Assembly: GCF_026017845.1 (NCBI RefSeq)
Contig: NZ_CP100416.1
Coordinates: 1,393,945-1,457,944, forward strand
Direction: 5' to 3'
Length of the DNA stretch: 64,000 bases
DNA from: Amycolatopsis mediterranei
GTDB taxonomy: Bacteria > Actinomycetota > Actinomycetes > Mycobacteriales > Pseudonocardiaceae
Each line of letters opens with the position of its first letter. Position 1 is the first letter of the stretch. Position numbers and translations under genes: made by a program. The notes under the pieces were generated by a model, which did not search any database, was not told the origin of the DNA, and saw nothing but the letters and a program-made list of their open reading frames with translations. Shown here piece by piece: positions 1 through 64,000 of the stretch.

Positions 1-70
1 GAAGCTAAGCCTGACAGCGCCGATGGTACTGCAACCGAAGGGTTGTGGGAGAGTAGGACACCGCCGAACT
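1..70 (+). rRNA. rrf: 5S ribosomal RNA, 3' part only
   Basis: The first ~70 bases match the 3' half of an actinobacterial 5S rRNA: a GAAGCTAAGC loop segment, the GCGCCGATGGTACTGCA stretch, GTGGGAGAGTAGGAC, and a closing CCGCCGAAC strand that would pair with the missing 5' end. The gene enters from the left edge, so an rRNA operon ends here. A strong terminator follows at 79-131. The 3' end is estimated from the family pattern. Confidence 0.9.
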
Positions 71-78
71 CAACATGG

Positions 79-131
79 AAAAGGGGCCTGGGCCCGGTAG
101 AGACGCAAGTCTCCCGGCCCAGGCCCCTTTT
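79..131 (+). terminator. Terminator of the rRNA operon
   Basis: A long GC-rich hairpin: left arm AAAAGGGGCCTGGGCC(CGG), right arm (CCG)GGCCCAGGCCCCTTTT, with a loop of about 15 bases, ending in T residues. It follows the 5S rRNA by fewer than 10 bases and is a typical intrinsic terminator for the rRNA operon. Confidence 0.9.
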
Positions 132-149
132 CCTATTCCCAGGACTACC

Positions 150-254
150 TGCCGTGTCGACCCCCCCCCAATCACGCGTGTCGACCTCCTGATCACGCGA
201 GATGCCCCTCCAGTCACGCATGAAGCCGCCCGGCTCACGCGCGATGCCTCACCT
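150..254. repeat. 21-bp degenerate tandem array
   Basis: The core TCACGCG/TCACGCA recurs at 171, 192, 213 and 234, spaced exactly 21, 21 and 21 bp. A partial unit (GTGTCGACC) lies just before. Bases around the core vary. The array lies between the rRNA terminator and the Lrp/AsnC gene and overlaps that gene's stop codon. Read on the minus strand each unit carries CGTGA followed by a G-rich stretch. Function unknown. Confidence 0.7.
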
Positions 255-701
255 CGCTCCCGGCCGAGCCGGCGGCCGCCTCCTCAACGGGGACGACAAC
301 ACCAGTGACGTCGTCGTCTCCCCGTACCGCTGCACCTTCTCGACCAGCTCCTCGAGCTCTGCCGTATCCCGGCACAGAACCCGCAGGATCCAGCACTCCT
401 CACCCGTGACGTGGTCCGCCGCCACCACCTGGGCCAGCGGCAGGACCGCCGTCCGGAACCGGGGCGTGTCGAGACTCCGGACCCGGGCCCGCACCAATGC
501 CTCGATCGGCAGCCCCAGCTTCGTCGTGTCGACGTTCGCCGCGTAGCCCGTGATCACCCCGCGCTCCTCGAGACGGCGGACGCGCTCCGTCACCGCCGAG
601 CCGGACAGCGATACCCGGCGTCCCAGCTCCGTAAAACTCAAGCGCCCGTCGGCCTGCAGGAGCTCCAGCAGGCGCCAGTCGACGTCGTCGAGGTGGTCCA
701 C
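249..701 (-). CDS. Lrp/AsnC family transcriptional regulator
   Basis: A 150-residue DNA-binding regulator of the feast/famine family. Residues ~4-55 form the AsnC-type helix-turn-helix (DDVDWRLLELLQADGRLSFTELGRRVSLS..TERVRRLEERGVI), and residues ~65-140 form the RAM ligand-binding domain. Length is normal for the family. The GTG at 701 is chosen because GGGAGA lies about 6 bases upstream. It is divergent from the rhodanese gene at 813, which it may regulate (inference). The C-terminal tail is Arg/Pro-rich. The effector amino acid cannot be told from sequence. Confidence 0.88.
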   Translation of the reverse strand: MDHLDDVDWRLLELLQADGRLSFTELGRRVSLSGSAVTERVRRLEERGVITGYAANVDTTKLGLPIEALVRARVRSLDTPRFRTAVLPLAQVVAADHVTGEECWILRVLCRDTAELEELVEKVQRYGETTTSLVLSSPLRRRPPARPGAR

Positions 702-812
702 CGCAACTCTCCCGGGCTCGCAGGGCCAAGACACAGAAATCCCCGGTCGACCCGGGCTTCCACCCCGATTCTGCCCTGTCCGGAAACCGCCTGCGCCAGC
801 AGGATTTACCCC

Positions 813-1235
813 ATGACACGCACGCTCGCCTTCCCTGCCGCAGCGCCCGAAGCAGCCGTCGAATACTTCAGCGCCGAACTCGGCTTCGAGGTCGATCCCG
901 ACGATCTCGTCCAGGACCTCGAAGCCGGCCGCACCGACGGCTACGTCGTCGTCGAGACGCGGGCGCCCGAAGCCTTCGCCCACGCCCGCATCCCCGGCGC
1001 CATCAACCTGCCCTACCGCGACCTGACGCCCGAGACGACCGCGCACCTCGACCGGAACCTCGTGTACGTCTGCTACTGCGAAAGCACCGTCTGCAACGCC
1101 GCCACGAAGGGCGCGCTCAAGCTCGCCGAGCTCGGCTTCAAGGTGAAACGGCTCTCCGGCGGCATCGCCGGCTGGATCGCCGCCGGCTACCCGGTCGAGG
1201 GCGACAAAGCCGGAGGAATGCGCTGTGCCTGCTGA
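813..1235 (+). CDS. Rhodanese-domain sulfurtransferase
   Basis: A single-domain rhodanese of 140 residues. The core runs from GYVVVETRAPEAFAHARIPGAINLPYRDL to the active-site loop CYCESTVCN (Cys87, Cys89, Cys94) and ends with LSGGIAGWIAAGYPV, the classic C-terminal rhodanese signature. Such proteins move sulfane sulfur or act as cysteine-based redox and metal sensors; the substrate is not evident. The first ~35 residues precede the core and may be a helical extension. The ATG at 813 has AGGA at 801 as a weak ribosome site. It lies divergent to the Lrp-type regulator and just upstream of the amidotransferase gene, whose promoter follows its stop. Confidence 0.9.
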   Translation: MTRTLAFPAAAPEAAVEYFSAELGFEVDPDDLVQDLEAGRTDGYVVVETRAPEAFAHARIPGAINLPYRDLTPETTAHLDRNLVYVCYCESTVCNAATKGALKLAELGFKVKRLSGGIAGWIAAGYPVEGDKAGGMRCAC

Positions 1236-1237
1236 CC

Positions 1238-1243
1238 TACCCT
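1238..1243 (+). promoter_or_regulatory. -10 box of a leaderless promoter
   Basis: TACCCT followed by 7 bases and then the GTG start at 1251. This matches the actinobacterial leaderless pattern seen repeatedly in this window, so transcription probably starts at or next to the start codon. Confidence 0.6.
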
Positions 1244-1250
1244 GGACAAC

Positions 1251-1997
1251 GTGACCCGAATCCTGATCATCCAGCCGGACGCGTCGGACCCGCTGGGCCC
1301 CCTCGGCGACTGGCTGACCGAGGCCGGCGCGGAACTCGACGTCCGCCTGCTGCCGGAGCAAGACCTCCCCGAGCTCGACGGCTACCAGGCCGTCGTCTGC
1401 CTCGGCGGCGGGATGGCCGCGGAAGACGACGCCAAGCACCCGTGGCTCGCCGACGTCCGGCGGCTGCTGTCCAAGGCGGCGGCGAAGAACCTGCCCACCC
1501 TCGGGATCTGCCTCGGCGCCCAGCTGCTGGCCGTCGCGACCGGTGGCCGCGTCGAGGTCGCTCCCGATGGGCCGGAGGTCGGTCCGCACCTCGTCAGCAA
1601 GAAGGACGCGGCGTGGACCGACCCGCTGTTCGCCGACCTGCCGCTCGTGCAGGACGTCCTCCAGTTCCACACCGACGCCATCACCCGGCTCCCGCCCGGT
1701 GCCGAACTCCTCGCCTCTTCGCCGCGCTACACGCACCAGGCCTACCGGCTCGGGCGATGTGTCTACGGTGTGCAGTTCCACATCGAGACGACGCCCGAGG
1801 TCGTCGAGAGCTGGGCCGCGGAATGCCCCGACGAAGCCGAATTCGCCCGGCCGGGCGCACTGGAGCACGAAGCGTTGGTCACCGTGCACGCCGACATCGA
1901 CGAGACCTGGCGCCCCTTCGCACACCGGTTCGTCAAACTCGCCGCCGGTGAGCTCGCGCCCGCGGTGGCGGGGAATCGCACATTGCCGCTGGCTTAA
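1251..1997 (+). CDS. Class I glutamine amidotransferase
   Basis: A 248-residue stand-alone GATase1 protein of the GuaA-N-terminal/YfeJ-like type. The nucleophile elbow is GICLGAQ with Cys87, and the His-Glu pair is FHIE (His177, Glu179), so the hydrolytic triad is complete. The oxyanion strand CLGGGM lies near residue 50. No synthetase domain is fused, so it probably hydrolyses glutamine or a gamma-glutamyl compound or partners another protein; the substrate is unknown. It starts at a GTG with a leaderless-type -10 box. The next gene (broken pit) lies about 95 bp downstream. Confidence 0.88.
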   Translation: MTRILIIQPDASDPLGPLGDWLTEAGAELDVRLLPEQDLPELDGYQAVVCLGGGMAAEDDAKHPWLADVRRLLSKAAAKNLPTLGICLGAQLLAVATGGRVEVAPDGPEVGPHLVSKKDAAWTDPLFADLPLVQDVLQFHTDAITRLPPGAELLASSPRYTHQAYRLGRCVYGVQFHIETTPEVVESWAAECPDEAEFARPGALEHEALVTVHADIDETWRPFAHRFVKLAAGELAPAVAGNRTLPLA

Positions 1998-2091
1998 CGA
2001 CAGAGGTCACAACCAGCAACGTCGTGTTAACGCCAGGCTTACCCGTCAGGGACCTTGCGGGAGAAGTCCCCACAAGGGTGCGGAGGTCGGG

Positions 2092-3143
2092 GTGCAACCC
2101 TCGTTGCTGGTCGTGGTCGTCGTCATCACGGCCCTCATTTTCGATTTCACGAACGGGTTCCACGACACCGCGAACTCGATGGCCACGTCGATCGCCACCG
2201 GGGCCCTCAGAACCCGCGTGGCCGTCGCGATCTCGGCGGTGTTGAACCTGGTCGGCGCGTTCCTGTCGGTCGAGGTCGCCAAGACGATCTCCAGCGCCTG
2301 GTGGACGACACCAAGATCGGCCCGGCGATCGTCTTCGGCGGCCTGATCGGCGCCACCTGGATCTCCGCGGGCGCCGGCTCGGTCCACTTCGGAAAGATCG
2401 TCGAGAAGGTCCTCATCCCGGCCGCGGCCAGCCCGGTCATCGCCGGGCTCGTCGCGATGGCCGCCACTTACCTGGTCTACCGCTTCCTGGTGCGCGGCCG
2501 GCCGGCCACGCGCGGGTTCAAGGTCGGCCAGATCGTCTCGGCCTCGCTGGTCTCGCTCGCCCACGGCACCAACGACGCGCAGAAGACGATGGGCGTCATC
2601 ACGCTCACGCTCGTCACCGCCGGCAGCCTCCCGGCGGGCTCGTCGCCACCCGTCTGGGTGATCATCAGTGCCGCGTGCGCGCTCGCCCTCGGCACCTACC
2701 TCGGCGGCTGGCGCATCACCCACACCCTGGGCAAGGGCCTGACCGACATCGAGGGCCCGCAGGGCTTCGCCGCCCAGACGAGCTCGGCGCTGGTCATCCT
2801 GGTGTCGTCGCGGCTGGGCTTCCCGCTGTCGACGACGCACGTCTGCTCCGGCGGGATCGTCGGCTCGGGCGTCGGCCGCCGCGACGCGCCGGTCCGCTGG
2901 CGGATGGCCGGCCGGATGGTCGTCGCGTGGCTGTTCACCCTGCCCGCGGCCGCGATCGTCGGCGCGATTTCCGGCAAGGTCGCGTCGCTGGGCAGCGCGG
3001 GCACGGTCGCCGTCGGCGTCGTCGGGATCGGCGTGGGCCTCGGCATCTACCTCCTCTCGCGACGCCACCCCGTCACCGCGCACAGCTTCCAGGTCCCCGA
3101 GCCGACGCCGGCTGTTACCGAGCCGGGCCGGCTCGCCGCCTGA
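2092..3143 (+). pseudogene. pit: PiT-family phosphate transporter, disrupted
   Basis: A low-affinity inorganic phosphate transporter gene with two lesions. It opens at GTG 2092 (GGAGG at 2082) and reads SLLVVVVVITALIFDFTNGF and on to VEVAKTIS. One base is then missing next to 2296, and reading must change frame to continue VDDTKIGPAIVFGGLIGATW to the stop at 3143. Against the intact paralogue at 54270-55397 it also lacks 81 bp (27 codons) between two similar FxGLxGA segments, removing WNLVTWLIGLPSSSSHAL, a conserved part of the transport core. The rest is well conserved, including SLAHGTNDAQKTMGVI. The double damage suggests a pseudogene, although the one-base loss could be a sequencing error. 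Confidence 0.82.
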
Positions 3144-3172
3144 GCCGGGTTCCCCGGCTACGGTGGTCGGTG

Positions 3173-6148
3173 ATGGCAGACCGCGCGCGAACGACCGCTT
3201 CGGCGGCGAGGTACGGCTTCACCGATTCCCGTGCCGAGGGTCAGTTGCGCGCGGCCGGCTGGTGGTCCGACGCCGGCCCGGTCGAGCCCGCCGCCGACGT
3301 GCTCGCGGCGTTGTCCCGCACCGCCGACCCGGACCTCGCCCTGCGTGGCCTGGACCGGATCCGCGAGGCCGACGCCGCCGAGTGGGCCGCCCTCGAAGCG
3401 CAGCTCCGCACCCACCGGACGTTCCGCGGCCGCTTCCTCAGCGTGCTCGGGACGTCGAGCGCGCTCGCGGACTTCCTCGCCGCCAACCCGGGCCAGTGGC
3501 GCTCGCTCATCGGGGACAAGTGCACCGACTCCGCCTGCTACCGCGAGGCCTTGCGCACGGCGCTGCTGGCCGACGACGGTTCGGTGCTCACCGGGCGCAA
3601 AGCCGAACACGCCCTCAAGGTCGCCTATCGCGGCCAGCTGCTCGGCATCGCCGCCGCCGACCTCGGGCACGTCGTCGAGGACGGGCTCGAGCACCCCAGC
3701 TACGCCGAGGTCGCGGCGCAGCTGACGGAGCTCGCCGAGGCCGCGCTGGCCGCCGGGCTGCTCGTCGCCGAGGCCGAAGCCGGCGCGCCCGCCGAAGGCA
3801 CCTTGGCGATCATCGCGATGGGCAAGTGCGGCGGGCGGGAGCTCAACTACGTCAGCGACGTCGACGTCATCTTCGTCGGAGAGGGCGACCTCGGCCTCGC
3901 GACGCGGCTGGCCAGCACGATGATGCGCGTTGTCGACAAGGCGTGCTTCGAGGTCGACGCGGCGTTGCGTCCCGAGGGCAAGGCCGGCGCGCTCGTCCGC
4001 ACGCTGGAGGGCCACCACGGCTACTACCAGAAGTGGGCCAAGACCTGGGAGTTCCAGGCGCTGCTCAAGGCGCGTCCGGTGGCGGGCGACGCCGAGCTTG
4101 GCCGTCAGTACGCCGAAATGGTGGCGCCGCTGGTGTGGTCGGCGGCCGACCGGGAGAACTTCGTCGCCGAGGTGCAGCAGATGCGCCGCCGGGTCGAGGG
4201 CCACGTGCCGTCCGAGCACGCCGAACGCGAGCTGAAACTGGGCCGCGGTGGCCTGCGCGACGTCGAATTCGCGGTGCAGCTGCTGCAGCTCGTGCACGGC
4301 CGGGTCGATGCGGACCTGCGCTCACCGTCCACTATGGACGCGCTTGCGGCCCTCGGTGAAGGCGGTTACGTCGGTCGTCAGGACGCCGCGGAGCTGGGTG
4401 CGTCGTACGAGTTCCTGCGGATGATCGAGCACCGGCTGCAGCTGCGGCGGATGCGCCGCACGCACCTGTTCCCCGCGTCGTCGGACACCGCCGAGCTGCG
4501 CATCCTCGCCAGGGCGAGCGGGATCAAGGCGGCCGGCGGCAAGAGCCAGGGCGAGTCGCTGCTCGCGGAGTTCCGGCGGCACGGCAAGGGAATCCGCCGT
4601 CTGCACGAGAAGATCTTCTACCGGCCGCTGCTGCAGTCCGTCGCGAACGTGCCGACCGAGGCGCTGCGCCTGACGACGAAGCAGGCCGCCAGCCGCCTGG
4701 CCGCGCTCGGCTACACCGCGCCCGACGGCGCGCTCCAGCACATCAAGACCCTCACCGCGGGCGTCTCGCGGCGCGCCGCGATCCAGCAGGCGCTGCTGCC
4801 GGTGCTGCTCGACCTCTTCGCCGACACGCCGGACCCCGACGGCGGGCTGCTGTCGTACCGGAAGGTGTCCGAGGCGCTCGAAGACACCCCGTGGTACCTG
4901 CGGGTGCTGCGCGACGAGGGCACGGTCGTGGAGAACCTGGCCTTCCTGCTGGGGACGTCGCGGCTGGTGCCCGACCTGCTGGTCCGCGCGCCGGAGGTGC
5001 TGCAGCTGCTCGGCGACCCGGCCCGGCTGCTGGGCCGCACGCCCGCCGAGGTGGCGACGTCGCTGCGGGCCGCGGTCCGGCGTCAGCCCGGGTTGAACGC
5101 CGCCGTCGCCGCCGCGCGTTCGCTGCGGCGGCACGAACTCCTGCGCATCGCCTGCGCGGATCTGCTCGGGCTGCTCGACGTGCCCGAGGTCTGCGAAGCG
5201 CTTTCGAGCGTCTGGGTGGCCGTGCTGCAGGGCGCGCTGGCCGCGGCGTTCCGGCAGCGGCAGGCCGAGCTCGGCCGGACGCCGGCCCGCATCGCCGTCA
5301 TCGGGATGGGCCGGCTCGGGGGTGCCGAACTCGGCTACGGCTCCGACGCCGACGTGCTCTTCGTCTGCGAGCCGTCCGAAGGGGTTTCGGACGCCGACGC
5401 CGTGAAGTTCGCTTCGTCGGTCGCGGAGACCGTCCGGAAGATGCTGGGTGCGCCGAGTTCGGACCCGGCGCTGGAGGTCGACGCCGACCTGCGGCCGGAG
5501 GGCCGGAGCGGGCCGCTGGTCCGGACGTTGGAGTCGTATCGCGCCTACTACGCGCGGTGGGGTGAGGTGTGGGAGGCGCAGGCGCTGTTGCGGGCCCGGT
5601 TCGTCGCCGGCGACGACGAACTCGGCGAGCGGTTCATCGCGATGATCGACCCGATCCGCTACCCCGGGAAGGGGCTGGACGGGACGCAGGCGCGGGAAAT
5701 CCGCCGCATCAAGGCGCGCGTCGAGACGGAGCGGATGCCGCGCGGCGCCGACGCGACATTGCACACGAAACTCGGCCGCGGCGGCCTCGCCGACGTCGAG
5801 TGGACGGTGCAGCTGCTGCAGCTCCAGCACGCCCACGAGGTCGAAGGCCTGCAGACGACGTCGACGCTCGACGCGCTGGCGGTGCTCCCGGAAGCGGGCC
5901 TGGCCGAGCAGCCGGAAGCGGACTCGCTGACCGAGGCGTGGCTGCTGGCGACCCGGGTGCGCAACGCGGGGATGCTGGTGCGCGGCAAGGCGGTCGACCA
6001 GGTGCCGGGCTCGGGCCGCGACCTGACCGCGGTGGCCCGCGTCCTCGGCCAGTCGGCGGGCGACGACCCTGGCGAGTTCCTCGACACGTACCGCCGCATC
6101 ACCCGGCGGGCGCACGCGGTGGTGGAGCACCTGTTCTACGAGGCCTGA
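3173..6148 (+). CDS. glnE: Bifunctional glutamine synthetase adenylyltransferase/adenylyl-removing enzyme
   Basis: About 991 residues, the usual actinobacterial GlnE length. It has two tandem nucleotidyltransferase domains. The N-terminal one (adenylyl removal in E. coli) carries GKCGGRELNYVSDVDVIF near residues 215-233. The C-terminal one (adenylylation) carries GMGRLGGAELGYGSDADVLF near residues 708-728. Each is followed by a helical GlnD/PII-uridylyltransferase-like segment (KLGRGGLRDVEF and KLGRGGLADVEW). It modifies a tyrosine of glutamine synthetase GlnA, encoded convergently at 6662-8086. The start is ATG 3173 or GTG 3170; a TACGGT -10 box at 3159 suggests a nearly leaderless transcript. 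Confidence 0.96.
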   Translation: MADRARTTASAARYGFTDSRAEGQLRAAGWWSDAGPVEPAADVLAALSRTADPDLALRGLDRIREADAAEWAALEAQLRTHRTFRGRFLSVLGTSSALADFLAANPGQWRSLIGDKCTDSACYREALRTALLADDGSVLTGRKAEHALKVAYRGQLLGIAAADLGHVVEDGLEHPSYAEVAAQLTELAEAALAAGLLVAEAEAGAPAEGTLAIIAMGKCGGRELNYVSDVDVIFVGEGDLGLATRLASTMMRVVDKACFEVDAALRPEGKAGALVRTLEGHHGYYQKWAKTWEFQALLKARPVAGDAELGRQYAEMVAPLVWSAADRENFVAEVQQMRRRVEGHVPSEHAERELKLGRGGLRDVEFAVQLLQLVHGRVDADLRSPSTMDALAALGEGGYVGRQDAAELGASYEFLRMIEHRLQLRRMRRTHLFPASSDTAELRILARASGIKAAGGKSQGESLLAEFRRHGKGIRRLHEKIFYRPLLQSVANVPTEALRLTTKQAASRLAALGYTAPDGALQHIKTLTAGVSRRAAIQQALLPVLLDLFADTPDPDGGLLSYRKVSEALEDTPWYLRVLRDEGTVVENLAFLLGTSRLVPDLLVRAPEVLQLLGDPARLLGRTPAEVATSLRAAVRRQPGLNAAVAAARSLRRHELLRIACADLLGLLDVPEVCEALSSVWVAVLQGALAAAFRQRQAELGRTPARIAVIGMGRLGGAELGYGSDADVLFVCEPSEGVSDADAVKFASSVAETVRKMLGAPSSDPALEVDADLRPEGRSGPLVRTLESYRAYYARWGEVWEAQALLRARFVAGDDELGERFIAMIDPIRYPGKGLDGTQAREIRRIKARVETERMPRGADATLHTKLGRGGLADVEWTVQLLQLQHAHEVEGLQTTSTLDALAVLPEAGLAEQPEADSLTEAWLLATRVRNAGMLVRGKAVDQVPGSGRDLTAVARVLGQSAGDDPGEFLDTYRRITRRAHAVVEHLFYEA

Positions 6149-6150
6149 CC

Positions 6151-6156
6151 TACAGT
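6151..6156 (+). promoter_or_regulatory. -10 box of a leaderless promoter
   Basis: TACAGT three bases after the glnE stop, 6 bases before the GTG at 6163. The thioesterase gene can therefore be transcribed from its own promoter as well as by read-through from glnE. Confidence 0.6.
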
Positions 6157-6162
6157 GGGCCG

Positions 6163-6588
6163 GTGACCGATCGCGAGCCGTTCCGGACCCGGATCAAGGT
6201 CCGGCACTACGAGCTGGACACCTTGGGCCACCTCAACCACGCCGTGTACCACTCGTACGGCGAGGTCTCCCGCCTGGAGCTGCTCGAAGCGTCGGGTGCG
6301 CTGAAGGGGCTTCCGGGTGTGGCGGCGGTGCTGCTGGAGACGCACGTGGTGTTCCGCCGCGAGCTGCGCGCGGGCGACGAGGTCGAGGTGACGTGCGAGG
6401 CCAAGTTCGGCCGCGGCAAGACGTTCCGGATGGATTCGAACATCCTCAAGCTGGACGGCACCCTGGCGGCGGAGATCACCTGCACGCTGGGGCTGATGGA
6501 CCTGGAGCGCCGCAAGCTGGTCGAGGACCCGCGCGCCCGCTTTGAGGCGGCGGGCGCGGACATGAAGCTGCTGTCGCCGTCGGAGTGA
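6163..6588 (+). CDS. Acyl-CoA thioesterase, hotdog fold (YbgC/FadM type)
   Basis: A 141-residue single hotdog-fold 4HBT thioesterase. The signature IKVRHYELDTLGHLNHAVYHSYGEVSRLE near residues 10-38 includes the D-x-x-G-H-x-N-H active-site segment, and THVVFRRELRAGDEVEV forms the central strand. Such enzymes hydrolyse acyl-CoA thioesters; chain-length preference is unknown. The GTG at 6163 is preceded by TACAGT, the leaderless pattern. It sits between glnE and the convergent glnA, with a hairpin between them. Confidence 0.88.
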   Translation: MTDREPFRTRIKVRHYELDTLGHLNHAVYHSYGEVSRLELLEASGALKGLPGVAAVLLETHVVFRRELRAGDEVEVTCEAKFGRGKTFRMDSNILKLDGTLAAEITCTLGLMDLERRKLVEDPRARFEAAGADMKLLSPSE

Positions 6589-6596
6589 CACGAGAA

Positions 6597-6636
6597 ACGC
6601 CGGCGGCGAGGGCTCTTCGCACCTCACCGCCGGCGT
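6597..6636. terminator. Bidirectional hairpin between thioesterase gene and glnA
   Basis: The inverted repeat ACGCCGGCGG (6597-6606) and CCGCCGGCGT (6627-6636) lies between two convergent genes. There is no clear T-run, so it is a weak or bidirectional intrinsic terminator. Confidence 0.55.
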
Positions 6637-6661
6637 GTTCGGGGGCCGTTCTGCTACCGGA

Positions 6662-8086
6662 TCACACGTCGTAGTACAGGGAGAACTCGTACGGGTGCGG
6701 GCGCAGGCGCAGCGGGTCGATCTCGTTCTCGCGCTTGTACGAGATCCACGTCTCGATCACGTCCGGGGTGAACACGCCGCCCTCGAGGAGGTAGTCGTGG
6801 TCCGCCTCGAGCGTGTTCAGGACTGTGCCCAGGTCGCCCGGGACCAGCTTGACGTCCTTGGCCTCCTCGGGCGGGAGCTCGTAGAGGTCCTTGTCGATCG
6901 GCTCCGGCGGCTCGATCTTGTTCCGGATGCCGTCGAGGCCGGCCATCATCATCGCCGAGAACGCCAGGTACGGGTTGCCCGACGAGTCCGGGCAGCGGAA
7001 CTCGGCGCGCTTGGCCTTCGGGTTGTTGCCCGTGATCGGGATGCGGACGCAGGCCGAGCGGTTGCGCTGCGAGTAGACCAGCGAAACCGGCGCCTCGAAG
7101 CCCGGGACCAGGCGGTGGTAGGAGTTCACCGTCGGGTTCGTGAAGGCCAGCAGGCTCGGGGCGTGCTTGAGCAGGCCGCCGATGTAGTGGCGCGCGGTGT
7201 CCGACAGGCCGGCGTAGCCCGACTCGTCGTGGAACAGCGGCTGGCCGTCCTTCCACAGCGACTGGTGGCAGTGCATGCCCGAGCCGTTGTCGCCGGCGAG
7301 GGGCTTCGGCATGAACGTGGCCGTCTTGCCCGCGGCGAACACCGTGTTCTTCACGATGTACTTGAACAGCTGCAGGTCGTCCGCGGCGTGCAGCAGCGTG
7401 TTGAACTTGTAGTTGATCTCGGTCTGGCCGGCGGTGCCCACCTCGTGGTGCGCGCGCTCGATCTCGAAACCGGAGCCCTGGAGGTTGCGGACGATGTCGT
7501 CGCGCAGGTCGGCGAAGTGGTCGACCGGCGGGACCGGGAAGTAGCCGCCCTTGAACTTCGTCTTGTAGCCCTGGTTGCCACCGACCTCGTCGGCGCCCGT
7601 GTTCCACCAGCCCTCGACGGAGTCGATCTCGTGGAAGGAGGCGTGCTCGGCGGAGTCGAAGCGGATCGAGTCGAAGATGTAGAACTCGGCTTCGGGACCG
7701 AAGTAGACGTTGTCGGCGACGCCGTACTCGGCGATGTACTGCTCGGCCTTGCGCGCGATGTTGCGCGGGTCGCGGCTGTACGCCTCACGGGTGAAGGGGT
7801 CGTGCACGAAGAAGTTGAGGGCGAGCGTCTTCGCCTTGCGGAAGGGGTCGATCCGCGCGGTCGCCGCGTCCGGCAGCAGCAGCATGTCGGACTCGTGGAT
7901 GGACTGGAAGCCGCGCACCGAGGAGCCGTCGAACGCGAGACCCTCTTCGTAGGCCTCTTCGGTGAAGGCCTTCGCGGGGACCGTGAAGTGCTGCATCACG
8001 CCGGGCAGGTCGCAGAACTGGACGTCGATGACTTCGACGTCCTCGTCGGCGATGAGGCGCTGGATGTCGTCTGGAGTAGTGGGCAC
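6662..8086 (-). CDS. glnA: Glutamine synthetase type I-beta
   Basis: A 474-residue GS-I subunit that makes glutamine from glutamate, ammonia and ATP as a dodecamer. Visible landmarks are [12 protein letters not shown] (N-terminal latch and active-site Asp loop), [10 protein letters not shown] (metal-binding Glu), GMHCHQSL, the [13 protein letters not shown] segment and the adenylylation site [13 protein letters not shown] (Tyr402 by my count), so it is a GlnE target. GTG 8086 is chosen because AGGAG lies 9 bases upstream and the family N-terminus fits. A GlnR-type box lies at 8155-8192. Gene order (glnE, glnA, RDD, DUF4191) resembles the mycobacterial glnA1 region. Confidence 0.97.
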
Positions 8087-8154
8087 CCTCGGTGACTCCT
8101 TCTCGTTCGAGCTCGTACGGCAGTGCTCTCTTCGGCTCACGCTAAAAGTGCGGT

Positions 8155-8192
8155 GTTGCCCGACCGTCACCCGTATGTTTCGCCGGTGTTAA
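8155..8192 (-). promoter_or_regulatory. GlnR-type nitrogen-control box upstream of glnA
   Basis: On the glnA strand the order is TTAAC, 6 bases, GAAAC, 6 bases, GTGAC, 6 bases, GCAAC. That is two full a/b half-site pairs of the actinobacterial GlnR consensus gTnAc-n6-GaAAc with every spacer exactly 6 bases. It ends about 70 bp upstream of the glnA start. GlnR binding and nitrogen-limitation activation of glnA are established in streptomycetes and mycobacteria; the site here is inferred from the match. Confidence 0.8.
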
Positions 8193-8247
8193 CGGGTGGT
8201 CGATATCGGGTATCCGACCAGGTCGGATGTGCTCCACGCCACCGGCA

Positions 8248-8253
8248 TACCCT
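8248..8253 (+). promoter_or_regulatory. -10 box of a leaderless promoter
   Basis: TACCCT followed by 6 bases and the GTG start of the RDD gene at 8260. Confidence 0.6.
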
Positions 8254-8259
8254 AGACGG

Positions 8260-8745
8260 GTGGCGAGATGGACCGGCGAATGGCTACCCGGCACCGGCGA
8301 CGGCGGTCAGGACACTGATCAACACGGCTCGCGGTGGCCGGGCGAGAAGTTCGGTTTGCCCGAATCGGGCGTCGGCTCGGCGGCGAGCGGGGGCGCGCGG
8401 CTGCTCGGGCTGATCGTCGACCTCGTGGTCGCGGCCCTGGTCACGGCCATCTTCCTGCACCCCAGCCTGCGGGATCCGGCCGCGATGCAGCAGTTCAACC
8501 TCTGGTCCGGCGGCGTGTGGGCGGTCATCTCGGTCATCTCGGCCGGGTTCTTCGGCTTCACCCCCGGGATGGCCGCCGTCGGCATCCGCGTCGCCCGCCT
8601 CGACGGCGCCGCGCTGGTCGGCCCGGTGCGCGCGCTGGTCCGGGCCGCGCTGACGTTCGTGCTCATCCCGGCGGCGGTCCGCAACGCCGACGGCCGCAGC
8701 TGGCTCGACCGGCTGACCGGCACCGTCGTGATCCGGATGCGCTAG
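8260..8745 (+). CDS. RDD family membrane protein
   Basis: A 161-residue protein with two or three membrane segments. A polar N-terminus is followed by GGARLLGLIVDLVVAALVTAIFL, then WAVISVISAGFFGFTPGMAAVGIRVARLDG, and an amphipathic C-terminal part (ALVRAALTFVLIPAAVRNADGRSWLDRLTGTVVIRMR). The RLLGLIVD and RSWLDRLTGT segments correspond to the RDD family. Mycobacteria carry a similar gene beside glnA1. The role is unknown. The GTG at 8260 has a leaderless -10 box. Its stop shares the tetramer CTAG (8742-8745) with the stop of the convergent gene. Confidence 0.85.
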   Translation: MARWTGEWLPGTGDGGQDTDQHGSRWPGEKFGLPESGVGSAASGGARLLGLIVDLVVAALVTAIFLHPSLRDPAAMQQFNLWSGGVWAVISVISAGFFGFTPGMAAVGIRVARLDGAALVGPVRALVRAALTFVLIPAAVRNADGRSWLDRLTGTVVIRMR

Positions 8746-9435
8746 GAGTCCAGCCGGGAGCCGATGTTCGACGGCCCGGCCTTCGCCTCCCGCCGGTCCA
8801 GCCACCGGCCGACGCCGGGCGGCACGTGTGGCGGCACCAGGACGCGGGGGTGCGTTTCGAACGTCGACGTGTCGAGCGGCGACAGTGGCGGCACCGGCCG
8901 CTCGTCGGTGAGCGGCGTGAGGCGGCTCGCGACCTCCTGCTCGATCGCCTCGTCGACCTGGTGCCGGAGGGCCCGGCAGGCGGCGAAGTACGAATCGGCG
9001 ATCTCTTCGTAGGAGTCGCCGCCGATTTCCTGCTTGATGGTCTCGACGCCCGTTTCGACGGCGACTTCCAGGACGGCCACGACGCCGACCGCGGCCACGA
9101 AGACCGCTCCCGCCATCGTGACGAGGACCTGCAGGAGCGCGTTCACGTCGCCGTCGTGCTTCTTCTGGACCGCTTTGACCAGGCCCTCGGCCCGGTTGAG
9201 CCAGTTCTTGCGGGCGTTGTGCATGATCGTGGCGTACGCCAGGAGCACGGCGGCGAGATCCCGGGCGATGTCCCGTTCGCTGTCGACGAGTCCAGCAGGC
9301 TACCGACGTAGGTGCTCTCGTCGGCGGCGGAGCTGACCCGCTGGAAGTGCTCCACCGCCGGGTCCAGGTAGTCGCGGATGCCCTGGCCCATCCGGTCCAG
9401 GTCGGCGGAAACCCGGTGCCGTCGTTCGCAGTCAT
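8742..9435 (-). pseudogene. Frameshifted membrane-anchored protein of unknown function
   Basis: Three consecutive frames on this strand make one plausible protein if two single bases are restored: MTANDGTG (from ATG 9435, GGGGGA upstream), then VSADLDRMGQGIRDYLDPAVEHF..ADESTYVGSLLD, then SERDIARDLAAVLLAYATIMHNARKNW to the stop at 8742. The breaks are near 9413 and 9292. The restored ~230-residue product has an ESX-like helical N-terminus, one hydrophobic segment (LVTMAGAVFVAAVGVVAVLEVAV) and a Pro-rich tail. I do not recognise the family. The open distal part (8742-9248) could still be made from an internal ATG. Either real decay or assembly indels explain it. Confidence 0.6.
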
Positions 9436-9544
9436 GGTCGATTCCCCCACGACATCGACCGTACCGAGGCGGCCGGGAACTTCACCCGCAGAGTTTGCGC
9501 AGCTCAGAGTCGGTGTGAGCAGCAGAATTGCCACTCGAGTGCAC

Positions 9545-9580
9545 AAAAGGCCCCCGTCCGGGATCCGGACGGGGGCCTTT
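9545..9580 (-). terminator. Terminator after the DUF4191 gene
   Basis: A near-perfect hairpin: AAAGGCCCCCGTCCGG (9546-9561), a 3-base loop and CCGGACGGGGGCCTTT (9565-9580). Read on the minus strand it ends in CCTTTT just after the stop at 9593. It could also act on the plus strand. Confidence 0.88.
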
Positions 9581-9592
9581 CTTGCGTGCGGG

Positions 9593-10321
9593 TCAGCGGC
9601 GGCGGATGGTCCGCTGGACGTTGCGCATCTTCGCGCCGGCCGGCATCGGGCCCTTGGGGAGCGCCGCGCCGCGGTTGCCGAGCGCCGCGAGCTTCGCCTC
9701 GAGCGCGTCGACCTGGGCCGGCTTCAAGTTGCGGGGCAGCTTCATCAGGTAGCCCTGGAGCTTCTTCAGCGGGAGCTGGCCGTCTTCGTGGCCGATCGTC
9801 ACGTCGTAGATCGGCGTGTCGCCGATCAGGCGGGAGACGCGCTTCTTCTCCTGGGCGAGCAGGGTCTTCACGCGGTGCGGCGCGCCTTCGGCGACGAGCA
9901 CCACGCCCGGGCCGCCGAGCACGCGGTGCACGGCGTCGAGCTGCGTCGTCGCCGCGACGGTCGGCGTCACCTTCCACTTGCCGCGGAGGTTCTCCAGCGC
10001 CCACGCCGCGGCGCCGGGCTGGCCGTCGGCCTTCGAGTAGACCGTCTTCTGGACGCGCCGGCCGAAGATGATCATGGCGAGCAGGGCGCCGAGCACCAGG
10101 CCGAGCGGCAGCAGCACCCACTGCGCGTGGAAGAAGAACCCGATCCCGAACAAGACGCCCGCGACGACGACGATCGCCCCGGCCATCCACGGGATGAGCC
10201 ACGGGTCTTCCTTGCGCTGCATCTTGAAGGCCTCGAAGAGCTGGCCACGGCGGGCCTTGCTCGCCGCGCGCTTCTCCTTCTTGGCCTGCTTGGCCGCTTC
10301 CTTGTCCTGCTGTCCCGCCAT
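9593..10321 (-). CDS. DUF4191 membrane protein (Rv2219-like)
   Basis: A 242-residue protein with a Lys/Ala/Arg-rich N-terminus (residues 1-27), two adjacent membrane segments ([23 protein letters not shown] and [19 protein letters not shown], ~residues 42-86) and a cytoplasmic C-terminal domain. It matches the DUF4191 family found beside glnA1 in mycobacteria. Function is unknown. ATG 10321 is preceded by TATCCT with 6 bases between, the leaderless pattern. A terminator follows the gene. It is divergent from uvrD2. Confidence 0.88.
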
Positions 10322-10327
10322 ATGACC

Positions 10328-10333
10328 AGGATA
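10328..10333 (-). promoter_or_regulatory. -10 box of a leaderless promoter
   Basis: On the minus strand TATCCT, 6 bases, then the ATG at 10321 of the DUF4191 gene. Confidence 0.55.
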
Positions 10334-10386
10334 CGGCCGCGTGCCCCTGCCCCGTTTCCCCGTCCCCCTCTGCGAGGATGCCGGAC

Positions 10387-12471
10387 GTGACCGGCGTACT
10401 TTCCACCAAGAGCATCAACCGTCTGCTCGATGGCCTCGACCCCGAGCAGCGCGCCGCCGCCAGTGCCCCGCGGGGGCCGGTCTGCGTGCTCGCCGGCGCC
10501 GGCACGGGCAAGACCCGCACGATCACCCACCGGATCGCCCACCTCGTCCGGTCCGGGCACGTTTCCGCCGGTCAGGTCCTCGCCGTGACGTTCACGACGC
10601 GGGCCGCGGGGGAGATGCGGACGCGGCTGCGGGGCCTCGGCGTCGAAGCTGCGCAGGCCCTGACGTTCCACGCCGCCGCCCGCCGGCAGCTGCGGTACTT
10701 CTGGCCGCGCGTGGTCGGCGACCGGCCGTGGGACCTGCTGGAGAACAAGCTGCGGTACGTCGGCCAGGCCGCGAACCGGGCCAAGCTCGGCACCGAGGTC
10801 GAGATCCTGCGTGACCTGGCGAGCGAGATCGAGTGGGCGAAGGCGTCGCTGATCAGCCCGGACGACTACCCGGCCGTCACCGCGCGCGCCCAGCGGGACA
10901 TCCCGGCGCCGGCGGCGCAGGTCGCCGAGGTGTACCGCACCTACGAAGAACTGAAGAACGCCGCGCAGGTGCTCGACTTCGACGACCTCCTGCTGCACAC
11001 GACCGCGGTGCTCGAGGAGCACGGCGCCGTCGCCGAAGAGTTCCGGGAGCGTTACCGCTGCTTCGTCGTCGACGAGTACCAGGACGTCACGCCGCTGCAG
11101 CAGCGCCTGCTCGACGCGTGGCTCGGCGGCCGCGACGACCTGACCGTCGTCGGCGACGCCAACCAGACCATCTACTCCTTCGGCGGTGCGTCGCCGCGGC
11201 CGCTGCTGGAGTTCACCCGGCGCTACCCGGATGCCACCGTCGTCCGCCTCGAGCGCGACTACCGGTCGACGCCCGAGGTCGTCGCGCTGGCCAACCGGGT
11301 GATCGGCGCGGCGCGGGGACGGCCGGCGGGCTCGCGGCTGAAGCTGATCGGACAGCGGCCGCCGGGGCCGGAGCCGCGCTTCGCCGAGTTCGACGACGAG
11401 GCGGTCGAGGCCGGGGCCGTCGCCCGCCGGGTGCGCGAGCTGCTCGACGGCGGCGTCTCGGCGAGCGAGATCGCGATCCTCTACCGGGTGAACGCCCAGT
11501 CCGAGGCCTACGAGTCGGCGCTGGCCGAGGCCGGCATCCCGTACCTGGTCCGCGGCGGCGAGCGGTTCTTCAACCGGACGGAGGTCCGGCAGGCGATGTC
11601 CGCGCTGCGGATGGCGAGCGGTGACGGCAGCTCCGACCTGGTCACGACGGTGCGTTCGGTGCTCGCCCGGGTCGGCCTGACCGAGTCGCCGCCGGCCGGC
11701 GGCGCGGCGAAGGAACGCTGGGACGCGCTCCTGGCGATCGTCGAACTGGCCGAAGAGCTCGCTTCGACGGTCGCGGACGCGGACCTGCCCCGCTTCTGCG
11801 CCGAGCTCGACCAGCGCGCCGCCGCCCAGCACCCGCCGACGGTCGAGGGCGTGACGCTGGCGTCGCTGCACGCGGCGAAGGGCCTGGAGTGGGACGCGGT
11901 GTTCCTCGTCGGCCTCGCCGAGGGCACGATGCCGATCCTGCACGCCGGCGACGACGAAGCGGCGATCGAGGAGGAGCGGCGGTTGTTCTACGTCGGCGTC
12001 ACCCGGGCCCGCGAGCACCTGTGGCTGTCCTGGGCGCTGGCCCGCACACCGGGCGCGCGGCGCAACCGGCGGCGCAGCCGGTTCCTCTACGGCCTGGTCC
12101 CGGAGGACCACCCGGCCGCCAGGGCCGCGCGGTCCCAGCAAAAGCCGGCGTCGCCGGTCAAGACGCGCTGCCGCGTCTGCGGCGGGCCGCTGCTGGAGAC
12201 CATCGACATCAAGCTGGGCCGCTGCGGGCGATGCCCGTCCACAGTGGATGAGGGCCTGCTGGAGCGGCTGAAGACGTGGCGCGGCGACCGGGCGCGCGAG
12301 CTCAAGGTGCCGACGTTCGTGGTGTTCACGGACGCCACGCTGATGGCCATCGCCGAGCAGCGCCCGGCCGACGAGGCGGCGCTGGTGTCGATCTCCGGCA
12401 TCGGCGCGACGAAGCTCGAACGCTTCGGCGCGGAGATCCTCGGCGTCGTCCGGGCGTCCGCGGAGTCTTGA
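10387..12471 (+). CDS. uvrD2: UvrD2-type ATP-dependent DNA helicase with HRDC domain
   Basis: A superfamily 1A 3'-5' helicase of about 694 residues. Walker A AGAGTGKT is at ~36-43, Walker B is FVVDEYQDV, motif III is [15 protein letters not shown], motif IV is the [12 protein letters not shown] region, and motifs V-VI are [19 protein letters not shown] and [13 protein letters not shown] tetracysteine segment (CRVCGGP..CGRC) and a C-terminal HRDC domain (final ~75 residues) distinguish UvrD2 from UvrD1. The GTG at 10387 is preferred because GAGG lies 9 bases upstream; ATG 10378 directly abuts it. The uvrD2-whiB7 adjacency is conserved in actinobacteria. Confidence 0.93.
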
Positions 12472-12554
12472 CCGCGTCCGAACCATGATCGACGCGGCGA
12501 ACCCGCTGCTCAGCGGCGATCTTCGTATCTTCGAGGATTTTCCCGTTAATTGAG

Positions 12555-12584
12555 TTGCCCCGGTGTGGTGCGGGGCAATAACCT
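12555..12584 (+). promoter_or_regulatory. Likely whiB7 promoter with AT-rich activator element
   Basis: -35 TTGCCC (12555-12560), an 18-base spacer and -10 TAACCT (12579-12584). Immediately upstream is an AT-rich patch (ATTTTCCCGTTAATTGAG, 12537-12554), rare in this GC-rich DNA. WhiB7 is known to act with the sigma factor at promoters with an AT-rich element just upstream of -35, bound by its AT-hook. Autoregulation is inferred. Confidence 0.6.
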
Positions 12585-12675
12585 GCCAGTACCGAGCCCG
12601 AAGGGCTCGACTGGGGATCTACGGAAGGCCGCTCGGCGGCCGTGTGTGCAGAGTACAGAAGGAGGTGCCGGTGAA

Positions 12676-12933
12676 ATGACCATCAACATGACGCTCACGA
12701 ACCCGGGCACCCGTCTGTCCTGCGCCGCGGAAGTTGCGGCTGCTCAGCGCCCGGGCACTGGTGTGTCCGTGAGCGCTCACGAGATCCGTGGCGTGCGGCG
12801 CGTCTCGCGTCGCTGGACCACCGGTGTCGTCGTCTTCGGGACGCAGGGCGTTCTCGCCGCGTACCCGCAGGCTGATCTGCCGACCATCAAGCAGTTCCGT
12901 GTTCCGTTGTCGATACGGGAGCGAAGTTCCTGA
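12676..12933 (+). CDS. Putative whiB7 leader ORF (85 codons)
   Basis: An ORF inside the whiB7 leader, starting at ATG 12676 behind a strong AGAAGGAGG ribosome site and ending 20 bp before the attenuator hairpin. The product is Ser/Thr/Arg-rich with no recognisable domain. WhiB7/WblC genes are known to be preceded by a small upstream ORF whose translation couples ribosome stalling to read-through of a terminator. This one is longer than I would expect of such ORFs. A short hairpin (CCTGAC/GTCAGG, 12929-12943) overlaps its stop. Whether the whole ORF is translated is inference. Confidence 0.5.
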   Translation: MTINMTLTNPGTRLSCAAEVAAAQRPGTGVSVSAHEIRGVRRVSRRWTTGVVVFGTQGVLAAYPQADLPTIKQFRVPLSIRERSS

Positions 12934-12953
12934 CCTAGTCAGGACACGAGGCT

Positions 12954-13004
12954 CACGAAGGCCGCGGAACCGGGAAAACCGGATCCGCGGCCTTCGTGCT
13001 TTTT
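12954..13004 (+). terminator. Attenuator terminator in the whiB7 leader
   Basis: A 15-bp perfect stem, CACGAAGGCCGCGGA (12954-12968) with TCCGCGGCCTTCGTG (12984-12998), enclosing a second hairpin (ACCGGG/CCGGAT) and followed by C and TTTTT. It lies between the leader ORF and whiB7, where an attenuator is expected, and about 80 bases before the gene. Confidence 0.85.
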
Positions 13005-13085
13005 GGCTGCACAACCCAAGAGGAACCAGCGTTGCCCAGCTCCAGCACTCAACCGAAAACCCGTACGACACAAGGAGGAACCACC

Positions 13086-13442
13086 ATGTCTTCGGCCGTC
13101 GCCTACACCTCCGGTGAGGCAATATTCGCCGACCTGCTCGACCCGATCGCCGTCCCCGACGTAGCGCTGCCCTGCCGTTCGGGCGACGCGGACCTGTGGT
13201 TCGCGGAGTCCCCGGCCGAGCTCGAGCGCGCCAAGGCGCAGTGCGCCGACTGCCCGGTCCGCGATGCCTGCCTGGCCGGCGCCCTGGCCCGTCGCGAGCC
13301 GTGGGGCGTCTGGGGCGGCGAGATCTTCGAGCGCGGCGCGGTGATCGCGCGCAAGCGGCCCCGCGGCCGTCCGCGCAAGAACGCAGTCGTCGAGCCCGCA
13401 GCCGCCAAGGCCGGCGGCGATCACCGGAGCGCCGCCGCATGA
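13086..13442 (+). CDS. whiB7: WhiB7 redox-responsive transcriptional activator
   Basis: A 118-residue Wbl protein with four iron-sulfur cluster cysteines (Cys30, 53, 56, 62 in ALPCRSG and CADCPVRDAC), the GVWGGE turn (~74-79) and the C-terminal AT-hook RGRPRK (93-98) that defines WhiB7. It activates intrinsic resistance genes in response to ribosome-targeting antibiotics. AAGGAGG lies 8 bases before the ATG. It sits downstream of uvrD2 and its own long attenuated leader, and its stop overlaps the start of the next small gene (ATGA). Confidence 0.97.
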   Translation: MSSAVAYTSGEAIFADLLDPIAVPDVALPCRSGDADLWFAESPAELERAKAQCADCPVRDACLAGALARREPWGVWGGEIFERGAVIARKRPRGRPRKNAVVEPAAAKAGGDHRSAAA

Positions 13443-13693
13443 GCGCCGGACCGGTCACCACGAGGGATTACGAAGCCCACCCCCGCAGCGAAGAGCTGCA
13501 GCTGACGAAGACCGAGATCGAGGAGATCAGCGAGATGTTGCTTTACGAAGAACTGTCCAGGGCCCGAATACGGGACCTGGAGGAAGGGGTCCGCGCCCAG
13601 CGGGCCCGAAGTGGCGCGCGTGCCGCCCGCCGCTGGACGCGAGTAGCCCGCTGGGCCGCTCGACGGGCGGAGCGGTACCAGGACCAGAGCTGA
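13439..13693 (+). CDS. Small hypothetical protein coupled to whiB7
   Basis: 84 residues. The N-terminal half is acidic (SEELQLTKTEIEEISEMLLYEELSRARIRDLEEG), predicted helical or coiled coil; the C-terminal half is Arg-rich (ARAARRWTRVARWAARRAERY). The ATG overlaps the whiB7 stop as ATGA, so the two are probably co-translated. No family recognised. The charge-split shape suggests a nucleic-acid or protein partner role, which is only a guess. A terminator follows. Confidence 0.7.
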   Translation: MSAGPVTTRDYEAHPRSEELQLTKTEIEEISEMLLYEELSRARIRDLEEGVRAQRARSGARAARRWTRVARWAARRAERYQDQS

Positions 13694-13700
13694 GCGCAGG

Positions 13701-13732
13701 CCCCTGCCGCCCGTCCGCGGGCGGTGGGGGCT
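13701..13732 (+). terminator. Terminator after the whiB7 operon
   Basis: The stem CCCCTGCCGCCCG pairs with CGGGCGGTGGGGG (two G-T wobbles), followed by CTTTCG, just after the stop at 13693. Confidence 0.75.
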
Positions 13733-13785
13733 TTCGCGCTTCGGGCTTTGCTGTGGTCCGGTGAGTGCGGTCGCGCTCGCGGAGC

Positions 13786-14130
13786 GCGGTTGTGCTGTGG
13801 CGGTGCGTGGAACTGGTGCCGTTGGCGCGCGTGGTCGCGCTGTGGGCGCGGTTGCTGGGGGCGGCGCGCGGCGGGGTCGGGCGCCGCTGGATGCGCTCGG
13901 TGGTGCTGCGGACCGCGGTTGTGTCGTGGCGGTGCGCGGTGGAGCAGGTGCGGCTGGTGTGCGCGGTCGCGCTGTGGAGCGTGGTCGCGCGGTGATGCGC
14001 GGTGGGGTCGGGCGCCGCTGGTTGTGCGCGGTGGTGCTGCGGACTGCGGTTGTGTCGTGGTGGTGGGCGGTGGGGCCGATGCCGCGGGGTGTGGGCGGTC
14101 GCGCTGTGGAGCGCGGTTGTGCCGTAGTGG
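13786..14130. repeat. ~66-bp degenerate tandem array in a gene-free stretch
   Basis: The 700-base stretch 13740-14437 holds no convincing gene. It contains at least six degenerate units anchored by GCGGTTGTG-like sequence at 13786, 13848, 13915, ~13981, 14046 and 14113 (spacing 62-67 bp), with shared pieces such as GGGGTCGGGCGCCGCTGG and GGTGGTGCTGCGGAC. All six frames give low-complexity Arg/Ala/Gly/Val or Pro/His/Arg protein, so open frames here are by-products of the repeat. The sequence 14140-14437 is similar low-complexity GC-rich DNA. Confidence 0.7.
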
Positions 14131-14437
14131 GGCTGGCGCCGCCCGGGCGTGCGCGGGTGGATCGTGCCGCTGCAGTGCGCGGCTGCGTGCCGTTGCTACC
14201 ACTGCTGCCGCGCTTGCCCGCGCCGCCGCTGGCGCGGTGGGGTGCCGCTGGCGTTGGCGTGCCGGTGGACGGTCGGGGCTTGTCGCTGAGATGCGGTTGC
14301 TCCTGTGCCGTTGTGCTGATGGCGGCGCTGGCTGCCGTTGCCTGGTGCTTGCTGGGGCGTTCGGGTTCTCGGTGCCTTCTTCGAGTGGCCTCCTTTCGTG
14401 GCGGTCGAGGCTGGGGCCGCTGGTGTTGAATGGGGTG

Positions 14438-15304
14438 ATGTCCGGACACACCCACGGCGACATCGACTGGGCGGCTCGGCTGGCCCAGCTGCGCATGGCC
14501 GACTCTCTCGATGCCGAGGCGCTCGCGCCCGTTGCCCGGCGGCTGGTCGGGTCGGTGGTGGCGCGGCCGACCGTGGTCGACGTCGGGTGCGGGGCCGGGG
14601 GGATGAGTGTGCTGTTCGCGCGCGAACTCGCCCGCCTCGGTGGGGGCACCGTTGTGCTCTTCGATGCCACGCCGACGCTGCTGGTCGAGGCCGAACAGGC
14701 CGTTGCCGGGGTGGCCGGCGAGTCCGTCGAGGTCGTCAGCCTGCTCGGGGACCTCACCGATCCTGCGCTGGCCGTGCCCGCCGCCGACCTTGTGTGGGCC
14801 TCCGGCGTCGTGCACCACGTCGGCGATCAGCAGGCCGCGCTGCGCACGCTTGCCGGGCTGCTGCGGCCGGGCGGGGTGCTGGCCATCTCCGAGGGCGGGC
14901 TCGAGATGCGGTGCCTCCCGTGGGAGCTCGGGGTCGGGCGCCCCGGGCTGGAGCATCGGCTGCTGGCCGCTCGGGCCTCGTGGTTCGAGCGGATGCGGGC
15001 CGGGATTCCGGGCAGCGTCGCCATGCCCTACGGCTGGCCGCGCGCGCTTCGCGAAGCCGGCCTCGAGGACGTCGAGTCGTTCGGTGCGCTCATCGACCAC
15101 CCGATGCCGGACTCGGACCTCCTTCGTGAATACGTGGTGCACCGCGTCGGGTGGTTTGCGGAATCGGCCGGGGAGTGGCTCGACGCCGACGATCGGGCCG
15201 CGGCCGCCACCTTGACCGACCCGCGGAGTCCGGACTTCCTGGGCCACCGGGACGACCTGTACCTCCTCGGCGCCAAGGCGATCCACTGTGGACGGCTGAA
15301 GTGA
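14438..15304 (+). CDS. SAM-dependent class I methyltransferase
   Basis: 288 residues with a Rossmann methyltransferase core. Motif I is VVDVGCGAGGMSVLFA (~residues 47-62), motif II the acidic end of GGTVVLFDATPTLLVEAE, motif IV LVWASGVVHHVGD, and motif V/VI LLRPGGVLAISEGG. The C-terminal third (MRCLPWELG..RAGIPGSVAMPYGWPRALREAGL) is probably the substrate lid. The substrate is unknown. The start is ATG 14438 (GTG 14435 possible). Its stop overlaps the next start (GTGA), so it is translationally coupled to a small zinc-ribbon protein. Confidence 0.88.
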   Translation: MSGHTHGDIDWAARLAQLRMADSLDAEALAPVARRLVGSVVARPTVVDVGCGAGGMSVLFARELARLGGGTVVLFDATPTLLVEAEQAVAGVAGESVEVVSLLGDLTDPALAVPAADLVWASGVVHHVGDQQAALRTLAGLLRPGGVLAISEGGLEMRCLPWELGVGRPGLEHRLLAARASWFERMRAGIPGSVAMPYGWPRALREAGLEDVESFGALIDHPMPDSDLLREYVVHRVGWFAESAGEWLDADDRAAAATLTDPRSPDFLGHRDDLYLLGAKAIHCGRLK

Positions 15305-15486
15305 CCGCGCCGGAACCGGCCGGGTGTAGGCGCTGCGGCCGGACTCGCGCTGCCGACGACGATCCGGCTACGGCGCTCGCCTGGGTGTCCACCCGCGAGC
15401 GGGGAGCGCTGCGGTGGCTGTGCCCGGACTGCGCGCGCCAGCACGTGCGGGACATCGAAGGCAAGCTGCCCGACGAGTACTGGTGA
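15301..15486 (+). CDS. Small zinc-ribbon protein
   Basis: 61 residues with two CxxC knuckles: CRRCGRTRAADDD near the N-terminus and LCPDCARQHVRDIEGKLPDEYW at the C-terminus, a compact zinc ribbon. It starts at GTG 15301, overlapping the methyltransferase stop (GTGA). Very small zinc ribbons of this type are widespread in actinobacteria with no assigned role. The coupling suggests it works with the methyltransferase (inference). Confidence 0.8.
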   Translation: MTAPEPAGCRRCGRTRAADDDPATALAWVSTRERGALRWLCPDCARQHVRDIEGKLPDEYW

Positions 15487-15520
15487 TCACTTCGCCCTCC
15501 CGAGTGGTTGCCGGCGATCA

Positions 15521-16408
15521 TCAGGCCGCGTCTCCGACGAGCGTCTGCGGAACCGCGCGGACCTTGGGGCGAGGCGTGCGCGACGCGTCGCCGAATGCCC
15601 TGGCCAGCTCCTGCGCCACCTCTCGCGGGACCTGGCGCAGCTGCCGGACCGTGCAGCGGACCAGGACGATGCCCGTCGCCGCCAGGGCCAGGTGACTGAA
15701 GCCGCCTCCCGTGCCCGGGGAGCAGCGGTACTGCCAGGCCAGGCCGAACTCGTCCCACCAGGCGTCCGCCTCGCCGATGCGGCGGCCGCGGCGGTCGCAG
15801 ATCGTCTGGTCCCAGCTCGGCGGCGGGAGGGGCACCAGGTCCAGGACGCGGGTGGCCAGGCCGTGCGCCTGGATCGGCCCCTCGTCGAGTTCGCGCAGCA
15901 CCTTGCGCACCACTGCCGTGCCGCGCTGGGGGCCCGCCTCGAGCTCCGCCAGCAGCTCCTGCCGGTCGCACAGGCCCCAGTAGAGCGGCAACGTCAGCAG
16001 GTGCCGGATGCGGGCCGGGTCGGGTGCGGACCGGGCCATGTCCAGCGTCGCCCTCGCCGGCGGGGCGAACGGGAGACCGTCGACCTCGACCGGCTCCGGC
16101 AACCGGGCCGAGCGTGCCAGGCGGATCCCCTCGGGAGCCACCACCCGGCAGTGCTCGGGCACCAGCAGGCGGACCTCGCCCTCCACCGGGCACTTCACGC
16201 CGTGGGCCTGCAGGGCGTCGGCCCCGGTGATCACCACCTCCGGCCCGTAGCGCATCAGCGCGGCGTGCAGCAGGTGCTGCCGCGTCGGGGCGGTGTTGCG
16301 CAGCAGGACGACACCGGGGTGCAGGCGGCGCCACGGCCCTCCCGGGCCACAGAGCCGCCGGGTTCTTCGGTCGGATATCCCCGCCTGGCGTAACTGTTCG
16401 AGGTTCAT
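15521..16408 (-). CDS. AbiEi-like winged-helix protein with a DUF559-like C-terminal region
   Basis: About 295 residues. The N-terminus (QLRQAGISDRRTRRLCGPGGPWRRLHPGVVLLRN) resembles the winged-helix domain of AbiEi-type (type IV) antitoxins, and the C-terminal part (DQTICDRRGRRIGEADAWWDEFGLAWQY) resembles DUF559/Vsr-like nuclease-fold regions often fused to it in actinobacteria. No AbiEii-type nucleotidyltransferase toxin lies beside it, so it is probably an orphan regulator rather than half of a toxin-antitoxin pair. ATG 16408 (GAGG just upstream) is chosen; ATG 16468 is an alternative. The family call is by pattern only. Confidence 0.6.
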   Translation of the reverse strand: MNLEQLRQAGISDRRTRRLCGPGGPWRRLHPGVVLLRNTAPTRQHLLHAALMRYGPEVVITGADALQAHGVKCPVEGEVRLLVPEHCRVVAPEGIRLARSARLPEPVEVDGLPFAPPARATLDMARSAPDPARIRHLLTLPLYWGLCDRQELLAELEAGPQRGTAVVRKVLRELDEGPIQAHGLATRVLDLVPLPPPSWDQTICDRRGRRIGEADAWWDEFGLAWQYRCSPGTGGGFSHLALAATGIVLVRCTVRQLRQVPREVAQELARAFGDASRTPRPKVRAVPQTLVGDAA

Positions 16409-16571
16409 CACCTCGCCGCCGCCGGGATTACGAAGGGCGAGCGGGTTGGCGCATTGAGTAGCAGTCATGTTCCGAGCATGGCGGCTCGGCCAACCGGGTG
16501 GAACCCCCGTCTGCCACAGCTGTGGACAACTCGGCGGAATCCCTCCGTTCGAGGTCCCACCTGTGGACAAC

Positions 16572-17912
16572 TCAGGCGGCGAACCCCGGCTGCCAGCGCT
16601 CCACGATGCCGCGGGCCGGGATCTCCGCGTCGAGCTGGCAGAGGATGCCCGTCGACCCCGCCGTCACCCGGTGGATCATCAGGTACTCGGGCGGCAGGTT
16701 GAGCGAGCGCCCGACCCGGAAGTCGTTGCCGCGGCTGTCGCCCACCCGCCCGGCCTGCTTCTGCATCCAGCGGCGGGTGAAGTGGAACGTCGGTGCCGCC
16801 AGCGGCTCGGTGAACGGCGCGAGGTAGGCGAGCACCTCCTCCGCGGTGAGGTCGCTGTCCGGCCGGATGAACCGGTTCTCCCGCAGCAGGCGCATCAGCC
16901 CGGCGGACTCGCCGTCGAGCGCCAGCCGCGTCATCTCACCCAGGTGGCGGGGGATGCCTTCGGGCAGCCGGGCGACACCGCCGAAGTCGATGACGACCAG
17001 CCTGTCGTCTTCGGTGATCATGAAGTTGCCCGGGTGCGGGTCCGAGTGCAGCAGGTGGACGCGCTCCGGCGACGAGTAGTGGAACTCCGCCAGCAGCCGG
17101 CCCGCGAGGTTCCGGGTCTCGCGGTCGCCGTCCGCGATCACCTTCGACAGCGGTGTGCCGCTGACCCATTCCGTCACGACGACCTTCGGCGCGCTGGCCA
17201 CCACCCGCGGGACCAGGATGCCGGGATCGCCGTCGAACGCCTTCGCGAAGGCGCGCTGGTGCTGGGCCTCGGCCTGGTAGTCGAGCTCCTCGTTCATCCG
17301 CTCCGCGAGCTCGGCCAGCAACGGCTTGACCTCGGTGCCCGGCACGAACGCCTGGAACAGCCTGCTGAACCGCTGCAGCTGCCGCAGGTCGCTGCGCAGG
17401 GCCTCGTCGGCGCCCGGGTACTGCACCTTGACCGCGACCGTGCGGCCGTCGTGCCAGACCGCGCGGTGCACCTGGCCGATGCTCGCGGCCGCCGCCGGTT
17501 CGTCGTCGAACGAGGCGAACCGGCTGCTCCAGGTGCGGCCCAGCTGCTCGGCGAGCACCCGGTGGGTCTGCCGGACCGACATCGGCGGCGCGGCGGCCTG
17601 CAGCTTCGTCAGCGCTTCGCGGTACGGCTTCGCCATGTCGTCCGGCACCGCCGCCTCGAACACGCTCAGCGCCTGACCGAACTTCATCGCCCCGCCCTTG
17701 AGCGTGCCGAGCACCTCGAACAGCTGCTCGGCGGCCTTCGCCGACAGCGTCGCGTTCACCTGCTCCGCGCTCTGGCCCGCGAGCCTCTTGCCCCAGCCGC
17801 CGACCGCCCGGCCGGCGATGCCGAGCGGGAGACTGGCGAGCTTGGCGGTACGGGCGGCGCCCTTGTGCGGCATCGCGGTGTCACGATCGGCTGGGTCGCG
17901 GAAGTCGGTCAC
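16572..17912 (-). CDS. ABC1/UbiB-type atypical kinase (Rv3197-like)
   Basis: A 446-residue ABC1/ADCK family protein. Visible are the KxGQ helix (LKGGAMKFGQALS, ~72-84), the alanine-rich nucleotide loop AAAASIGQVHRA, the lysine strand VAVKVQYPG, the catalytic HSDPHPGNFMI and the metal-binding DFGG. Family members are ATPases or kinases linked to quinone or other membrane lipid metabolism. In mycobacteria a homologue lies in the whiB7 neighbourhood and has been reported as part of the antibiotic-tolerance regulon. Start GTG 17912. Co-directional with the ThiF-like gene upstream (60 bp). Confidence 0.92.
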   Translation of the reverse strand: MTDFRDPADRDTAMPHKGAARTAKLASLPLGIAGRAVGGWGKRLAGQSAEQVNATLSAKAAEQLFEVLGTLKGGAMKFGQALSVFEAAVPDDMAKPYREALTKLQAAAPPMSVRQTHRVLAEQLGRTWSSRFASFDDEPAAAASIGQVHRAVWHDGRTVAVKVQYPGADEALRSDLRQLQRFSRLFQAFVPGTEVKPLLAELAERMNEELDYQAEAQHQRAFAKAFDGDPGILVPRVVASAPKVVVTEWVSGTPLSKVIADGDRETRNLAGRLLAEFHYSSPERVHLLHSDPHPGNFMITEDDRLVVIDFGGVARLPEGIPRHLGEMTRLALDGESAGLMRLLRENRFIRPDSDLTAEEVLAYLAPFTEPLAAPTFHFTRRWMQKQAGRVGDSRGNDFRVGRSLNLPPEYLMIHRVTAGSTGILCQLDAEIPARGIVERWQPGFAA

Positions 17913-17972
17913 AACGGCGATTCTGCCCTGCGGCCGCGGCGGCGCGCAGCCTGCAAGCGACGTCTTCGTGGG

Positions 17973-19019
17973 CTACGTCTCCAGGATCACCTCCCGGGCA
18001 CCGCACCGGCACCGCGGGTGCGGCGGCCAGCCCCGGTGGCGGATGCGGCCGTCGAAGGCGTCGATCTCGAGGGTCGCGTTCCACGTCGGCGGGGCCGGAG
18101 CGCTCGGCGAGAGCAGCCGCATCGCCTGGGCGACGGCCAGCGACGCGCAGGACTGGACCGCACCGAGGTCGGGCCGCTGGTGCCGGCCGGCGAGCTGCCC
18201 GGCGACGCGCGGCCAGCACGGGTCGAGGTCCGTGCGGTGCAGGTCGGCGCAGCGCAGGCACGAGCTGCGGCCCGGCACGACCAGGGGCCCGACGATGCCC
18301 GTGCCGTCGCGGACGCGCGCCGCCAAGTGGGGGATGCCGTCGCCCATCAGCTCCGCGACGAGCTCGGGAGCCGGCACGACGGCGTCGGTGAGCAGCGCCA
18401 AGTCCGGGTACCGGTCGTGCAGGCGGGTGACGCGGACCTCGGGATCGACCCGGCGGAGCAGGTCGGCGAGGGCCTGCCGCCGGGACCGGCCCAGGTCCGC
18501 GTCGGTGAAGCCGGAGCCGAGGTCGTGCTCGGTCACGGTGCCGGACACCTGCAGCTCGACGTGCCCGATGCCGGCGTTGGCCAGGAGGACGGCGACCGCC
18601 ACCGCCACCCTGCCGTCGCCGTGCACCGAGACCGCGGCCGCGCGCCGCCGGTCCGCCACGGCCGGCTGGTGGTGCCGCGCCCGCAGCGACCAGAGGCCGG
18701 GCTCGCCGCGGAAGCCCGCGCCGTCGGGCCGGCCGGCGTCGGTGACCAGGCCGAGCGCGGTCAGCTGCCGCAGCAGCGTCCGCAGCTGGTCGCGGTGTTC
18801 GCTCTCGGCGAGCAGAAGCCGCTCGACGGGCTTGCTGCCGTCGAGGGCGCGCAGCTTCGCGACGAGGTGCGGGGAGAGGTTTTCGACGATCACGCCGTGG
18901 CGCGGGTCGAGGCCGATCTGGATCTCCCGGGGACCGCGTTCGAGCACGGTGAGGCCCGGGAGCAGGGCAGGGTGGGCCGGAAGGAGTACCGGTGGCATGT
19001 CCGCGGTGTCGAGGATCAT
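17973..19019 (-). CDS. ThiF/E1-like protein with C-terminal zinc-binding cysteines
   Basis: About 348 residues. An N-terminal winged-helix-like region (VENLSPHLVAKLRALDGSKPVERLL..LRQLTALGLVTD) is followed by a Rossmann-like segment (AAAVSVHGDGRVAVAVAVLLANAGIGHVELQ) and a C-terminal CLRC...CRC pattern, as in E1/ThiF/MoeB-type and RiPP-precursor-binding proteins. The canonical GxGxxG and catalytic Cys are not clear. A related gene occupies this place in mycobacteria (Rv3196 region). Start ATG 19019; ATG 18998 is possible. It probably shares a transcript with the ABC1 kinase gene. Confidence 0.7.
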   Translation of the reverse strand: MILDTADMPPVLLPAHPALLPGLTVLERGPREIQIGLDPRHGVIVENLSPHLVAKLRALDGSKPVERLLLAESEHRDQLRTLLRQLTALGLVTDAGRPDGAGFRGEPGLWSLRARHHQPAVADRRRAAAVSVHGDGRVAVAVAVLLANAGIGHVELQVSGTVTEHDLGSGFTDADLGRSRRQALADLLRRVDPEVRVTRLHDRYPDLALLTDAVVPAPELVAELMGDGIPHLAARVRDGTGIVGPLVVPGRSSCLRCADLHRTDLDPCWPRVAGQLAGRHQRPDLGAVQSCASLAVAQAMRLLSPSAPAPPTWNATLEIDAFDGRIRHRGWPPHPRCRCGAREVILET

Positions 19020-19156
19020 GTCCGCAGGATCGCACCCGCCGGCGACCGGGAGGCCCCGGAAGGAGCCGGAACGGCCGAGTTGTCCACAAGTGGAACCGGC
19101 TGTGGACAACTCGGGTCTGTGACCTCAAGGCGCTCGGAGTTGTCGGTGCTTGGCCT

Positions 19157-19162
19157 TACCGT
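19157..19162 (+). promoter_or_regulatory. -10 box of a leaderless promoter
   Basis: TACCGT followed by 6 bases and the GTG at 19169. Confidence 0.6.
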
Positions 19163-19168
19163 TGTCGG

Positions 19169-19759
19169 GTGGTCGAAGCACGGATGCCCTCACTGAGGGG
19201 CCGAGAGGAAACGAACCTCTCGTCGGACACACCCGGACACAAGGTCGAAGTGCGGCGCAGCCAGCGCCGGCACCGGACGGTCACCGCGTATTGGAACGAC
19301 GACACGCTCGTCGTGCTCATCCCCGCGCGGATGACCAGGGCGGAGGAGAAACACTGGGTCGCCGAGATGGAGCGCAAACTGCAGCGCTCGGAACCACGTC
19401 GGCCGGCGTCCCCGAAGACGTCGGACGAAGCCCTGCTGGCGCGCTGCGCGCTGCTGTCGGGCAAGTACCTGGGCGGCACCGCGGTGCCGGCGAGCGTCCG
19501 CTGGGTGCCGCCGATGCGCACGCGGTGGGCGTCCTGCACGCCGGTCGACGCGACCATCCGGGTCAGCGAACGGCTGCGGAAGGTGCCTCCGTGGGTGCTG
19601 GATTACGTGCTGGTGCACGAGCTGGCGCACCTGCGGGAGCCCGGGCACGATGCGGCCTTCTGGGCGCTGGTGCAGCGGTACCCGAAGACGGAACGGGCGA
19701 TCGGGTACCTGGAGGGGTTGTCGGCCGCTGCCGGGTGGGGGATCTCCACCGAGGACTGA
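19169..19759 (+). CDS. YgjP/SprT-like zinc metallopeptidase (DUF45)
   Basis: 196 residues. The metal site is HELAHLREPGH (His150, Glu151, His154, with His160 as likely third ligand), followed by FWALVQRYP, the hallmark of the YgjP/DUF45 branch of gluzincins. Upstream MRTRWASCTPVDATIRVSERLRKVPPWVLDYVLVHE is also typical. It is cytoplasmic with no signal peptide; the substrate is unknown. GTG 19169 is chosen for the TACCGT -10 box 6 bases upstream; ATG 19184 is the alternative. Divergent from the ThiF-like gene. Confidence 0.87.
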   Translation: MVEARMPSLRGREETNLSSDTPGHKVEVRRSQRRHRTVTAYWNDDTLVVLIPARMTRAEEKHWVAEMERKLQRSEPRRPASPKTSDEALLARCALLSGKYLGGTAVPASVRWVPPMRTRWASCTPVDATIRVSERLRKVPPWVLDYVLVHELAHLREPGHDAAFWALVQRYPKTERAIGYLEGLSAAAGWGISTED

Positions 19760-19767
19760 GCGGGTGA

Positions 19768-19815
19768 AGCGGCCGGGGTGATCCGCCTTGGGTGGGTTGC
19801 CCCGGCCGCTCGTTC
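19768..19815 (+). terminator. Possible terminator after the metallopeptidase gene
   Basis: The perfect 11-bp inverted repeat AGCGGCCGGGG (19768-19778) / CCCCGGCCGCT (19801-19811), followed by TCGTT. The right arm is the start of a short 13-bp tandem repeat (CCGGCCGCTCGTT, 2.8 copies, 19803-19838). Confidence 0.55.
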
Positions 19816-19905
19816 CGGCCGCTCGTTCCGGCCGCTTGGCGGGCCGGGGGAAGGGCACGTGAGTGTTGGCGGCCGGGCGCTGCCGGACAGCGGCGCCGGA
19901 CAGCA

Positions 19906-19954
19906 GAAGGCCGGTGACCCGCCGTCGCGCTCGGGCGACGGGGCACCGGCCTTC
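19906..19954 (-). terminator. Terminator after the DUF2342 gene
   Basis: GAAGGCCGGTG (19906-19916) pairs with CACCGGCCTTC (19944-19954) and encloses a second GC-rich hairpin. It lies just downstream of the minus-strand stop at 19966. Confidence 0.7.
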
Positions 19955-19965
19955 CGGGGCTCAGC

Positions 19966-21339
19966 TCAGGACTGCTTGCCGTCCTCGTCCGACGGGGGCT
20001 CTTCCTTCTCCCGCTCCGAGCGCTCCGAACGCTCGGCCTGCTCCGTGCGCTCCAGCTCGGCCATCGGGTCCAGGTCGTCGATCGAACCCGCCGATCCCAC
20101 TCGGTCCGCGAAGTCGATCGGCTCGTCCAGGTCCTCGGCCGTCGGCATCAGGTCCGGGTGGGACCAGAGGCCGTCGCGCTTTTCCGTGCCGTGGCGGTCG
20201 CCCACCAGCTTCCACAGGTTCGATGCGTCCCGCATGCGGCGGGGGCGCAGCTCCAGGCCGACCAGGGTGGCGAACGTCTGCTCGGCCGGTCCACCCGTGG
20301 CGCGGCGGCGGCGCAGCGTCTCGCGCAGGGCGTCCGCTCCCGGCAGCCGGTCGCCGACCGCTTCGGCCACCACCACGTCGACCCAGCCTTCGACCAGGGC
20401 CAGCAGCGTCTCCAAGCGCCTCAGTGCCGCCTTCTGCTCCTCCGTCGTCTGGGGCTCCAGCAGCCCCGACGACATCGCCTCTTCGATGCTCGCCGGGTTC
20501 GCCGGGTCGATGCGGCCGGCCAGGGACTCCAGGGCCGAGGTGTCCACCGAAATGCCGTGGGCGAACTCCTCGACCGTCGCCAGCAGGCGCTGCCGCAACC
20601 ACGGCACGTGCGTGAACAGGCGCTGGTGGGCCGCTTCGCGCGCCGCCAGGAACACCAGGATCTCGCTGTTCGGCAGCTCCAGGCCCTCGGCGAACTTTTC
20701 GATGTTCGCCGGCAGCAGGGCCGACGTGCCGGCCGGGGCCAGGGGCAGGCCGATCTCCGTCGAGGTCAGCATCTCCGAGGCCAGCTGGGCCAGCGCGTTG
20801 CCGAGCTGGGAGCCGAAGGCCATCCCGCCCATCTGCCCCATCATCTGCAGCAGCGGGCCCGCGGCCTGCTTGGCCTCCTCGGGCAGGGCTTCCATCCAGG
20901 CGCCCGAAACCCGCTGGGCCACCGGGTCGCACAGCCGCTGCCACGTCGGGAGCGTCTTCTCCACCCAGGACCGCGGCGACCAGGCGACCGTCGACGTCGC
21001 GCCGGCCGGGTACACCGTTGCCGCGTCGAGCCAGAGCTCGGCCAGGTGGGCCGCGTCGCGGACCGCGGCGTTCGCGTCGTCTCCGCCGCGGAAGCCGAGC
21101 TTGCTCTCTCCGGTGTTGCCCTCGCTGCCGAGGGTCTGCAGGGCGATCTGCTTGGCGAGGTCGTAGTTCACCGGCCCGCTGGAGGTGCCGGCCTGGCTGA
21201 GCATCTGGCCCAGCTGGCTCAGCATCTGCCCGAGCTGGTTGAAGGCCTCGGCGCCGGACTGCTGCCCGCCTTCCGAGGGGTCGTTCTCACCTCGTTTGTC
21301 GGGATCGGAAGGTCCGAAGCCGAACGGGGGTTTGCTCAT
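19966..21339 (-). CDS. DUF2342 zincin-like metalloprotein (Rv3195-like)
   Basis: 457 residues. The N-terminus is Gly/Pro-rich with a repeated QLGQMLSQ segment (~residues 32-46). The core contains FLAAREAAHQRLFTHVPWLRQRLLATVEEFAHG, a zincin-like helix pair of the DUF2342 / coenzyme F420 biosynthesis-associated family. The C-terminus is highly acidic (MAELERTEQAERSERSEREKEEPPSDED). Catalysis is not established. ATG 21339 is preceded by TACGGT plus 6 bases, the leaderless pattern. Divergent from the PDZ protease gene, matching the mycobacterial order. Confidence 0.85.
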   Translation of the reverse strand: MSKPPFGFGPSDPDKRGENDPSEGGQQSGAEAFNQLGQMLSQLGQMLSQAGTSSGPVNYDLAKQIALQTLGSEGNTGESKLGFRGGDDANAAVRDAAHLAELWLDAATVYPAGATSTVAWSPRSWVEKTLPTWQRLCDPVAQRVSGAWMEALPEEAKQAAGPLLQMMGQMGGMAFGSQLGNALAQLASEMLTSTEIGLPLAPAGTSALLPANIEKFAEGLELPNSEILVFLAAREAAHQRLFTHVPWLRQRLLATVEEFAHGISVDTSALESLAGRIDPANPASIEEAMSSGLLEPQTTEEQKAALRRLETLLALVEGWVDVVVAEAVGDRLPGADALRETLRRRRATGGPAEQTFATLVGLELRPRRMRDASNLWKLVGDRHGTEKRDGLWSHPDLMPTAEDLDEPIDFADRVGSAGSIDDLDPMAELERTEQAERSERSEREKEEPPSDEDGKQS

Positions 21340-21345
21340 GTGTCC

Positions 21346-21351
21346 ACCGTA
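21346..21351 (-). promoter_or_regulatory. -10 box of a leaderless promoter
   Basis: On the minus strand TACGGT, 6 bases, then ATG 21339. Confidence 0.6.
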
Positions 21352-21427
21352 CGCGGGTCGGCGGCTGCCGAGCAGGTCAACCGGACCCATGAGCGTGGCC
21401 TTCACCGGGAAGCGAACGCGGTCACCG

Positions 21428-21433
21428 TACGCT
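21428..21433 (+). promoter_or_regulatory. -10 box of a leaderless promoter
   Basis: TACGCT followed by 7 bases and the GTG at 21441. Confidence 0.6.
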
Positions 21434-21440
21434 GTCGGTC

Positions 21441-22547
21441 GTGACCAAGTCCTCCGAGGAGACCGCCCCCGCGAAGAGCGCCCCGGAACCGGCGCCGGAG
21501 CCGGCTGGCGAGGCCCGCCGGATGACCCGCCGCGGCTGGACGCTGGTGGTCAGCGGCTCGCTGTTCCTGATCTTCGTGGTGCTCGGCTCGGTCGTGCCGG
21601 TGCCGTTCGTCGCGATCAGCCCGGGCCCAACCTACGACACGCTGGGTCGCGACGCGGCGGGCAACCCGGTCATCCAGGTCACCGGGCACGAGACCCACCC
21701 GACCACCGGCGAGCTGCGGATGACGACCGTCTCCCTGCACGACGGCGTCACCTTGTTCCAGGGCCTCGGCTTCTGGGCGAGCGGCCGGTTCGCGCTAGCG
21801 CCGCGCGAGGAGTACTTCAAGCCGGGCGAGACCAACGAGCAGGTCAAGCAGGAGAACATCCAGCAGCTGCAGGACTCGCAGACGAACGCCCAGGTCGCCG
21901 CTCTGCGCAAGCTGGGCTACCCGATCAAGGTGCTGGCGAAGCAGATCGTCTCCGGCAGCCCGGCCGACCACGTGCTCGCGCCCGGCGACAAGCTGATCAC
22001 CGTCAACGGCAAGAAGATCGTCGAGGCCGCCGACGTGCGGGCCGCGCTCAACGGCACCCTGCCCGGCCAGACCGTCCAGATCACCTTCCAGTCGGACGGC
22101 CAGCCCGAGCGGACCGTGCCGCTCACCCTCGCCGCGCGCCCCGACCGCAAGGAGGGCTTCATCGGCCTCACCGCGGTCGACCGCGCCGACGCGCCGTTCA
22201 CCGTCAACATCTCCCTGCAGGACGTCGGCGGCCCGTCGGCCGGGCTGATGTTCACCCTCGCCATCATCGACCGGCTGCAGTCCGGCGACCTCGCGGGCGG
22301 CAGGCACATCGCCGGCACCGGCGAGATCACCGAGACCGGCGAGGTCGACCCGATCGGGGGGATCTCGTTCAAGGTCGTCGGCGCCCGCGAAGCCGGCGCC
22401 ACCGACTTCCTGGTGCCCGAACACAACTGCGCCGAGGCCAAGAGCACCGCGCCCGAAGGCCTCAACCTCATCAAGGTGTCCACACTGGACGACGCGCTCA
22501 CCCAGCTGGCCAACCTCAAGGCGGGACGGCCGACGGCCGCCTGCTAG
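21441..22547 (+). CDS. Membrane-anchored PDZ-Lon (S16) serine protease
   Basis: 368 residues. A Pro/Ala/Glu-rich cytoplasmic N-terminus and one membrane anchor (~32-56) precede the extracytoplasmic part: a PDZ domain (~160-235, IVSGSPADHVLAPGDKLITVNGKKI) and a C-terminal Lon-type S16 peptidase domain with catalytic Ser266 in GGPSAGLMF and Lys311 in GISFKVVGAREAG. This is the YlbL/Rv3194c type. The substrate is unknown. Start GTG 21441 (leaderless). The stop overlaps the convergent gene's stop within CTAG (22544-22547). Confidence 0.93.
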   Translation: MTKSSEETAPAKSAPEPAPEPAGEARRMTRRGWTLVVSGSLFLIFVVLGSVVPVPFVAISPGPTYDTLGRDAAGNPVIQVTGHETHPTTGELRMTTVSLHDGVTLFQGLGFWASGRFALAPREEYFKPGETNEQVKQENIQQLQDSQTNAQVAALRKLGYPIKVLAKQIVSGSPADHVLAPGDKLITVNGKKIVEAADVRAALNGTLPGQTVQITFQSDGQPERTVPLTLAARPDRKEGFIGLTAVDRADAPFTVNISLQDVGGPSAGLMFTLAIIDRLQSGDLAGGRHIAGTGEITETGEVDPIGGISFKVVGAREAGATDFLVPEHNCAEAKSTAPEGLNLIKVSTLDDALTQLANLKAGRPTAAC

Positions 22548-23095
22548 GGCAGCAGCGTGGCCTTCAACGCTTCGAGCAGGTTCGGGGCCAGGTCGGGACT
22601 TTCCACGATCTCGTCCATCGCCTCGTCCGTGCCCTCGGCCGTGCCGATCCCGCGCAGCCGCATCACGCAGGCACCCTCACCGTCGCGCAGGACGGCCGCC
22701 ACCAAGCGGGCCTCCGTGCGCTGCGGGTGGTCGGCGGCCGCGCGGCGGAGGCTCTCGGCGTCCGCCTCGGCGACGTCCGGCAGCTCCGACTCCGAGCCCG
22801 GCGGCAGCACGATGATCTCCTGGGCGAGCGCGCACCCGATGACGAGGTCCGGCCACGCGATCCGGCCCAGCGCCTCGGCCAGGTCGCCCTCCGGCAGCGC
22901 TTCCTGCGCCACCGGCGTCAGCGGGTTCGCCCGGTCGAGCTGGCCGGCCAGCTCCGGCTGCTCGTCGAGCAGCGCCGCCGTCGGCACCAGCGCGAACAGC
23001 TGCGGCGGCTGGTCCCAGCCGGCCGCGGCCATGAACTCCTCGATCTCACGGGCGAGCGCGGCCACGCCGGCCTGTCGCGCTTCGTTCGCTGCCAT
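22544..23095 (-). CDS. PPA1309-family conserved protein
   Basis: 183 residues, no signal or membrane segment. Conserved pieces include WDQPPQLFALVPTAALL, WPDLVIGCALAQEIIVLPP and DGEGACVMRLRG, matching an actinobacterial family of unknown function that sits beside the PDZ protease and UPF0182 genes in many genomes. ATG 23095 is preferred; GTG 23101 is possible. It is convergent with the protease gene and divergent from UPF0182. Confidence 0.8.
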   Translation of the reverse strand: MAANEARQAGVAALAREIEEFMAAAGWDQPPQLFALVPTAALLDEQPELAGQLDRANPLTPVAQEALPEGDLAEALGRIAWPDLVIGCALAQEIIVLPPGSESELPDVAEADAESLRRAAADHPQRTEARLVAAVLRDGEGACVMRLRGIGTAEGTDEAMDEIVESPDLAPNLLEALKATLLP

Positions 23096-23244
23096 GCGCA
23101 CATCGTGTCAGGTCGGCCCGCGCGCCGACGCCGCGAGTCCGGTTTGGGCGGGTCCCGGGAACTTCACCGGGCATCCGTAGAGTTAGGGAATCAGGGGGCG
23201 CACGCGCCCCTGCTCGAATGTTGACGAAGACAGGAGCGTGTGCC

Positions 23245-26244
23245 GTGGCGACTCGGCCCCCGGTGAGCCTGCCGAAGCTGTCCCGGCGGAGCCGGATCCT
23301 CCTCATCATCGCCGCGGTGATCGTGCTGGCGCTGTTGCTCGGGGCCCGTCTCCTCGACACGTACGTCGACTGGCTGTGGTTCGGCGAAGTCGGCGCGCGA
23401 GAGGTGTTCACCACCCAGGTGGTGACCCGGATCATCCTGTTCTTCGCCGTCGGCCTGCTCGTCGGCGGAGCGCTGGCGGTCAGCCTGATGATCGCCTACC
23501 GGACCCGCCCGGTGTTCGTGCCGATCTCCGGCGCCGACGACCCGCTGGCGCGCTACCGGTCGGCGATCGTCGCCCGCATCCGCCTCTTCGGCGTCGGCAT
23601 CCCGGTGCTCACCGGCCTGATCGCCGGCCTGTCCGCCCAGAGCGACTGGCAGGTCGTGCAGCTGGTCCTCAACGGCACCTCGTTCGGCCAGACCGATCCC
23701 GAGTTCGGCAAGGACGTCGGCTTCTACGCCTTCGACCTCCCGTTCATCAACTGGCTGCTCGGCTGGCTGTTCATCACGGTCGTCATCTCCTTCTTCGGCG
23801 CCCTGATCTCCCACTACGTCTTCGGCGGGATCCGCCTGGCGGGCAAGGGCGGCCAGCTCGCCGGCCCGACCCGCGCGCAGCTCGCCATCACCGTCGGGCT
23901 CTTCGTGCTGCTGAAGGCGGTCGAGTACTTCTTCGACCGGTACAACCTGCTGCTGTCCGACCGGGCGTACCCGCTGTTCATCGGGGCCACCTACACCGAC
24001 CTGAACGCGGTCCTGCCCGCCAAGCTGATCCTGCTGTGCATCTCGGTGATCTGCGCGATCGCGTTCTTCGCCGGCGCCTTCCTGCGCAACCTCCAGCTCC
24101 CGGCCATCGCGCTCGTGCTGCTCATCCTGTCCAGCATCCTCGTCGGCGTCGCCTGGCCCGCCATCCTGGACCAGTTCTCGGTGAAGCCGAACGCCAACGA
24201 GCGGGAAGCGACGTCCATCCAGCGCAACATGGACGCCACCCGCCGCGCCTACGGCCTCACCGACGTCCAGTACCAGCCCTACGCGGGCAAGTCGGACGCC
24301 ACCCCGGAGCAGATCAAGAGCGACAACGGGACGATGTCGAACATCCGGCTGCTCGACCCGAACATCCTCTCCGACACCTTCACCCAGCGCGTCGGCCGCG
24401 AGAACTTCTACGGCTTCCCGGCCAAGCTGGACATCGACCGCTACACCGTCGGCGGGGTCGCGCAGGACTACATCGTCGCCGCGAAGGAAATCAAGACCGA
24501 GGGCCTCACCGGCAACCAGACCAGCTGGATCAACAAGCACCTCGTCTACACCCACGGCAACGGCTTCGTCGTCGCGCCGGCCAACACGATCGACCGCGCG
24601 GTCAAGGACGCCAACTCCGACGGCGGCTACCCGATCGCCACGACCAGCGACACGCAGAACCCGTCGGGAGCCGGCTCGGCCGCCCCGGGCCAGACCGGCA
24701 TCGAGGTCAAGGAACCCCGCATCTACTACGGCGAGCTGTCCGCCGCGGAATCCGACTACGCCATCGTCGGCGGCACCTCCGGCAACGCGCCCGGCGAGTA
24801 CGACACCGCGACCGACCGCTACACCTACAAGGGCTCCGGCGGCGTCCCGATCGACAACTGGTTCAACCGCCTCGCCTTCGCCGCCGAGTACGGCGAACGG
24901 AACATCCTGTTCTCCGACGCCATCGGCGATAACTCCAAGATCATGTACAACCGCGACCCGCGCGACCGCGTCAGCAAGATCGCGCCGTGGCTGACCCTCG
25001 ACGGCGACCCGTACCCCGCGGTCGTCGACGGCAAGATCCAGTGGATCATCGACGGCTACACCACGCTCAACAACTTCCCGTACGCCCAGCAGACCCAGCT
25101 CGGCGCGGCCACGAACGACTCCCTCAACGGCGTCGCCCGTCAGGCCAACAGCTCCATCAACTACATCCGCAACTCCGTCAAGGCCACCGTCGACGCCTTC
25201 AACGGCAGCGTGAAGCTCTACTCGATCGACGACAAGGAACCGGTCCTCAACGCCTGGGAGAAGGTCTTCCCCGGGCTCGTGAAGCCCAGCTCCGAGATCT
25301 CCCCGGACCTGCGCGCCCACTTCCGCTACCCCGAAGACCTCTTCAAGATCCAGCGTGAACTGCTGTCGCGCTACCACGTCAGCAACCCGCAGGAGTTCTA
25401 CTCGCAGCAGGCCTTCTGGAGCGTCCCGCAGGACCCGACCGCCGAAGGCGGCTCGAACCCCGCGGCGGCCGGCGCGGCCAACCAGCCCGGCTACTACGTC
25501 CTCGCCGACACCCCGGGCCAGACCAAGCCGACGTTCCAGCTGACCAGCTCGCTCACCGGTCTCCAGCGCCAGTACCTCGCGTCGTGGATGTCGGTCTCCT
25601 CCGACCCCGCCGACTACGGCAAGATCCGCGTCCTCCAGCTACCCAGCGCGGCCACCGGAGCCACCCAGGTCGACGGCCCGGTCCAAGTCCAGAACCGGTT
25701 CCAGAGCGACTCCCGCGTCGCCCAAGACCGCACCCTCTTCAACAACCCCAACGTCACCCCCATCTACGGCAACCTGATCACGCTCCCGGTCGCCGACGGC
25801 TTCCTCTACGTCGAACCCGTCTACATCCGGCAGCGCAACCAGAACAGCTACCCGCAGCTGGCCCGCGTCCTCGTCTCCTACGGACCCAAGGTCGGCTACG
25901 GCGCCACCCTCCAGGAAGCCCTCGACCAGGTCTTCGGCGCCGGCACCGGCGAAGCCACCACCACCCCGCCCCAAGCCGGGCAGCCGACCTCGCCGACGAC
26001 ACCCACCACCACCCCGACCACGACACCCCCCAACACCGGCGGCGGCAACGCGGCCCTCGACCGGGCCGTCGCCGACATCCAATCGGCCATCGCCAAACTC
26101 AAGGCCGCCCAGCAATCCGGCAACTTCACCGACCAAGGCGCCGCACTGGCCGCCCTCGACGCGGCGGCCAAGGCGTACGAAGCAGCCAAGACCGCGGCGC
26201 CCGGCACCAGCACACCGCCACCCAGCACCCAGCCGGGAGGGTGA
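23245..26244 (+). CDS. UPF0182 family large membrane protein
   Basis: About 999 residues. The N-terminal third has seven membrane segments (first LLIIAAVIVLALLLGARLL, last IALVLLILSSILVGVAWPAI), followed by a ~600-residue extracytoplasmic domain (from NANEREATSIQRNMDATRRAYGL) and a Thr/Pro-rich linker (TTPTTTPTTTPPNTGG) before a helical C-terminus (AVADIQSAIAKLKAAQ). It matches UPF0182 (Rv3193c-like), function unknown. GTG 23245 is chosen because AGGAG lies 8 bases upstream. It closes the conserved uvrD2-to-UPF0182 block. Confidence 0.92.
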   Translation: MATRPPVSLPKLSRRSRILLIIAAVIVLALLLGARLLDTYVDWLWFGEVGAREVFTTQVVTRIILFFAVGLLVGGALAVSLMIAYRTRPVFVPISGADDPLARYRSAIVARIRLFGVGIPVLTGLIAGLSAQSDWQVVQLVLNGTSFGQTDPEFGKDVGFYAFDLPFINWLLGWLFITVVISFFGALISHYVFGGIRLAGKGGQLAGPTRAQLAITVGLFVLLKAVEYFFDRYNLLLSDRAYPLFIGATYTDLNAVLPAKLILLCISVICAIAFFAGAFLRNLQLPAIALVLLILSSILVGVAWPAILDQFSVKPNANEREATSIQRNMDATRRAYGLTDVQYQPYAGKSDATPEQIKSDNGTMSNIRLLDPNILSDTFTQRVGRENFYGFPAKLDIDRYTVGGVAQDYIVAAKEIKTEGLTGNQTSWINKHLVYTHGNGFVVAPANTIDRAVKDANSDGGYPIATTSDTQNPSGAGSAAPGQTGIEVKEPRIYYGELSAAESDYAIVGGTSGNAPGEYDTATDRYTYKGSGGVPIDNWFNRLAFAAEYGERNILFSDAIGDNSKIMYNRDPRDRVSKIAPWLTLDGDPYPAVVDGKIQWIIDGYTTLNNFPYAQQTQLGAATNDSLNGVARQANSSINYIRNSVKATVDAFNGSVKLYSIDDKEPVLNAWEKVFPGLVKPSSEISPDLRAHFRYPEDLFKIQRELLSRYHVSNPQEFYSQQAFWSVPQDPTAEGGSNPAAAGAANQPGYYVLADTPGQTKPTFQLTSSLTGLQRQYLASWMSVSSDPADYGKIRVLQLPSAATGATQVDGPVQVQNRFQSDSRVAQDRTLFNNPNVTPIYGNLITLPVADGFLYVEPVYIRQRNQNSYPQLARVLVSYGPKVGYGATLQEALDQVFGAGTGEATTTPPQAGQPTSPTTPTTTPTTTPPNTGGGNAALDRAVADIQSAIAKLKAAQQSGNFTDQGAALAALDAAAKAYEAAKTAAPGTSTPPPSTQPGG

Positions 26245-26270
26245 CGTCGGTTACCCGGAGGGCACCTGCT

Positions 26271-26300
26271 TTGCACCCCCGCGAAACGAGGGCGTAAGGT
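26271..26300 (+). promoter_or_regulatory. Promoter of the first tRNA-fMet gene
   Basis: -35 TTGCAC (26271-26276), an 18-base spacer and -10 TAAGGT (26295-26300), 11 bases before the tRNA. Confidence 0.7.
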
Positions 26301-26311
26301 AGGTGTCACGA

Positions 26312-26385
26312 CGCGGGGTGGAGCAGCTCGGTAGCTCGCTGGGCTCATAACCCAGAGGTCGCAGGTTCAAATCCTGTCCCCGCTA
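26312..26385 (+). tRNA. Initiator tRNA-fMet (CAT), copy 1
   Basis: 74 bases with anticodon CAT in the loop CTCATAA. Initiator hallmarks are present: a C1 x T72 mismatch at the end of the acceptor stem and three consecutive G-C pairs (GGG/CCC) at the bottom of the anticodon stem. The T arm is GCAGGTTCAAATCCTGT. CCA is not encoded. The gene is identical to the copy at 28694. Confidence 0.97.
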
Positions 26386-26393
26386 CAGAGGTT

Positions 26394-26443
26394 GGAGGGG
26401 TGTGCTCGCCAAGATCGGCGAGCCGCCCCTCCTTCGCATTTTC
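26394..26443 (+). terminator. Terminator after tRNA-fMet copy 1
   Basis: GGAGGGG (26394-26400) pairs with CCCCTCC (26426-26432), enclosing GCTCGCC/GGCGAGC, followed by TTCGCATTTT. Confidence 0.8.
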
Positions 26444-26446
26444 CCT

Positions 26447-26501
26447 GGGGGTCGAACCCCCAGACCCCCGCCAGGGGGGCTTCGCCGCCCCTGGACCCCC
26501 C
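26447..26501 (+). repeat. GC-rich double-hairpin element, copy 1
   Basis: GGGGG-TCGAA-CCCCC (26447-26461), then a second hairpin CCAGGGGGGC-TTCG-CCGCCCCTGG flanked by ACCCCC. The same design recurs at 28827-28880 and 39252-39307, each time 40-70 bp downstream of an RNA gene. Confidence 0.75.
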
Positions 26502-26518
26502 GGTGTCTGGTTTGGTTG

Positions 26519-27937
26519 TCAGGTGAGCCAGCCTTTTGTAGAGCCCGTTGTGTTTGCTATGTAGCCGTCTGGGCGGACCAAGATTCTCTGCAGGTCTGGC
26601 CAGGGCAGGTGGGGGACCTGTGCTACGAGTACCTCTGTGTGGGGACTGGGGGTTGGGGTTTTTGTTAGCAGGACCCAGTTTCCTTTGTGGAATAAGGTGC
26701 TTGCGTAGCCTTGGGCTGTGGGGAAGTCGGGTAGGCGGGTTCCTGCTGCCGGGTGGGTTTCCTCTGTCTTGTAGCGGATGTCGAGGCCTGAGACCATTCC
26801 GGATAGGTGGTGTTGGACTTCGGGGAGGGTTGCCAGGTCTCTGAAGAGGGCTCGCAGGGCGAGTTGGTTTGGGGTTGTGGGGACCAGGGCGTTCTGGGCC
26901 GCTATGTTGTTCAGTACCTGGCTGGCCACTGTGCGACGCTCTTCTTCGTAACTGTCCAGGAGTGCTGCTGAGGCTCGGTTGTTCAGCTCTGCTGCCAGTT
27001 TCCAGCCCAGGTTCATTGCGTCCTGGATCCCCAGGTTCAGGCCCTGGCCTCCTGCTGGGAAGTGAGTGTGGGCTGCGTCGCCCGCCAGGAGGACTCGGCC
27101 TACCTTGTATTTTTCGGCCAGGCGGCTGTCGTCCGAGAAACGGGATGCCCAGCGGATCTCTGCTATCTGCGCTTCGGGGCCGAAGCGCTCGGTGACTGCT
27201 TGGCGGACTTCCTCGGCTGTCACCTCTGCTCGGAGGTTGGGCGGGCGGTTCAAGCGGTCTCCGAAGCTGATGCGGTACAAGTTCGGTTCGGCCAGGGGGA
27301 TCACTCCGATGAACTTGCCCGGGCTGCCGGAGGTCACCATGTTCGACATCGACCGCCACTGCGTCGGTGCGCCCGGTGGTGTCGACTTGAACAGCACGTC
27401 CGCTGCCACCCCGTGGCCCTGGCCCTCGATCCCTTCGAACGACAGGTTCAGCGCCTTGCGCACACTGCTGCGGCCGCCGTCGCAGCCCACCAGGTACGCC
27501 GCCCGGATGCGCAGGTCGCCCGCGATGACCGTGACGCCGTCGGCGTCTTGGGAGAAGTTCGTGAGCTCGTGCCCTCGCCGCACCCGCACGCCCTGCTCCG
27601 CCAGGCGCTCCTCCAACGCCGCTTCGACCTCGGCCTGGGGAATGCCCAGCTGATAGGGGTGGCGGGTGTCCCAGCCCGTGTAGGGCACCGGGATCACCGC
27701 GAAGTGTCCGTCCGCGACAGTCGCGAACGACCGGTCCTGCGCGCGAGGCAGCAACCTCCGCAGATCCAGGACTTCCGCCGTGCGCGGCTGGAGGTTCAGC
27801 GCCTTCGACAACCCCGTTCGCTCGTGCATCCGCTCGAGCACCTGAACGTCCACTCCGGCCAGTGCGAGTTCGTTCGCCAGCATCAGGCCCGTCGGGCCCG
27901 CGCCGACCACGACCACCTCCGCCGTCAGCTCCTGCAT
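26519..27937 (-). CDS. FAD-dependent aromatic monooxygenase (PheA/TfdB class)
   Basis: 472 residues, a group A flavoprotein hydroxylase. The FAD-binding motif VVVGAGPTGLMLANELALAG is at ~8-27, the DG motif is YLVGCDGGRSSVRKAL, and the GD motif VLLAGDAAHTHFPAGGQGLNLGIQDAMNLGWKL is near 280-312. Such enzymes hydroxylate polyketide or phenolic rings, often to inactivate antibiotics; the substrate is unknown. ATG 27937 has AGGAG 7 bases upstream. It is divergent from a TetR repressor with two matching operators between. The C-terminal half has lower GC than its neighbours, and the pair lies between two identical tRNA genes. Confidence 0.92.
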   Translation of the reverse strand: MQELTAEVVVVGAGPTGLMLANELALAGVDVQVLERMHERTGLSKALNLQPRTAEVLDLRRLLPRAQDRSFATVADGHFAVIPVPYTGWDTRHPYQLGIPQAEVEAALEERLAEQGVRVRRGHELTNFSQDADGVTVIAGDLRIRAAYLVGCDGGRSSVRKALNLSFEGIEGQGHGVAADVLFKSTPPGAPTQWRSMSNMVTSGSPGKFIGVIPLAEPNLYRISFGDRLNRPPNLRAEVTAEEVRQAVTERFGPEAQIAEIRWASRFSDDSRLAEKYKVGRVLLAGDAAHTHFPAGGQGLNLGIQDAMNLGWKLAAELNNRASAALLDSYEEERRTVASQVLNNIAAQNALVPTTPNQLALRALFRDLATLPEVQHHLSGMVSGLDIRYKTEETHPAAGTRLPDFPTAQGYASTLFHKGNWVLLTKTPTPSPHTEVLVAQVPHLPWPDLQRILVRPDGYIANTTGSTKGWLT

Positions 27938-27947
27938 CCCCAGCTCC

Positions 27948-27996
27948 TTAACAACGTTAAATTGACCTGTCCCCACCATGGCCTTAACATCGTTAA
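27948..27996. promoter_or_regulatory. Twin TetR operators in the divergent promoter
   Basis: Two copies of TTAAC-n3-GTTAA, 27948-27960 and 27984-27996, each followed by ATTG, with centres 36 bp apart. They lie between the monooxygenase and TetR starts and are the obvious binding sites for that TetR protein (inference). Confidence 0.8.
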
Positions 27997-28031
27997 ATTG
28001 TCAAGCCGCGATCGTGAGGAGTCCGCAGAAG

Positions 28032-28616
28032 ATGGCTCTGACCAGGGAGAACATTGCTCGGTCCGGCCTGAAGCTGCTCAATGAAGTGGGGCTCAACGGG
28101 CTCACGCTCCGGCTGATCGCCGCCGACCTCGGCGTCAAGGCGCCCGCGCTCTACTGGCACATGAAGAACAAGCAGGAACTGCTCGACGAGATGGCGACGC
28201 AGATGTACCGCGAGTCCGCGGCCGATCGGCGGCCGCCGGCGTCGGCGGAGGAGTGGGAGGGTGCCGCGCACAGTGCCCGTGCGCTGCGCCGGATGATGCT
28301 CGCCTATCGCGACGGCGGAAAGGTTTTCGCCGGCACTTACCTCGGCGACACGAGCTTGGTCGGTGAGCACCCGCTGCGCCGGAGCATCGAAGCCGGGGTC
28401 GATGAGCAGCGGGCGAGCCGGGCGACCTTCACCGTCTACTGCTTCGTCATCGGCTACGTGATCGAGGAGCAGGCCGTGCGGCCCATGCCCGGAGAGTTCG
28501 ACGAGCGCTACCGGGAGTCGGCGGGCGAGGCGGTGCTGGGGGACGCCGACGCGCGGTTCGAGGACGGGCTGGCCATGGTCCTCAGTGGAGCCCGGCAGTG
28601 GCTCGAGACCACATAA
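28032..28616 (+). CDS. TetR family repressor
   Basis: 194 residues. The N-terminal helix-turn-helix (MALTRENIARSGLKLLNEVGLNGLTLRLIAADLGVKAPALYWHMKNKQELLDEMA) is that of the TetR class with a TetR_C-type ligand-binding domain (LRRMMLAYRDGGKVFAGTYLG..FTVYCFVIGYVIEEQAV). It probably represses itself and the divergent monooxygenase through the twin TTAAC-n3-GTTAA sites. ATG 28032 is chosen by the family N-terminus. The ligand is unknown, possibly an aromatic drug-like compound given the partner. Confidence 0.92.
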   Translation: MALTRENIARSGLKLLNEVGLNGLTLRLIAADLGVKAPALYWHMKNKQELLDEMATQMYRESAADRRPPASAEEWEGAAHSARALRRMMLAYRDGGKVFAGTYLGDTSLVGEHPLRRSIEAGVDEQRASRATFTVYCFVIGYVIEEQAVRPMPGEFDERYRESAGEAVLGDADARFEDGLAMVLSGARQWLETT

Positions 28617-28645
28617 CGGCAGGTCAGGGACTTTCGGGACCCCGG

Positions 28646-28675
28646 TGTAAAGCCCTTGGCGACCCCGTGTAATCT
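28646..28675 (+). promoter_or_regulatory. Likely promoter of the second tRNA-fMet gene
   Basis: -35-like TGTAAA (28646-28651), an 18-base spacer and -10 TAATCT (28670-28675), 18 bases before the tRNA. The -35 match is weak. Confidence 0.5.
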
Positions 28676-28693
28676 ATTGAAGTACCAAAACGG

Positions 28694-28767
28694 CGCGGGG
28701 TGGAGCAGCTCGGTAGCTCGCTGGGCTCATAACCCAGAGGTCGCAGGTTCAAATCCTGTCCCCGCTA
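28694..28767 (+). tRNA. Initiator tRNA-fMet (CAT), copy 2
   Basis: Identical over all 74 bases to the copy at 26312, with the same C1 x T72 mismatch and GGG/CCC anticodon stem. The next ~5 bases (CAGAGG) are also shared, after which the flanks differ except for the hairpin layout. Confidence 0.97.
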
Positions 28768-28775
28768 CAGAGGCA

Positions 28776-28815
28776 AGAGGCGTGTGCGAACGGAAAACGT
28801 TCGCCACGCCTCTTT
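28776..28815 (+). terminator. Terminator after tRNA-fMet copy 2
   Basis: AGAGGCGTG (28776-28784) pairs with CACGCCTCT (28805-28813), with an inner CGAACG/CGTTCG stem, followed by TTTCGCATT. Confidence 0.85.
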
Positions 28816-28826
28816 CGCATTGTATT

Positions 28827-28880
28827 GGGGGTCGAACCCCCAAACCCCCGCCAAAGGGGCTTCGTCCCCTTGGATCCCCC
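28827..28880 (+). repeat. GC-rich double-hairpin element, copy 2
   Basis: GGGGG-TCGAA-CCCCC (28827-28841), then CCAAAGGGGC-TTCG-TCCCCTTGG flanked by ACCCCC and ATCCCCC. Substitutions in the arms are compensatory relative to copy 1 (GGGG/CCCC versus AAAGG/CCTTG), which keeps the stem. Confidence 0.75.
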
Positions 28881-29181
28881 GTGGTAGGTCGCTTTTGCTA
28901 CGGATCTCGCGATGTGGACACCGGTGTTCGGTGGTTGCGGTGTGTGTTCGGGGTGCGCCAAGCCGGGGATTGCCGCCCGTCGAACTCACCTGCCTGGAGG
29001 TGCCGGGACGGCCTGGGTGCGTCTGGTTGGACCAAAATGCGCTGGGAGCGGTTGCAGAGCGTATCCAGGTCCACAGTGGACCCGGTCGCATTGGGCCGAA
29101 CGAGGGGATCTCACTAGCCACAATGGACAGATACCCTGACCACTGTGGACACAGCGGCCGATAAGTGGGAATCTAGGGGGC
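28881..29181. other. Gene-free stretch
   Basis: Between the repeat element and the PadR gene I see no convincing gene, RNA or repeat. CCACAGTGGAC-type palindromic pieces (GTCCACAGTGGAC near 29070 and CCACTGTGGAC near 29141) are common by chance in this DNA. Near the end, GAATCT (29169-29174) lies 7 bases before the GTG at 29182 and may be a -10 box. Confidence 0.5.
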
Positions 29182-29682
29182 GTGTCCGAATTGAATGCAA
29201 CAGCCGCCGCCCTGCTCGGTCTGCTCCACGACGGTCCCGCCACCGGCGGGCAGCTCGTCGCGGGAGCGGGTGAGCGATTCGGCGCCTTCTTCAGCGTCAC
29301 CCGCAGCCAGGTGTACCGGGAGCTCCCGGCGCTGTCCAAAGAAGGTCTCGTCCGGCTCGGCAAGCAGGGCCCGCGCTCCAGCCAGCAGTACCTGATCACC
29401 GCCGCCGGCAAGAAGGCCTTCAAGGCCTGGCTGACGTCCGAAGCCGGCCCCGACCACCTGCGCAGTCCGCTCATCCTGCGGCTCGTGCACGCCGGGTCGC
29501 TGACGGCGAAGCAGCGCCAGTCGCTGCTCGAGTCGGCCCGGACGAGCTACAGCCAGCAGCTCGACGACGCCAGGGCGGCCACCAAGGCGGCCGAGGGGCC
29601 GTACGAGAAGGCCGTCGCCGAGTTCGCCCAAGCGCAGGCCAAGGCCGCGCTGAAGCTGCTCGACGCCATCCCCGCGGCCTGA
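29182..29682 (+). CDS. PadR family transcriptional regulator
   Basis: 166 residues. The winged helix (ATAAALLGLLHDGPATGGQLV..FSVTRSQVYRELPALSKEGLVRLGKQGPRSSQQYLITAAGKKAFKAWL, ~5-85) is of PadR type, and a helical C-terminus (~95-160) serves dimerisation. The start is a GTG with a possible leaderless -10 box. It stands alone, with a terminator separating it from prfB, so no obvious target is linked. Confidence 0.9.
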   Translation: MSELNATAAALLGLLHDGPATGGQLVAGAGERFGAFFSVTRSQVYRELPALSKEGLVRLGKQGPRSSQQYLITAAGKKAFKAWLTSEAGPDHLRSPLILRLVHAGSLTAKQRQSLLESARTSYSQQLDDARAATKAAEGPYEKAVAEFAQAQAKAALKLLDAIPAA

Positions 29683-29692
29683 GGTTCGCGCG

Positions 29693-29727
29693 CCCACGAC
29701 CGGTCCTCGCAACCGGTCGTGGGTTTT
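29693..29727 (+). terminator. Terminator between padR-like gene and prfB
   Basis: The 12-bp perfect stem CCCACGACCGGT (29693-29704) / ACCGGTCGTGGG (29712-29723) followed by TTTT. Confidence 0.9.
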
Positions 29728-29745
29728 GCCGTAACCTTGACAAAC

Positions 29746-30843
<1,098 letters not shown>

Positions 30844-30955
30844 GCGGCGCAGGGGGTGTTCGCGCGACCGCTCACCGTGCGGAAACGCCCCTTGCTCCAC
30901 TCGGGTGCACCGGGCAACCGGGGCTTCACGACACCGGTGGGTAGTATGCCGAATC

Positions 30956-31645
30956 GTGATCCGGCTCGAAGAGGTTTCCAAGGTCTACAAGACCTCGACG
31001 CGGCCCGCGCTCGAGCGGGTGTCCGTCGACATCGAAAAGGGTGAGTTCGTCTTCCTCATCGGTCCCTCGGGATCGGGGAAGTCGACCTTCCTCCGGCTGC
31101 TGCTGCGTGAAGAGACGCCCAGCAAGGGCCGCGTGATGGTGTCCAACTTCGACGTCGCCAAGCTGGCCCGCCGCAGGGTCCCGCGCCTGCGGCAGACCAT
31201 CGGCTGCGTCTTCCAGGACTTCCGCCTGCTCGCGAACAAGACCGTCGCGGAGAACGTAGCGTTCGCCCTCGAAGTCATCGGCAAGCCGGGCCCGACCATC
31301 AAGAAGGTCGTCCCCGAGGTGCTGGAGCTCGTCGGCCTCGACGGCAAGGCGGACCGGCTCCCCAACGAGCTCTCCGGCGGTGAGCAGCAGCGCGTCGCGA
31401 TCGCGCGCGCCTTCGTGAACCGCCCGCTGGTGCTGCTCGCCGACGAACCGACGGGCAACCTGGACCCCGACACCAGCCAGGACATCATGCTGCTGCTGGA
31501 GCGGATCAACCGCACCGGCACCACCGTCCTGATGGCCACCCACGATCACTCCATCGTGGACTCCATGCGACGCCGCGTCGTCGAGCTGCAGCTCGGCCGG
31601 GTGATCCGCGACGACGCCCGCGGCGTCTACGGCATCGGTCGCTGA
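30956..31645 (+). CDS. ftsE: Cell division ATP-binding protein FtsE
   Basis: 229 residues, the usual length. ABC ATPase with Walker [10 protein letters not shown] (36-44), Q-loop in VFQDFRLL, signature [14 protein letters not shown], Walker [12 protein letters not shown] and the H-loop in MATHDHSIV. It works with FtsX at the divisome to activate peptidoglycan hydrolases. GTG 30956 lies 8 bases after a TAGTAT -10 box. ftsX follows 46 bp downstream. Confidence 0.96.
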
Positions 31646-31691
31646 CCGCCCCGCCCTTCAACGACCCCGACCCCAAGGACCTGCACCCGCC

Positions 31692-32585
31692 ATGCGCGCC
31701 AGTTTCGTCTTCAGTGAGGTAGTCACCGGCCTGCGCCGGAACGTCACGATGACCATCGCGATGATGCTGACCACGGCCGTGTCGCTCGCCATGCTCGGCG
31801 GCGGCCTCCTCGCCGTGCGGACGATCGACAAGATGAAGTCCAACTTCCTCGCCGACGTCGAGGTTTCCGTCTACCTCACCGACGACATCAGCGCGACCGA
31901 CAAGAACTGCACGCAGGCCCTGTGCCAGTCGCTGCGGACCTCGCTGCAGAGCAACAACGGTGTCGAGTCGGTCGTGTTCGAGAACCGCGACCAGGCCTTC
32001 GACCGGTTCAAGAAGATCTTCGAGAGCCAGCCGGAGCTGGTCGCGCTCACCGGTCCCGAGTCGCTGCCCGCGTCGCTGCACGTGAAGCTGAAGGACCCGG
32101 ACCGCAGCGACGCGATCGTGCAGGAGTACGCGAACAAGCCGGGCGTGCGGAAGGTCGACGACCAGAAGAAGTTCCTCGACCGCGTCTTCAACGCCTTCAA
32201 CGGCGTCCGCAACATGGCCTTCGGTGCCGCGCTCATCATGGCCATCGCCGCGCTGCTGCTGATCGCCAACACGATCCAGGTGTCCGCGTTCACCCGGCGC
32301 ACCGAGGTCGGCATCATGCGGCTGGTCGGCGCGACGCGGTGGTACACGCAGCTGCCGTTCCTCCTGGAGGCGGTGGTCGCCGGCGCGGTCGGTGCGATCC
32401 TCGGGATCATCATGCTGGTGCTGACCAAGGCGAGCTTCCTCGACTCGGTGTTCACCGGTGACGTCTTCCCGAAGATCACCATGCTGGAGCTGCTGTTCCC
32501 GGTCGCGCCGATCCTGCTCGGGGTGTCCGTGGTGATCTCCGCCATCACCGGTTACGTCACGCTGCGCCTGTACGTCCGGCACTAG
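31692..32585 (+). CDS. ftsX: Cell division protein FtsX
   Basis: 297 residues. A short cytoplasmic N-terminus, first membrane segment (~21-42, MTIAMMLTTAVSLAMLGGGLLAV), a large extracytoplasmic loop containing two cysteines (NCTQALCQ) that may form a disulfide as in mycobacterial FtsX, then three C-terminal membrane segments from ~residue 175. It is the permease-like partner of FtsE that signals to cell-wall hydrolases. Confidence 0.95.
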   Translation: MRASFVFSEVVTGLRRNVTMTIAMMLTTAVSLAMLGGGLLAVRTIDKMKSNFLADVEVSVYLTDDISATDKNCTQALCQSLRTSLQSNNGVESVVFENRDQAFDRFKKIFESQPELVALTGPESLPASLHVKLKDPDRSDAIVQEYANKPGVRKVDDQKKFLDRVFNAFNGVRNMAFGAALIMAIAALLLIANTIQVSAFTRRTEVGIMRLVGATRWYTQLPFLLEAVVAGAVGAILGIIMLVLTKASFLDSVFTGDVFPKITMLELLFPVAPILLGVSVVISAITGYVTLRLYVRH

Positions 32586-32619
32586 GTTTAACCGGCTGCT
32601 GGCAGCCCCCGATATCACG

Positions 32620-32625
32620 TAGAGT
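32620..32625 (+). promoter_or_regulatory. -10 box of a leaderless smpB promoter
   Basis: TAGAGT followed by exactly 6 bases and the ATG at 32632, so smpB can be expressed independently of ftsEX. Confidence 0.65.
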
Positions 32626-32631
32626 GGTCGT

Positions 32632-33114
32632 ATGCCCAAGGAACGTGGCCAGAAGGTGATCGTGTCGAACCGCAAGGCGCGGCACGATTACTCCATCCTC
32701 GACACCTACGAGTGCGGTCTCGTGCTCGTCGGCACCGAGGTCAAGAGCCTGCGCGAGGGCAAGGCGTCACTGGCGGACGCGTTCGCGACCGTCGACGACG
32801 GTGAAGTGTGGCTGCGCAACGTGCACATCCCGGAGTACACGCAGGGCACGTGGACCAACCACATGCCGCGGCGCACCCGGAAGCTGCTGCTGCACCGGCG
32901 GGAGATCGAGAAGCTCATCGGCAAGACCAAGGAGAGCGGGCTCTCGCTGGTGCCGCTGTCGATGTACTTCAAGGACGGCAAGGTCAAGGTCGAAATCGCC
33001 CTGGCGCAGGGCAAGAAGGCCTACGACAAGCGGCAGACGCTGGCGAAGCGCGACGCGGACCGGGACATCAGGAAGGCCATGGGCCGCGCGTTGAAGGGCC
33101 GGTTCACGGAGTGA
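32632..33114 (+). CDS. smpB: SsrA-binding protein SmpB
   Basis: 160 residues. It binds the tRNA-like end of tmRNA and delivers it to stalled ribosomes. Signatures are [39 protein letters not shown] and the basic C-terminal tail ([33 protein letters not shown]). ATG 32632 is preceded by a leaderless -10 box. The tmRNA gene is 5.7 kb downstream on the same strand. Its stop overlaps the next start (GTGA). Confidence 0.97.
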
Positions 33115-34007
33115 CGCCCGGCCCGGCGGACGACGGTGAGGTTGCTCGCTGGACGGCGTCGCTGGGCCTGCCGGGCCTGGTCGACCTGCACGTCCACTTC
33201 CTGCCGAAGCCGGTGATGGACAAGGTCTGGGCGTACTTCGACCGGGCCTCGACCCACTACGGCACCGAATGGCCGGTGCACTACCGGACGTCCGAAGAGG
33301 AACGGCTGGCCACCCTGCGCGCGTTGGGCGTGACGCGGTTCGCGCCGCTGGTCTACCCGCACAAGCCGGGGATGGCGCAGTGGCTGACGGACTGGGCGCT
33401 CGAGTTCGCCGCCCGGGTCCCGGACGCGGTGCCGACCGGCACGTTCTACCCCGAGCCCGGCGCCGGGTCCGCTGTGGACGGTGCGCTGCGCGCCGGCGCC
33501 CGGGTGTTCAAGGCGCACGTGCAGGTGGGCGCGTACGACCCGCGTGACGACCTGCTGAAGCCCGTGTGGGGTGCGCTGGCCGACGCCGGTGTCCCGGTCG
33601 TCGTCCACTGTGGACACGGACCGTTGCGGGGCGACTTCACCGGGTTGTCGGTGTTCGAAGAGGTCCTCGCCCGGCATCCGCAGCTGACGGCGGTGCTCGC
33701 GCACGCGGCGATGCCCGAATTCGGCACCGCCTTCGAGCTGATGGCGAAGTACCCGCGGGTGCACCTGGACACGACGATGGTGGGCGTGCCGTTCGCCGAA
33801 GCGATGTCGCCGCTGCCGCCGGACTGGACGGCGCGGCTGGCGGAGTTCGCCGGCCGCGTGGTGCTCGGCACGGACTTCCCGAACATCCCGTACTCCTACG
33901 CGACGCAGCTGCAGGCGATCGCCGGCTGGGCGGCCGACGATCGCCTGGGGGAGCCGTTCCTGCGGGCCGTCCTGCACGACACCCCGCTGCGGCTGCTCAG
34001 CGCTTGA
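33111..34007 (+). CDS. Amidohydrolase-2 family metal-dependent hydrolase
   Basis: 298 residues, TIM-barrel amidohydrolase. Metal-site candidates are DLHVHF (HxH, ~residues 23-28), HCGHG (~166) and HAAM, and the terminal Asp in GTDFPN (~245). Family members decarboxylate or hydrolyse small cyclic acids; the substrate is unknown. GTG 33111 overlaps the smpB stop, giving translational coupling that looks positional rather than functional. The 3' end overlaps the convergent acyltransferase gene by 11 bp. Confidence 0.85.
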
Positions 34008-35307
34008 GGCCGGGCAGGGTCGCGCGTTCGCTGACGGTGACCGCGCGGCCGAGCAGGTCGACCACCGGGATCTGCTTGCCGGCCAGGAGGAACCCGGCCG
34101 TCGCCAGGACCACCCACGGCACCGGGCCGCGCGCGATGCCGTCCGACAGCGGGGCGAACCCGTGCGCGGCCAGGCCGAGCAGGCCACCCGAGACCAGCAG
34201 CCCGGCCGCGACCAGCTGCGGCACCCGCGCCGTCGCGACCGCGGTGTCGCGCTGCATTTCGAAGTGGGCGAACAGCCGGAGCAGCCCGAACAGCACCATC
34301 CCGCACGTCGCGAACCACGCCGGCGCCATGACCAGCCAGAACACCGTTCCGGGGGCGGGCGTCCGGTAGCCGAGGCCGTACACCGTCACGCCCGCCACCA
34401 CGATCAGCGCCGGCATGTGCCAGAGGTAGACGCTCATGAACCGCGCGCCGAGCCAGCCGAGGGCGTCGCCGATGCCGGGGCGCGCCGCGAGCGCGTTGAG
34501 CTGCGGGCGGAAGGCGAGCAGCAAGCCGATCTGGCCGACGGCGAGGAAGGCGAGCAGCACGGTCGGCGGGCTCATGTTCGACACCGGCGCGCCCGGCATG
34601 CCGATCATGCTCGCGGGGTACGGTCCGAACGCCACCAGCAACGCCGTGATGCCGAATCCGGCCGCCGACAGCGTCAGCGCGCCGCGGCGGGTCAGCGAGC
34701 CGAGGCGGCCTTCGACGTAGTGGAAGCCCAGCTGGTGCACGGCGACCCAGACGAAGATCGCGTTGGCGTAACCGAGGTAGCCCAGGTCGTTGAAGCGCGC
34801 GACGTCGACGAGCAGGCCCGCCGCACCCATGACGAGCGGCACCTTCAGGCCCCAGCGCCGGTGCGCGGCCACCATGAGCGGCGTGAGCAGCACGACGAGC
34901 ACGTACACCGCGAGGAACCACAGCAGCTGCGCGGCGATCGCGCTGCCGACCTGCAACGGCTGCGGCGGGACACCCAGGCCGCGCAGGAAGTCCGGCACGA
35001 TCAGCCAGACCACCATCAGCGGCAGCACCGGCACCATCAGGCGCTTGATGCGCGCGGCGAGCCACTGCTGCGTGGACGCGGCGCGGCGGAAGGAGATCAG
35101 GTTGGCCGCACCGCCGGCGAAGAAGACCAAGGGCATCACTTGCGACAACCAGGTCACGACCCACCACCCCGGCGTCGCCAGGGCGTTGCCGGTGGCGAGG
35201 TGCCCGTCGGAGTAGGAGAGCACCGGCATGATCCAGTGCTGGGCGATGACGGCGAGGATGGCCCCCGCCCGGACGACGTCGAGGAACCTGTCGCGGCTCG
35301 TGTGCAT
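33997..35307 (-). CDS. Acyltransferase-3 family membrane protein
   Basis: 436 residues with about ten membrane segments. The N-terminus RFLDVVRAGAILAVIAQHW is the typical acyltransferase-3 opening with the catalytic-type His, followed by FFAGGAANLISFRRA and LWHMPALIVVAG late in the protein. Such enzymes O-acetylate sugars, lipids or antibiotics at the membrane. The ATG at 35307 opens a typical N-terminus. No sugar or antibiotic genes lie beside it, so the acceptor is unknown. Confidence 0.87.
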   Translation of the reverse strand: MHTSRDRFLDVVRAGAILAVIAQHWIMPVLSYSDGHLATGNALATPGWWVVTWLSQVMPLVFFAGGAANLISFRRAASTQQWLAARIKRLMVPVLPLMVVWLIVPDFLRGLGVPPQPLQVGSAIAAQLLWFLAVYVLVVLLTPLMVAAHRRWGLKVPLVMGAAGLLVDVARFNDLGYLGYANAIFVWVAVHQLGFHYVEGRLGSLTRRGALTLSAAGFGITALLVAFGPYPASMIGMPGAPVSNMSPPTVLLAFLAVGQIGLLLAFRPQLNALAARPGIGDALGWLGARFMSVYLWHMPALIVVAGVTVYGLGYRTPAPGTVFWLVMAPAWFATCGMVLFGLLRLFAHFEMQRDTAVATARVPQLVAAGLLVSGGLLGLAAHGFAPLSDGIARGPVPWVVLATAGFLLAGKQIPVVDLLGRAVTVSERATLPGLKR

Positions 35308-35401
35308 GCTGCTCAGCCTGGCCGGTTCGGCCGGGGAAGACAGCGGTGCTGCCCGGCCTGTTCGGGGTCCTGTTCACCCCCGGCCGGTACGGGGGTTTCC
35401 C

Positions 35402-35626
35402 CTACCTCAGGCCGTCCGGCTCGGGTTCGTGCTGCGCGGCGGCGAGGCGGTACTCCCAGCCGCGGTCGGTGAGGCCGAGCTCGTAGCGGGTCTCGATCTT
35501 CGGCCCGCCGTGCAGGTGGATGTGCCGGATGACGGTGCCGGGAATCGGCTCGGCGTCCCCGAGCTCCTGGACGCGGCCGTCGAGCGGGCCGCCGAAGAAG
35601 CGGACGCAGGGGGTCTCGTCGGACAT
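35402..35626 (-). CDS. Small conserved hypothetical protein
   Basis: 74 residues, opening MSDETPCVRFFGGPLDGRVQEL, a motif shared by many small actinobacterial and phage proteins of unknown role, followed by TVIRHIHLHGGPKIETRYELG. No membrane segment. GAGAGGAG lies 7 bases before the ATG, so translation is likely. It is co-directional with the acyltransferase gene 95 bp downstream. Confidence 0.75.
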   Translation of the reverse strand: MSDETPCVRFFGGPLDGRVQELGDAEPIPGTVIRHIHLHGGPKIETRYELGLTDRGWEYRLAAAQHEPEPDGLR

Positions 35627-35752
35627 CTGCGGCTCCTCTCGACGACGGGTCCGCTCATGGTAGGTGAGCGCTCACCCGGGTGCCGCCCGCGGAACGGGTG
35701 ACCCGTGACCACCCTACGGGACTTTTGGTCACTGTCCGTCGCTCGGCGGCGC

Positions 35753-35758
35753 TAAGCT
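35753..35758 (+). promoter_or_regulatory. -10 box of a leaderless promoter
   Basis: TAAGCT followed by 7 bases and GTG 35766. Confidence 0.55.
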
Positions 35759-35765
35759 CGGTGCC

Positions 35766-36197
35766 GTGAACGGATCGCCTCGCCTCCCGGGTCTCACGTT
35801 GGCGGACGCCGACCGGCTGGTGGACGCCGCACTGACGGCCGGGGCGGAACGCGGGTTCCCGCCGCTGGCCGTGGCCGTGCTCGACGTCACCGGCGAAGTC
35901 ATCACGCTGCGCCGCGCCGACGGCGGGATGCCGATGACCAGCCGGATCGCCGTGGCCAAGGCCCGCTCCGCGCTGCTCACGCTGAACGCTTCGGGCGGCC
36001 TGGAGCTGCCCGGTCCGATCGTCGACGGCATCCAGCACCTCTTCCACGGGGACTACGTCCCGTACGCGGGCGGAGTTCTCGTCACGGACGGCGAGGTGAT
36101 CCTCGGCGCCGCCGGGGCCTCCGGCGCGCACGCCCGCGAGGACGAGGAGGCGGTGCGGGTCGCCGTCGAACGGTGGCGGGCTCAGCGGCCCAGGTAG
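35766..36197 (+). CDS. GlcG/HbpS-family (DUF336) protein
   Basis: 143 residues. The fold signature is LTLADADRLVDAALTAGAERGFPPLAVAVLDVTGEVITLRRADG..., with YVPYAGGVLVTDGEVILGAAGASGAHAREDEEAV at the C-terminus. Relatives include haem-degrading HbpS, which senses redox with a two-component system, and GlcG. No secretion signal is visible here, unlike HbpS. It is convergent with and overlaps (16 bp) a response regulator gene, which makes a link tempting but unproven. Confidence 0.85.
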   Translation: MNGSPRLPGLTLADADRLVDAALTAGAERGFPPLAVAVLDVTGEVITLRRADGGMPMTSRIAVAKARSALLTLNASGGLELPGPIVDGIQHLFHGDYVPYAGGVLVTDGEVILGAAGASGAHAREDEEAVRVAVERWRAQRPR

Positions 36198-36823
36198 GTC
36201 AGCACCGCGCGGACACGGCGGTGTTCCTCCGCGCTGGCTTCGAGCCCGAGCTTCGAGAAGATGTTGCCGATGTGCTTCTCCACCGCGCCGTGCGAAACCA
36301 CCAGGGAGTTCGCGATCGCCGTGTTCGACAGGCCCTGGGCCATCAAGCCCAGAACCTCGGACTCGCGGGCGGTCAGCGCGTCCAGCGGGTTGCGCCGGCC
36401 GCGGGCCATCAGCTGGGCGATCACGTCCGGGTCTATCGCCGTGCCGCCGCCCGCGACGCGGCGGACCGCGTCCAGGAAGTCCGCGACGTCCGCCACGCGC
36501 TCCTTCAGCAGGTAACCGACGCCGCCCGCGCCGCCCGAGAGCAGCTCCACCGCGTACGACTCCTCGACGTACTGCGACAGCACCAGCACCGGCAGCCCCG
36601 GGATCTCCTTGCGCGCCGCCAGTGCCGCGCGCAACCCCTCGTCGGTGAACGTCGGCGGCATGCGGACGTCGACGATCGCCAGGTCAGGGCGGTGTTCCTT
36701 GAGCGCGCCGAGCAGGTCGTCGCCGTTGTCGACGGCCGCGACCGTCTCGATGCCCTCGTCGGCGAGCAGGCGGGTCACCCCGGCCCGCAGCAGCACGGCG
36801 TCCTCGGCGATCACTACCCGCAT
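36182..36823 (-). CDS. NarL-family response regulator
   Basis: 213 residues. Receiver domain with acidic pocket EDAVLLR and phospho-acceptor Asp52 (IVDVRMPP), switch residues LSQY and Lys in LLKERV, and a C-terminal LuxR/GerE helix-turn-helix (LTARESEVLGLMAQGLSNTAIANSLVVSHGAVEKHIGNIFSKLGL). It is the partner of the sensor kinase at 36863-37996. The signal and targets are unknown. Confidence 0.94.
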   Translation of the reverse strand: MRVVIAEDAVLLRAGVTRLLADEGIETVAAVDNGDDLLGALKEHRPDLAIVDVRMPPTFTDEGLRAALAARKEIPGLPVLVLSQYVEESYAVELLSGGAGGVGYLLKERVADVADFLDAVRRVAGGGTAIDPDVIAQLMARGRRNPLDALTARESEVLGLMAQGLSNTAIANSLVVSHGAVEKHIGNIFSKLGLEASAEEHRRVRAVLTYLGR

Positions 36824-36862
36824 CCGGCCCCCAAGCTCGTGGATGAACGGGGTCCAGCCTAT

Positions 36863-37996
36863 TCACCACTGGCAGGGGAGGTCAGCCCGGATCACGGTCG
36901 GCCCGCCCACCGGGCTGACCACGGTGATCACGCCGTCGATCGTCGCGGCGCGGTCGGCCAGGCCGGCCAGCCCGCCGCCGGGACGCACCTCCGCGCCGCC
37001 GTGGCCGTCGTCGGTGATCTCGACGACGACGTGGTCGTCGGTCCGCCACACCTTCACGACCGCTTCGGTCGCTCCGGAGTGCTTCGCGATGTTCGTCAGC
37101 GTCTCGCCGACGATGAAGTACGCCGTCGTCTCCACCGCGGCCGGCGGACGCGGGTCGACGTCCACCGAGACGTCCACCGGGATCGGCGACTTCGCCGCCT
37201 GTGCCGACAACGCCGCGTCCAGCCCCCGGTCACCGAGGACGGCCGGGTAGATGCCGCGCGCCAGGTCCCGCAGCTCCGAGACGGCGAGCTTCGCGTCCGA
37301 GTGCGCCTCGTCGATCAGCTCCCGCACCGCCTGCGGGTCCTGGTCGAACTTCGACTTCGCGCGCCCCAAGCTCATCGCGACGGCCACCAGCCGCTGCTGC
37401 GCGCCGTCGTGCAGGTCACGTTCGATGCGACGGCGTTCCGCTTCGGCCGCGTCCACCCCGCGCGCCCGCGACGCCTGCAGCCGCTCGGCCTTCTGCTCCA
37501 GCCGCTTCGTGCGGTCCGGCCCCAGCAGCGCCAGCGCCAGCTCGCCGTGCAGCCAGCCCAGCCACGGCGTCACCCAGATCGCCATCGGCAGCAGCACGAC
37601 CGAGGCCAGCGCGATCACGACCTCCGCACACGCCAGCGGGAACGCCGCCATCAGGTAGGCCAGGTCCCGCCACGTCGTCGGATCACTCAGCCGGACCATC
37701 CACCGCCGCAGCAGCGGCTGCCCCGCTTCGTACGGCCGCCGCTGCACCGGCGGCAGCGGCACCCGCAGCATCGTCCCCAGCCAGCCCCGCTCGCGGTCTC
37801 CGGACCAGCGCACGAAGCTCGTCGTCGCCAGCAGGATCGGGAACCCCACCCAGATCACCGCCGTGGACACCCCCACCGAGATGCCGACCACGATCAGCAC
37901 GAACTGCACGAACCGGAAGACGAAACTGACGATCATGTAGAGGATCGTGCGAGCCGGGTGCGGCCGCGGGTGTTCCAGCTGTTGCGCCTCGGTCAT
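36863..37996 (-). CDS. Sensor histidine kinase with membrane sensor domain
   Basis: 377 residues. The N-terminal putative sensor domain has about four membrane segments (~18-150) and contains LSDPTTWRDLAYLMAAFPL. The HisKA_3 dimerisation domain carries the phospho-His in RIERDLHDGAQQRLVA (His196), and an HATPase_c domain has VGETLTNIAKHSGATEA and ITDDGHGG. Start ATG 37996 overlaps the stop of the upstream gene (ATGA), so the two are co-translated, and the response regulator follows. The sensor domain is duplicated as a separate protein in that upstream gene. Confidence 0.93.
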   Translation of the reverse strand: MTEAQQLEHPRPHPARTILYMIVSFVFRFVQFVLIVVGISVGVSTAVIWVGFPILLATTSFVRWSGDRERGWLGTMLRVPLPPVQRRPYEAGQPLLRRWMVRLSDPTTWRDLAYLMAAFPLACAEVVIALASVVLLPMAIWVTPWLGWLHGELALALLGPDRTKRLEQKAERLQASRARGVDAAEAERRRIERDLHDGAQQRLVAVAMSLGRAKSKFDQDPQAVRELIDEAHSDAKLAVSELRDLARGIYPAVLGDRGLDAALSAQAAKSPIPVDVSVDVDPRPPAAVETTAYFIVGETLTNIAKHSGATEAVVKVWRTDDHVVVEITDDGHGGAEVRPGGGLAGLADRAATIDGVITVVSPVGGPTVIRADLPCQW

Positions 37997-38667
37997 CCCG
38001 CCACCAGGTTCTTCTCTTCCGCGTTTTCCCACCAGCGCTCCATCCGGTGGCGCTGCGCCACCGTCGGCCCCAGCAGCGCGGACGCCAGCCGGGCGTGCGT
38101 GCCCGCCAGCGCCCTGGTCAGCGCCACCGACAACGCGACGAACAACACCCCGAGCGCTGCCCACGGTAGCGCCTCCACGGTCGAGTCCACGGTCAGCCAG
38201 GGCACCTCCCAAGCGGGGAAGCGGTACTCGCCGCCCGGCAGCCACCGGAAGTAGACCGGCAGGCCCACGAGCGCCAGGCTCGTCGCCCAGAAGGTCGTCA
38301 CGAGCACGAACTCGACCAGGCCCACCGGGAAGAGCAGGGCGAAGTAGGCGAGATCCCGCCAGGTCGACGGATCCTTCAGCCGCCCCTTCCACCGCACGGC
38401 CTGCTTCCCGGCCGGCAGCGGCAGGTAGGGAAGATCGATATAGCGATCCAGCAGCGCGTAGATCCGCGCCCGCTCCAGCCGCGCGGCCCCCCGCACGGCG
38501 AGCACGACAGCGGCGAGCAGGCCCACCCCGACCCACACCACCGCGGTCCCCGCCCCGGCCGAGACGAAAACGGTGAGGAACCCGAACGCCACCACCCCCA
38601 GCGGCAGGTTCATCAGCAAGAACACCACCGAACCACCGAACGGCGGATCCCGCCTCTCGCTCACCAT
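37993..38667 (-). CDS. Stand-alone membrane sensor-domain protein
   Basis: 224 residues with about four membrane segments. It contains LKDPSTWRDLAYFALLFPVGLVEFVL, closely parallel to LSDPTTWRDLAYLMAAFPLACAEVVI in the adjacent kinase, so it is the same sensor domain without a kinase. ATG 38667 has AAGGGAG 8 bases upstream. The stop overlaps the kinase start (ATGA). It may form mixed sensor complexes with the kinase; this is inference. Confidence 0.85.
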   Translation of the reverse strand: MVSERRDPPFGGSVVFLLMNLPLGVVAFGFLTVFVSAGAGTAVVWVGVGLLAAVVLAVRGAARLERARIYALLDRYIDLPYLPLPAGKQAVRWKGRLKDPSTWRDLAYFALLFPVGLVEFVLVTTFWATSLALVGLPVYFRWLPGGEYRFPAWEVPWLTVDSTVEALPWAALGVLFVALSVALTRALAGTHARLASALLGPTVAQRHRMERWWENAEEKNLVAG

Positions 38668-38792
38668 GACCGTGCTCCCTTCATCGGGTACCAGCTTCGC
38701 GGTTTCGCGAGGTGGGCGACATGGTGCGAGCGGGCATCCCGGCGGTAGGGCTGGCCCCACCCCACCCGGACTAAAGCGCTGGCGCCGGGCGT

Positions 38793-38798
38793 TATGAT
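38793..38798 (+). promoter_or_regulatory. -10 box of the ssrA promoter
   Basis: TATGAT 22 bases before the mature tmRNA 5' end; RNase P would remove the short leader. The -35 is not clear. Confidence 0.5.
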
Positions 38799-38819
38799 GA
38801 ACAGGTTGTGTCCCGACAA

Positions 38820-39184
38820 GGGGGTGAACGGTTTCGACTTTGGACGTTGATTCAGGAGAAGCGTGCCGGTGCAGGCGAGAGACCACCGTAAGCGTCATCG
38901 CAACCAAATAAGCGCCGACTCCAGTCAGCGCGAGTTCGCCCTCGCCGCCTGAGCGAGTGCGACTCTGTCGGCCCGGGTTCGCCTCCGGCCCGGGTACCGG
39001 CATCAGCTAGGAGGCTCAGCGGTAGTCCCGGCCACGGGGAACTGCCGTGAAGCAAACAGTGGCTGGGCTCGTCACCTCAGCTTGTTCGCGTGATTGAGGG
39101 AGCCAAGCAGAGACGTAGCGGACTGCGCACGGAGAAGTCCTGTTGATACGCCAGAGGACCCGGGTTCAATTCCCGGCACCTCCA
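38820..39184 (+). ncRNA. ssrA: Transfer-messenger RNA (tmRNA)
   Basis: Opens with GGGGGTGAACGGTTTCGACTT and ends with the T-arm GGGTTCAATTCCC and acceptor strand CACCTCCA; the 7-bp acceptor GGGGGTG/CACCTCC pairs with one G-T. The tag reading frame is at 38914-38952 and encodes ADSSQREFALAA, close to the mycobacterial tag. CCA is not encoded. It tags proteins on stalled ribosomes with SmpB, encoded at 32632-33114. A terminator follows. Confidence 0.96.
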
Positions 39185-39196
39185 CGACACGTCGCT

Positions 39197-39239
39197 GGAA
39201 GGCCCACGCCCCTTCGGGGCTGGGCCTTCCCTTCGTTTT
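39197..39239 (+). terminator. Terminator after ssrA
   Basis: GGAAGGCCCA-CGCCCC-TTCG-GGGGC-TGGGCCTTCC hairpin (39197-39230) followed by CTTCGTTTT. Confidence 0.88.
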
Positions 39240-39251
39240 GCCGTGTTCTTT

Positions 39252-39307
39252 GGGGGGCGGACCCCCAAACCCCCGCCAGGGCGGGCTCCGCCCCCCTGGA
39301 CCCCCCG
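39252..39307 (+). repeat. GC-rich double-hairpin element, copy 3
   Basis: GGGGGG-CGGA-CCCCC, then CCAGGGCGGGC-TCC-GCCCCCCTGG flanked by ACCCCC and ACCCCCC. Same design as 26447-26501 and 28827-28880, again directly after an RNA gene and its terminator. Confidence 0.72.
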
Positions 39308-39368
39308 GGTGGTTGCGTTGGGTGGCTGGCCAGACCGGGTGGGCCCTCTGGAACCGTGAGTCAGGCTG

Positions 39369-39620
39369 GGTGGTTCCTCCGTGAGAGGTGAGCCCGGCGG
39401 GGCGGGCCTCCGTGGGGGCTCGGTGGTTCCTCCGCTGGGGGTGAGTCCGGCGGGGCGGGCCTTCGTAGGTGGTGAGCTGGGGCGGGGTACTTCCCCTCCG
39501 CTGGAGGTGAGGCCAGGCTCGGTGGTTCCTCTGTGGGCGGTGCGCCCTGCGGGGGGTTTCTTCTTTGGCGGTGAGTCAGGCCGTGGGGTGGGGGCGGGTG
39601 GTGCCGGCCGGGTGAGCTCG
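39369..39620. repeat. Degenerate GC-rich tandem repeats in a gene-free stretch
   Basis: Between 39310 and 39780 I see no gene. GGTGGTTCCTC recurs at 39369, 39422 and 39521, and GGTGAG followed by CCGGCGGGGCGGGCC recurs at about 39387 and 39439, with weaker copies near 39470, 39506, 39569 and 39612. Spacing is irregular (about 30-53 bp). Open frames here are by-products of the composition (Pro/Arg/His or Gly/Val runs). Confidence 0.55.
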
Positions 39621-39805
39621 GGGTGGTGGCTTGTCGTTCGTGTGGGTGGTGGTTGTTGCGGGGGCGCTCACCTGGGGGTGTTCGGTTCTGGGCGGGGTGG
39701 TTGCTGCTTGTGGTGGGGGCCACTTGTGAGTGAAATTCGTGTCAATGTCATGCTTGGGGTCCGACCAATGACTCCGCACCCGTGGAGTCGGAAGTAGGTG
39801 GCCAG

Positions 39806-40015
39806 ATGACCTGGGCCCGGCGTAGTGGCAGCTCGCTTGCCAATGATGAAGACAGCCGGATGGGCGTTATCCGGGCTGAAGAGGCGGTGCGCCTCGGCGA
39901 ACAGAACGATCGCGCCGTGCTCACCGTGGCCGGGCACTCGTCCGACGTCCACGACTGCGCCGAACTGCTGGCCATGCTCGGGCTCGACGCCGGGCGGCGG
40001 CAGCGGACCGCCTGA
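39806..40015 (+). CDS. Small hypothetical protein
   Basis: 69 residues from ATG 39806 (AGGTGG 6 bases upstream); GTG 39782 is an alternative. The C-terminal half, DRAVLTVAGHSSDVHDCAELLAMLGLDAGRR, looks like a folded helix-strand unit with a single Cys. I do not recognise a characterised family. The gene ends 4 bp before the convergent GGDEF gene. Confidence 0.6.
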   Translation: MTWARRSGSSLANDEDSRMGVIRAEEAVRLGEQNDRAVLTVAGHSSDVHDCAELLAMLGLDAGRRQRTA

Positions 40016-40019
40016 CCCC

Positions 40020-41318
40020 TCACACCAGGTCCGCCACGTGGACCACCTTGTTCCGGCCCGTCGCCTTCGCGTGGTAGAGCGCCGTGTCCGCGGCGTCCAG
40101 CAGGCGCTGTAGCGAAGCGCCTGCTGTCGGGTAGACCGCGATGCCGATCGACACCGACAAGCCCGTGATCGACAACTGGCCCGCCGGGACCCGCAACGCG
40201 CTGATCGCCCGGCGGATCCGCTCGGCCACCGCGCCGATGTCCGGCTGCGTGATCCCCGGCAGCAGGACCACGAACTCCTCGCCACCGAAGCGGCCCACCG
40301 CGTCGCCGCGGCCGCGGACCGCCGAGATGATCGACTGGGCCACCGCCTTCAGGACCGCGTCACCCGCCAGGTGCCCGTACGTGTCGTTCACCTGCTTGAA
40401 GTGGTCCAAGTCCAGCATCAGCAACCCGAACGTGCCCCGCGCGCGAGCGGTGGCCGCCAGGGTCCGCTCCGCCAGCGCGTGCCAGCCGCTCGTGTTGTAC
40501 AAGCCCGTCTTCTCGTCACGGTGGGCCGCCACCTCCAACTGCTTCACCAGCACCGTCCGGTGCAACAGCAGCAACGGCGGGAACACCAGCACCACCAGGC
40601 CCGGCAACGTCGCCAGCACCACCGCGTTCAAGGCACCCAGGCACAGCGTGGCCACCTCGAGGCCGTTGTCCGACCACGTGCCGAACAGCGCCTCCGGCGT
40701 CCGGCCGACCTCGCGGCGGGCCGGGAGAACCAGGACCGCGTTCACCGCGAAGAACGTCACGCCGGCAGCCGCGATCGCGAACGTCCCCGCCCAGCTGTGC
40801 GCCATCGCCGAGCGGATGTCGGAGAAGCCGGCCAGCCGCAGCACCGACTGGGCGGCGTAACACGACAGCACGATGATCGCCGCGTTGCTGACCGTCCGGG
40901 ACGCCGGCACCCGCTGCAGGCGGTACCAGCTGCGGATCGCCAGGTGCGCGTACAGGCCGCCGACCAGGACCGCCAGCAGCAGCGGGGGCAGCAGCAGGAC
41001 CCCGGCGAACGTCCAGACCGACGTCATGTTGATGTGCGGCGTCCCCGACACGCGACGGCGGATCCGCTCCACGCGCCGGCCCGTCTCCGACTGCGCCACC
41101 CCGAGGACCAGCAGCACCACCAGGATCGACAGCGTCCGGCGGTCCACCGCGATCGGGGACGGACGCAGCGTCAGCACCACCGCCACCACTTCGCTGATCA
41201 GGCAGTAGCCGATCACCCGCGGACCCTGGCGCCACAGCACCCAGCGCCGCGGTGCCACGAGGACGTCACGAATCCGTGGCCCAGTGCGCGCAATCCCGCT
41301 CCCGGTCCGCATACTCAT
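40020..41318 (-). CDS. Membrane GGDEF-domain diguanylate cyclase
   Basis: About 432 residues. Several membrane segments (from VIGYCLISEVVAVVLTL to LVVLVFPPLLLLHRT, ~30-265) precede a C-terminal GGDEF domain (~275-430) with DEKTGLYN, LDLDHFKQVNDTYGHLAGD and the active-site GGEEF. It should make cyclic di-GMP from GTP. The product-inhibition site RxxD five residues before GGEEF is not intact (GRGD), so feedback control may be weak. No EAL domain. Start ATG 41318; ATG 41312 possible. Confidence 0.92.
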   Translation of the reverse strand: MSMRTGSGIARTGPRIRDVLVAPRRWVLWRQGPRVIGYCLISEVVAVVLTLRPSPIAVDRRTLSILVVLLVLGVAQSETGRRVERIRRRVSGTPHINMTSVWTFAGVLLLPPLLLAVLVGGLYAHLAIRSWYRLQRVPASRTVSNAAIIVLSCYAAQSVLRLAGFSDIRSAMAHSWAGTFAIAAAGVTFFAVNAVLVLPARREVGRTPEALFGTWSDNGLEVATLCLGALNAVVLATLPGLVVLVFPPLLLLHRTVLVKQLEVAAHRDEKTGLYNTSGWHALAERTLAATARARGTFGLLMLDLDHFKQVNDTYGHLAGDAVLKAVAQSIISAVRGRGDAVGRFGGEEFVVLLPGITQPDIGAVAERIRRAISALRVPAGQLSITGLSVSIGIAVYPTAGASLQRLLDAADTALYHAKATGRNKVVHVADLV

Positions 41319-41397
41319 GGTGTCCGGCCGGTGACGGAGCCGGTCCGGCCTGGGGCCGCGGAGGGAGGCGCACCATGTGCGGACGCGACAACTGAGG

Positions 41398-42615
41398 TCA
41401 TCGGTCCACCACCCCGACCCGGCGCCACGCCCTCGCGATCGGCACGGCCACCGCGGCACCCGCCGCCCCGGCCGCGGCGATGGTGTGCGCCGGGCCCAGC
41501 ACTTCGGCCAGCGCGCCCGCCGCGGCCGCGCCCAGCCCCTGCACGGTGATCAGGCCCGCTGAATTCACCCCCGCGCACTGCGCGCGGTGCGCGTCGGGCA
41601 CCCGCCGCATGAACGAGACCGTGCCCTGGATGTTGTAGCCCGTCGCCACCAGCCCGGACGCCGCCAGCAGCACCACCGACACCACCAGGCCGGGCCGGCA
41701 GGCGAACACCACCAGCGGCAGCCCGGCCGCGATCCCCAGCCAGCCCAGCACGCGGACCTGCACGTGCTCCGGGATCCACTTGCCGAACACGACGCCGCCG
41801 AGCACGCTGCCCGCCGGATCCGCCGCCATCAGCAGCCCCACCAGTGTCGCGCCCGCGCCGATCCCGGCTGCGTACGGCGCGGCCAGCGCCTCCGGCACGA
41901 CGTAGAACCCGGCCAGCCAGTTGAGCGCCACCAACGTCCGCAACGCCGGGTCGCGCCAGATCAGCCGGATGCCCGCGCCGGTCGTGGAAAGCCAGGCCGG
42001 CCGGACTGCCTGCGCGATCGCCGCCCGCCGCCGGACGCCGGTGACCAGGAACAACGCCGAAAGCAGGAACGTCGCCGCGTCCAACGCCAGCGCCGCGGAC
42101 GGGGTGAACGCGGCGATCAGCGCGCCGCCCCCGGCGAACCCGGCCAGCTGCGCGCCCTGCATCGTCACGTTCCGCAGGGCCATCCCGACGAGGTACCGCT
42201 CGCCTTCCAGGACCGAGGGCAGCAACGCCTGCTGCGCCGCCTTGAACGGCCCGCCGAGCAGCGTCATCACCGCGACCAGCACACACAGCACCCACAGCGG
42301 GACGCCGGGGACGGCGATGACCGCGACCAGCGCGGTCCGCGCCAGGTCGGCCGCGACCATCACGTCGCGCCGCGGCCACCGGTCGCCCGCGCCGGCCAGC
42401 AGGATGCCGCCGAGCAGCGAAGGAACGTAGGTCAGGGCGTAGGTGAGCGCGGTCAGCGCGGCCGAGGACGTGCGCTGGAAGACGAGCACCGCGAGCGCGA
42501 CCCTGGCGAGCTGGTCGCCGCAGACGGACAGCAGCTCGGCGGTCCACATGGCCCGGAATTCGGCGACGGCGAGCACCGCACCGAAACCGGCCTTCTTCAC
42601 GCGTGCGTCATCCAT
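41398..42615 (-). CDS. MFS transporter (EntS-like exporter family)
   Basis: 405 residues with about 12 membrane segments. The opening FRAMWTAELLSVCGDQLARVALAVLVFQRT and GAGDRWPRRDVMVAADLAR (motif A between segments 2 and 3) fit the MFS_3/enterobactin-exporter-like group. The substrate is unknown; no siderophore genes are nearby. ATG 42615 has GAGGGG 6 bases upstream. Confidence 0.87.
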   Translation of the reverse strand: MDDARVKKAGFGAVLAVAEFRAMWTAELLSVCGDQLARVALAVLVFQRTSSAALTALTYALTYVPSLLGGILLAGAGDRWPRRDVMVAADLARTALVAVIAVPGVPLWVLCVLVAVMTLLGGPFKAAQQALLPSVLEGERYLVGMALRNVTMQGAQLAGFAGGGALIAAFTPSAALALDAATFLLSALFLVTGVRRRAAIAQAVRPAWLSTTGAGIRLIWRDPALRTLVALNWLAGFYVVPEALAAPYAAGIGAGATLVGLLMAADPAGSVLGGVVFGKWIPEHVQVRVLGWLGIAAGLPLVVFACRPGLVVSVVLLAASGLVATGYNIQGTVSFMRRVPDAHRAQCAGVNSAGLITVQGLGAAAAGALAEVLGPAHTIAAAGAAGAAVAVPIARAWRRVGVVDR

Positions 42616-42736
42616 CGGTGCCCCTCGAAACCGCAGCCCCAGCTACGGTAATCACCCACCGGAGTGGAATCGAGCCGTTCGGTGACAGTTGCCCCGTTCG
42701 CAGCAGCCGCAGCCCCCGGACGGCCCGCGACGGCGG

Positions 42737-43519
42737 TCAGGCCGGGTGTCCGCCGATGCGGGTGGTCAGCTCGGCCGCCGTTGCCGCCACTTCGCCGGCC
42801 AGGTCGGGCCAGGTCTCCGTGCACGGCTCCGCCGCGCAGTGGTGGCGAAGGGTGACGCTGATCGCGGCCAGCGGGCGGGCGCCGTGGTCGAAGACCGGGC
42901 AGGCCACCGACGCGAAGCCGTCGGTGACGTGGCCGTCCTCGACCGACCAGCCGAGCCGGCGTTCCGCGGTCAGGGTGCGACGCAGCTCGGCCAGCGTGCG
43001 CGGGCCGCGGCCGGTGCGGAGCACGAACGCCGGTGCCGCCGGGAACAACGCGCGGACGTGCGCGGCCGGCAGGTGCCGCAGGATCGCCCGGCCGGACGCG
43101 GTCAGCTGCGCCGGCAGCCGGACGCCGACCTCCGTCACCAGCGTCTCCGGCCGGGCCGGGCGTTCCTTGATCAGGTACAGCGACTCGTTGCCGTGCAGCA
43201 CGCCGAGGTGGGCGGTGTGCCCGACGCGGTCGACGAGCTTGCGCAGCAACGGCCCGGCCAGGCGCTCCAGCGGATCGTGGCGCAGGTAGGCCGAGCCCAG
43301 CTCGAAGGCCGCGATGCCCAGGCCGTAGCGGCGCTCGGCGGGCAGGTGCACGACGAAACCGGCCGCTTCGAGCTCGTTGAGCAGGTGGTACGTCGTGGAG
43401 CGGGGGAGTCCGGCTTCTCGGGCGATGGCCGCCGCGGTGATCGGGCCGGGCCGCGTCGCCAGCAGGCTCAGCACCGCCAGCCCGCGGCGCAGCGCCGGGA
43501 CCTCGCTGCTGTCGCCCAT
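42737..43519 (-). CDS. IclR family regulator, likely of the hut operon
   Basis: 260 residues. The N-terminal winged helix (ALRRGLAVLSLLATRPGPITAAAIAREAGLPRSTTYHLLNELEAAGFVV, ~8-57) precedes an IclR effector-binding domain (LTASGRAILRHLP, VACPVFDHGARPLAAISVTL). It is divergent from hutH with an inverted repeat between, so it probably controls histidine degradation. ATG 43519 is preceded by TAGGCT and 6 bases (leaderless). Confidence 0.92.
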   Translation of the reverse strand: MGDSSEVPALRRGLAVLSLLATRPGPITAAAIAREAGLPRSTTYHLLNELEAAGFVVHLPAERRYGLGIAAFELGSAYLRHDPLERLAGPLLRKLVDRVGHTAHLGVLHGNESLYLIKERPARPETLVTEVGVRLPAQLTASGRAILRHLPAAHVRALFPAAPAFVLRTGRGPRTLAELRRTLTAERRLGWSVEDGHVTDGFASVACPVFDHGARPLAAISVTLRHHCAAEPCTETWPDLAGEVAATAAELTTRIGGHPA

Positions 43520-43525
43520 GACCCG

Positions 43526-43531
43526 AGCCTA
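43526..43531 (-). promoter_or_regulatory. -10 box of a leaderless iclR-type promoter
   Basis: On the minus strand TAGGCT, 6 bases, then ATG 43519. The IclR-like inverted repeat begins 7 bp further upstream and would cover the -35 region. Confidence 0.55.
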
Positions 43532-43537
43532 GCGTCT

Positions 43538-43572
43538 GGGATGCCAGACAGAACCACCCGTTGAGGCATCCC
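43538..43572. promoter_or_regulatory. Candidate operator between iclR-type gene and hutH
   Basis: GGGATGCC (43538-43545) and GGCATCCC (43565-43572) form a perfect 8-bp inverted repeat with a 19-bp spacer in the 84-bp divergent promoter region. It is the best candidate for the IclR-type regulator. Confidence 0.65.
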
Positions 43573-43603
43573 ACCAGCGGTTCCGAAGGGGTGCAATGGG
43601 CCC

Positions 43604-45130
43604 ATGCCGGAAAAAGTGCTCCTGGGCCCGGAGCCCCTGACCGCCGCCCAGGTCGTCGACGTCGTCCGCGGGTACGCGCCCGTCGGGCTCACGGACGCCG
43701 CCGAGAAGAACCTCGCCGCGACCCGTCTGCACATCGAGAACCTGGCCCACGCCGTCACGCCGACCTACGGCGTCTCGACCGGCTTCGGCGCGCTCGCCAC
43801 CCGGCACATCCCGGTCGAGAGCCGCACCGCGCTGCAGCGCAGCCTGATCCGCTCGCACGCCGCCGGCGCCGGGCCCGCCGTCGAACCCGAGGTCGTCCGC
43901 GCGCTGATGCTGCTGCGGCTGCGCACCCTCGCCAGCGGCTACACCGGGGTCCGTGCCGGCACCGCGCAAACGCTTGCGGCCCTGCTCAACGCGGATATCA
44001 CCCCCATCGTCCACGAGTACGGCTCGCTGGGTTGCTCGGGTGATCTCGCCCCCTTGGCCGCCGTCGCGCTCGCGCTGATGGGCGAGGGCGAAGTGATCCA
44101 CGCCGGGCAGCTGAAGCCCGCCGCGGAGGCGTTGAAGCAGGCCGGGATCGAGCCGGTCGTGCTCGCCGAGAAGGAGGGCCTCGCGCTCACCAACGGCACC
44201 GACGGCATGCTCGGCATGCTGCTGCTCGCCGCCGCCGATCTGCACCGGCTCTTCGACGTCGCGGACCTCACCGCCGCGATGAGCGTCGAGGCCCTGCTCG
44301 GCACCGACCGCGCGTTCGCCGCCGACCTCCAGGCCCTGCGCCCGCACCCCGGGCAGGCGAAGTCCGCGGCCCGGATGTGGCAGGCGCTGCAGGGCTCGAA
44401 GATCGTCGAGAGCCACCGCGGCCCGGACTGCAACCGCGTCCAGGACGCCTACTCGCTGCGCTGCGCCCCGCAGGTGCACGGCGCCGCGCGTGACAGCCTC
44501 GCGCACGCCGAGCTCGTCGGCGACCGCGAGCTGATGTCCGCTGTGGACAATCCGGTCGTCCTGGCGGACGGCCGCGTCGAGTCCAACGGCAACTTCCACG
44601 GCGCGCCCGTCGCCTACGTCCTGGACTTCCTGGCCATCCCGGTCGCCGACGTCGCCAGCATCGCCGAGCGCCGCACCGACCGGATGCTCGACAAGGCGCG
44701 TTCGCACGGCTTGCCGCCATTCCTCGCCCACGACCCGGGCGTCGACTCCGGCCACATGATCGCCCAGTACACCCAGGCCGCCATCGTCAGCGAGCTCAAG
44801 CGGCTCGCCGTCCCGGCGTCGGTCGACTCCATCCCGAGCAGCGCCATGCAGGAGGACCACGTCTCGATGGGCTGGTCGGCCGCGCGGAAGCTGCGCAAGG
44901 CCGTCGACGGCCTGACCACCGTCCTGGCCATCGAGCTGCTGACGGCCGCGCGGGCGCTGGACTTCCGCGCGCCGCTGGAGCCGTCGCCGGTCACCGGCGC
45001 GGTCCGCGACCTGCTCCGCACGAAGGTCGCGGGCCCCGGCCCCGACCGCCACCTGGCGCCCGAAATCGCGGCCGCCGAAGAACTCGTCCGCTCCGGCGCC
45101 GTCCTCGACGCCGCCCGTCTGGAGGTCTGA
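43604..45130 (+). CDS. hutH: Histidine ammonia-lyase
   Basis: 508 residues. It converts L-histidine to urocanate and ammonia, the first step of histidine use. The catalytic prosthetic group (MIO) forms from the triad in [14 protein letters not shown], here Cys144-Ser145-Gly146 rather than Ala-Ser-Gly; Cys at this place is known in streptomycete-type HutH. Other family marks are [19 protein letters not shown] and [18 protein letters not shown]. First gene of a tightly spaced operon (hutU starts 3 bp after the stop). Confidence 0.97.
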
Positions 45131-45132
45131 GA

Positions 45133-46781
<1,649 letters not shown>

Positions 46782-46785
<4 letters not shown>

Positions 46786-47978
46786 CCGCTTCTGGTTTCC
46801 TGGCCGAGATCGCCGGCGTCGGGCGCGACCCGAAGCGCGGCGGCTACTCCCGCCACGCCTTCGACGCGCCCGAGCACGACCTGCGCGAGTGGTTCGTCGA
46901 GCGCGCGCTGGGGCTCGGGCTGGACGTCGAGACCGATCGCAACGGCAACATCTGGGCCTGGTGGGGGCCGCCGGGGCGCAACGCCGTGGTCACCGGCAGC
47001 CACCTCGACTCGGTGCCGGGTGGCGGCGCGTTCGACGGGCCGCTCGGGGTCGTGAGCGGGCTGTCCGCGGTCGAAGCCTTGCAAACCAACGGGTTCCGGC
47101 CGCGGAGACCGCTCGCCGTCGTGGTGTTCGCCGAGGAGGAGGGCGGCCGGTTCGGCGTTCCCTGCCTGGGGTCGCGGCTGCTCACCGGCACCATCGACGC
47201 CGACAAGGCGCGTGGCCTGCGGGACGCCGACGGCGTGACGTTCGCCGAGGCGGCCGGGAAGGCGGGCGTCGACCCGGCGCGGATGGGCCGGGACACCGAG
47301 CGGCTGGACCGGATCGGGCAGTTCCTCGAACTGCACGTCGAACAGGGGCGCGGGCTGATCGACCTCGGTGCGCCGGTGGCCGTGGGCAGCACGGTGATCG
47401 CGCACGGACGGTGGCGGTTTTCCTTTGCGGGGCAGGGCAACCACGCCGGGGCGACGCTGCTGGCCGACCGCGCCGATCCGATGCTGCCGGCCGCGGCGAC
47501 GGTCACCGCCGTGCGGCGGCTGGCCGCGCAGGTGCCGGACGCGCGGGCGACCGTCGGCCGGCTCGTGCCGACCCCCGGCGGGACCAACGTCATCGCGTCC
47601 ACTGTGGACCTGTGGCTGGACGCGCGGGTGCCCGGCCAGGGCACGCCGGGGCTGGTCGCCGAGATCAGCCGAGCGGCCTCGGAGGCGGCGCAGGAGGAAG
47701 GCTGCCGGGTCGAGGTGACGCGCGAGTCCTACTCCGGCGATGTCGTCTTCGACGACGCCCTCCGGCGTGACCTCGGCGGCTGGCTCGGCGGGCCGCCGGA
47801 GCTGCCGACCGGCGCCGGGCACGACGCGGCGATCCTGGCCGGGTTCGTCCCGGCCGGGATGCTCTACGTGCGCAATCCGACCGGGATCAGCCACTCGCCG
47901 GAGGAGTTCGCCGAGGCCGGCGACGTCGAAGCCGGTGCCGCGGCGCTGGCCACCGTGCTGGAGCGGCTGGCGCGATGA
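46782..47978 (+). CDS. M20 amidohydrolase (allantoate amidohydrolase-like) in the hut operon
   Basis: 398 residues of the M20/allantoate amidohydrolase/N-carbamoylase type. Metal ligands lie in [15 protein letters not shown] (His, Asp), [10 protein letters not shown] (Glu), LELHVEQG (His) and the C-terminal ISHSPEE (His). It sits between hutU and hutF in a coupled operon that lacks a HutG-type N-formylglutamate deformylase. The inference is that it removes the formyl group from N-formylglutamate made by HutF. Streptomycete hut clusters show a similar gene. Start GTG 46782 overlaps the hutU stop. Confidence 0.88.
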
Positions 47979-49330
47979 CCCTCAGCCCGCGGGGGCGCCC
48001 CCCGTTTCCAGCCTATCGCCCGGCACCGACAGTTTTCTGGTGCGAACAGGCCTGGCTGCCGGGCGGGATCGCGGCCGGGGTGCGGATCGACGTCGACGGC
48101 GGCCGGATCACGGGCGCGACACCGGGCTCGCCGCGGTCCGGCACCGTGCTCACGGGGCTGACCCTGCCTGGGTTCGCCAACGGGCATTCGCACGCCTTCC
48201 ACCGGGCCCTGCGGGGGCGGACGCACCACGAGCGCGGCACGTTCTGGACCTGGCGCGAGCGGATGTACGCGCTGGCGTCCCGGCTCGATCCCGACACCTA
48301 CTACCGGCTGGCCCGCGGGGTCTACGCCGAAATGGTGCTCGGCGGGTACACGAGCGTCGGGGAGTTCCACTACCTGCACCACGCGCCCGGCGGGAAGCCC
48401 TACGCCGATCCGAACGCGATGGGGGCGGCCCTGCGGCAGGCCGCGGCCGATGCCGGGATCCGGCTGACACTCCTCGACACGTGTTACCTCGCGGGCGGCA
48501 TCGGCGTCGAACCCGACGAGGTCCAGCGGCGGTTCTCCGACGGCTCGGCCTCGGCGTGGGCTTCGCGGGTCTCCACGCTGAAAGAAGACGAGCTGTTCCG
48601 GGTCGGCGGGGCGATCCATTCCGTGCGCGCGGTACCCGAGGACGAGTTGTCCCAAGTGGACGACGGTGTGCCGGGGAACCGGCCGCTGCACATCCACCTG
48701 TCCGAGCAGCGCGCCGAGAACGAGCAGTGCGAAGCGGCCACCGGGTTCACCCCGACCGGGCTGCTGGGGGACCACGGGGTGCTCGGCGAACGGCTCACTG
48801 TCGTGCACGCGACCCACCTCACCGACCAGGACGTGCGGTGGCTCGGCGAGTTCCGGGTCGGGGCGTGCTTCTGCCCGACCACCGAACGCGACCTCGGCGA
48901 CGGCATCGGGCCGGCCCGCGCCCTGCGGGATGCCGGCGTGCCGCTGAGCATCGGCAGCGACAGCAACGCCATCGTCGACGCGTTCGAAGAGACGCGGGCG
49001 CTGGAGCTGGACGATCGTCTGGCCAGCGAAGAGCGTGGCCGGTTCAGCGCCGAGGAACTGCTCGAAGCGGGCACGCACCACGCGACGATCGGGTGGAACG
49101 AGGTCGGCACGCTCGCCGTCGGAGCGGGCGCGGACCTCGTCACCGTGTCCCTGGATTCGCTGCGGACGGCCGGGATCGAGCCGTCGGGCGTCGTGTTCGC
49201 GGCGTCGGGGGCCGATGTCCGAAACGTCGTCGTCGCCGGCCGCGAGGTCGTGCGGGACGGCGCGCACCTGCTCGTCGACCGACCGGAATCCGTACTGGCG
49301 AAGGAGATCGAGGCACTGTGGCAGTCCTGA
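47975..49330 (+). CDS. hutF: Formimidoylglutamate deiminase
   Basis: 451 residues, amidohydrolase superfamily. It converts N-formimino-L-glutamate to N-formyl-L-glutamate and ammonia. Marks are the metal motif [16 protein letters not shown], the HutF-typical [43 protein letters not shown] and the metal Asp in SIGSDSNA. It overlaps the gene before (ATGA) and hutI after (13 bp). Its presence shows the pathway runs through formylglutamate rather than direct formimino hydrolysis. Confidence 0.95.
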
Positions 49331-50463
49331 TCACGGGCATCGGCGAGCTCACCACCAACGACCCGGCGCTGGGCCGTCTTTCCGACGCGGCCCTGGTTTT
49401 GGACGGCTCGAAAGTCGCCTGGGCCGGACCGGCGTCGAGCGCGCCGGACGCCGACGAGCGCGTCGACGTCGAGGGCCGCGCGGTGCTGCCCGGCTGGGTC
49501 GACAGCCACACGCACCTCGTCTTCGCCGGGGACCGCACCGCCGAGTTCGAGGCGCGAATGGCCGGAAAGCCGTACACGGCAGGCGGAATCGCGATCACGG
49601 TCGGGGCCACGCGGGAGGCGTCCGACGAGCAGCTGGCGGCGAACCTGCGCCGCCACGTCGACGAGGCGGCCCGGCAGGGGACGACCTGCCTGGAGACGAA
49701 GACGGGCTACGGGCTGACCGTCGCGGACGAAGCCCGAAGCGCCCGGATCGCCGGCAAAGTGGCCGACGAGGTCACGTTCCTCGGCGCGCACCTCGTGCCG
49801 CCCGGCGCCGACGCCGAGTCCTATGTGGACCTCGTCTGCGGCGAGATGCTCGACGCGGTGGCGGAAAGCGTGCGCTGGGCGGACGTCTTCTGCGAGACGG
49901 GGGCGTTCGACGAGACCCAGTCGGCACGGGTGCTGAAGGCCGCCGCCGAGCGCGGGCTCGGCCTGCGGGTGCACGGCAACCAACTCGGCGAGGGACCCGG
50001 TGTCCGGCTGGCGGTCGAGCTGGGCGCGGCGAGCGTCGACCACTGCACCTATCTGTCGGACGCGGACCTCGAAGCGCTGGCGGCTGCCGAGACGGTCGCG
50101 ACTCTGCTGCCCGCGTGCGACTTGTCGACCCGCCAGCCCCTGGCTCCGGCTCGGCGGCTGCTCGACGCGGGGGCGATGGTGGCGCTGGCCAGCAACGCCA
50201 ACCCGGGCAGCTCGTACACGACGTCGATGGCGTTCTGTGTCGCAACGGCCGTGCTGCAGATGCGCATGACGATCGAGGAGGCGGTCTGGGCCGCCACGGC
50301 CGGCGGCGCGAAGGCGCTGCGCCGCGACGACGTGGGCGTGCTGCGTCCTGGCGCCCGGGCGGACGTCCACGTGCTCGACGCGCCTTCGGTGACGCACCTG
50401 GCTTACCGGCCCGGCGTGCCGCTGACGAACCTGGTGTGGCGGGCCGGGGAGCGCGTGCGCTAA
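49318..50463 (+). CDS. hutI: Imidazolonepropionase
   Basis: 381 residues, amidohydrolase superfamily. It opens the ring of 4-imidazolone-5-propionate to give formiminoglutamate. Marks are [27 protein letters not shown] (metal HxH), [20 protein letters not shown] and the metal-site Asn/Asp region [19 protein letters not shown] 49318 overlaps the hutF end by 13 bp. Last gene of the hut operon; no terminator is obvious. Confidence 0.95.
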
Positions 50464-50570
50464 CGTCGAAAGCGAGGACGCGCGAAGACACAGTCCGGTA
50501 TGGGTTAGTCCGGGCGGCTTACGCAGGCTTACCTGTGCGTCCCTTCTTCATCCGTGACGAAGGGACAGCT

Positions 50571-51728
50571 GTGTCTGTGATCATCATCGGTGCCGGCCTG
50601 GGTGGCCTGAGCCTTGCGCACGGCCTGCGCCGCGCCGGAATCCCTTGCCGGGTCTACGAACGCGACGAGTCGGCGGGCGCGCGCAAGCAGGGGTACCGGC
50701 TGCACATCAGCGGCGTCGGCGACACGGCGTTGCGCGAAGTGCTGCCGCCGGAGCTGCACGAACTCTTCCGCGCCACCGCCGGTCGCGCGTTGCCGCACAC
50801 GAACGTCTACGACCACCGGTTGCGGCTGCTCACGCGCTTGGAAGGCGAGGGAACGCACCTCAACATCAACCGCTTCACCCTGCGGCAGATCCTGCTGCAC
50901 GGCCAGGAAGTCGCCTACGGCAAGCAGTTCACGCACTACGAGACCGGCGCCGACGGCGTGACCGCGCATTTCGCCGACGGGACGGCCGCGCGGGGCGACC
51001 TGCTCGTCGGCGCCGACGGCATCAACTCCGGTGTGCGCCGGCAGTACCTCCCGCACGCCCAGGTCGTCGACGCCGGGCTGGTGCACCTCTACGGCCGGAT
51101 CCCGCTGACGCCGGAAACGCGCGCGCTGTTCGAGCCGGAGATGTTCGCGGTGTTCTCGATGATGATCGGGCCGGACCGGACGATGGCCGGGTTCGCGCCG
51201 GTCGACTACCCCGAACCGGTGGCCGGCGCGTGCGCACGGCTGGTGCCGGACCTGCGGTTGCGCGACGACCGGCCGTACATGACCTGCTCGGTGGGCGCGC
51301 GCTGGGAGATCGCCGGCCACTCCGAGGCCGAGCTCGCCGCGATGGCGCCGGAGGACCTGCAGAAGGTGGCGCTCCGCCTGGTCGACGGCTGGCACCCGGT
51401 GGCCCGCGCGATGGTCGAGCACTGGGACGTCCCGGCGACGTTCCCGCAACCCATCCGGACAAGCATCCCGATCGGGCCGTGGGAACCGTCGCACGTGACG
51501 CTCGTCGGCGACGCGATCCACGCGATGAGCCCGGCCGCCGGCGCGGGCGCCAACACCGCGTTGCGCGACGGTGCGGCGTTGGCGTCCGCGCTCGCCGGGG
51601 CTCCGCCGCTCGAAGCGGTGGCGGCCTACGAGACCGCGATGGTGGACTACGGGTTCGCCGCGGTGCGGGAGTCCGCCGAAAACGGGCGCCGGTACCTCGG
51701 GCAGAACCCGCTCACAACGGCAGGGTGA
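50571..51728 (+). CDS. FAD-dependent monooxygenase
   Basis: 385 residues. Residues 1-30 carry VSVIIIGAGLGGLSLAHGLRRAGI (FAD-binding GxGxxG), followed by DLLVGADGINSGVRRQYLP (DG motif) and VTLVGDAIHAMSPAAGAGANTALRDGAAL (GD motif). It is the aromatic-ring/tetracycline-oxygenase-like group; the substrate is unknown. GTG 50571 has AAGGGA 6 bases upstream. It follows the hut operon by 108 bp but has no evident link to it. The 3' end overlaps the convergent esterase gene by 17 bp. Confidence 0.92.
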   Translation: MSVIIIGAGLGGLSLAHGLRRAGIPCRVYERDESAGARKQGYRLHISGVGDTALREVLPPELHELFRATAGRALPHTNVYDHRLRLLTRLEGEGTHLNINRFTLRQILLHGQEVAYGKQFTHYETGADGVTAHFADGTAARGDLLVGADGINSGVRRQYLPHAQVVDAGLVHLYGRIPLTPETRALFEPEMFAVFSMMIGPDRTMAGFAPVDYPEPVAGACARLVPDLRLRDDRPYMTCSVGARWEIAGHSEAELAAMAPEDLQKVALRLVDGWHPVARAMVEHWDVPATFPQPIRTSIPIGPWEPSHVTLVGDAIHAMSPAAGAGANTALRDGAALASALAGAPPLEAVAAYETAMVDYGFAAVRESAENGRRYLGQNPLTTAG

Positions 51729-52575
51729 ACGGCGTGCACGTCGGTGCGTAGCCCGCGTCGAGCGCGTGCAGGATCAGGCCGGTGACGTTCGGGTCGGCCG
51801 CCTGGCTCAGGTGCCCGGACGCGTCTCCCGCGCAGAAGTCCTGCAGGACGATGTCCGTGGTGCCCGGTTCACCGAGGATTCCGCTGGTGTAGGGCGTGAC
51901 GACTTCGTCGTACTTGCTCACGATGCTCGTGTAGGTGGGGCCGGGGACGTGGACGCCGCCGCGGGCGAGGTCGTCCAGGAAGGCCGACGGCGCCAGGTAT
52001 TCCGTGCACGCGCCGCACGCCGTGCGCAGGACCGCACCGAGCTCGGGCACGGACGTCAGCAGGGCCTTGGCGAGCGCGTCGAGGCCGCCGAGCGTCGTCC
52101 CGCGGTAGTTGGCGCCGAAGCCGACGAAGCGGGCGACCTTGGCGGCGCCGCCGTACTTCAGGTAGTACGCGGGCATCGTGCTGCCTTCGGAGTGACCCAC
52201 GATGTCGACCTTCGCCGCTCCGGTCGTGGACCGGACCCGGTCGACGAACCGGCCGAGCTGCGCCGCGCTGTCGCGCATGGACGCGAGCCCGCCGACGCCG
52301 GGACCGAGGACGCCCGTGCCGTACGTCAGCGAAAAGACGCAGTAGCCCTGGGCGGCGATCTTCGGCGCGTGGAAGAACCAGTTGACGGTGTCGTTCGCGC
52401 CGAGACCGTGGACGAGCACGACGGGCTCCGGGTGCGCGGCCGACGGACGGCAGCCCCAGTCGTTCCAGCCGCTGCTCGGGGCCGCTTCGGCGACCGATGG
52501 CGCGAGCGCGCCGAAGGTGAGCGCCGCGGCGAGCACGGCCAGGATTCGCTTGGCACCGCCGTTGGTGACCCGCAT
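51712..52575 (-). CDS. Secreted esterase/lipase, alpha/beta hydrolase
   Basis: 287 residues. A signal peptide is clear (KRILAVLAAALTFGALAPSVAEA, cleavage near residue 32), then VVLVHGLGANDTVNWFF (oxyanion region), the nucleophile elbow VGHSEGST and an acidic plus His region near the C-terminus (DASGHLSQ). Four or more cysteines (GCRPS, GYCVF, ACGACTEY, QDFCAG, TCTPF) suggest disulfides as in secreted streptomycete EstA-like lipases. It is probably exported by Sec. The substrate is unknown. Confidence 0.9.
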   Translation of the reverse strand: MRVTNGGAKRILAVLAAALTFGALAPSVAEAAPSSGWNDWGCRPSAAHPEPVVLVHGLGANDTVNWFFHAPKIAAQGYCVFSLTYGTGVLGPGVGGLASMRDSAAQLGRFVDRVRSTTGAAKVDIVGHSEGSTMPAYYLKYGGAAKVARFVGFGANYRGTTLGGLDALAKALLTSVPELGAVLRTACGACTEYLAPSAFLDDLARGGVHVPGPTYTSIVSKYDEVVTPYTSGILGEPGTTDIVLQDFCAGDASGHLSQAADPNVTGLILHALDAGYAPTCTPFTLPL

Positions 52576-52656
52576 TCCGTTGCCTCCAGTTACCCGTCAG
52601 TACGTGACCCAGATCATGGTCGGTCACAGACCGCTGGAGGCGACCTGGGAAAACGC

Positions 52657-54075
52657 TTAGAGTTGTCCGGCGTTTGTTGTGACGGGTGACAACGACGGCC
52701 TGCGGGCCGCGGTGCCGATCCCGGCCAGCGCGACCAGCCCGCAGAGCCAGGCGAACCAGTCGCCGAAGCGGGCGTAGGGGGTCTTGCCGGGACCGAGCGG
52801 GACGTCGGCGACGACCACCGAGAACGGGCGGTCACCGGTGTGGGTTTCGGCCAGCACGTGTCCTCGGGCGTCGGCCAGCATCGGCGTGCCGCGCGCGGCG
52901 CTCCACGCCACCGAGAAGCCGTTCTCGACGCCGCGGATCAGCGCGGTGCGGCTGTGGGCCCAGCCGTCGACGTCTTCGTCGGACGCCGGGATGAGGACCA
53001 GACCGGTGCCGGCCTCGCCGTATTCGCCGCTGGGGTCGGCGAAGTTGACGTCCATGCACACCATGAGCCCGATCCCGGCGAGGTGCGCGGTTCGGGTGCC
53101 GGAACCGAGGTTCGGCGAATCCCCGTTGTGCCACTTGCGGTACTCCACCGGCGGGCCGGACGGCGGGATCGCCAGCGCGGCGTTGAACCGGCCGTCCGGG
53201 GTCGTGTCGATGACGCCGGTGACCACGTCGAGGTTCTTCGCGCGGGCGACCTGGGTGAAGGCCTCGACGAGCCGCGGACGGCTGGCCTCGTCCACCGCGA
53301 AGGTGGCTTCGGGGAGCACGACCGCCTGGACGCCCTCCGGTAGCCGGCCGATTTCGTCCACATAGGACTGAATGCGGGTGCGGCCCTCGAACGTGGCGAC
53401 GTCGAGCGCCCAGCGGCTCTGTCCCATGGCGAGCAGGGCGATCCGCGTCGGCGGCCCGGTGAGCGGCGGCGTGGTCCAGAAGACGAGCCCGGCCAGCACC
53501 GCGGCGGTGACGACCAGGCCGGAGAGCCGGGCTCGGGCGCGGACGCCCGGGGCCAGCGCGGCGGCCACGGCGGCCGGGACGAACAGCACCAGGAACTCCA
53601 CGCCCCAGCCGCCGGTCACCGTGGCGAGCCGCAGCACGGACGGCCGGTCGGCCTGGGTCGTCATCAGGGTGTCCATCACGCCGGTGGGGTTGAGCAGCGA
53701 AACGACGTAGAGCACGACGGTCCACAACGCGGGTGCGGCCAGCGCTGCCGGCAAGCCGTGCCCGCGCCGGACCAGCACCCGGAACAGCCCGGCGGACAGG
53801 GCGAACAGCAGCGCGCTGCCGCCGAGGATCCCGATCGCCGCGGGGCGCGGGATCGAAAGCGAATGCCAGAAGTAACTCCAGCTCCCGGCGCTGCCCGCGA
53901 GGTAGGCGACGAACGCGCAGGCCATCGCCGCGGCGCCGGGGACGCGTGGCGCGAGCAGCAGGACCGGCAGCGGTGCCAGCCACGCGAGTTCGGGCACCGG
54001 GTCCAAGCCCGTGCCGAAGAAGAACAACACCGCCGACGCGACTGTCGCGACGAGCGCCCATCCCAGCTTGTTCAT
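52657..54075 (-). CDS. lnt: Apolipoprotein N-acyltransferase-like protein
   Basis: 472 residues. Six to seven membrane segments (~5-200) precede a nitrilase-fold domain with the catalytic triad Glu256 (VLPEATF), Lys314 (EYRKWHNGDS) and Cys340 (GLMVCMDVNFAD). This is the Lnt arrangement, which N-acylates lipoproteins in the membrane. The Cys context (VCMD) differs from the usual ICYE, so the acceptor may differ too. ATG 54075 has AAGGGG 7 bases upstream. It is divergent from pit, with about 195 bp between. Confidence 0.87.
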   Translation of the reverse strand: MNKLGWALVATVASAVLFFFGTGLDPVPELAWLAPLPVLLLAPRVPGAAAMACAFVAYLAGSAGSWSYFWHSLSIPRPAAIGILGGSALLFALSAGLFRVLVRRGHGLPAALAAPALWTVVLYVVSLLNPTGVMDTLMTTQADRPSVLRLATVTGGWGVEFLVLFVPAAVAAALAPGVRARARLSGLVVTAAVLAGLVFWTTPPLTGPPTRIALLAMGQSRWALDVATFEGRTRIQSYVDEIGRLPEGVQAVVLPEATFAVDEASRPRLVEAFTQVARAKNLDVVTGVIDTTPDGRFNAALAIPPSGPPVEYRKWHNGDSPNLGSGTRTAHLAGIGLMVCMDVNFADPSGEYGEAGTGLVLIPASDEDVDGWAHSRTALIRGVENGFSVAWSAARGTPMLADARGHVLAETHTGDRPFSVVVADVPLGPGKTPYARFGDWFAWLCGLVALAGIGTAARRPSLSPVTTNAGQL

Positions 54076-54170
54076 CGTGGCCCCTTCCGCCCGGGTTCGA
54101 GGGTTCCAGGCGACGCGGGTGGCCACACTGGGCCGGACCACCGGATCGGGGTAGGGCTTACCCCACCCCG

Positions 54171-54203
54171 GTTCACGCAGAGTTCAGTAAGCCGTCACTC
54201 GAC
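54171..54203 (+). promoter_or_regulatory. PHO-box-like direct repeats upstream of pit
   Basis: GTTCACGCAGA (54171-54181) is followed directly by GTTCAGTAAGC (54182-54192) and a weaker CGTCACTCGAC (54193-54203). The 11-nt phasing and GTTCA cores match the PhoP-binding PHO box of actinobacteria. A separate inverted repeat GTTGCT/AGCAAC lies at 54236-54254. Confidence 0.55.
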
Positions 54204-54269
54204 AGGGATCGGAGCCGTCCCCGTCGATCAGTAGCGTTGCTAACGAACAGCAACGAAAGTGGGCCGCCC

Positions 54270-55397
54270 ATGGACTTCTCGCTGATCGTGCTGGTGGTGA
54301 TCGTCGCCGCGCTGGCCTTCGACTTCACCAACGGCTTCCACGACACCGCCAACGCGATGGCCACCTCCATCGCCACCGGCGCACTGAAACCGAGAGTCGC
54401 CGTCGCCGTTTCGGCCGTGCTGAACCTCGTCGGCGCGTTCCTCTCGGTCGAGGTCGCCAAGACGATCTCCGGCGGGATCGTCGACGACACGAAGGTGACA
54501 CCGGTGATCATCTTCGCCGGACTCGTCGGCGCCATCGTGTGGAACCTGGTGACCTGGCTGATCGGGCTGCCGTCGAGTTCGTCGCACGCGCTGTTCGGCG
54601 GGCTGATCGGCGCGACCTGGATCGCCTCGGGTTCCGACGCCGTCCACTTCGGCAAGGTCGTCGAGAAGGTCCTGATCCCGGCGCTCGCTTCGCCGATCGT
54701 CGCCGGGATCGTCGCGACGCTGGGCACCTTCCTCGTCTACCGGATCACCGCCCGGGCGAAGCAGGACACGGTGGGCCGCACGTTCAAGGCCGGCCAGATC
54801 GCCTCCGCCTCGCTGGTCTCGCTCGCCCACGGCACGAACGACGCGCAGAAGACCATGGGCGTCATCACGCTGACGCTGATCGCCTCCGGCTCGCTCGCGC
54901 CGAACTCGAGCCCGCCGGTCTGGGTGATCCTGACCGCCGGTACCGCGATCGCCCTCGGCACCTACCTCGGCGGCTGGCGGATCATCCAGACGATGGGCAA
55001 GAAGCTGACCGAAATCCAGACGCCGCAGGGGTTCGCGGCCGAAACCAGCGCCGCGGCGGTCATCCTGACGTCGGCGCACCTCGGGTTCGCGCTGTCCACC
55101 ACGCACGTCTGCTCGGGTGGCATCATCGGTTCCGGGCTCGGCCGCAAGCTCGCCGAGGTCCGCTGGGGCGTCGCGGGCCGGATGGTCCTGGCCTGGGCGC
55201 TGACGCTGCCCGCCGCCGCGATCGTCGGGGCGCTCGCCGCCGAGGTCTCGACGCTCGGGACCTGGGGCACCGTGCTGGTCGGCCTGGCCGGGGTCGTCAT
55301 CGCGCTGGGCATCTACCTCGCGTCGAAGCGGAACCCCGTCAACGCCAACTCCATCAACGAGCCCGAGCCCGGCGTCACGCAGCCGGCCAACGCCTGA
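54270..55397 (+). CDS. pit: PiT-family inorganic phosphate transporter
   Basis: 375 residues with about ten membrane segments. It carries both copies of the PiT duplicated motif: FDFTNGFHDTANAMATSIATGAL near the N-terminus and ASLVSLAHGTNDAQKTMGVITL in the middle, plus WLIGLPSSSSHALFGGLIGA and LSTTHVCSGGIIGSG. It imports phosphate (or metal-phosphate) using the proton gradient. It is intact, unlike the copy at 2092-3143. A small membrane gene follows 8 bp after the stop and is probably co-transcribed. Confidence 0.96.
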   Translation: MDFSLIVLVVIVAALAFDFTNGFHDTANAMATSIATGALKPRVAVAVSAVLNLVGAFLSVEVAKTISGGIVDDTKVTPVIIFAGLVGAIVWNLVTWLIGLPSSSSHALFGGLIGATWIASGSDAVHFGKVVEKVLIPALASPIVAGIVATLGTFLVYRITARAKQDTVGRTFKAGQIASASLVSLAHGTNDAQKTMGVITLTLIASGSLAPNSSPPVWVILTAGTAIALGTYLGGWRIIQTMGKKLTEIQTPQGFAAETSAAAVILTSAHLGFALSTTHVCSGGIIGSGLGRKLAEVRWGVAGRMVLAWALTLPAAAIVGALAAEVSTLGTWGTVLVGLAGVVIALGIYLASKRNPVNANSINEPEPGVTQPANA

Positions 55398-55405
55398 GGA
55401 GCGCC

Positions 55406-55627
55406 GTGCACATCAATTGGGGTTCCCTCGGTCTCGTCTTCGTCGTCGCGCTGGCTTCGGTCGTCGTGCTGACGAGCCTCTTCTCCTTCGGCGTGGTCGG
55501 GCTATCGCAGCGCGAATCGGCGCGTGAGGCGGGTGGCTCGGGCAGCGGGCCGCTGGCCGGCGCGGTCGTCTGCTTCGCTGCCTGCCTGGCGATCATCGGC
55601 TACGGGATCTACTTGATCGTCGCCTGA
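55406..55627 (+). CDS. Small two-helix membrane protein next to pit
   Basis: 73 residues with two membrane segments (LGLVFVVALASVVVLTSLFSFGVVGL and AGAVVCFAACLAIIGYGIYLIVA) joined by a Ser/Gly/Arg loop. The GTG at 55406 has GAGGAG within 5 bases, overlapping the end of pit, so the two are one operon. Small proteins like this commonly follow pit in actinobacteria, and it may be a subunit or regulator (inference). Confidence 0.82.
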   Translation: MHINWGSLGLVFVVALASVVVLTSLFSFGVVGLSQRESAREAGGSGSGPLAGAVVCFAACLAIIGYGIYLIVA

Positions 55628-56355
55628 ACGCGGTCCCGGAACCCTTCGGGCAGGTCGGCGAGCATCGGTTTGAGCGTGGCGCGCCGCGCCTCGCCCAGGT
55701 GGGTCAGCAGGTCGAGCGCCGGCGTCCAGAGGTCTTCGTCGGCGCTCGCCGCCGTGACCAGCCGGCCGAGCCGGTGCGCCGGGAGCAGGCCGACGACGTG
55801 GTCGACGCGGCGCTTGTCGTCGAGCACGAACGCGATCCGCAGCAGCGACGGGTCGTCGATCCGGTTCAGGGCCTGCTGCACGGTGGGGTCCGGCAGGTGC
55901 CCGACGAACCGGCCGAGGGTGATCCAGTCCTCCTTGTGCGCCAGTTCGCCGGCGACGGCGAGGACGGTGTCCAAGGGGATCCGGCTGATGATCGCGCTCG
56001 CGCGCCGCGGGTCGAGCTCCGCGGCCACGTCGGCGAGGAAGCGGGGGCTGAGCCGCTTGGCGACGTCGACCCCGCGCCCGACGTCGACCAGCCCGGCGAT
56101 CCGGGCGCAGAGCAGCGGGCCGAACACCTTCTCGGCGATCTTGGCGAGCACCCCGACGGGCACGACCCGCGCGGCCAGGGCCATCCGCTGCAGCGCGGCG
56201 GCGTTGGCGTCGAACAGCGTGTCGGTGACCTGCCCGCGGAAGGCCTGCAGGTCGTCGGCGTCGACACGGCCGAGGTAGGCCAGGCGCGCGGGCTCGACGT
56301 CGAGGACGCGGGCCAGCTTGAGGATTTCGGCCTCGGCGGCGTAGTTCTCTGTCAC
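55609..56355 (-). CDS. Conserved hypothetical protein, helical (MgtE-N-like)
   Basis: 248 residues, no membrane segment. It is helix-rich with regularly spaced patterns (DANAAALQRMALAARVVPVGVLAKIAEKVFGPLLCARIAGL; LDPRRASAIISRIPLDTVLAVAGEL; LPDPTVQQALNRIDDPSLLRIAFVLDD) resembling the superhelical MgtE N-terminal-like fold. Function unknown. GTG 56355 overlaps the stop of the upstream 69-residue gene (GTGA). The 3' end overlaps the convergent small membrane gene by 19 bp. Confidence 0.75.
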   Translation of the reverse strand: MTENYAAEAEILKLARVLDVEPARLAYLGRVDADDLQAFRGQVTDTLFDANAAALQRMALAARVVPVGVLAKIAEKVFGPLLCARIAGLVDVGRGVDVAKRLSPRFLADVAAELDPRRASAIISRIPLDTVLAVAGELAHKEDWITLGRFVGHLPDPTVQQALNRIDDPSLLRIAFVLDDKRRVDHVVGLLPAHRLGRLVTAASADEDLWTPALDLLTHLGEARRATLKPMLADLPEGFRDRVQATIK

Positions 56356-56561
56356 AGGCCGACCGCCTTCCGGACCGCGCCGCGCAGCAGCGCGGGAACG
56401 TACAGGAGGCCTTCTTCGCCCGCTTCGGCGAGCGCTTTCGCCTGCCGCCTGCGCGCGTCGCGCAGCGCGTCGGCGAGGTCCTGCCGCTCGTGCTCTTCGA
56501 GGGCCTCGATGCCTTCGGGGAGGTAGCCGCCCAACTGGTCGGCGAGTGTGCGCTCGGCCAT
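56352..56561 (-). CDS. Small hypothetical protein, helical
   Basis: 69 residues: MAERTLADQLGGYLPEGIEALEEHERQDLADALRDARRRQAKAL..., then YVPALLRGAVRKAVGL. It looks like a helical hairpin with a charged first half. Translationally coupled to the 248-residue gene downstream (GTGA overlap), so the two probably act together. No family recognised. The 42-bp palindrome array lies directly upstream. Confidence 0.7.
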   Translation of the reverse strand: MAERTLADQLGGYLPEGIEALEEHERQDLADALRDARRRQAKALAEAGEEGLLYVPALLRGAVRKAVGL

Positions 56562-56639
56562 GGTGGATCATCATGCAACACCGCGGGCGCCACCGGGCGG
56601 ATATGCGCATCAAGACGTCCACCGTCCGTGTCGGCGGCG

Positions 56640-56890
56640 GTGCTGCCCAAGTGCTCCGTGTTGTGAGCACTGCTCTCGTGCGGCGACCGGCAGTGCTCAG
56701 CTTCGAGAGCACTGCTCTCGCGCGATGGGCGAGCGATGCTCGATATCGAGAGCACTGCTCACGCATCGCGGCGCACAACGACCGGCGTCGAGAGCACTGC
56801 TCACACCCGGCCCGGCGTGGTGCTCTGAAACAAGAGCACTGCTCACGCGCCACTGCGAGCGATGTTCAACTTCGAGAGCACCGCTCACGG
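56640..56890. repeat. Six-unit 42-bp array of palindromic GAGCACTGCTC sites
   Basis: The 11-bp palindrome GAGCA-C-TGCTC starts at 56666, 56707, 56750, 56792 and 56834, and a variant GAGCACCGCTC at 56876. Spacings are 41, 43, 42, 42 and 42 bp. The second copy extends to a 17-bp palindrome (CGAGAGCACTGCTCTCG). Most copies share TCGAGAGCACTGCTCACGC; the ~22 bases between are variable but often hold GCGAGCGATG and end in CTT or TAT before CGAGAG. The 41/43 steps break any reading frame, so it is not coding. It fills the region between two divergent transcription units (56561 leftward, 56987 rightward). Confidence 0.85.
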
Positions 56891-56973
56891 AGACGCCGAG
56901 ACTGGAGCCACTGCAGGGCGTGGACGTGCTGAACGGTTGACTTTCGGCAGTGGTCGGCCGCCGTCACGCCTTG

Positions 56974-56979
56974 TAGCTT
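56974..56979 (+). promoter_or_regulatory. -10 box of a leaderless kinase promoter
   Basis: TAGCTT followed by 7 bases and GTG 56987. Confidence 0.6.
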
Positions 56980-56986
56980 CGATTTC

Positions 56987-58561
56987 GTGCGGACGGTGAC
57001 TAAGCGCAGGTGGCAGACGGCGCTCGACGTCGCCGTCGGGCTGTTCCTCGCGTTCATCGTCGTCGCGGGCACGCTGGAGAGCCGGTCGTACGGAGAGCTG
57101 GCCGGTGGTCTCGTGGTCGTGGCCGGTTCGGTCGCGACGGCCCGGCGGTACCCGGCCGTCTCACTCGGCATCGCGCTGAGCGGCGCGCTGGCCGTGCCGT
57201 TCCCGTACGGCAACCGGGTGCCCGCGTGGGTGATCTTCGTGCTGGTCGCGATGAGCTACCAGGCCGGGCTGCGGATGCCGCGCGCCCGCCCCGGGGTCCT
57301 GACCGGGACGGCCGTCGCGGTCGTGGGCCTCCCGGTCGCACTGGTCTTCGGCACCGACGGGCTGGGCGACTGGGCAGAGCTGGTTGCGATCCTCGTCTTC
57401 GCCGGGCTGTCGCCGTGGCTGCTCGGCCGGTACGTCCGGGTCCGCGGCGAGCTCGCCCGCACCGGCTGGCGCCGGGCCGAGGAGATGGAGAGCAGGCAGC
57501 AGCTGGTCGCCGAGCAGGCCCGGCTGCGGGAGCGGGCGCGGATTGCGAGCGACATGCACGACTCGCTGGGGCACGAGCTGAGCCTGATCGCCGTCCGCGC
57601 CGCCGCGCTGGAGGTCGCGGGCGGGCTCGGCGACGCCCAGCGCGACGCCGCCGCACAGCTGCGGACCAGCGCCGCGACGGCGACCGAGCGGCTGCGCGAG
57701 ATCATCGGCGTGCTGCGCGAGGACGCCGCGCCGGTCGAGCCGGTGCAGGGCGACCTCGGTGCGCTGATCGCCAGGGCGCGGGCGTCCGGGCTGCTCATCG
57801 AGTCCACAGTGGACGTCGCGGAGGTGCCGCCGATGGTGGCCCGCGCGGCCTACCGCGTGGTGCAGGAAGCGCTGACGAACGTGGCGAAGCACGCGCCGGG
57901 CGCCGCCGTGACGGTCCGGGTGACCAGCGCCGGCGCGCGGACCGACGTCAGCGTGGTCAACGCGCCGCCGCCCGCCGGGCCGCTGCCCGGGACCGCGTCC
58001 GGGCACGTCGGGCTGATCGGCCTGCGGGAGCGCGTCCGGCTCGTCGGCGGCACACTGCGGGCCGGGCCCGACGCCGGCGGGTTCGCCGTCACCGCGACGC
58101 TGCCGCACGGCGCCGCGCCGGTCGAGCGGCCGGAGACCGCCCCGGCTGACGAGGAGGCCGGGCTGTCGACGTCGGCACGGGCCCTCGAACTGGCCCGGCG
58201 CGATGTGCGGCGCAGCCTGATCCAGGCCGTCACCGTCCCGCTCGTCCTGTTCGGGCTGGTCCTGGCGGTCGCCGGGATCGCGTTCCTCTACCAGTGGAAT
58301 TCCTCGGAGCTGTCCACCGGGGTCTACGAGCGGCTGCGGATCGGGCAGCCGCGGACCGACGTGGCGCCGCAGCTGCCGGAGAACCAGCGTGACGCCCGGC
58401 CGCTGCGGAGCGAGCCGCCGCGGCCGGCCGTGCCCGGGGTCGCCTGCGAGTACTACGGCACCGGGCGGTCGTGGCTCGACAACGACTACGCCGCCTACCG
58501 GCTGTGCTTCGCCGATGGGATGCTGGTGGCGAAGGACTGGTTCGCCGAGGGGGCACCGTGA
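56987..58561 (+). CDS. Sensor histidine kinase with an unusual C-terminal membrane and extracytoplasmic domain
   Basis: 524 residues. The N-terminal membrane region (~10-150, 4-5 segments) is followed by HisKA_3 with His191 in RARIASDMHDSLGHELSLIA and an HATPase_c domain (VVQEALTNVAKHAPGAAVTV, GLIGLRERVRLVGG, to ~375). After it come an extra membrane segment (~413-433, VPLVLFGLVLAVAGIAFLYQW) and a ~90-residue outside domain (YERLRIGQPRTDVAPQLP..CEYYGTGRSWLDNDYAAYRLCFADGMLVAKDWF) with two Cys, resembling the SmpA/BamE-like fold. Its stop overlaps the response regulator start (GTGA). Confidence 0.92.
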   Translation: MRTVTKRRWQTALDVAVGLFLAFIVVAGTLESRSYGELAGGLVVVAGSVATARRYPAVSLGIALSGALAVPFPYGNRVPAWVIFVLVAMSYQAGLRMPRARPGVLTGTAVAVVGLPVALVFGTDGLGDWAELVAILVFAGLSPWLLGRYVRVRGELARTGWRRAEEMESRQQLVAEQARLRERARIASDMHDSLGHELSLIAVRAAALEVAGGLGDAQRDAAAQLRTSAATATERLREIIGVLREDAAPVEPVQGDLGALIARARASGLLIESTVDVAEVPPMVARAAYRVVQEALTNVAKHAPGAAVTVRVTSAGARTDVSVVNAPPPAGPLPGTASGHVGLIGLRERVRLVGGTLRAGPDAGGFAVTATLPHGAAPVERPETAPADEEAGLSTSARALELARRDVRRSLIQAVTVPLVLFGLVLAVAGIAFLYQWNSSELSTGVYERLRIGQPRTDVAPQLPENQRDARPLRSEPPRPAVPGVACEYYGTGRSWLDNDYAAYRLCFADGMLVAKDWFAEGAP

Positions 58562-59232
58562 TCAAGGTCGTGCTGGCCGACGACGAAGCGATGATGCGGG
58601 CGGGAGTGGCGGCGATCCTCGCCGCGGACCCGGGCATCGAGGTCGTCGCCGAAGCCGCCGACGGCCGTTCGGCTGTCTCCCAGGTCCTCGCCACGCGCCC
58701 CGACGTCGTGCTCCTGGACATCCGGATGCCGGGTCTCGACGGCCTCGGCGCGGCCGCCGAGATCCGGCGGCTGCTGCCCGCGACCGGCGTGATCATGCTG
58801 ACCACGTTCGGCGAGGACGAGTACATCGAGCGCGCCCTCGGCCTCGGCGCGGGCGGGTTCCTGCTCAAGTCGGGCGACCCGCGCGAGCTCCTCTCCGGTA
58901 TCCACGCCGTCGCCGGCGGGGCCGCGTTCCTCTCGCCGAAGGTGGCCCAGCGGGTGATCGCCCGGCTCTCCGGCGGACAGCTGGCACGCGCCGCCGCGGC
59001 CCGCGAGCGGATCGCCGCGCTGACCCCGCGCGAGCGGGAAGTGCTGACGCTGCTGGGCTCGGGACTGTCCAATGCGGACATCGCGGCGAAGATGTTCGTC
59101 GTCGAGGGCACGGTGAAGGCACACGTGAGCACGATCCTGAACCGGCTCGGCGCGAAGAACCGGGTCCAGGCGGCGATCACGGCGTACGAGGCGGGACTGG
59201 TCGGCGGAGACGCGGCGGCGTCCACCCCGTGA
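58558..59232 (+). CDS. NarL-family response regulator
   Basis: 224 residues. Receiver domain with acidic pair LADDEAMM, phospho-acceptor Asp54 (VVLLDIRMPG), Thr in MLTTFGEDEY and Lys in FLLKSGDP. C-terminal LuxR helix-turn-helix is LTPREREVLTLLGSGLSNADIAAKMFVVEGTVKAHVSTILNRLGAKNR. Start GTG 58558 overlaps the kinase stop. It is convergent with, and overlaps by 56 bp, the monooxygenase gene. Targets are unknown; the promoter-proximal 42-bp array is one candidate to test. Confidence 0.95.
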   Translation: MIKVVLADDEAMMRAGVAAILAADPGIEVVAEAADGRSAVSQVLATRPDVVLLDIRMPGLDGLGAAAEIRRLLPATGVIMLTTFGEDEYIERALGLGAGGFLLKSGDPRELLSGIHAVAGGAAFLSPKVAQRVIARLSGGQLARAAAARERIAALTPREREVLTLLGSGLSNADIAAKMFVVEGTVKAHVSTILNRLGAKNRVQAAITAYEAGLVGGDAAASTP

Positions 59233-60313
59233 TCCCCGCGCCGGCGCGGGCCGTCGCTTTGGCCGGCAGGCACTTCAGCAGGGCCGTGCGCAGTCCCACC
59301 GCGACGGGGTTGGTCAGCTGCGGGCCGAGTTTGCCCATCCGGACGGACTCGCGCACGACGTGCTGACTGCGCGGCCGTCGTTGCCGGTCGTAGCGCACGA
59401 GGGCCGCGTCGACGGTGTCCTGTGTGGACACCGCGTGGGCGAGCACGACGGCGTCCTCGATGGCCTGGCAGCCGCCCTGGCCGAGGAACGGAGACATCGC
59501 GTGGGCGGCGTCGCCGAGCAGCGCGATCTGGCCGCGGGTGTAGGCGGGGAGCGGGGTGCCGAGGTAGTAGAGGTCGTGGTGCAGCACGGCTTCGGGCGGG
59601 GTGGCGGCCAGGAGGGCTGGGATCGGGTCGTGCCAGTTCCCGAAGGTCTGTTCGAGGTCGGCTCGCCGGGTGCCGGGTGCGGCGAGGGTCGAGATCCACC
59701 AGTAGACGTCGCCGCCGGTCAGCGGGAGGACGCCGACTTCGGTGCCGCGGTCGAAGCTCGTGCTCAGCCCGGTTCCGGGGCGGTGCGCGACGCCGCGGAA
59801 CGCCGTGCTGCCGGTGTAAACGGGTTCCGGGTGGTCCGGGAAGAGCGTGTGGCGCACCCGGCTGTGGATGCCGTCGGCCGCGACGACGAGGTCGGCACGC
59901 AGTTCTTTGCTGCCTACGCGGACCAGGCCGTCTTCGCGGACTTCGGTGACTTCTTGGCCGGTGCACAGGCTTTCGGCGGGAACCGCGTCCCGGAGGGCGG
60001 CGATGAGGTCCCGACGGTGGATCGCGCCGAGCGGCCGCCCGTGCCAGCGCGCGAACTCGGTGGCGTCGAAGTGGGAGATCCGCCGGCCGCGGCGGTCGCG
60101 GAACCTGCCTTCTTGCTGCGGGGCCAGGCGCCTGCCGAGGTCGACACCGAGTTCGTCGAGGCTGCGCAGGGCGTTCGGCCAGAGCGAGATCCCGGCACCG
60201 ACGTCGCCGAACTCGGGCGCTTTCTCGAGGACGGTGACGGTCCAGCCGACCCGGTGCAGCCCCGCGGCCGCCGCCAGGCCGCCGATGCCTCCGCCGACCA
60301 CTACTGCGTGCAT
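59177..60313 (-). CDS. FAD-dependent monooxygenase (salicylate hydroxylase-like)
   Basis: 378 residues. FAD motif HAVVVGGGIGGLAAAAGLHRVGW at the N-terminus, GISLWPNALRSLDELG, DLVVAADGIHSRVRHTLFPDH (DG motif) and IALLGDAAHAMSPFLGQGGCQAIEDAVVLA (GD motif) place it in the salicylate/zeaxanthin-epoxidase-like group. ATG 60313 has GAGGAGG 5 bases upstream. Two TetR operators lie in its promoter and a TetR gene is divergent, so it is probably induced by the substrate or a related compound. The substrate is unknown. Confidence 0.92.
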   Translation of the reverse strand: MHAVVVGGGIGGLAAAAGLHRVGWTVTVLEKAPEFGDVGAGISLWPNALRSLDELGVDLGRRLAPQQEGRFRDRRGRRISHFDATEFARWHGRPLGAIHRRDLIAALRDAVPAESLCTGQEVTEVREDGLVRVGSKELRADLVVAADGIHSRVRHTLFPDHPEPVYTGSTAFRGVAHRPGTGLSTSFDRGTEVGVLPLTGGDVYWWISTLAAPGTRRADLEQTFGNWHDPIPALLAATPPEAVLHHDLYYLGTPLPAYTRGQIALLGDAAHAMSPFLGQGGCQAIEDAVVLAHAVSTQDTVDAALVRYDRQRRPRSQHVVRESVRMGKLGPQLTNPVAVGLRTALLKCLPAKATARAGAGITGWTPPRLRRPVPPRTP

Positions 60314-60320
60314 GTCGCCT

Positions 60321-60356
60321 CCTCTACATTTGTAGAGGACTCTACGCCTGTAGAGT
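60321..60356. promoter_or_regulatory. Tandem TetR operators
   Basis: CCTCTACA-TT-TGTAGAGG (60321-60338) is a perfect 18-bp palindrome, and ACTCTAC-GCCT-GTAGAGT (60339-60356) a second one directly adjacent (centres 18 bp apart). TAGAGT within the second may also be the TetR gene's -10 box. Confidence 0.85.
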
Positions 60357-60364
60357 GTATTTTC

Positions 60365-60907
60365 GTGGAGCGAGTGGATGTGATCGCCGACGCAGCGATT
60401 GGGGTGATCGCGGCGGAGGGCATGCGCGGCTTGACCCACCGGGCGGTCGATCGCGCGGCGGGCCTGCCGGTGGGGTCGACGTCGTACTACGCGCGCACGC
60501 GGGCGGCGCTGCTGGAGCTGACGATCGCGCGGATCGTGGTTCTGGACCAGGCTCCGACTGGGGCGTCGGGGTCCTTGGCGGAGTTCATCGCGGGCTACGC
60601 GTTCGAGGCGATCACTTCGGGGCGGACGCGGATGCTGGCGCGCTACGAGTTCGCGCTGGAGGCGACGCGGCGCCCGGAGCTGCGAGCGGTGTACGACGAG
60701 GGCGGTTTGCAGATCCGCCGCCAAGCAGCGGCGGCGCTGGAGGCGGCCGGTTCGGCGGACCCTTCGCGGCACGCGAGGGTCGTGGTGGACTGGATGGAGG
60801 GGACGATCTTCGGGGCCTTGGCGGGGACGGGATCGCTTGCGCCGCCTGACTTGGATGAGCTGGTGGCGAGTGCCCGGGAAATCCTCACGGGGATCGGCGT
60901 GGCCTGA
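60365..60907 (+). CDS. TetR family repressor
   Basis: 180 residues. Helix-turn-helix near the N-terminus: DVIADAAIGVIAAEGMRGLTHRAVDRAAGLPVGSTSYYARTRAALLELTI. The C-terminal helical domain binds an unknown ligand. Divergent from the monooxygenase with two CTCTAC-type palindromes between, so it almost surely represses both genes. GTG 60365 is 8 bases after TAGAGT (leaderless-like), which would put repression at the transcription start. Confidence 0.93.
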   Translation: MERVDVIADAAIGVIAAEGMRGLTHRAVDRAAGLPVGSTSYYARTRAALLELTIARIVVLDQAPTGASGSLAEFIAGYAFEAITSGRTRMLARYEFALEATRRPELRAVYDEGGLQIRRQAAAALEAAGSADPSRHARVVVDWMEGTIFGALAGTGSLAPPDLDELVASAREILTGIGVA

Positions 60908-61158
60908 AAGTCGATCACAACATATTGCTCAGCCTCTCGGTCGATCAGGTGCCTGCGCGCGGTTTCAGGTCCAGAAGCCGCAATTGATCGGCAGTGCCGG
61001 ATAGAGGTGTGCGCGGCTGTCGATGCGCGATCTTCAGTTGCTGATTCAGTGCGGCTTACTCTCGCGACCATTCGTCCGACTGACTGTACCGCTCGTCGCG
61101 AGCGTGGTGGCGCTTCCAGTAGCCCCTTCTTAAACTAGGCTCGACCCTGTGGGGGGAC
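60908..61158. other. Intergenic stretch of lower GC before the STAND gene
   Basis: No gene or clear repeat seen. Near the end TAGGCT (61136-61141) could be the -10 of the STAND gene with a transcript start near 61148; GGGGGGA just before ATG 61159 could serve as ribosome site. Base composition drops here relative to the genes on the left. Confidence 0.5.
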
Positions 61159-64000
61159 ATGGAGCATTCAAGACAGGTTGTTCATCGCACGATCCTGGCA
61201 GTGGACATCGAGAGCTACGGGGCTTTGCGCCGGACGACGCCGCATAGATTGACGGTTCGCCGGGGGCTTGACCAAGCGCTGCGTCGAGCCTTCGACGAGG
61301 CGGGCGTGCCGTGGTTCGACTGCCGTCACGAGAGCACCGGTGACGGCACGTTCGTACTGGTACCGGCGCAGGTCCCGAAGAGTCCCTTTGTGGAGGTCCT
61401 GTCCATGGTCCTCGCCCGCGAGTTGCGACGGCACAACGAGGCACATCAACCGGAAGAACAGATCCGGCTGCGGATGGCTTTGCACGCGGGAGAAGTCGCT
61501 TACGACGATCAGGGCGTGACCGGCTCGGCGATCAACCGGACGTTTCGTCTCCTTGAAGCGCCACAGCTGAAAGCCGCACTGGCCGAATCGCCCGGTGTCC
61601 TCGCGTTGATCACGTCAGACTGGTTCTTCGATGAGGTCGTTCGCAGCAGCACTGTCGTGGACGCGGCGACCTTCCGTCCGGTTCGAGTGGCCGTCAAGGA
61701 GACTATTGCGACTGGCTGGATCAGCCTGCCCGACCATTTCTGTGCGCCCCATCCCGAGCTTGGTATTCCCACCCCTCCGCGGCAGCCGGCTACGGTCGAC
61801 GCCCACGGTCCGGTGATCGGGCAGTGCACGCTGCCTCGAGATCTCCCGGTCTTCACCGGACGCGCGAAGGAACTCGACATCCTCGCCGCGACGGTCACCG
61901 CCGAGGCGGAGAAGGGTACCCTCGGTATGGCGATCCACGTCATCGACGGTATGCCAGGAACGGGGAAGACGACCTTCGCGGTGCATGCTGCATATCAGCT
62001 GGCGGCCCACTTCCCGGATGGACAGATATTCCTGGAGCTACACGGGCACAGTCCGTCGCAAGTCCCAGTTACTCCTGCTGACGCGCTTGCCTCACTACTG
62101 TTTCTCCGAGGTGTGTCGACATTGGGCATCCCGGCCGACCTCGATGACCGCGCACGGTTGTGGCGCGAGAAGCTGACAGGAAAGAAGATTCTGCTCCTGC
62201 TCGACGACGCCGTTGACGGCGAGCAGATCCAGCCACTCCTGCCCGGCGGGGCCGGCTGCCTTGTGCTGATCACCAGCCGGCACCGATTCGAATCGATCGC
62301 CGACGCCGGCCGCGTCTCACTGCAAACGCTTCCGGCAGCGGAAGCTGCTGCGATGTTCGATCGATTCACCTCCCCAGAGCAGCACGAACCAGGCGCTGTA
62401 GCTGAGCTGATGACGTTGTGCGGAAACCTGCCACTGGCTATCTCACTCACCGCCGGCCGGTTGCGCAGCCACCCCAGTTGGACGCTCCGGCAGCTGGCCG
62501 ACGACCTCAATCACTCCCAAAACCGCCTCAAGACGCTTCGCGCCGACAACCGGAGCGTGGCTGCCGCGTTCGAACTCTCCTACCGCGACCTGGACCCGGA
62601 CCAGCAGCGGCTGTTCCGGCGTCTGAGCCTGCACCCTGGCAGCCACATCGACGCCGCGGCCGCCGCGGCTCTCGACGGCAACGACGTCGACGCCACCCGC
62701 GAGCGACTCGAGGTGTTGTACCTCAACAACCTGCTAGATGAACCATCGCCCGGTCGTTACCGTCTGCACGACCTGACACAGGCCTACAGTCAGTCACTCA
62801 CCGACCCGAAGACGGACAAAGGAGCCTTCGAGCGTCTCCTCGATTACTACCTCGAGACTGTCCGGGCGGCTAGCCAGTTCGCCGCTAGTCCTTCACCACG
62901 GCTGGACCTTGGGCCGAGGCTACCGATGCCGACCCGCAAGTTCGACACTGAAGGCGAGGCGATCGCCTGGCTGACCGCGGAGCGGCCAACGATCGGTGCC
63001 TGCATCAACGCCGCCGCTGCCAGCAACCGTGTGCGGCGTGCAGCCGAGTTAGCAGCCGCGCTGTATCCGTTCCTCGAGCAGCATGGGTACTGGCACGACG
63101 CCTACCGCCTCCAGCGCGCCGTGCTCACGGCGGCGCAAGAGGCAGGCGATCTCGTCGTCGAGGCGGCAACCCGCGCGGACCTCGGCAGAGTGCTGCGCCT
63201 GCTGGGCAACTACCACGATGCTGCAGCTACTTTGGCGTGTGCTCGAGACCTGTACCTTGAACTCGGCAACCGGCTCGGTGAAGCTGACGTGCTCAACGAA
63301 GCAGGGCGCGTCCAACAGGAGGTCTCCAACTTCATCGGCGCTACCGCGTACCTGGATCGCGCCCACCAGCTGTATGAAGAGCTCCACAACCCACTCGGCG
63401 TGGCCGCCACGTTCGCGCAGCTCGCCCGTGTTCAGTATCGGTCGTGCGACCTTGAAGCGGCGAGAACGAATGCTGAGCGTAGTCTTGACCTCTATCGCCT
63501 GCTAGGCAATGAACCCGGTGAAATGAGCGCCCTGCTCACCGTCGGGTGTGCGCAGGGCATGTCCGGCGCCTACGCGTGCGCAGTCGCCGCCTTCACACAG
63601 GCGCTGTCGCTGTCGAGAAAACTCGGCGATCGATTCGCCGAGGCAAGGGCTTTGAACAACCTCGGCCGGATGCACTTTGACTGCGGCAACTACGGAACGG
63701 CCGACAGCTACTACAGCCGTGCCCAGATCATCTACAGCCAACTGGACTACCGGGCTCGCGTGGCGGTTACCTTGACCAATCTCGGACGGCTGCACCACGC
63801 CGCCGGCAACCACCGGTTGGCGTTCACGTACATGACCCGGGCAGCGGACTTGTTCGGCGACGACCAGGGCTGGCACTCAGAGAACCTGAACAATCTCGGC
63901 AGTCTCGCCTTGGAATGGCCCGATGCCGGTGACCCCGCAGAGCTCCATGGCCGAGCGCTTGACTTGGCACGTGCGGTCGGCGTCCGGCTACAGGTGGGTC
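61159..64000 (+). CDS. STAND protein: cyclase-like domain, NB-ARC ATPase, TPR repeats (runs off the window)
   Basis: An open frame of at least 947 codons with no stop before the right edge. Residues ~10-200 resemble a degenerate class III nucleotide-cyclase domain (TILAVDIESYGALRR..ESTGDGTFVLVP..LRMALHAGEVAYDDQGVTGSAINRTFRLLEAPQLK). An NB-ARC ATPase follows: Walker A GMPGTGKTT (264-272), Walker B KKILLLLDD (342-350), CLVLITSRHRF, GNLPLAISLTAGRL, and an LHDL motif (YRLHDLTQAYS). From ~residue 620 TPR-like repeats run on (ADLGRVLRLLGNYHDAA; NEAGRVQQEVSNFIGA; NNLGRMHFDCGNYGTA; TNLGRLHHAAGNHRLA). GC is lower than in neighbours and a TTA codon occurs near 63050. Likely a signal-sensing switch, possibly defence or secondary-metabolism regulation. 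Confidence 0.88.
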   Translation, partial: MEHSRQVVHRTILAVDIESYGALRRTTPHRLTVRRGLDQALRRAFDEAGVPWFDCRHESTGDGTFVLVPAQVPKSPFVEVLSMVLARELRRHNEAHQPEEQIRLRMALHAGEVAYDDQGVTGSAINRTFRLLEAPQLKAALAESPGVLALITSDWFFDEVVRSSTVVDAATFRPVRVAVKETIATGWISLPDHFCAPHPELGIPTPPRQPATVDAHGPVIGQCTLPRDLPVFTGRAKELDILAATVTAEAEKGTLGMAIHVIDGMPGTGKTTFAVHAAYQLAAHFPDGQIFLELHGHSPSQVPVTPADALASLLFLRGVSTLGIPADLDDRARLWREKLTGKKILLLLDDAVDGEQIQPLLPGGAGCLVLITSRHRFESIADAGRVSLQTLPAAEAAAMFDRFTSPEQHEPGAVAELMTLCGNLPLAISLTAGRLRSHPSWTLRQLADDLNHSQNRLKTLRADNRSVAAAFELSYRDLDPDQQRLFRRLSLHPGSHIDAAAAAALDGNDVDATRERLEVLYLNNLLDEPSPGRYRLHDLTQAYSQSLTDPKTDKGAFERLLDYYLETVRAASQFAASPSPRLDLGPRLPMPTRKFDTEGEAIAWLTAERPTIGACINAAAASNRVRRAAELAAALYPFLEQHGYWHDAYRLQRAVLTAAQEAGDLVVEAATRADLGRVLRLLGNYHDAAATLACARDLYLELGNRLGEADVLNEAGRVQQEVSNFIGATAYLDRAHQLYEELHNPLGVAATFAQLARVQYRSCDLEAARTNAERSLDLYRLLGNEPGEMSALLTVGCAQGMSGAYACAVAAFTQALSLSRKLGDRFAEARALNNLGRMHFDCGNYGTADSYYSRAQIIYSQLDYRARVAVTLTNLGRLHHAAGNHRLAFTYMTRAADLFGDDQGWHSENLNNLGSLALEWPDAGDPAELHGRALDLARAVGVRLQVG

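Follow-up and report, generated by a model that had tools for sequence, protein, structure and literature searches.

The stretch analysed here (64 kb, hereafter the window) carries an array of six strong palindromes, five of them GAGCACTGCTC and one GAGCACCGCTC, between a gene for a 69-residue protein and the gene for a sensor histidine kinase. The array stands where the interior of a gene for dienelactone hydrolase (DLH) has been lost; the first 11 and the last 6 codons of that gene are left. We refer to this place, between the 69-residue gene and the kinase, as locus B, and its genes and features are as follows.

55609 to 56355, reverse strand: 248-residue gene within a longer open frame, no family found
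56352 to 56561, reverse strand: 69-residue gene, no family found
56603 to 56635, forward strand: 5'-end remnant of the DLH gene, MRIKTSTVRVG (MRIETSTVRVG in the relative G025)
56646 to 56656: half-palindrome CCCAAGTGCTC, 19 bp upstream of site 1
56665 to 56675: strong palindrome 1, GAGCACTGCTC
56688 to 56698: weak palindrome CGGCAGTGCTC, 19 bp upstream of site 2
56707 to 56717: strong palindrome 2, GAGCACTGCTC
56731 to 56741: weak palindrome GAGCGATGCTC, 19 bp upstream of site 3
56750 to 56760: strong palindrome 3, GAGCACTGCTC
56792 to 56802: strong palindrome 4, GAGCACTGCTC, without a weak partner upstream
56815 to 56825: weak palindrome GCGTGGTGCTC, 19 bp upstream of site 5
56834 to 56844: strong palindrome 5, GAGCACTGCTC
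56857 to 56867: weak palindrome GAGCGATGTTC, 19 bp upstream of site 6
56876 to 56886: strong palindrome 6, GAGCACCGCTC
56920 to 56940, forward strand: 3'-end remnant of the DLH gene, VDVLNG and stop (VDTLKG and stop in G025), recognized by eye
56987 to 58561, forward strand: sensor histidine kinase, HisKA_3
58471 to 59232, forward strand: LuxR/NarL-type response regulator, given as the longest ORF, its real start probably lying further in

The starts of the six strong palindromes are separated by steps of 42, 43, 42, 42 and 42 bp. A first-pass annotation, made from the sequence alone, had placed six palindromes at 56640-56890, and all six were located, in a phase absent from shuffled sequence; of the steps it listed (41, 43, 42, 42, 42), the later four are correct and the first is off by one. 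It overlooked a second element of the repeat: on their upstream side, five of the six strong sites have a weaker palindrome or half-palindrome at a distance of exactly 19 bp. Exact matches to GAGCRSYGCTC in the window are confined to the six sites of the array, which form a single chain with steps of 41-44 bp, and among 200 dinucleotide-preserving shuffles of the window the longest chain at this phase was two, three in phase being found in 0 of 200. Sites with at most one mismatch are no more numerous than in the shuffles (19, against 18.9 on average); the array departs from chance in its phasing and exactness. TRF at its default threshold did not report the array, so its units are not simply fresh copies, and a repeat search found four overlapping copies at 63% or better; what is alike among the repeats is mainly the palindromes, not the spacers. 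The earlier description, a set of operators and not a repeat within coding sequence, is supported. Elsewhere in the window, positions 13767-14117 hold a tandem repeat with a unit of 131 bp, 2.7 copies and 81% matches.

Comparison with relatives indicates what stood at locus B without the array. We defined a close group of 28 of the 80 genomes of the genus, window genome included, by a kinase identity of at least 82%. In 15 of the 28, a DLH gene lies between the 69-residue gene and the kinase and is matched over nearly its whole length, the Pfam DLH family having been assigned on the G025 gene; in G046 the match runs only from residue 13, so the start of that gene may be damaged. Upstream of the kinase, none of these 15 genomes has a palindrome, exact or with one mismatch. 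Palindromes occur in 12 of the 13 genomes without a DLH match, and the other (G105) shows an apparent plain internal deletion. Among more distant genomes, 37 were readable in this stretch, and 7 of these gave a DLH match, full or partial, so the gene is probably old at locus B. No exact palindrome was found upstream of the kinase in any of these 37; in two, one or two sites with one mismatch are present. The statement that the array fills the whole divergent promoter region is right as to position only, since the stretch is the remains of the DLH gene.

The genome, a single contig of 10,605,955 bp, has a second array at 5.872 Mb (locus A), between two convergent genes, an ABC-F-like ATPase, whose best NCBIfam match falls just under its cut-off, and a neighbour that reads by eye as a sugar-transporter permease. 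A divergent-promoter role is supported neither by this convergent setting nor by the DLH-bearing relatives without palindromes. Counted on both strands, GAGCACTGCTC occurs exactly 19 times in the genome (five in each array, one in a promoter shared by a TetR-family and a reductase-like gene, eight elsewhere), and the reversed control 11 times. The exact pair pattern GCTC-N8-GAGCRSYGCTC occurs 15 times, four in the window array, ten in the second array and one in the TetR promoter, against 0 for the reversed control. Within the close group, a GNAT gene is missing at locus A in 16 of the 28 genomes, all 16 of which have palindromes there, and an array is found in 3 of the 12 that keep the gene. 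Small ORFs beside locus A, first taken as a conserved gene, appear by eye to be antisense to the permease gene. In G059 an insert of about 12 kb splits the locus A array (L064:3579-16029) and carries, by eye, an IS21-type transposase pair and a SARP-like regulator.

Across the genus, a three-site tandem pattern was found in 17 of the 80 genomes, against 0 for the control. Exact sites are present in the close group at locus A in 19 of the 28 genomes, at locus B in 12 and at either locus in 20, with 1-18 sites per array at locus A and 2-11 at locus B. In the 52 genomes outside the close group, exact sites are absent both from locus A, readable in 47 of them, and from locus B, readable in 37; some have one or two sites with one mismatch. 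The first-pass annotation had proposed a search of the genome and its relatives, and had reasoned that arrays scattered at random, without positional conservation and with neither protein binding nor a transcript, would speak for a simple expanding repeat. The arrays are not scattered in this way: two loci recur across the species group with their position conserved, yet a few species also carry arrays at other positions, namely G021 (A. anabasis), G105 (A. eburnea) and G114.

These additional arrays differ in setting. In A. anabasis, one (L046:7889-8403) runs mostly in 45-bp steps through the 5' portion of the coding sequence of a gene that by eye is LCP-like, where it encodes an in-frame ESTALxSEHP-type repeat, and another (L047:8370-8851) lies inside a long ORF that we named NRPS-like by eye. 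In G114 a third array (L198:8237-8836), with 21 sites at no more than one mismatch, begins at the stop codon of a gene that by eye is MobA-like. A separate sequence, GCTCAGGGGATAGAGCACCGCTC, occurs exactly once per genome in eight of nine genomes searched (G102, G110, G111, G113, G030, G117, G003 and G044) and is absent from the window genome.

Arrays accompany gene loss at both loci: 12 of 13 genomes with loss against 0 of 15 without at locus B, and 16 of 16 against 3 of 12 at locus A. On supported branches there are four independent comparisons at locus B, three in the same direction and one without a difference, and three at locus A, of which an average of 2.1 go the same way. As phylogenetically independent cases are too few for significance, we regard the link between gene loss and array as suggestive and unproven. 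A single clade of array carriers is rejected (AU p = 1.2e-5 for locus B and 2.2e-5 for locus A). Additionally, G025 and G044 have the DLH gene although they are placed amid array carriers, which may reflect re-acquisition or repeated replacement.

The repeat unit was read from the two loci in the 28 genomes, that is, from 56 regions with 209 exact sites that had enough flank. Neighbouring sites with at most one mismatch are separated by 19 bp in 88 cases, 42 bp in 57, 23 bp in 30, 43 bp in 23 and 24 bp in 19, such that the period of 42-43 bp is made up of 19 plus 23-24 bp. Several of the smallest arrays consist of four sites in the order weak-N8-strong-N12/13-weak-N8-strong, and the species share both the alternation of strong and weak sites and the 19-bp step. 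Read from the 110 sites with GCTC 8 bp upstream, the strong site has the longer form CGA-GAGCACYGCTC-WC. Variation is greater in the spacer than in the core: across six similar units, 96 of 390 compared spacer positions differ, against 5 of 165 in the 11-bp core, making the core about eight times less diverged; these units, five from G050 and one from the window genome, were chosen by eye for similar spacers, and the contrast has a Fisher p of 0.027 on columns in a small test that was the better of two. The other comparison was aligned on the cores, so its difference is partly built in, and for G058 and G113 at locus B it showed almost none (0.31 versus 0.34).

The sole place outside the arrays where the genome has the exact 19-bp pair pattern is the promoter common to a TetR-family gene (contig positions 4611989-4612657, reverse strand; Pfam TetR_N and TetR_C_33) and a divergent reductase-like gene. 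The latter resembles by eye a homologue in G071, on which the F420H2_quin_red match was scored. An orthologue of the TetR gene is present in 78 of the 80 genus genomes; since the three-site pattern occurs in 17 of the 80, the regulator does not need arrays. We read the promoters of the 30 best-scoring of these 78, which are best matches and not a sample: an exact site lies at about position 45 in 30 of the 30 and at about position 98 in 28, and a 19-bp pair (at most one mismatch) is found in 28 of the 30, array-free genomes included. G005, G037 and G105 keep the palindromes of this promoter, although next to them no reductase start like that of the other promoters can be recognized.

The promoter sites also accompany the regulator in other genera. 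G071, from another family of the same order, has a like gene pair with two exact sites and a 19-bp companion with two mismatches, as read by eye. Orthologues with 55-61% identity have upstream sites in four of four genomes outside the genus, one Actinokineospora and three Streptomyces, which are no random test because they were picked through their match to the array pattern. Upstream of tetR, Actinokineospora has five exact sites at steps of 19, 19, 36 and 19 bp; S. albus has three at steps of 19 and 19 bp, the middle one with one mismatch, and further 19-bp pairs; S. triticirhizae has two exact sites 53 bp apart, the same distance as in most Amycolatopsis promoters. Streptomyces sp. SID3343 has nine sites (L348:60-700), five of them exact, and five of the nine, two of these exact, follow at steps of 39, 39, 38 and 38 bp, which is twice the 19-bp spacing.

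The nearest solved relatives of the TetR protein are Rv1816 (5d1r) and SCO4313 (2oi8). Rv1816 binds lauric and palmitic acid, and palmitic acid reduces its DNA binding, according to the available part of a review (PMC6463170); no operator sequence of Rv1816 is given in the available parts of that review or of PMC10312376. Searches for literature on SCO4313, or on an operator of a TetR protein with a deazaflavin-dependent nitroreductase, returned nothing. A search on the palindrome itself returned only work unrelated by title. Within these searches, which covered few subscription papers, the element appears undescribed.

We judge, with slightly better than even confidence, that the array is a multi-copy operator cluster of this conserved TetR-family repressor, encoded elsewhere in the genome. 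The candidate repressor fits the array better than the other proteins we considered, as judged from sequence, spacing, orientation and conservation. Each 42-bp repeat, equivalent to four helical turns, holds one strong palindrome, in most cases with a weaker companion at 19 bp. The promoter of the repressor gene itself has this same element with identical orientation and spacing, and the repressor would be expected to bind the window array. GAGC-N3-GCTC is a simple sequence that other TetR-type proteins may bind too, and the window genome encodes a second protein of this type with 47% identity.

Because relatives have no promoter in the DNA where the array lies, a function is most simply pictured as that of a repressor sink, in which the bound array would lower free repressor by titration or buffering. 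This is a more tentative step, and taken by itself we consider it rather doubtful. A fuller version, which we would put forward as conjecture and think similarly unlikely, is that the arrays form a natural sponge: in a group of Amycolatopsis species, two fixed loci, each with a gene lost in many of these species, would have turned into phased arrays of strong/weak operator pairs, whose species-specific length would tune free repressor and the sensitivity of the reductase promoter. Distant loci might also be drawn together by the arrays through the protein that they share.

The simplest null reading is a neutral, selfish satellite derived from an operator, with functionless units copied by slippage and unequal recombination into expendable DNA; we regard it as possible, though on the evidence unlikely. 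It would account for the near-constant period with copy number that varies widely among relatives, many of which lack arrays, and for the placement of arrays in the gutted DLH gene and, at locus A, at the missing GNAT gene in 16 of 19 carriers. The extra A. anabasis arrays inside long open frames and the roughly 12 kb of DNA that splits one array are also in line with such a satellite. However, similarity between units does not extend over the whole period, even similar units keep their core far more constant than their spacer, and the strong/weak alternation and 19-bp step persist from species to species.

A protein-bound roadblock or terminator of transcription between neighbouring genes is improbable. 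Of the 11 locus A carriers whose permease end was located, 10 have the start of the last site 12 nt ahead of that end, array-free G003, G005 and G037 have by eye an ordinary hairpin before it, and the window array folds better than shuffles on both strands (z = -6.1 and -4.6). Nevertheless, palindromes in series will fold well with or without such a role, a scan gave one terminator-like match against 0.4 expected, and at locus B there would be little read-through to stop, as the outer neighbours diverge.

The same folding scores could suggest a structured RNA of serial hairpins, an idea raised in the first-pass annotation, and by eye a weak and a strong palindrome can pair in a stem of up to 9 bp with a loop of 8 nt. 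Yet in 110 weak/strong pairs the complementary combinations number 48, 66 and 47 against about 53, 64 and 46 expected (worked out by hand from the counts, assuming independence), and the 83 of 110 that could pair at the first variable position when G-U is allowed follow from base composition. The absence of covariation between the palindromes of a unit points to separately read DNA sites rather than paired RNA arms and makes an RNA very improbable. Rfam gave no match at gathering score for 55500-57500, and one at chance level.

We give least credence to operators of the adjacent two-component response regulator, as the first-pass annotation had suggested: the array does adjoin this system in 12 of the 28 close-group genomes, but relatives keep the kinase without an exact site upstream (0 of 15 DLH-bearing genomes, in which the DLH gene directly precedes it, and 0 of 37 readable distant genomes), and the palindromes also turn up at a second locus unrelated to this system and in the TetR promoter. 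A CRISPR array is disfavoured: such arrays have long near-identical repeats of more than 20 bp and unrelated spacers, whereas here about 15-17 bp are conserved and some spacers are related to each other. The seven neighbouring window ORFs, to which the search for cas families was confined, gave none. Dispersed REP/BIME repeats do not fit an exact pair pattern that occurs at three loci only, rather than in many dispersed copies.

Operator sites normally number one or two per promoter; here, an operator pair would appear as a satellite in place of lost genes. The operators of TetR-family repressors are likewise near-palindromes in the promoter of regulator and divergent gene, conserved across genera, but in our case the site is repeated six times, and up to 18 times in relatives, at about 42 bp, far from tetR and away from promoters. 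As far as the available parts of PMC12371093 and PMC7826281 describe them, chromosomal DnaA titration and synthetic decoys also use binding sites away from the regulated promoter, by which the amount of free regulator could be reduced; the Amycolatopsis arrays would involve another regulator, titration by them is only putative, and their length varies strongly between species. Prokaryotic satellites, on the part of PMC6749651 available, share tandem units of near-constant length and variable copy number, whereas our array is silent in TRF at the default threshold and conserves mainly its palindromes. Related species offer a ready-made series of array lengths for a direct test of whether natural decoy arrays set transcription-factor activity. 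The locus also cautions that a stretch placed like a promoter may instead be the graveyard of a gene.

Scattered palindrome pairs in G003, G111, G113 and G117 were considered as a second regulon and rejected on the stretches read, where they lie inside very long ORFs. Pairs at 19 bp were present in eight of ten fetched stretches from these genomes (L300-L304 and L307-L309), all within such ORFs, and because these are by eye apparent polyketide synthase genes, we attribute the pairs to coding coincidence of a protein motif. A search of genome_contigs with the array pattern matched 33 stretches, 14 from Amycolatopsis and 19 from others, 12 of the latter being inspected by eye. Several of these, among them matches in Oerskovia, Akkermansia, Armatimonadetes and a Methylococcales symbiont, look by eye like in-frame or unrelated repeats. 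Four stretches of viral_contigs match the two-site pattern. Among the 12 inspected stretches, 19-bp pairs were seen in Streptomyces sp. SID3343 and Actinokineospora, and an 18-bp variant in S. albus.
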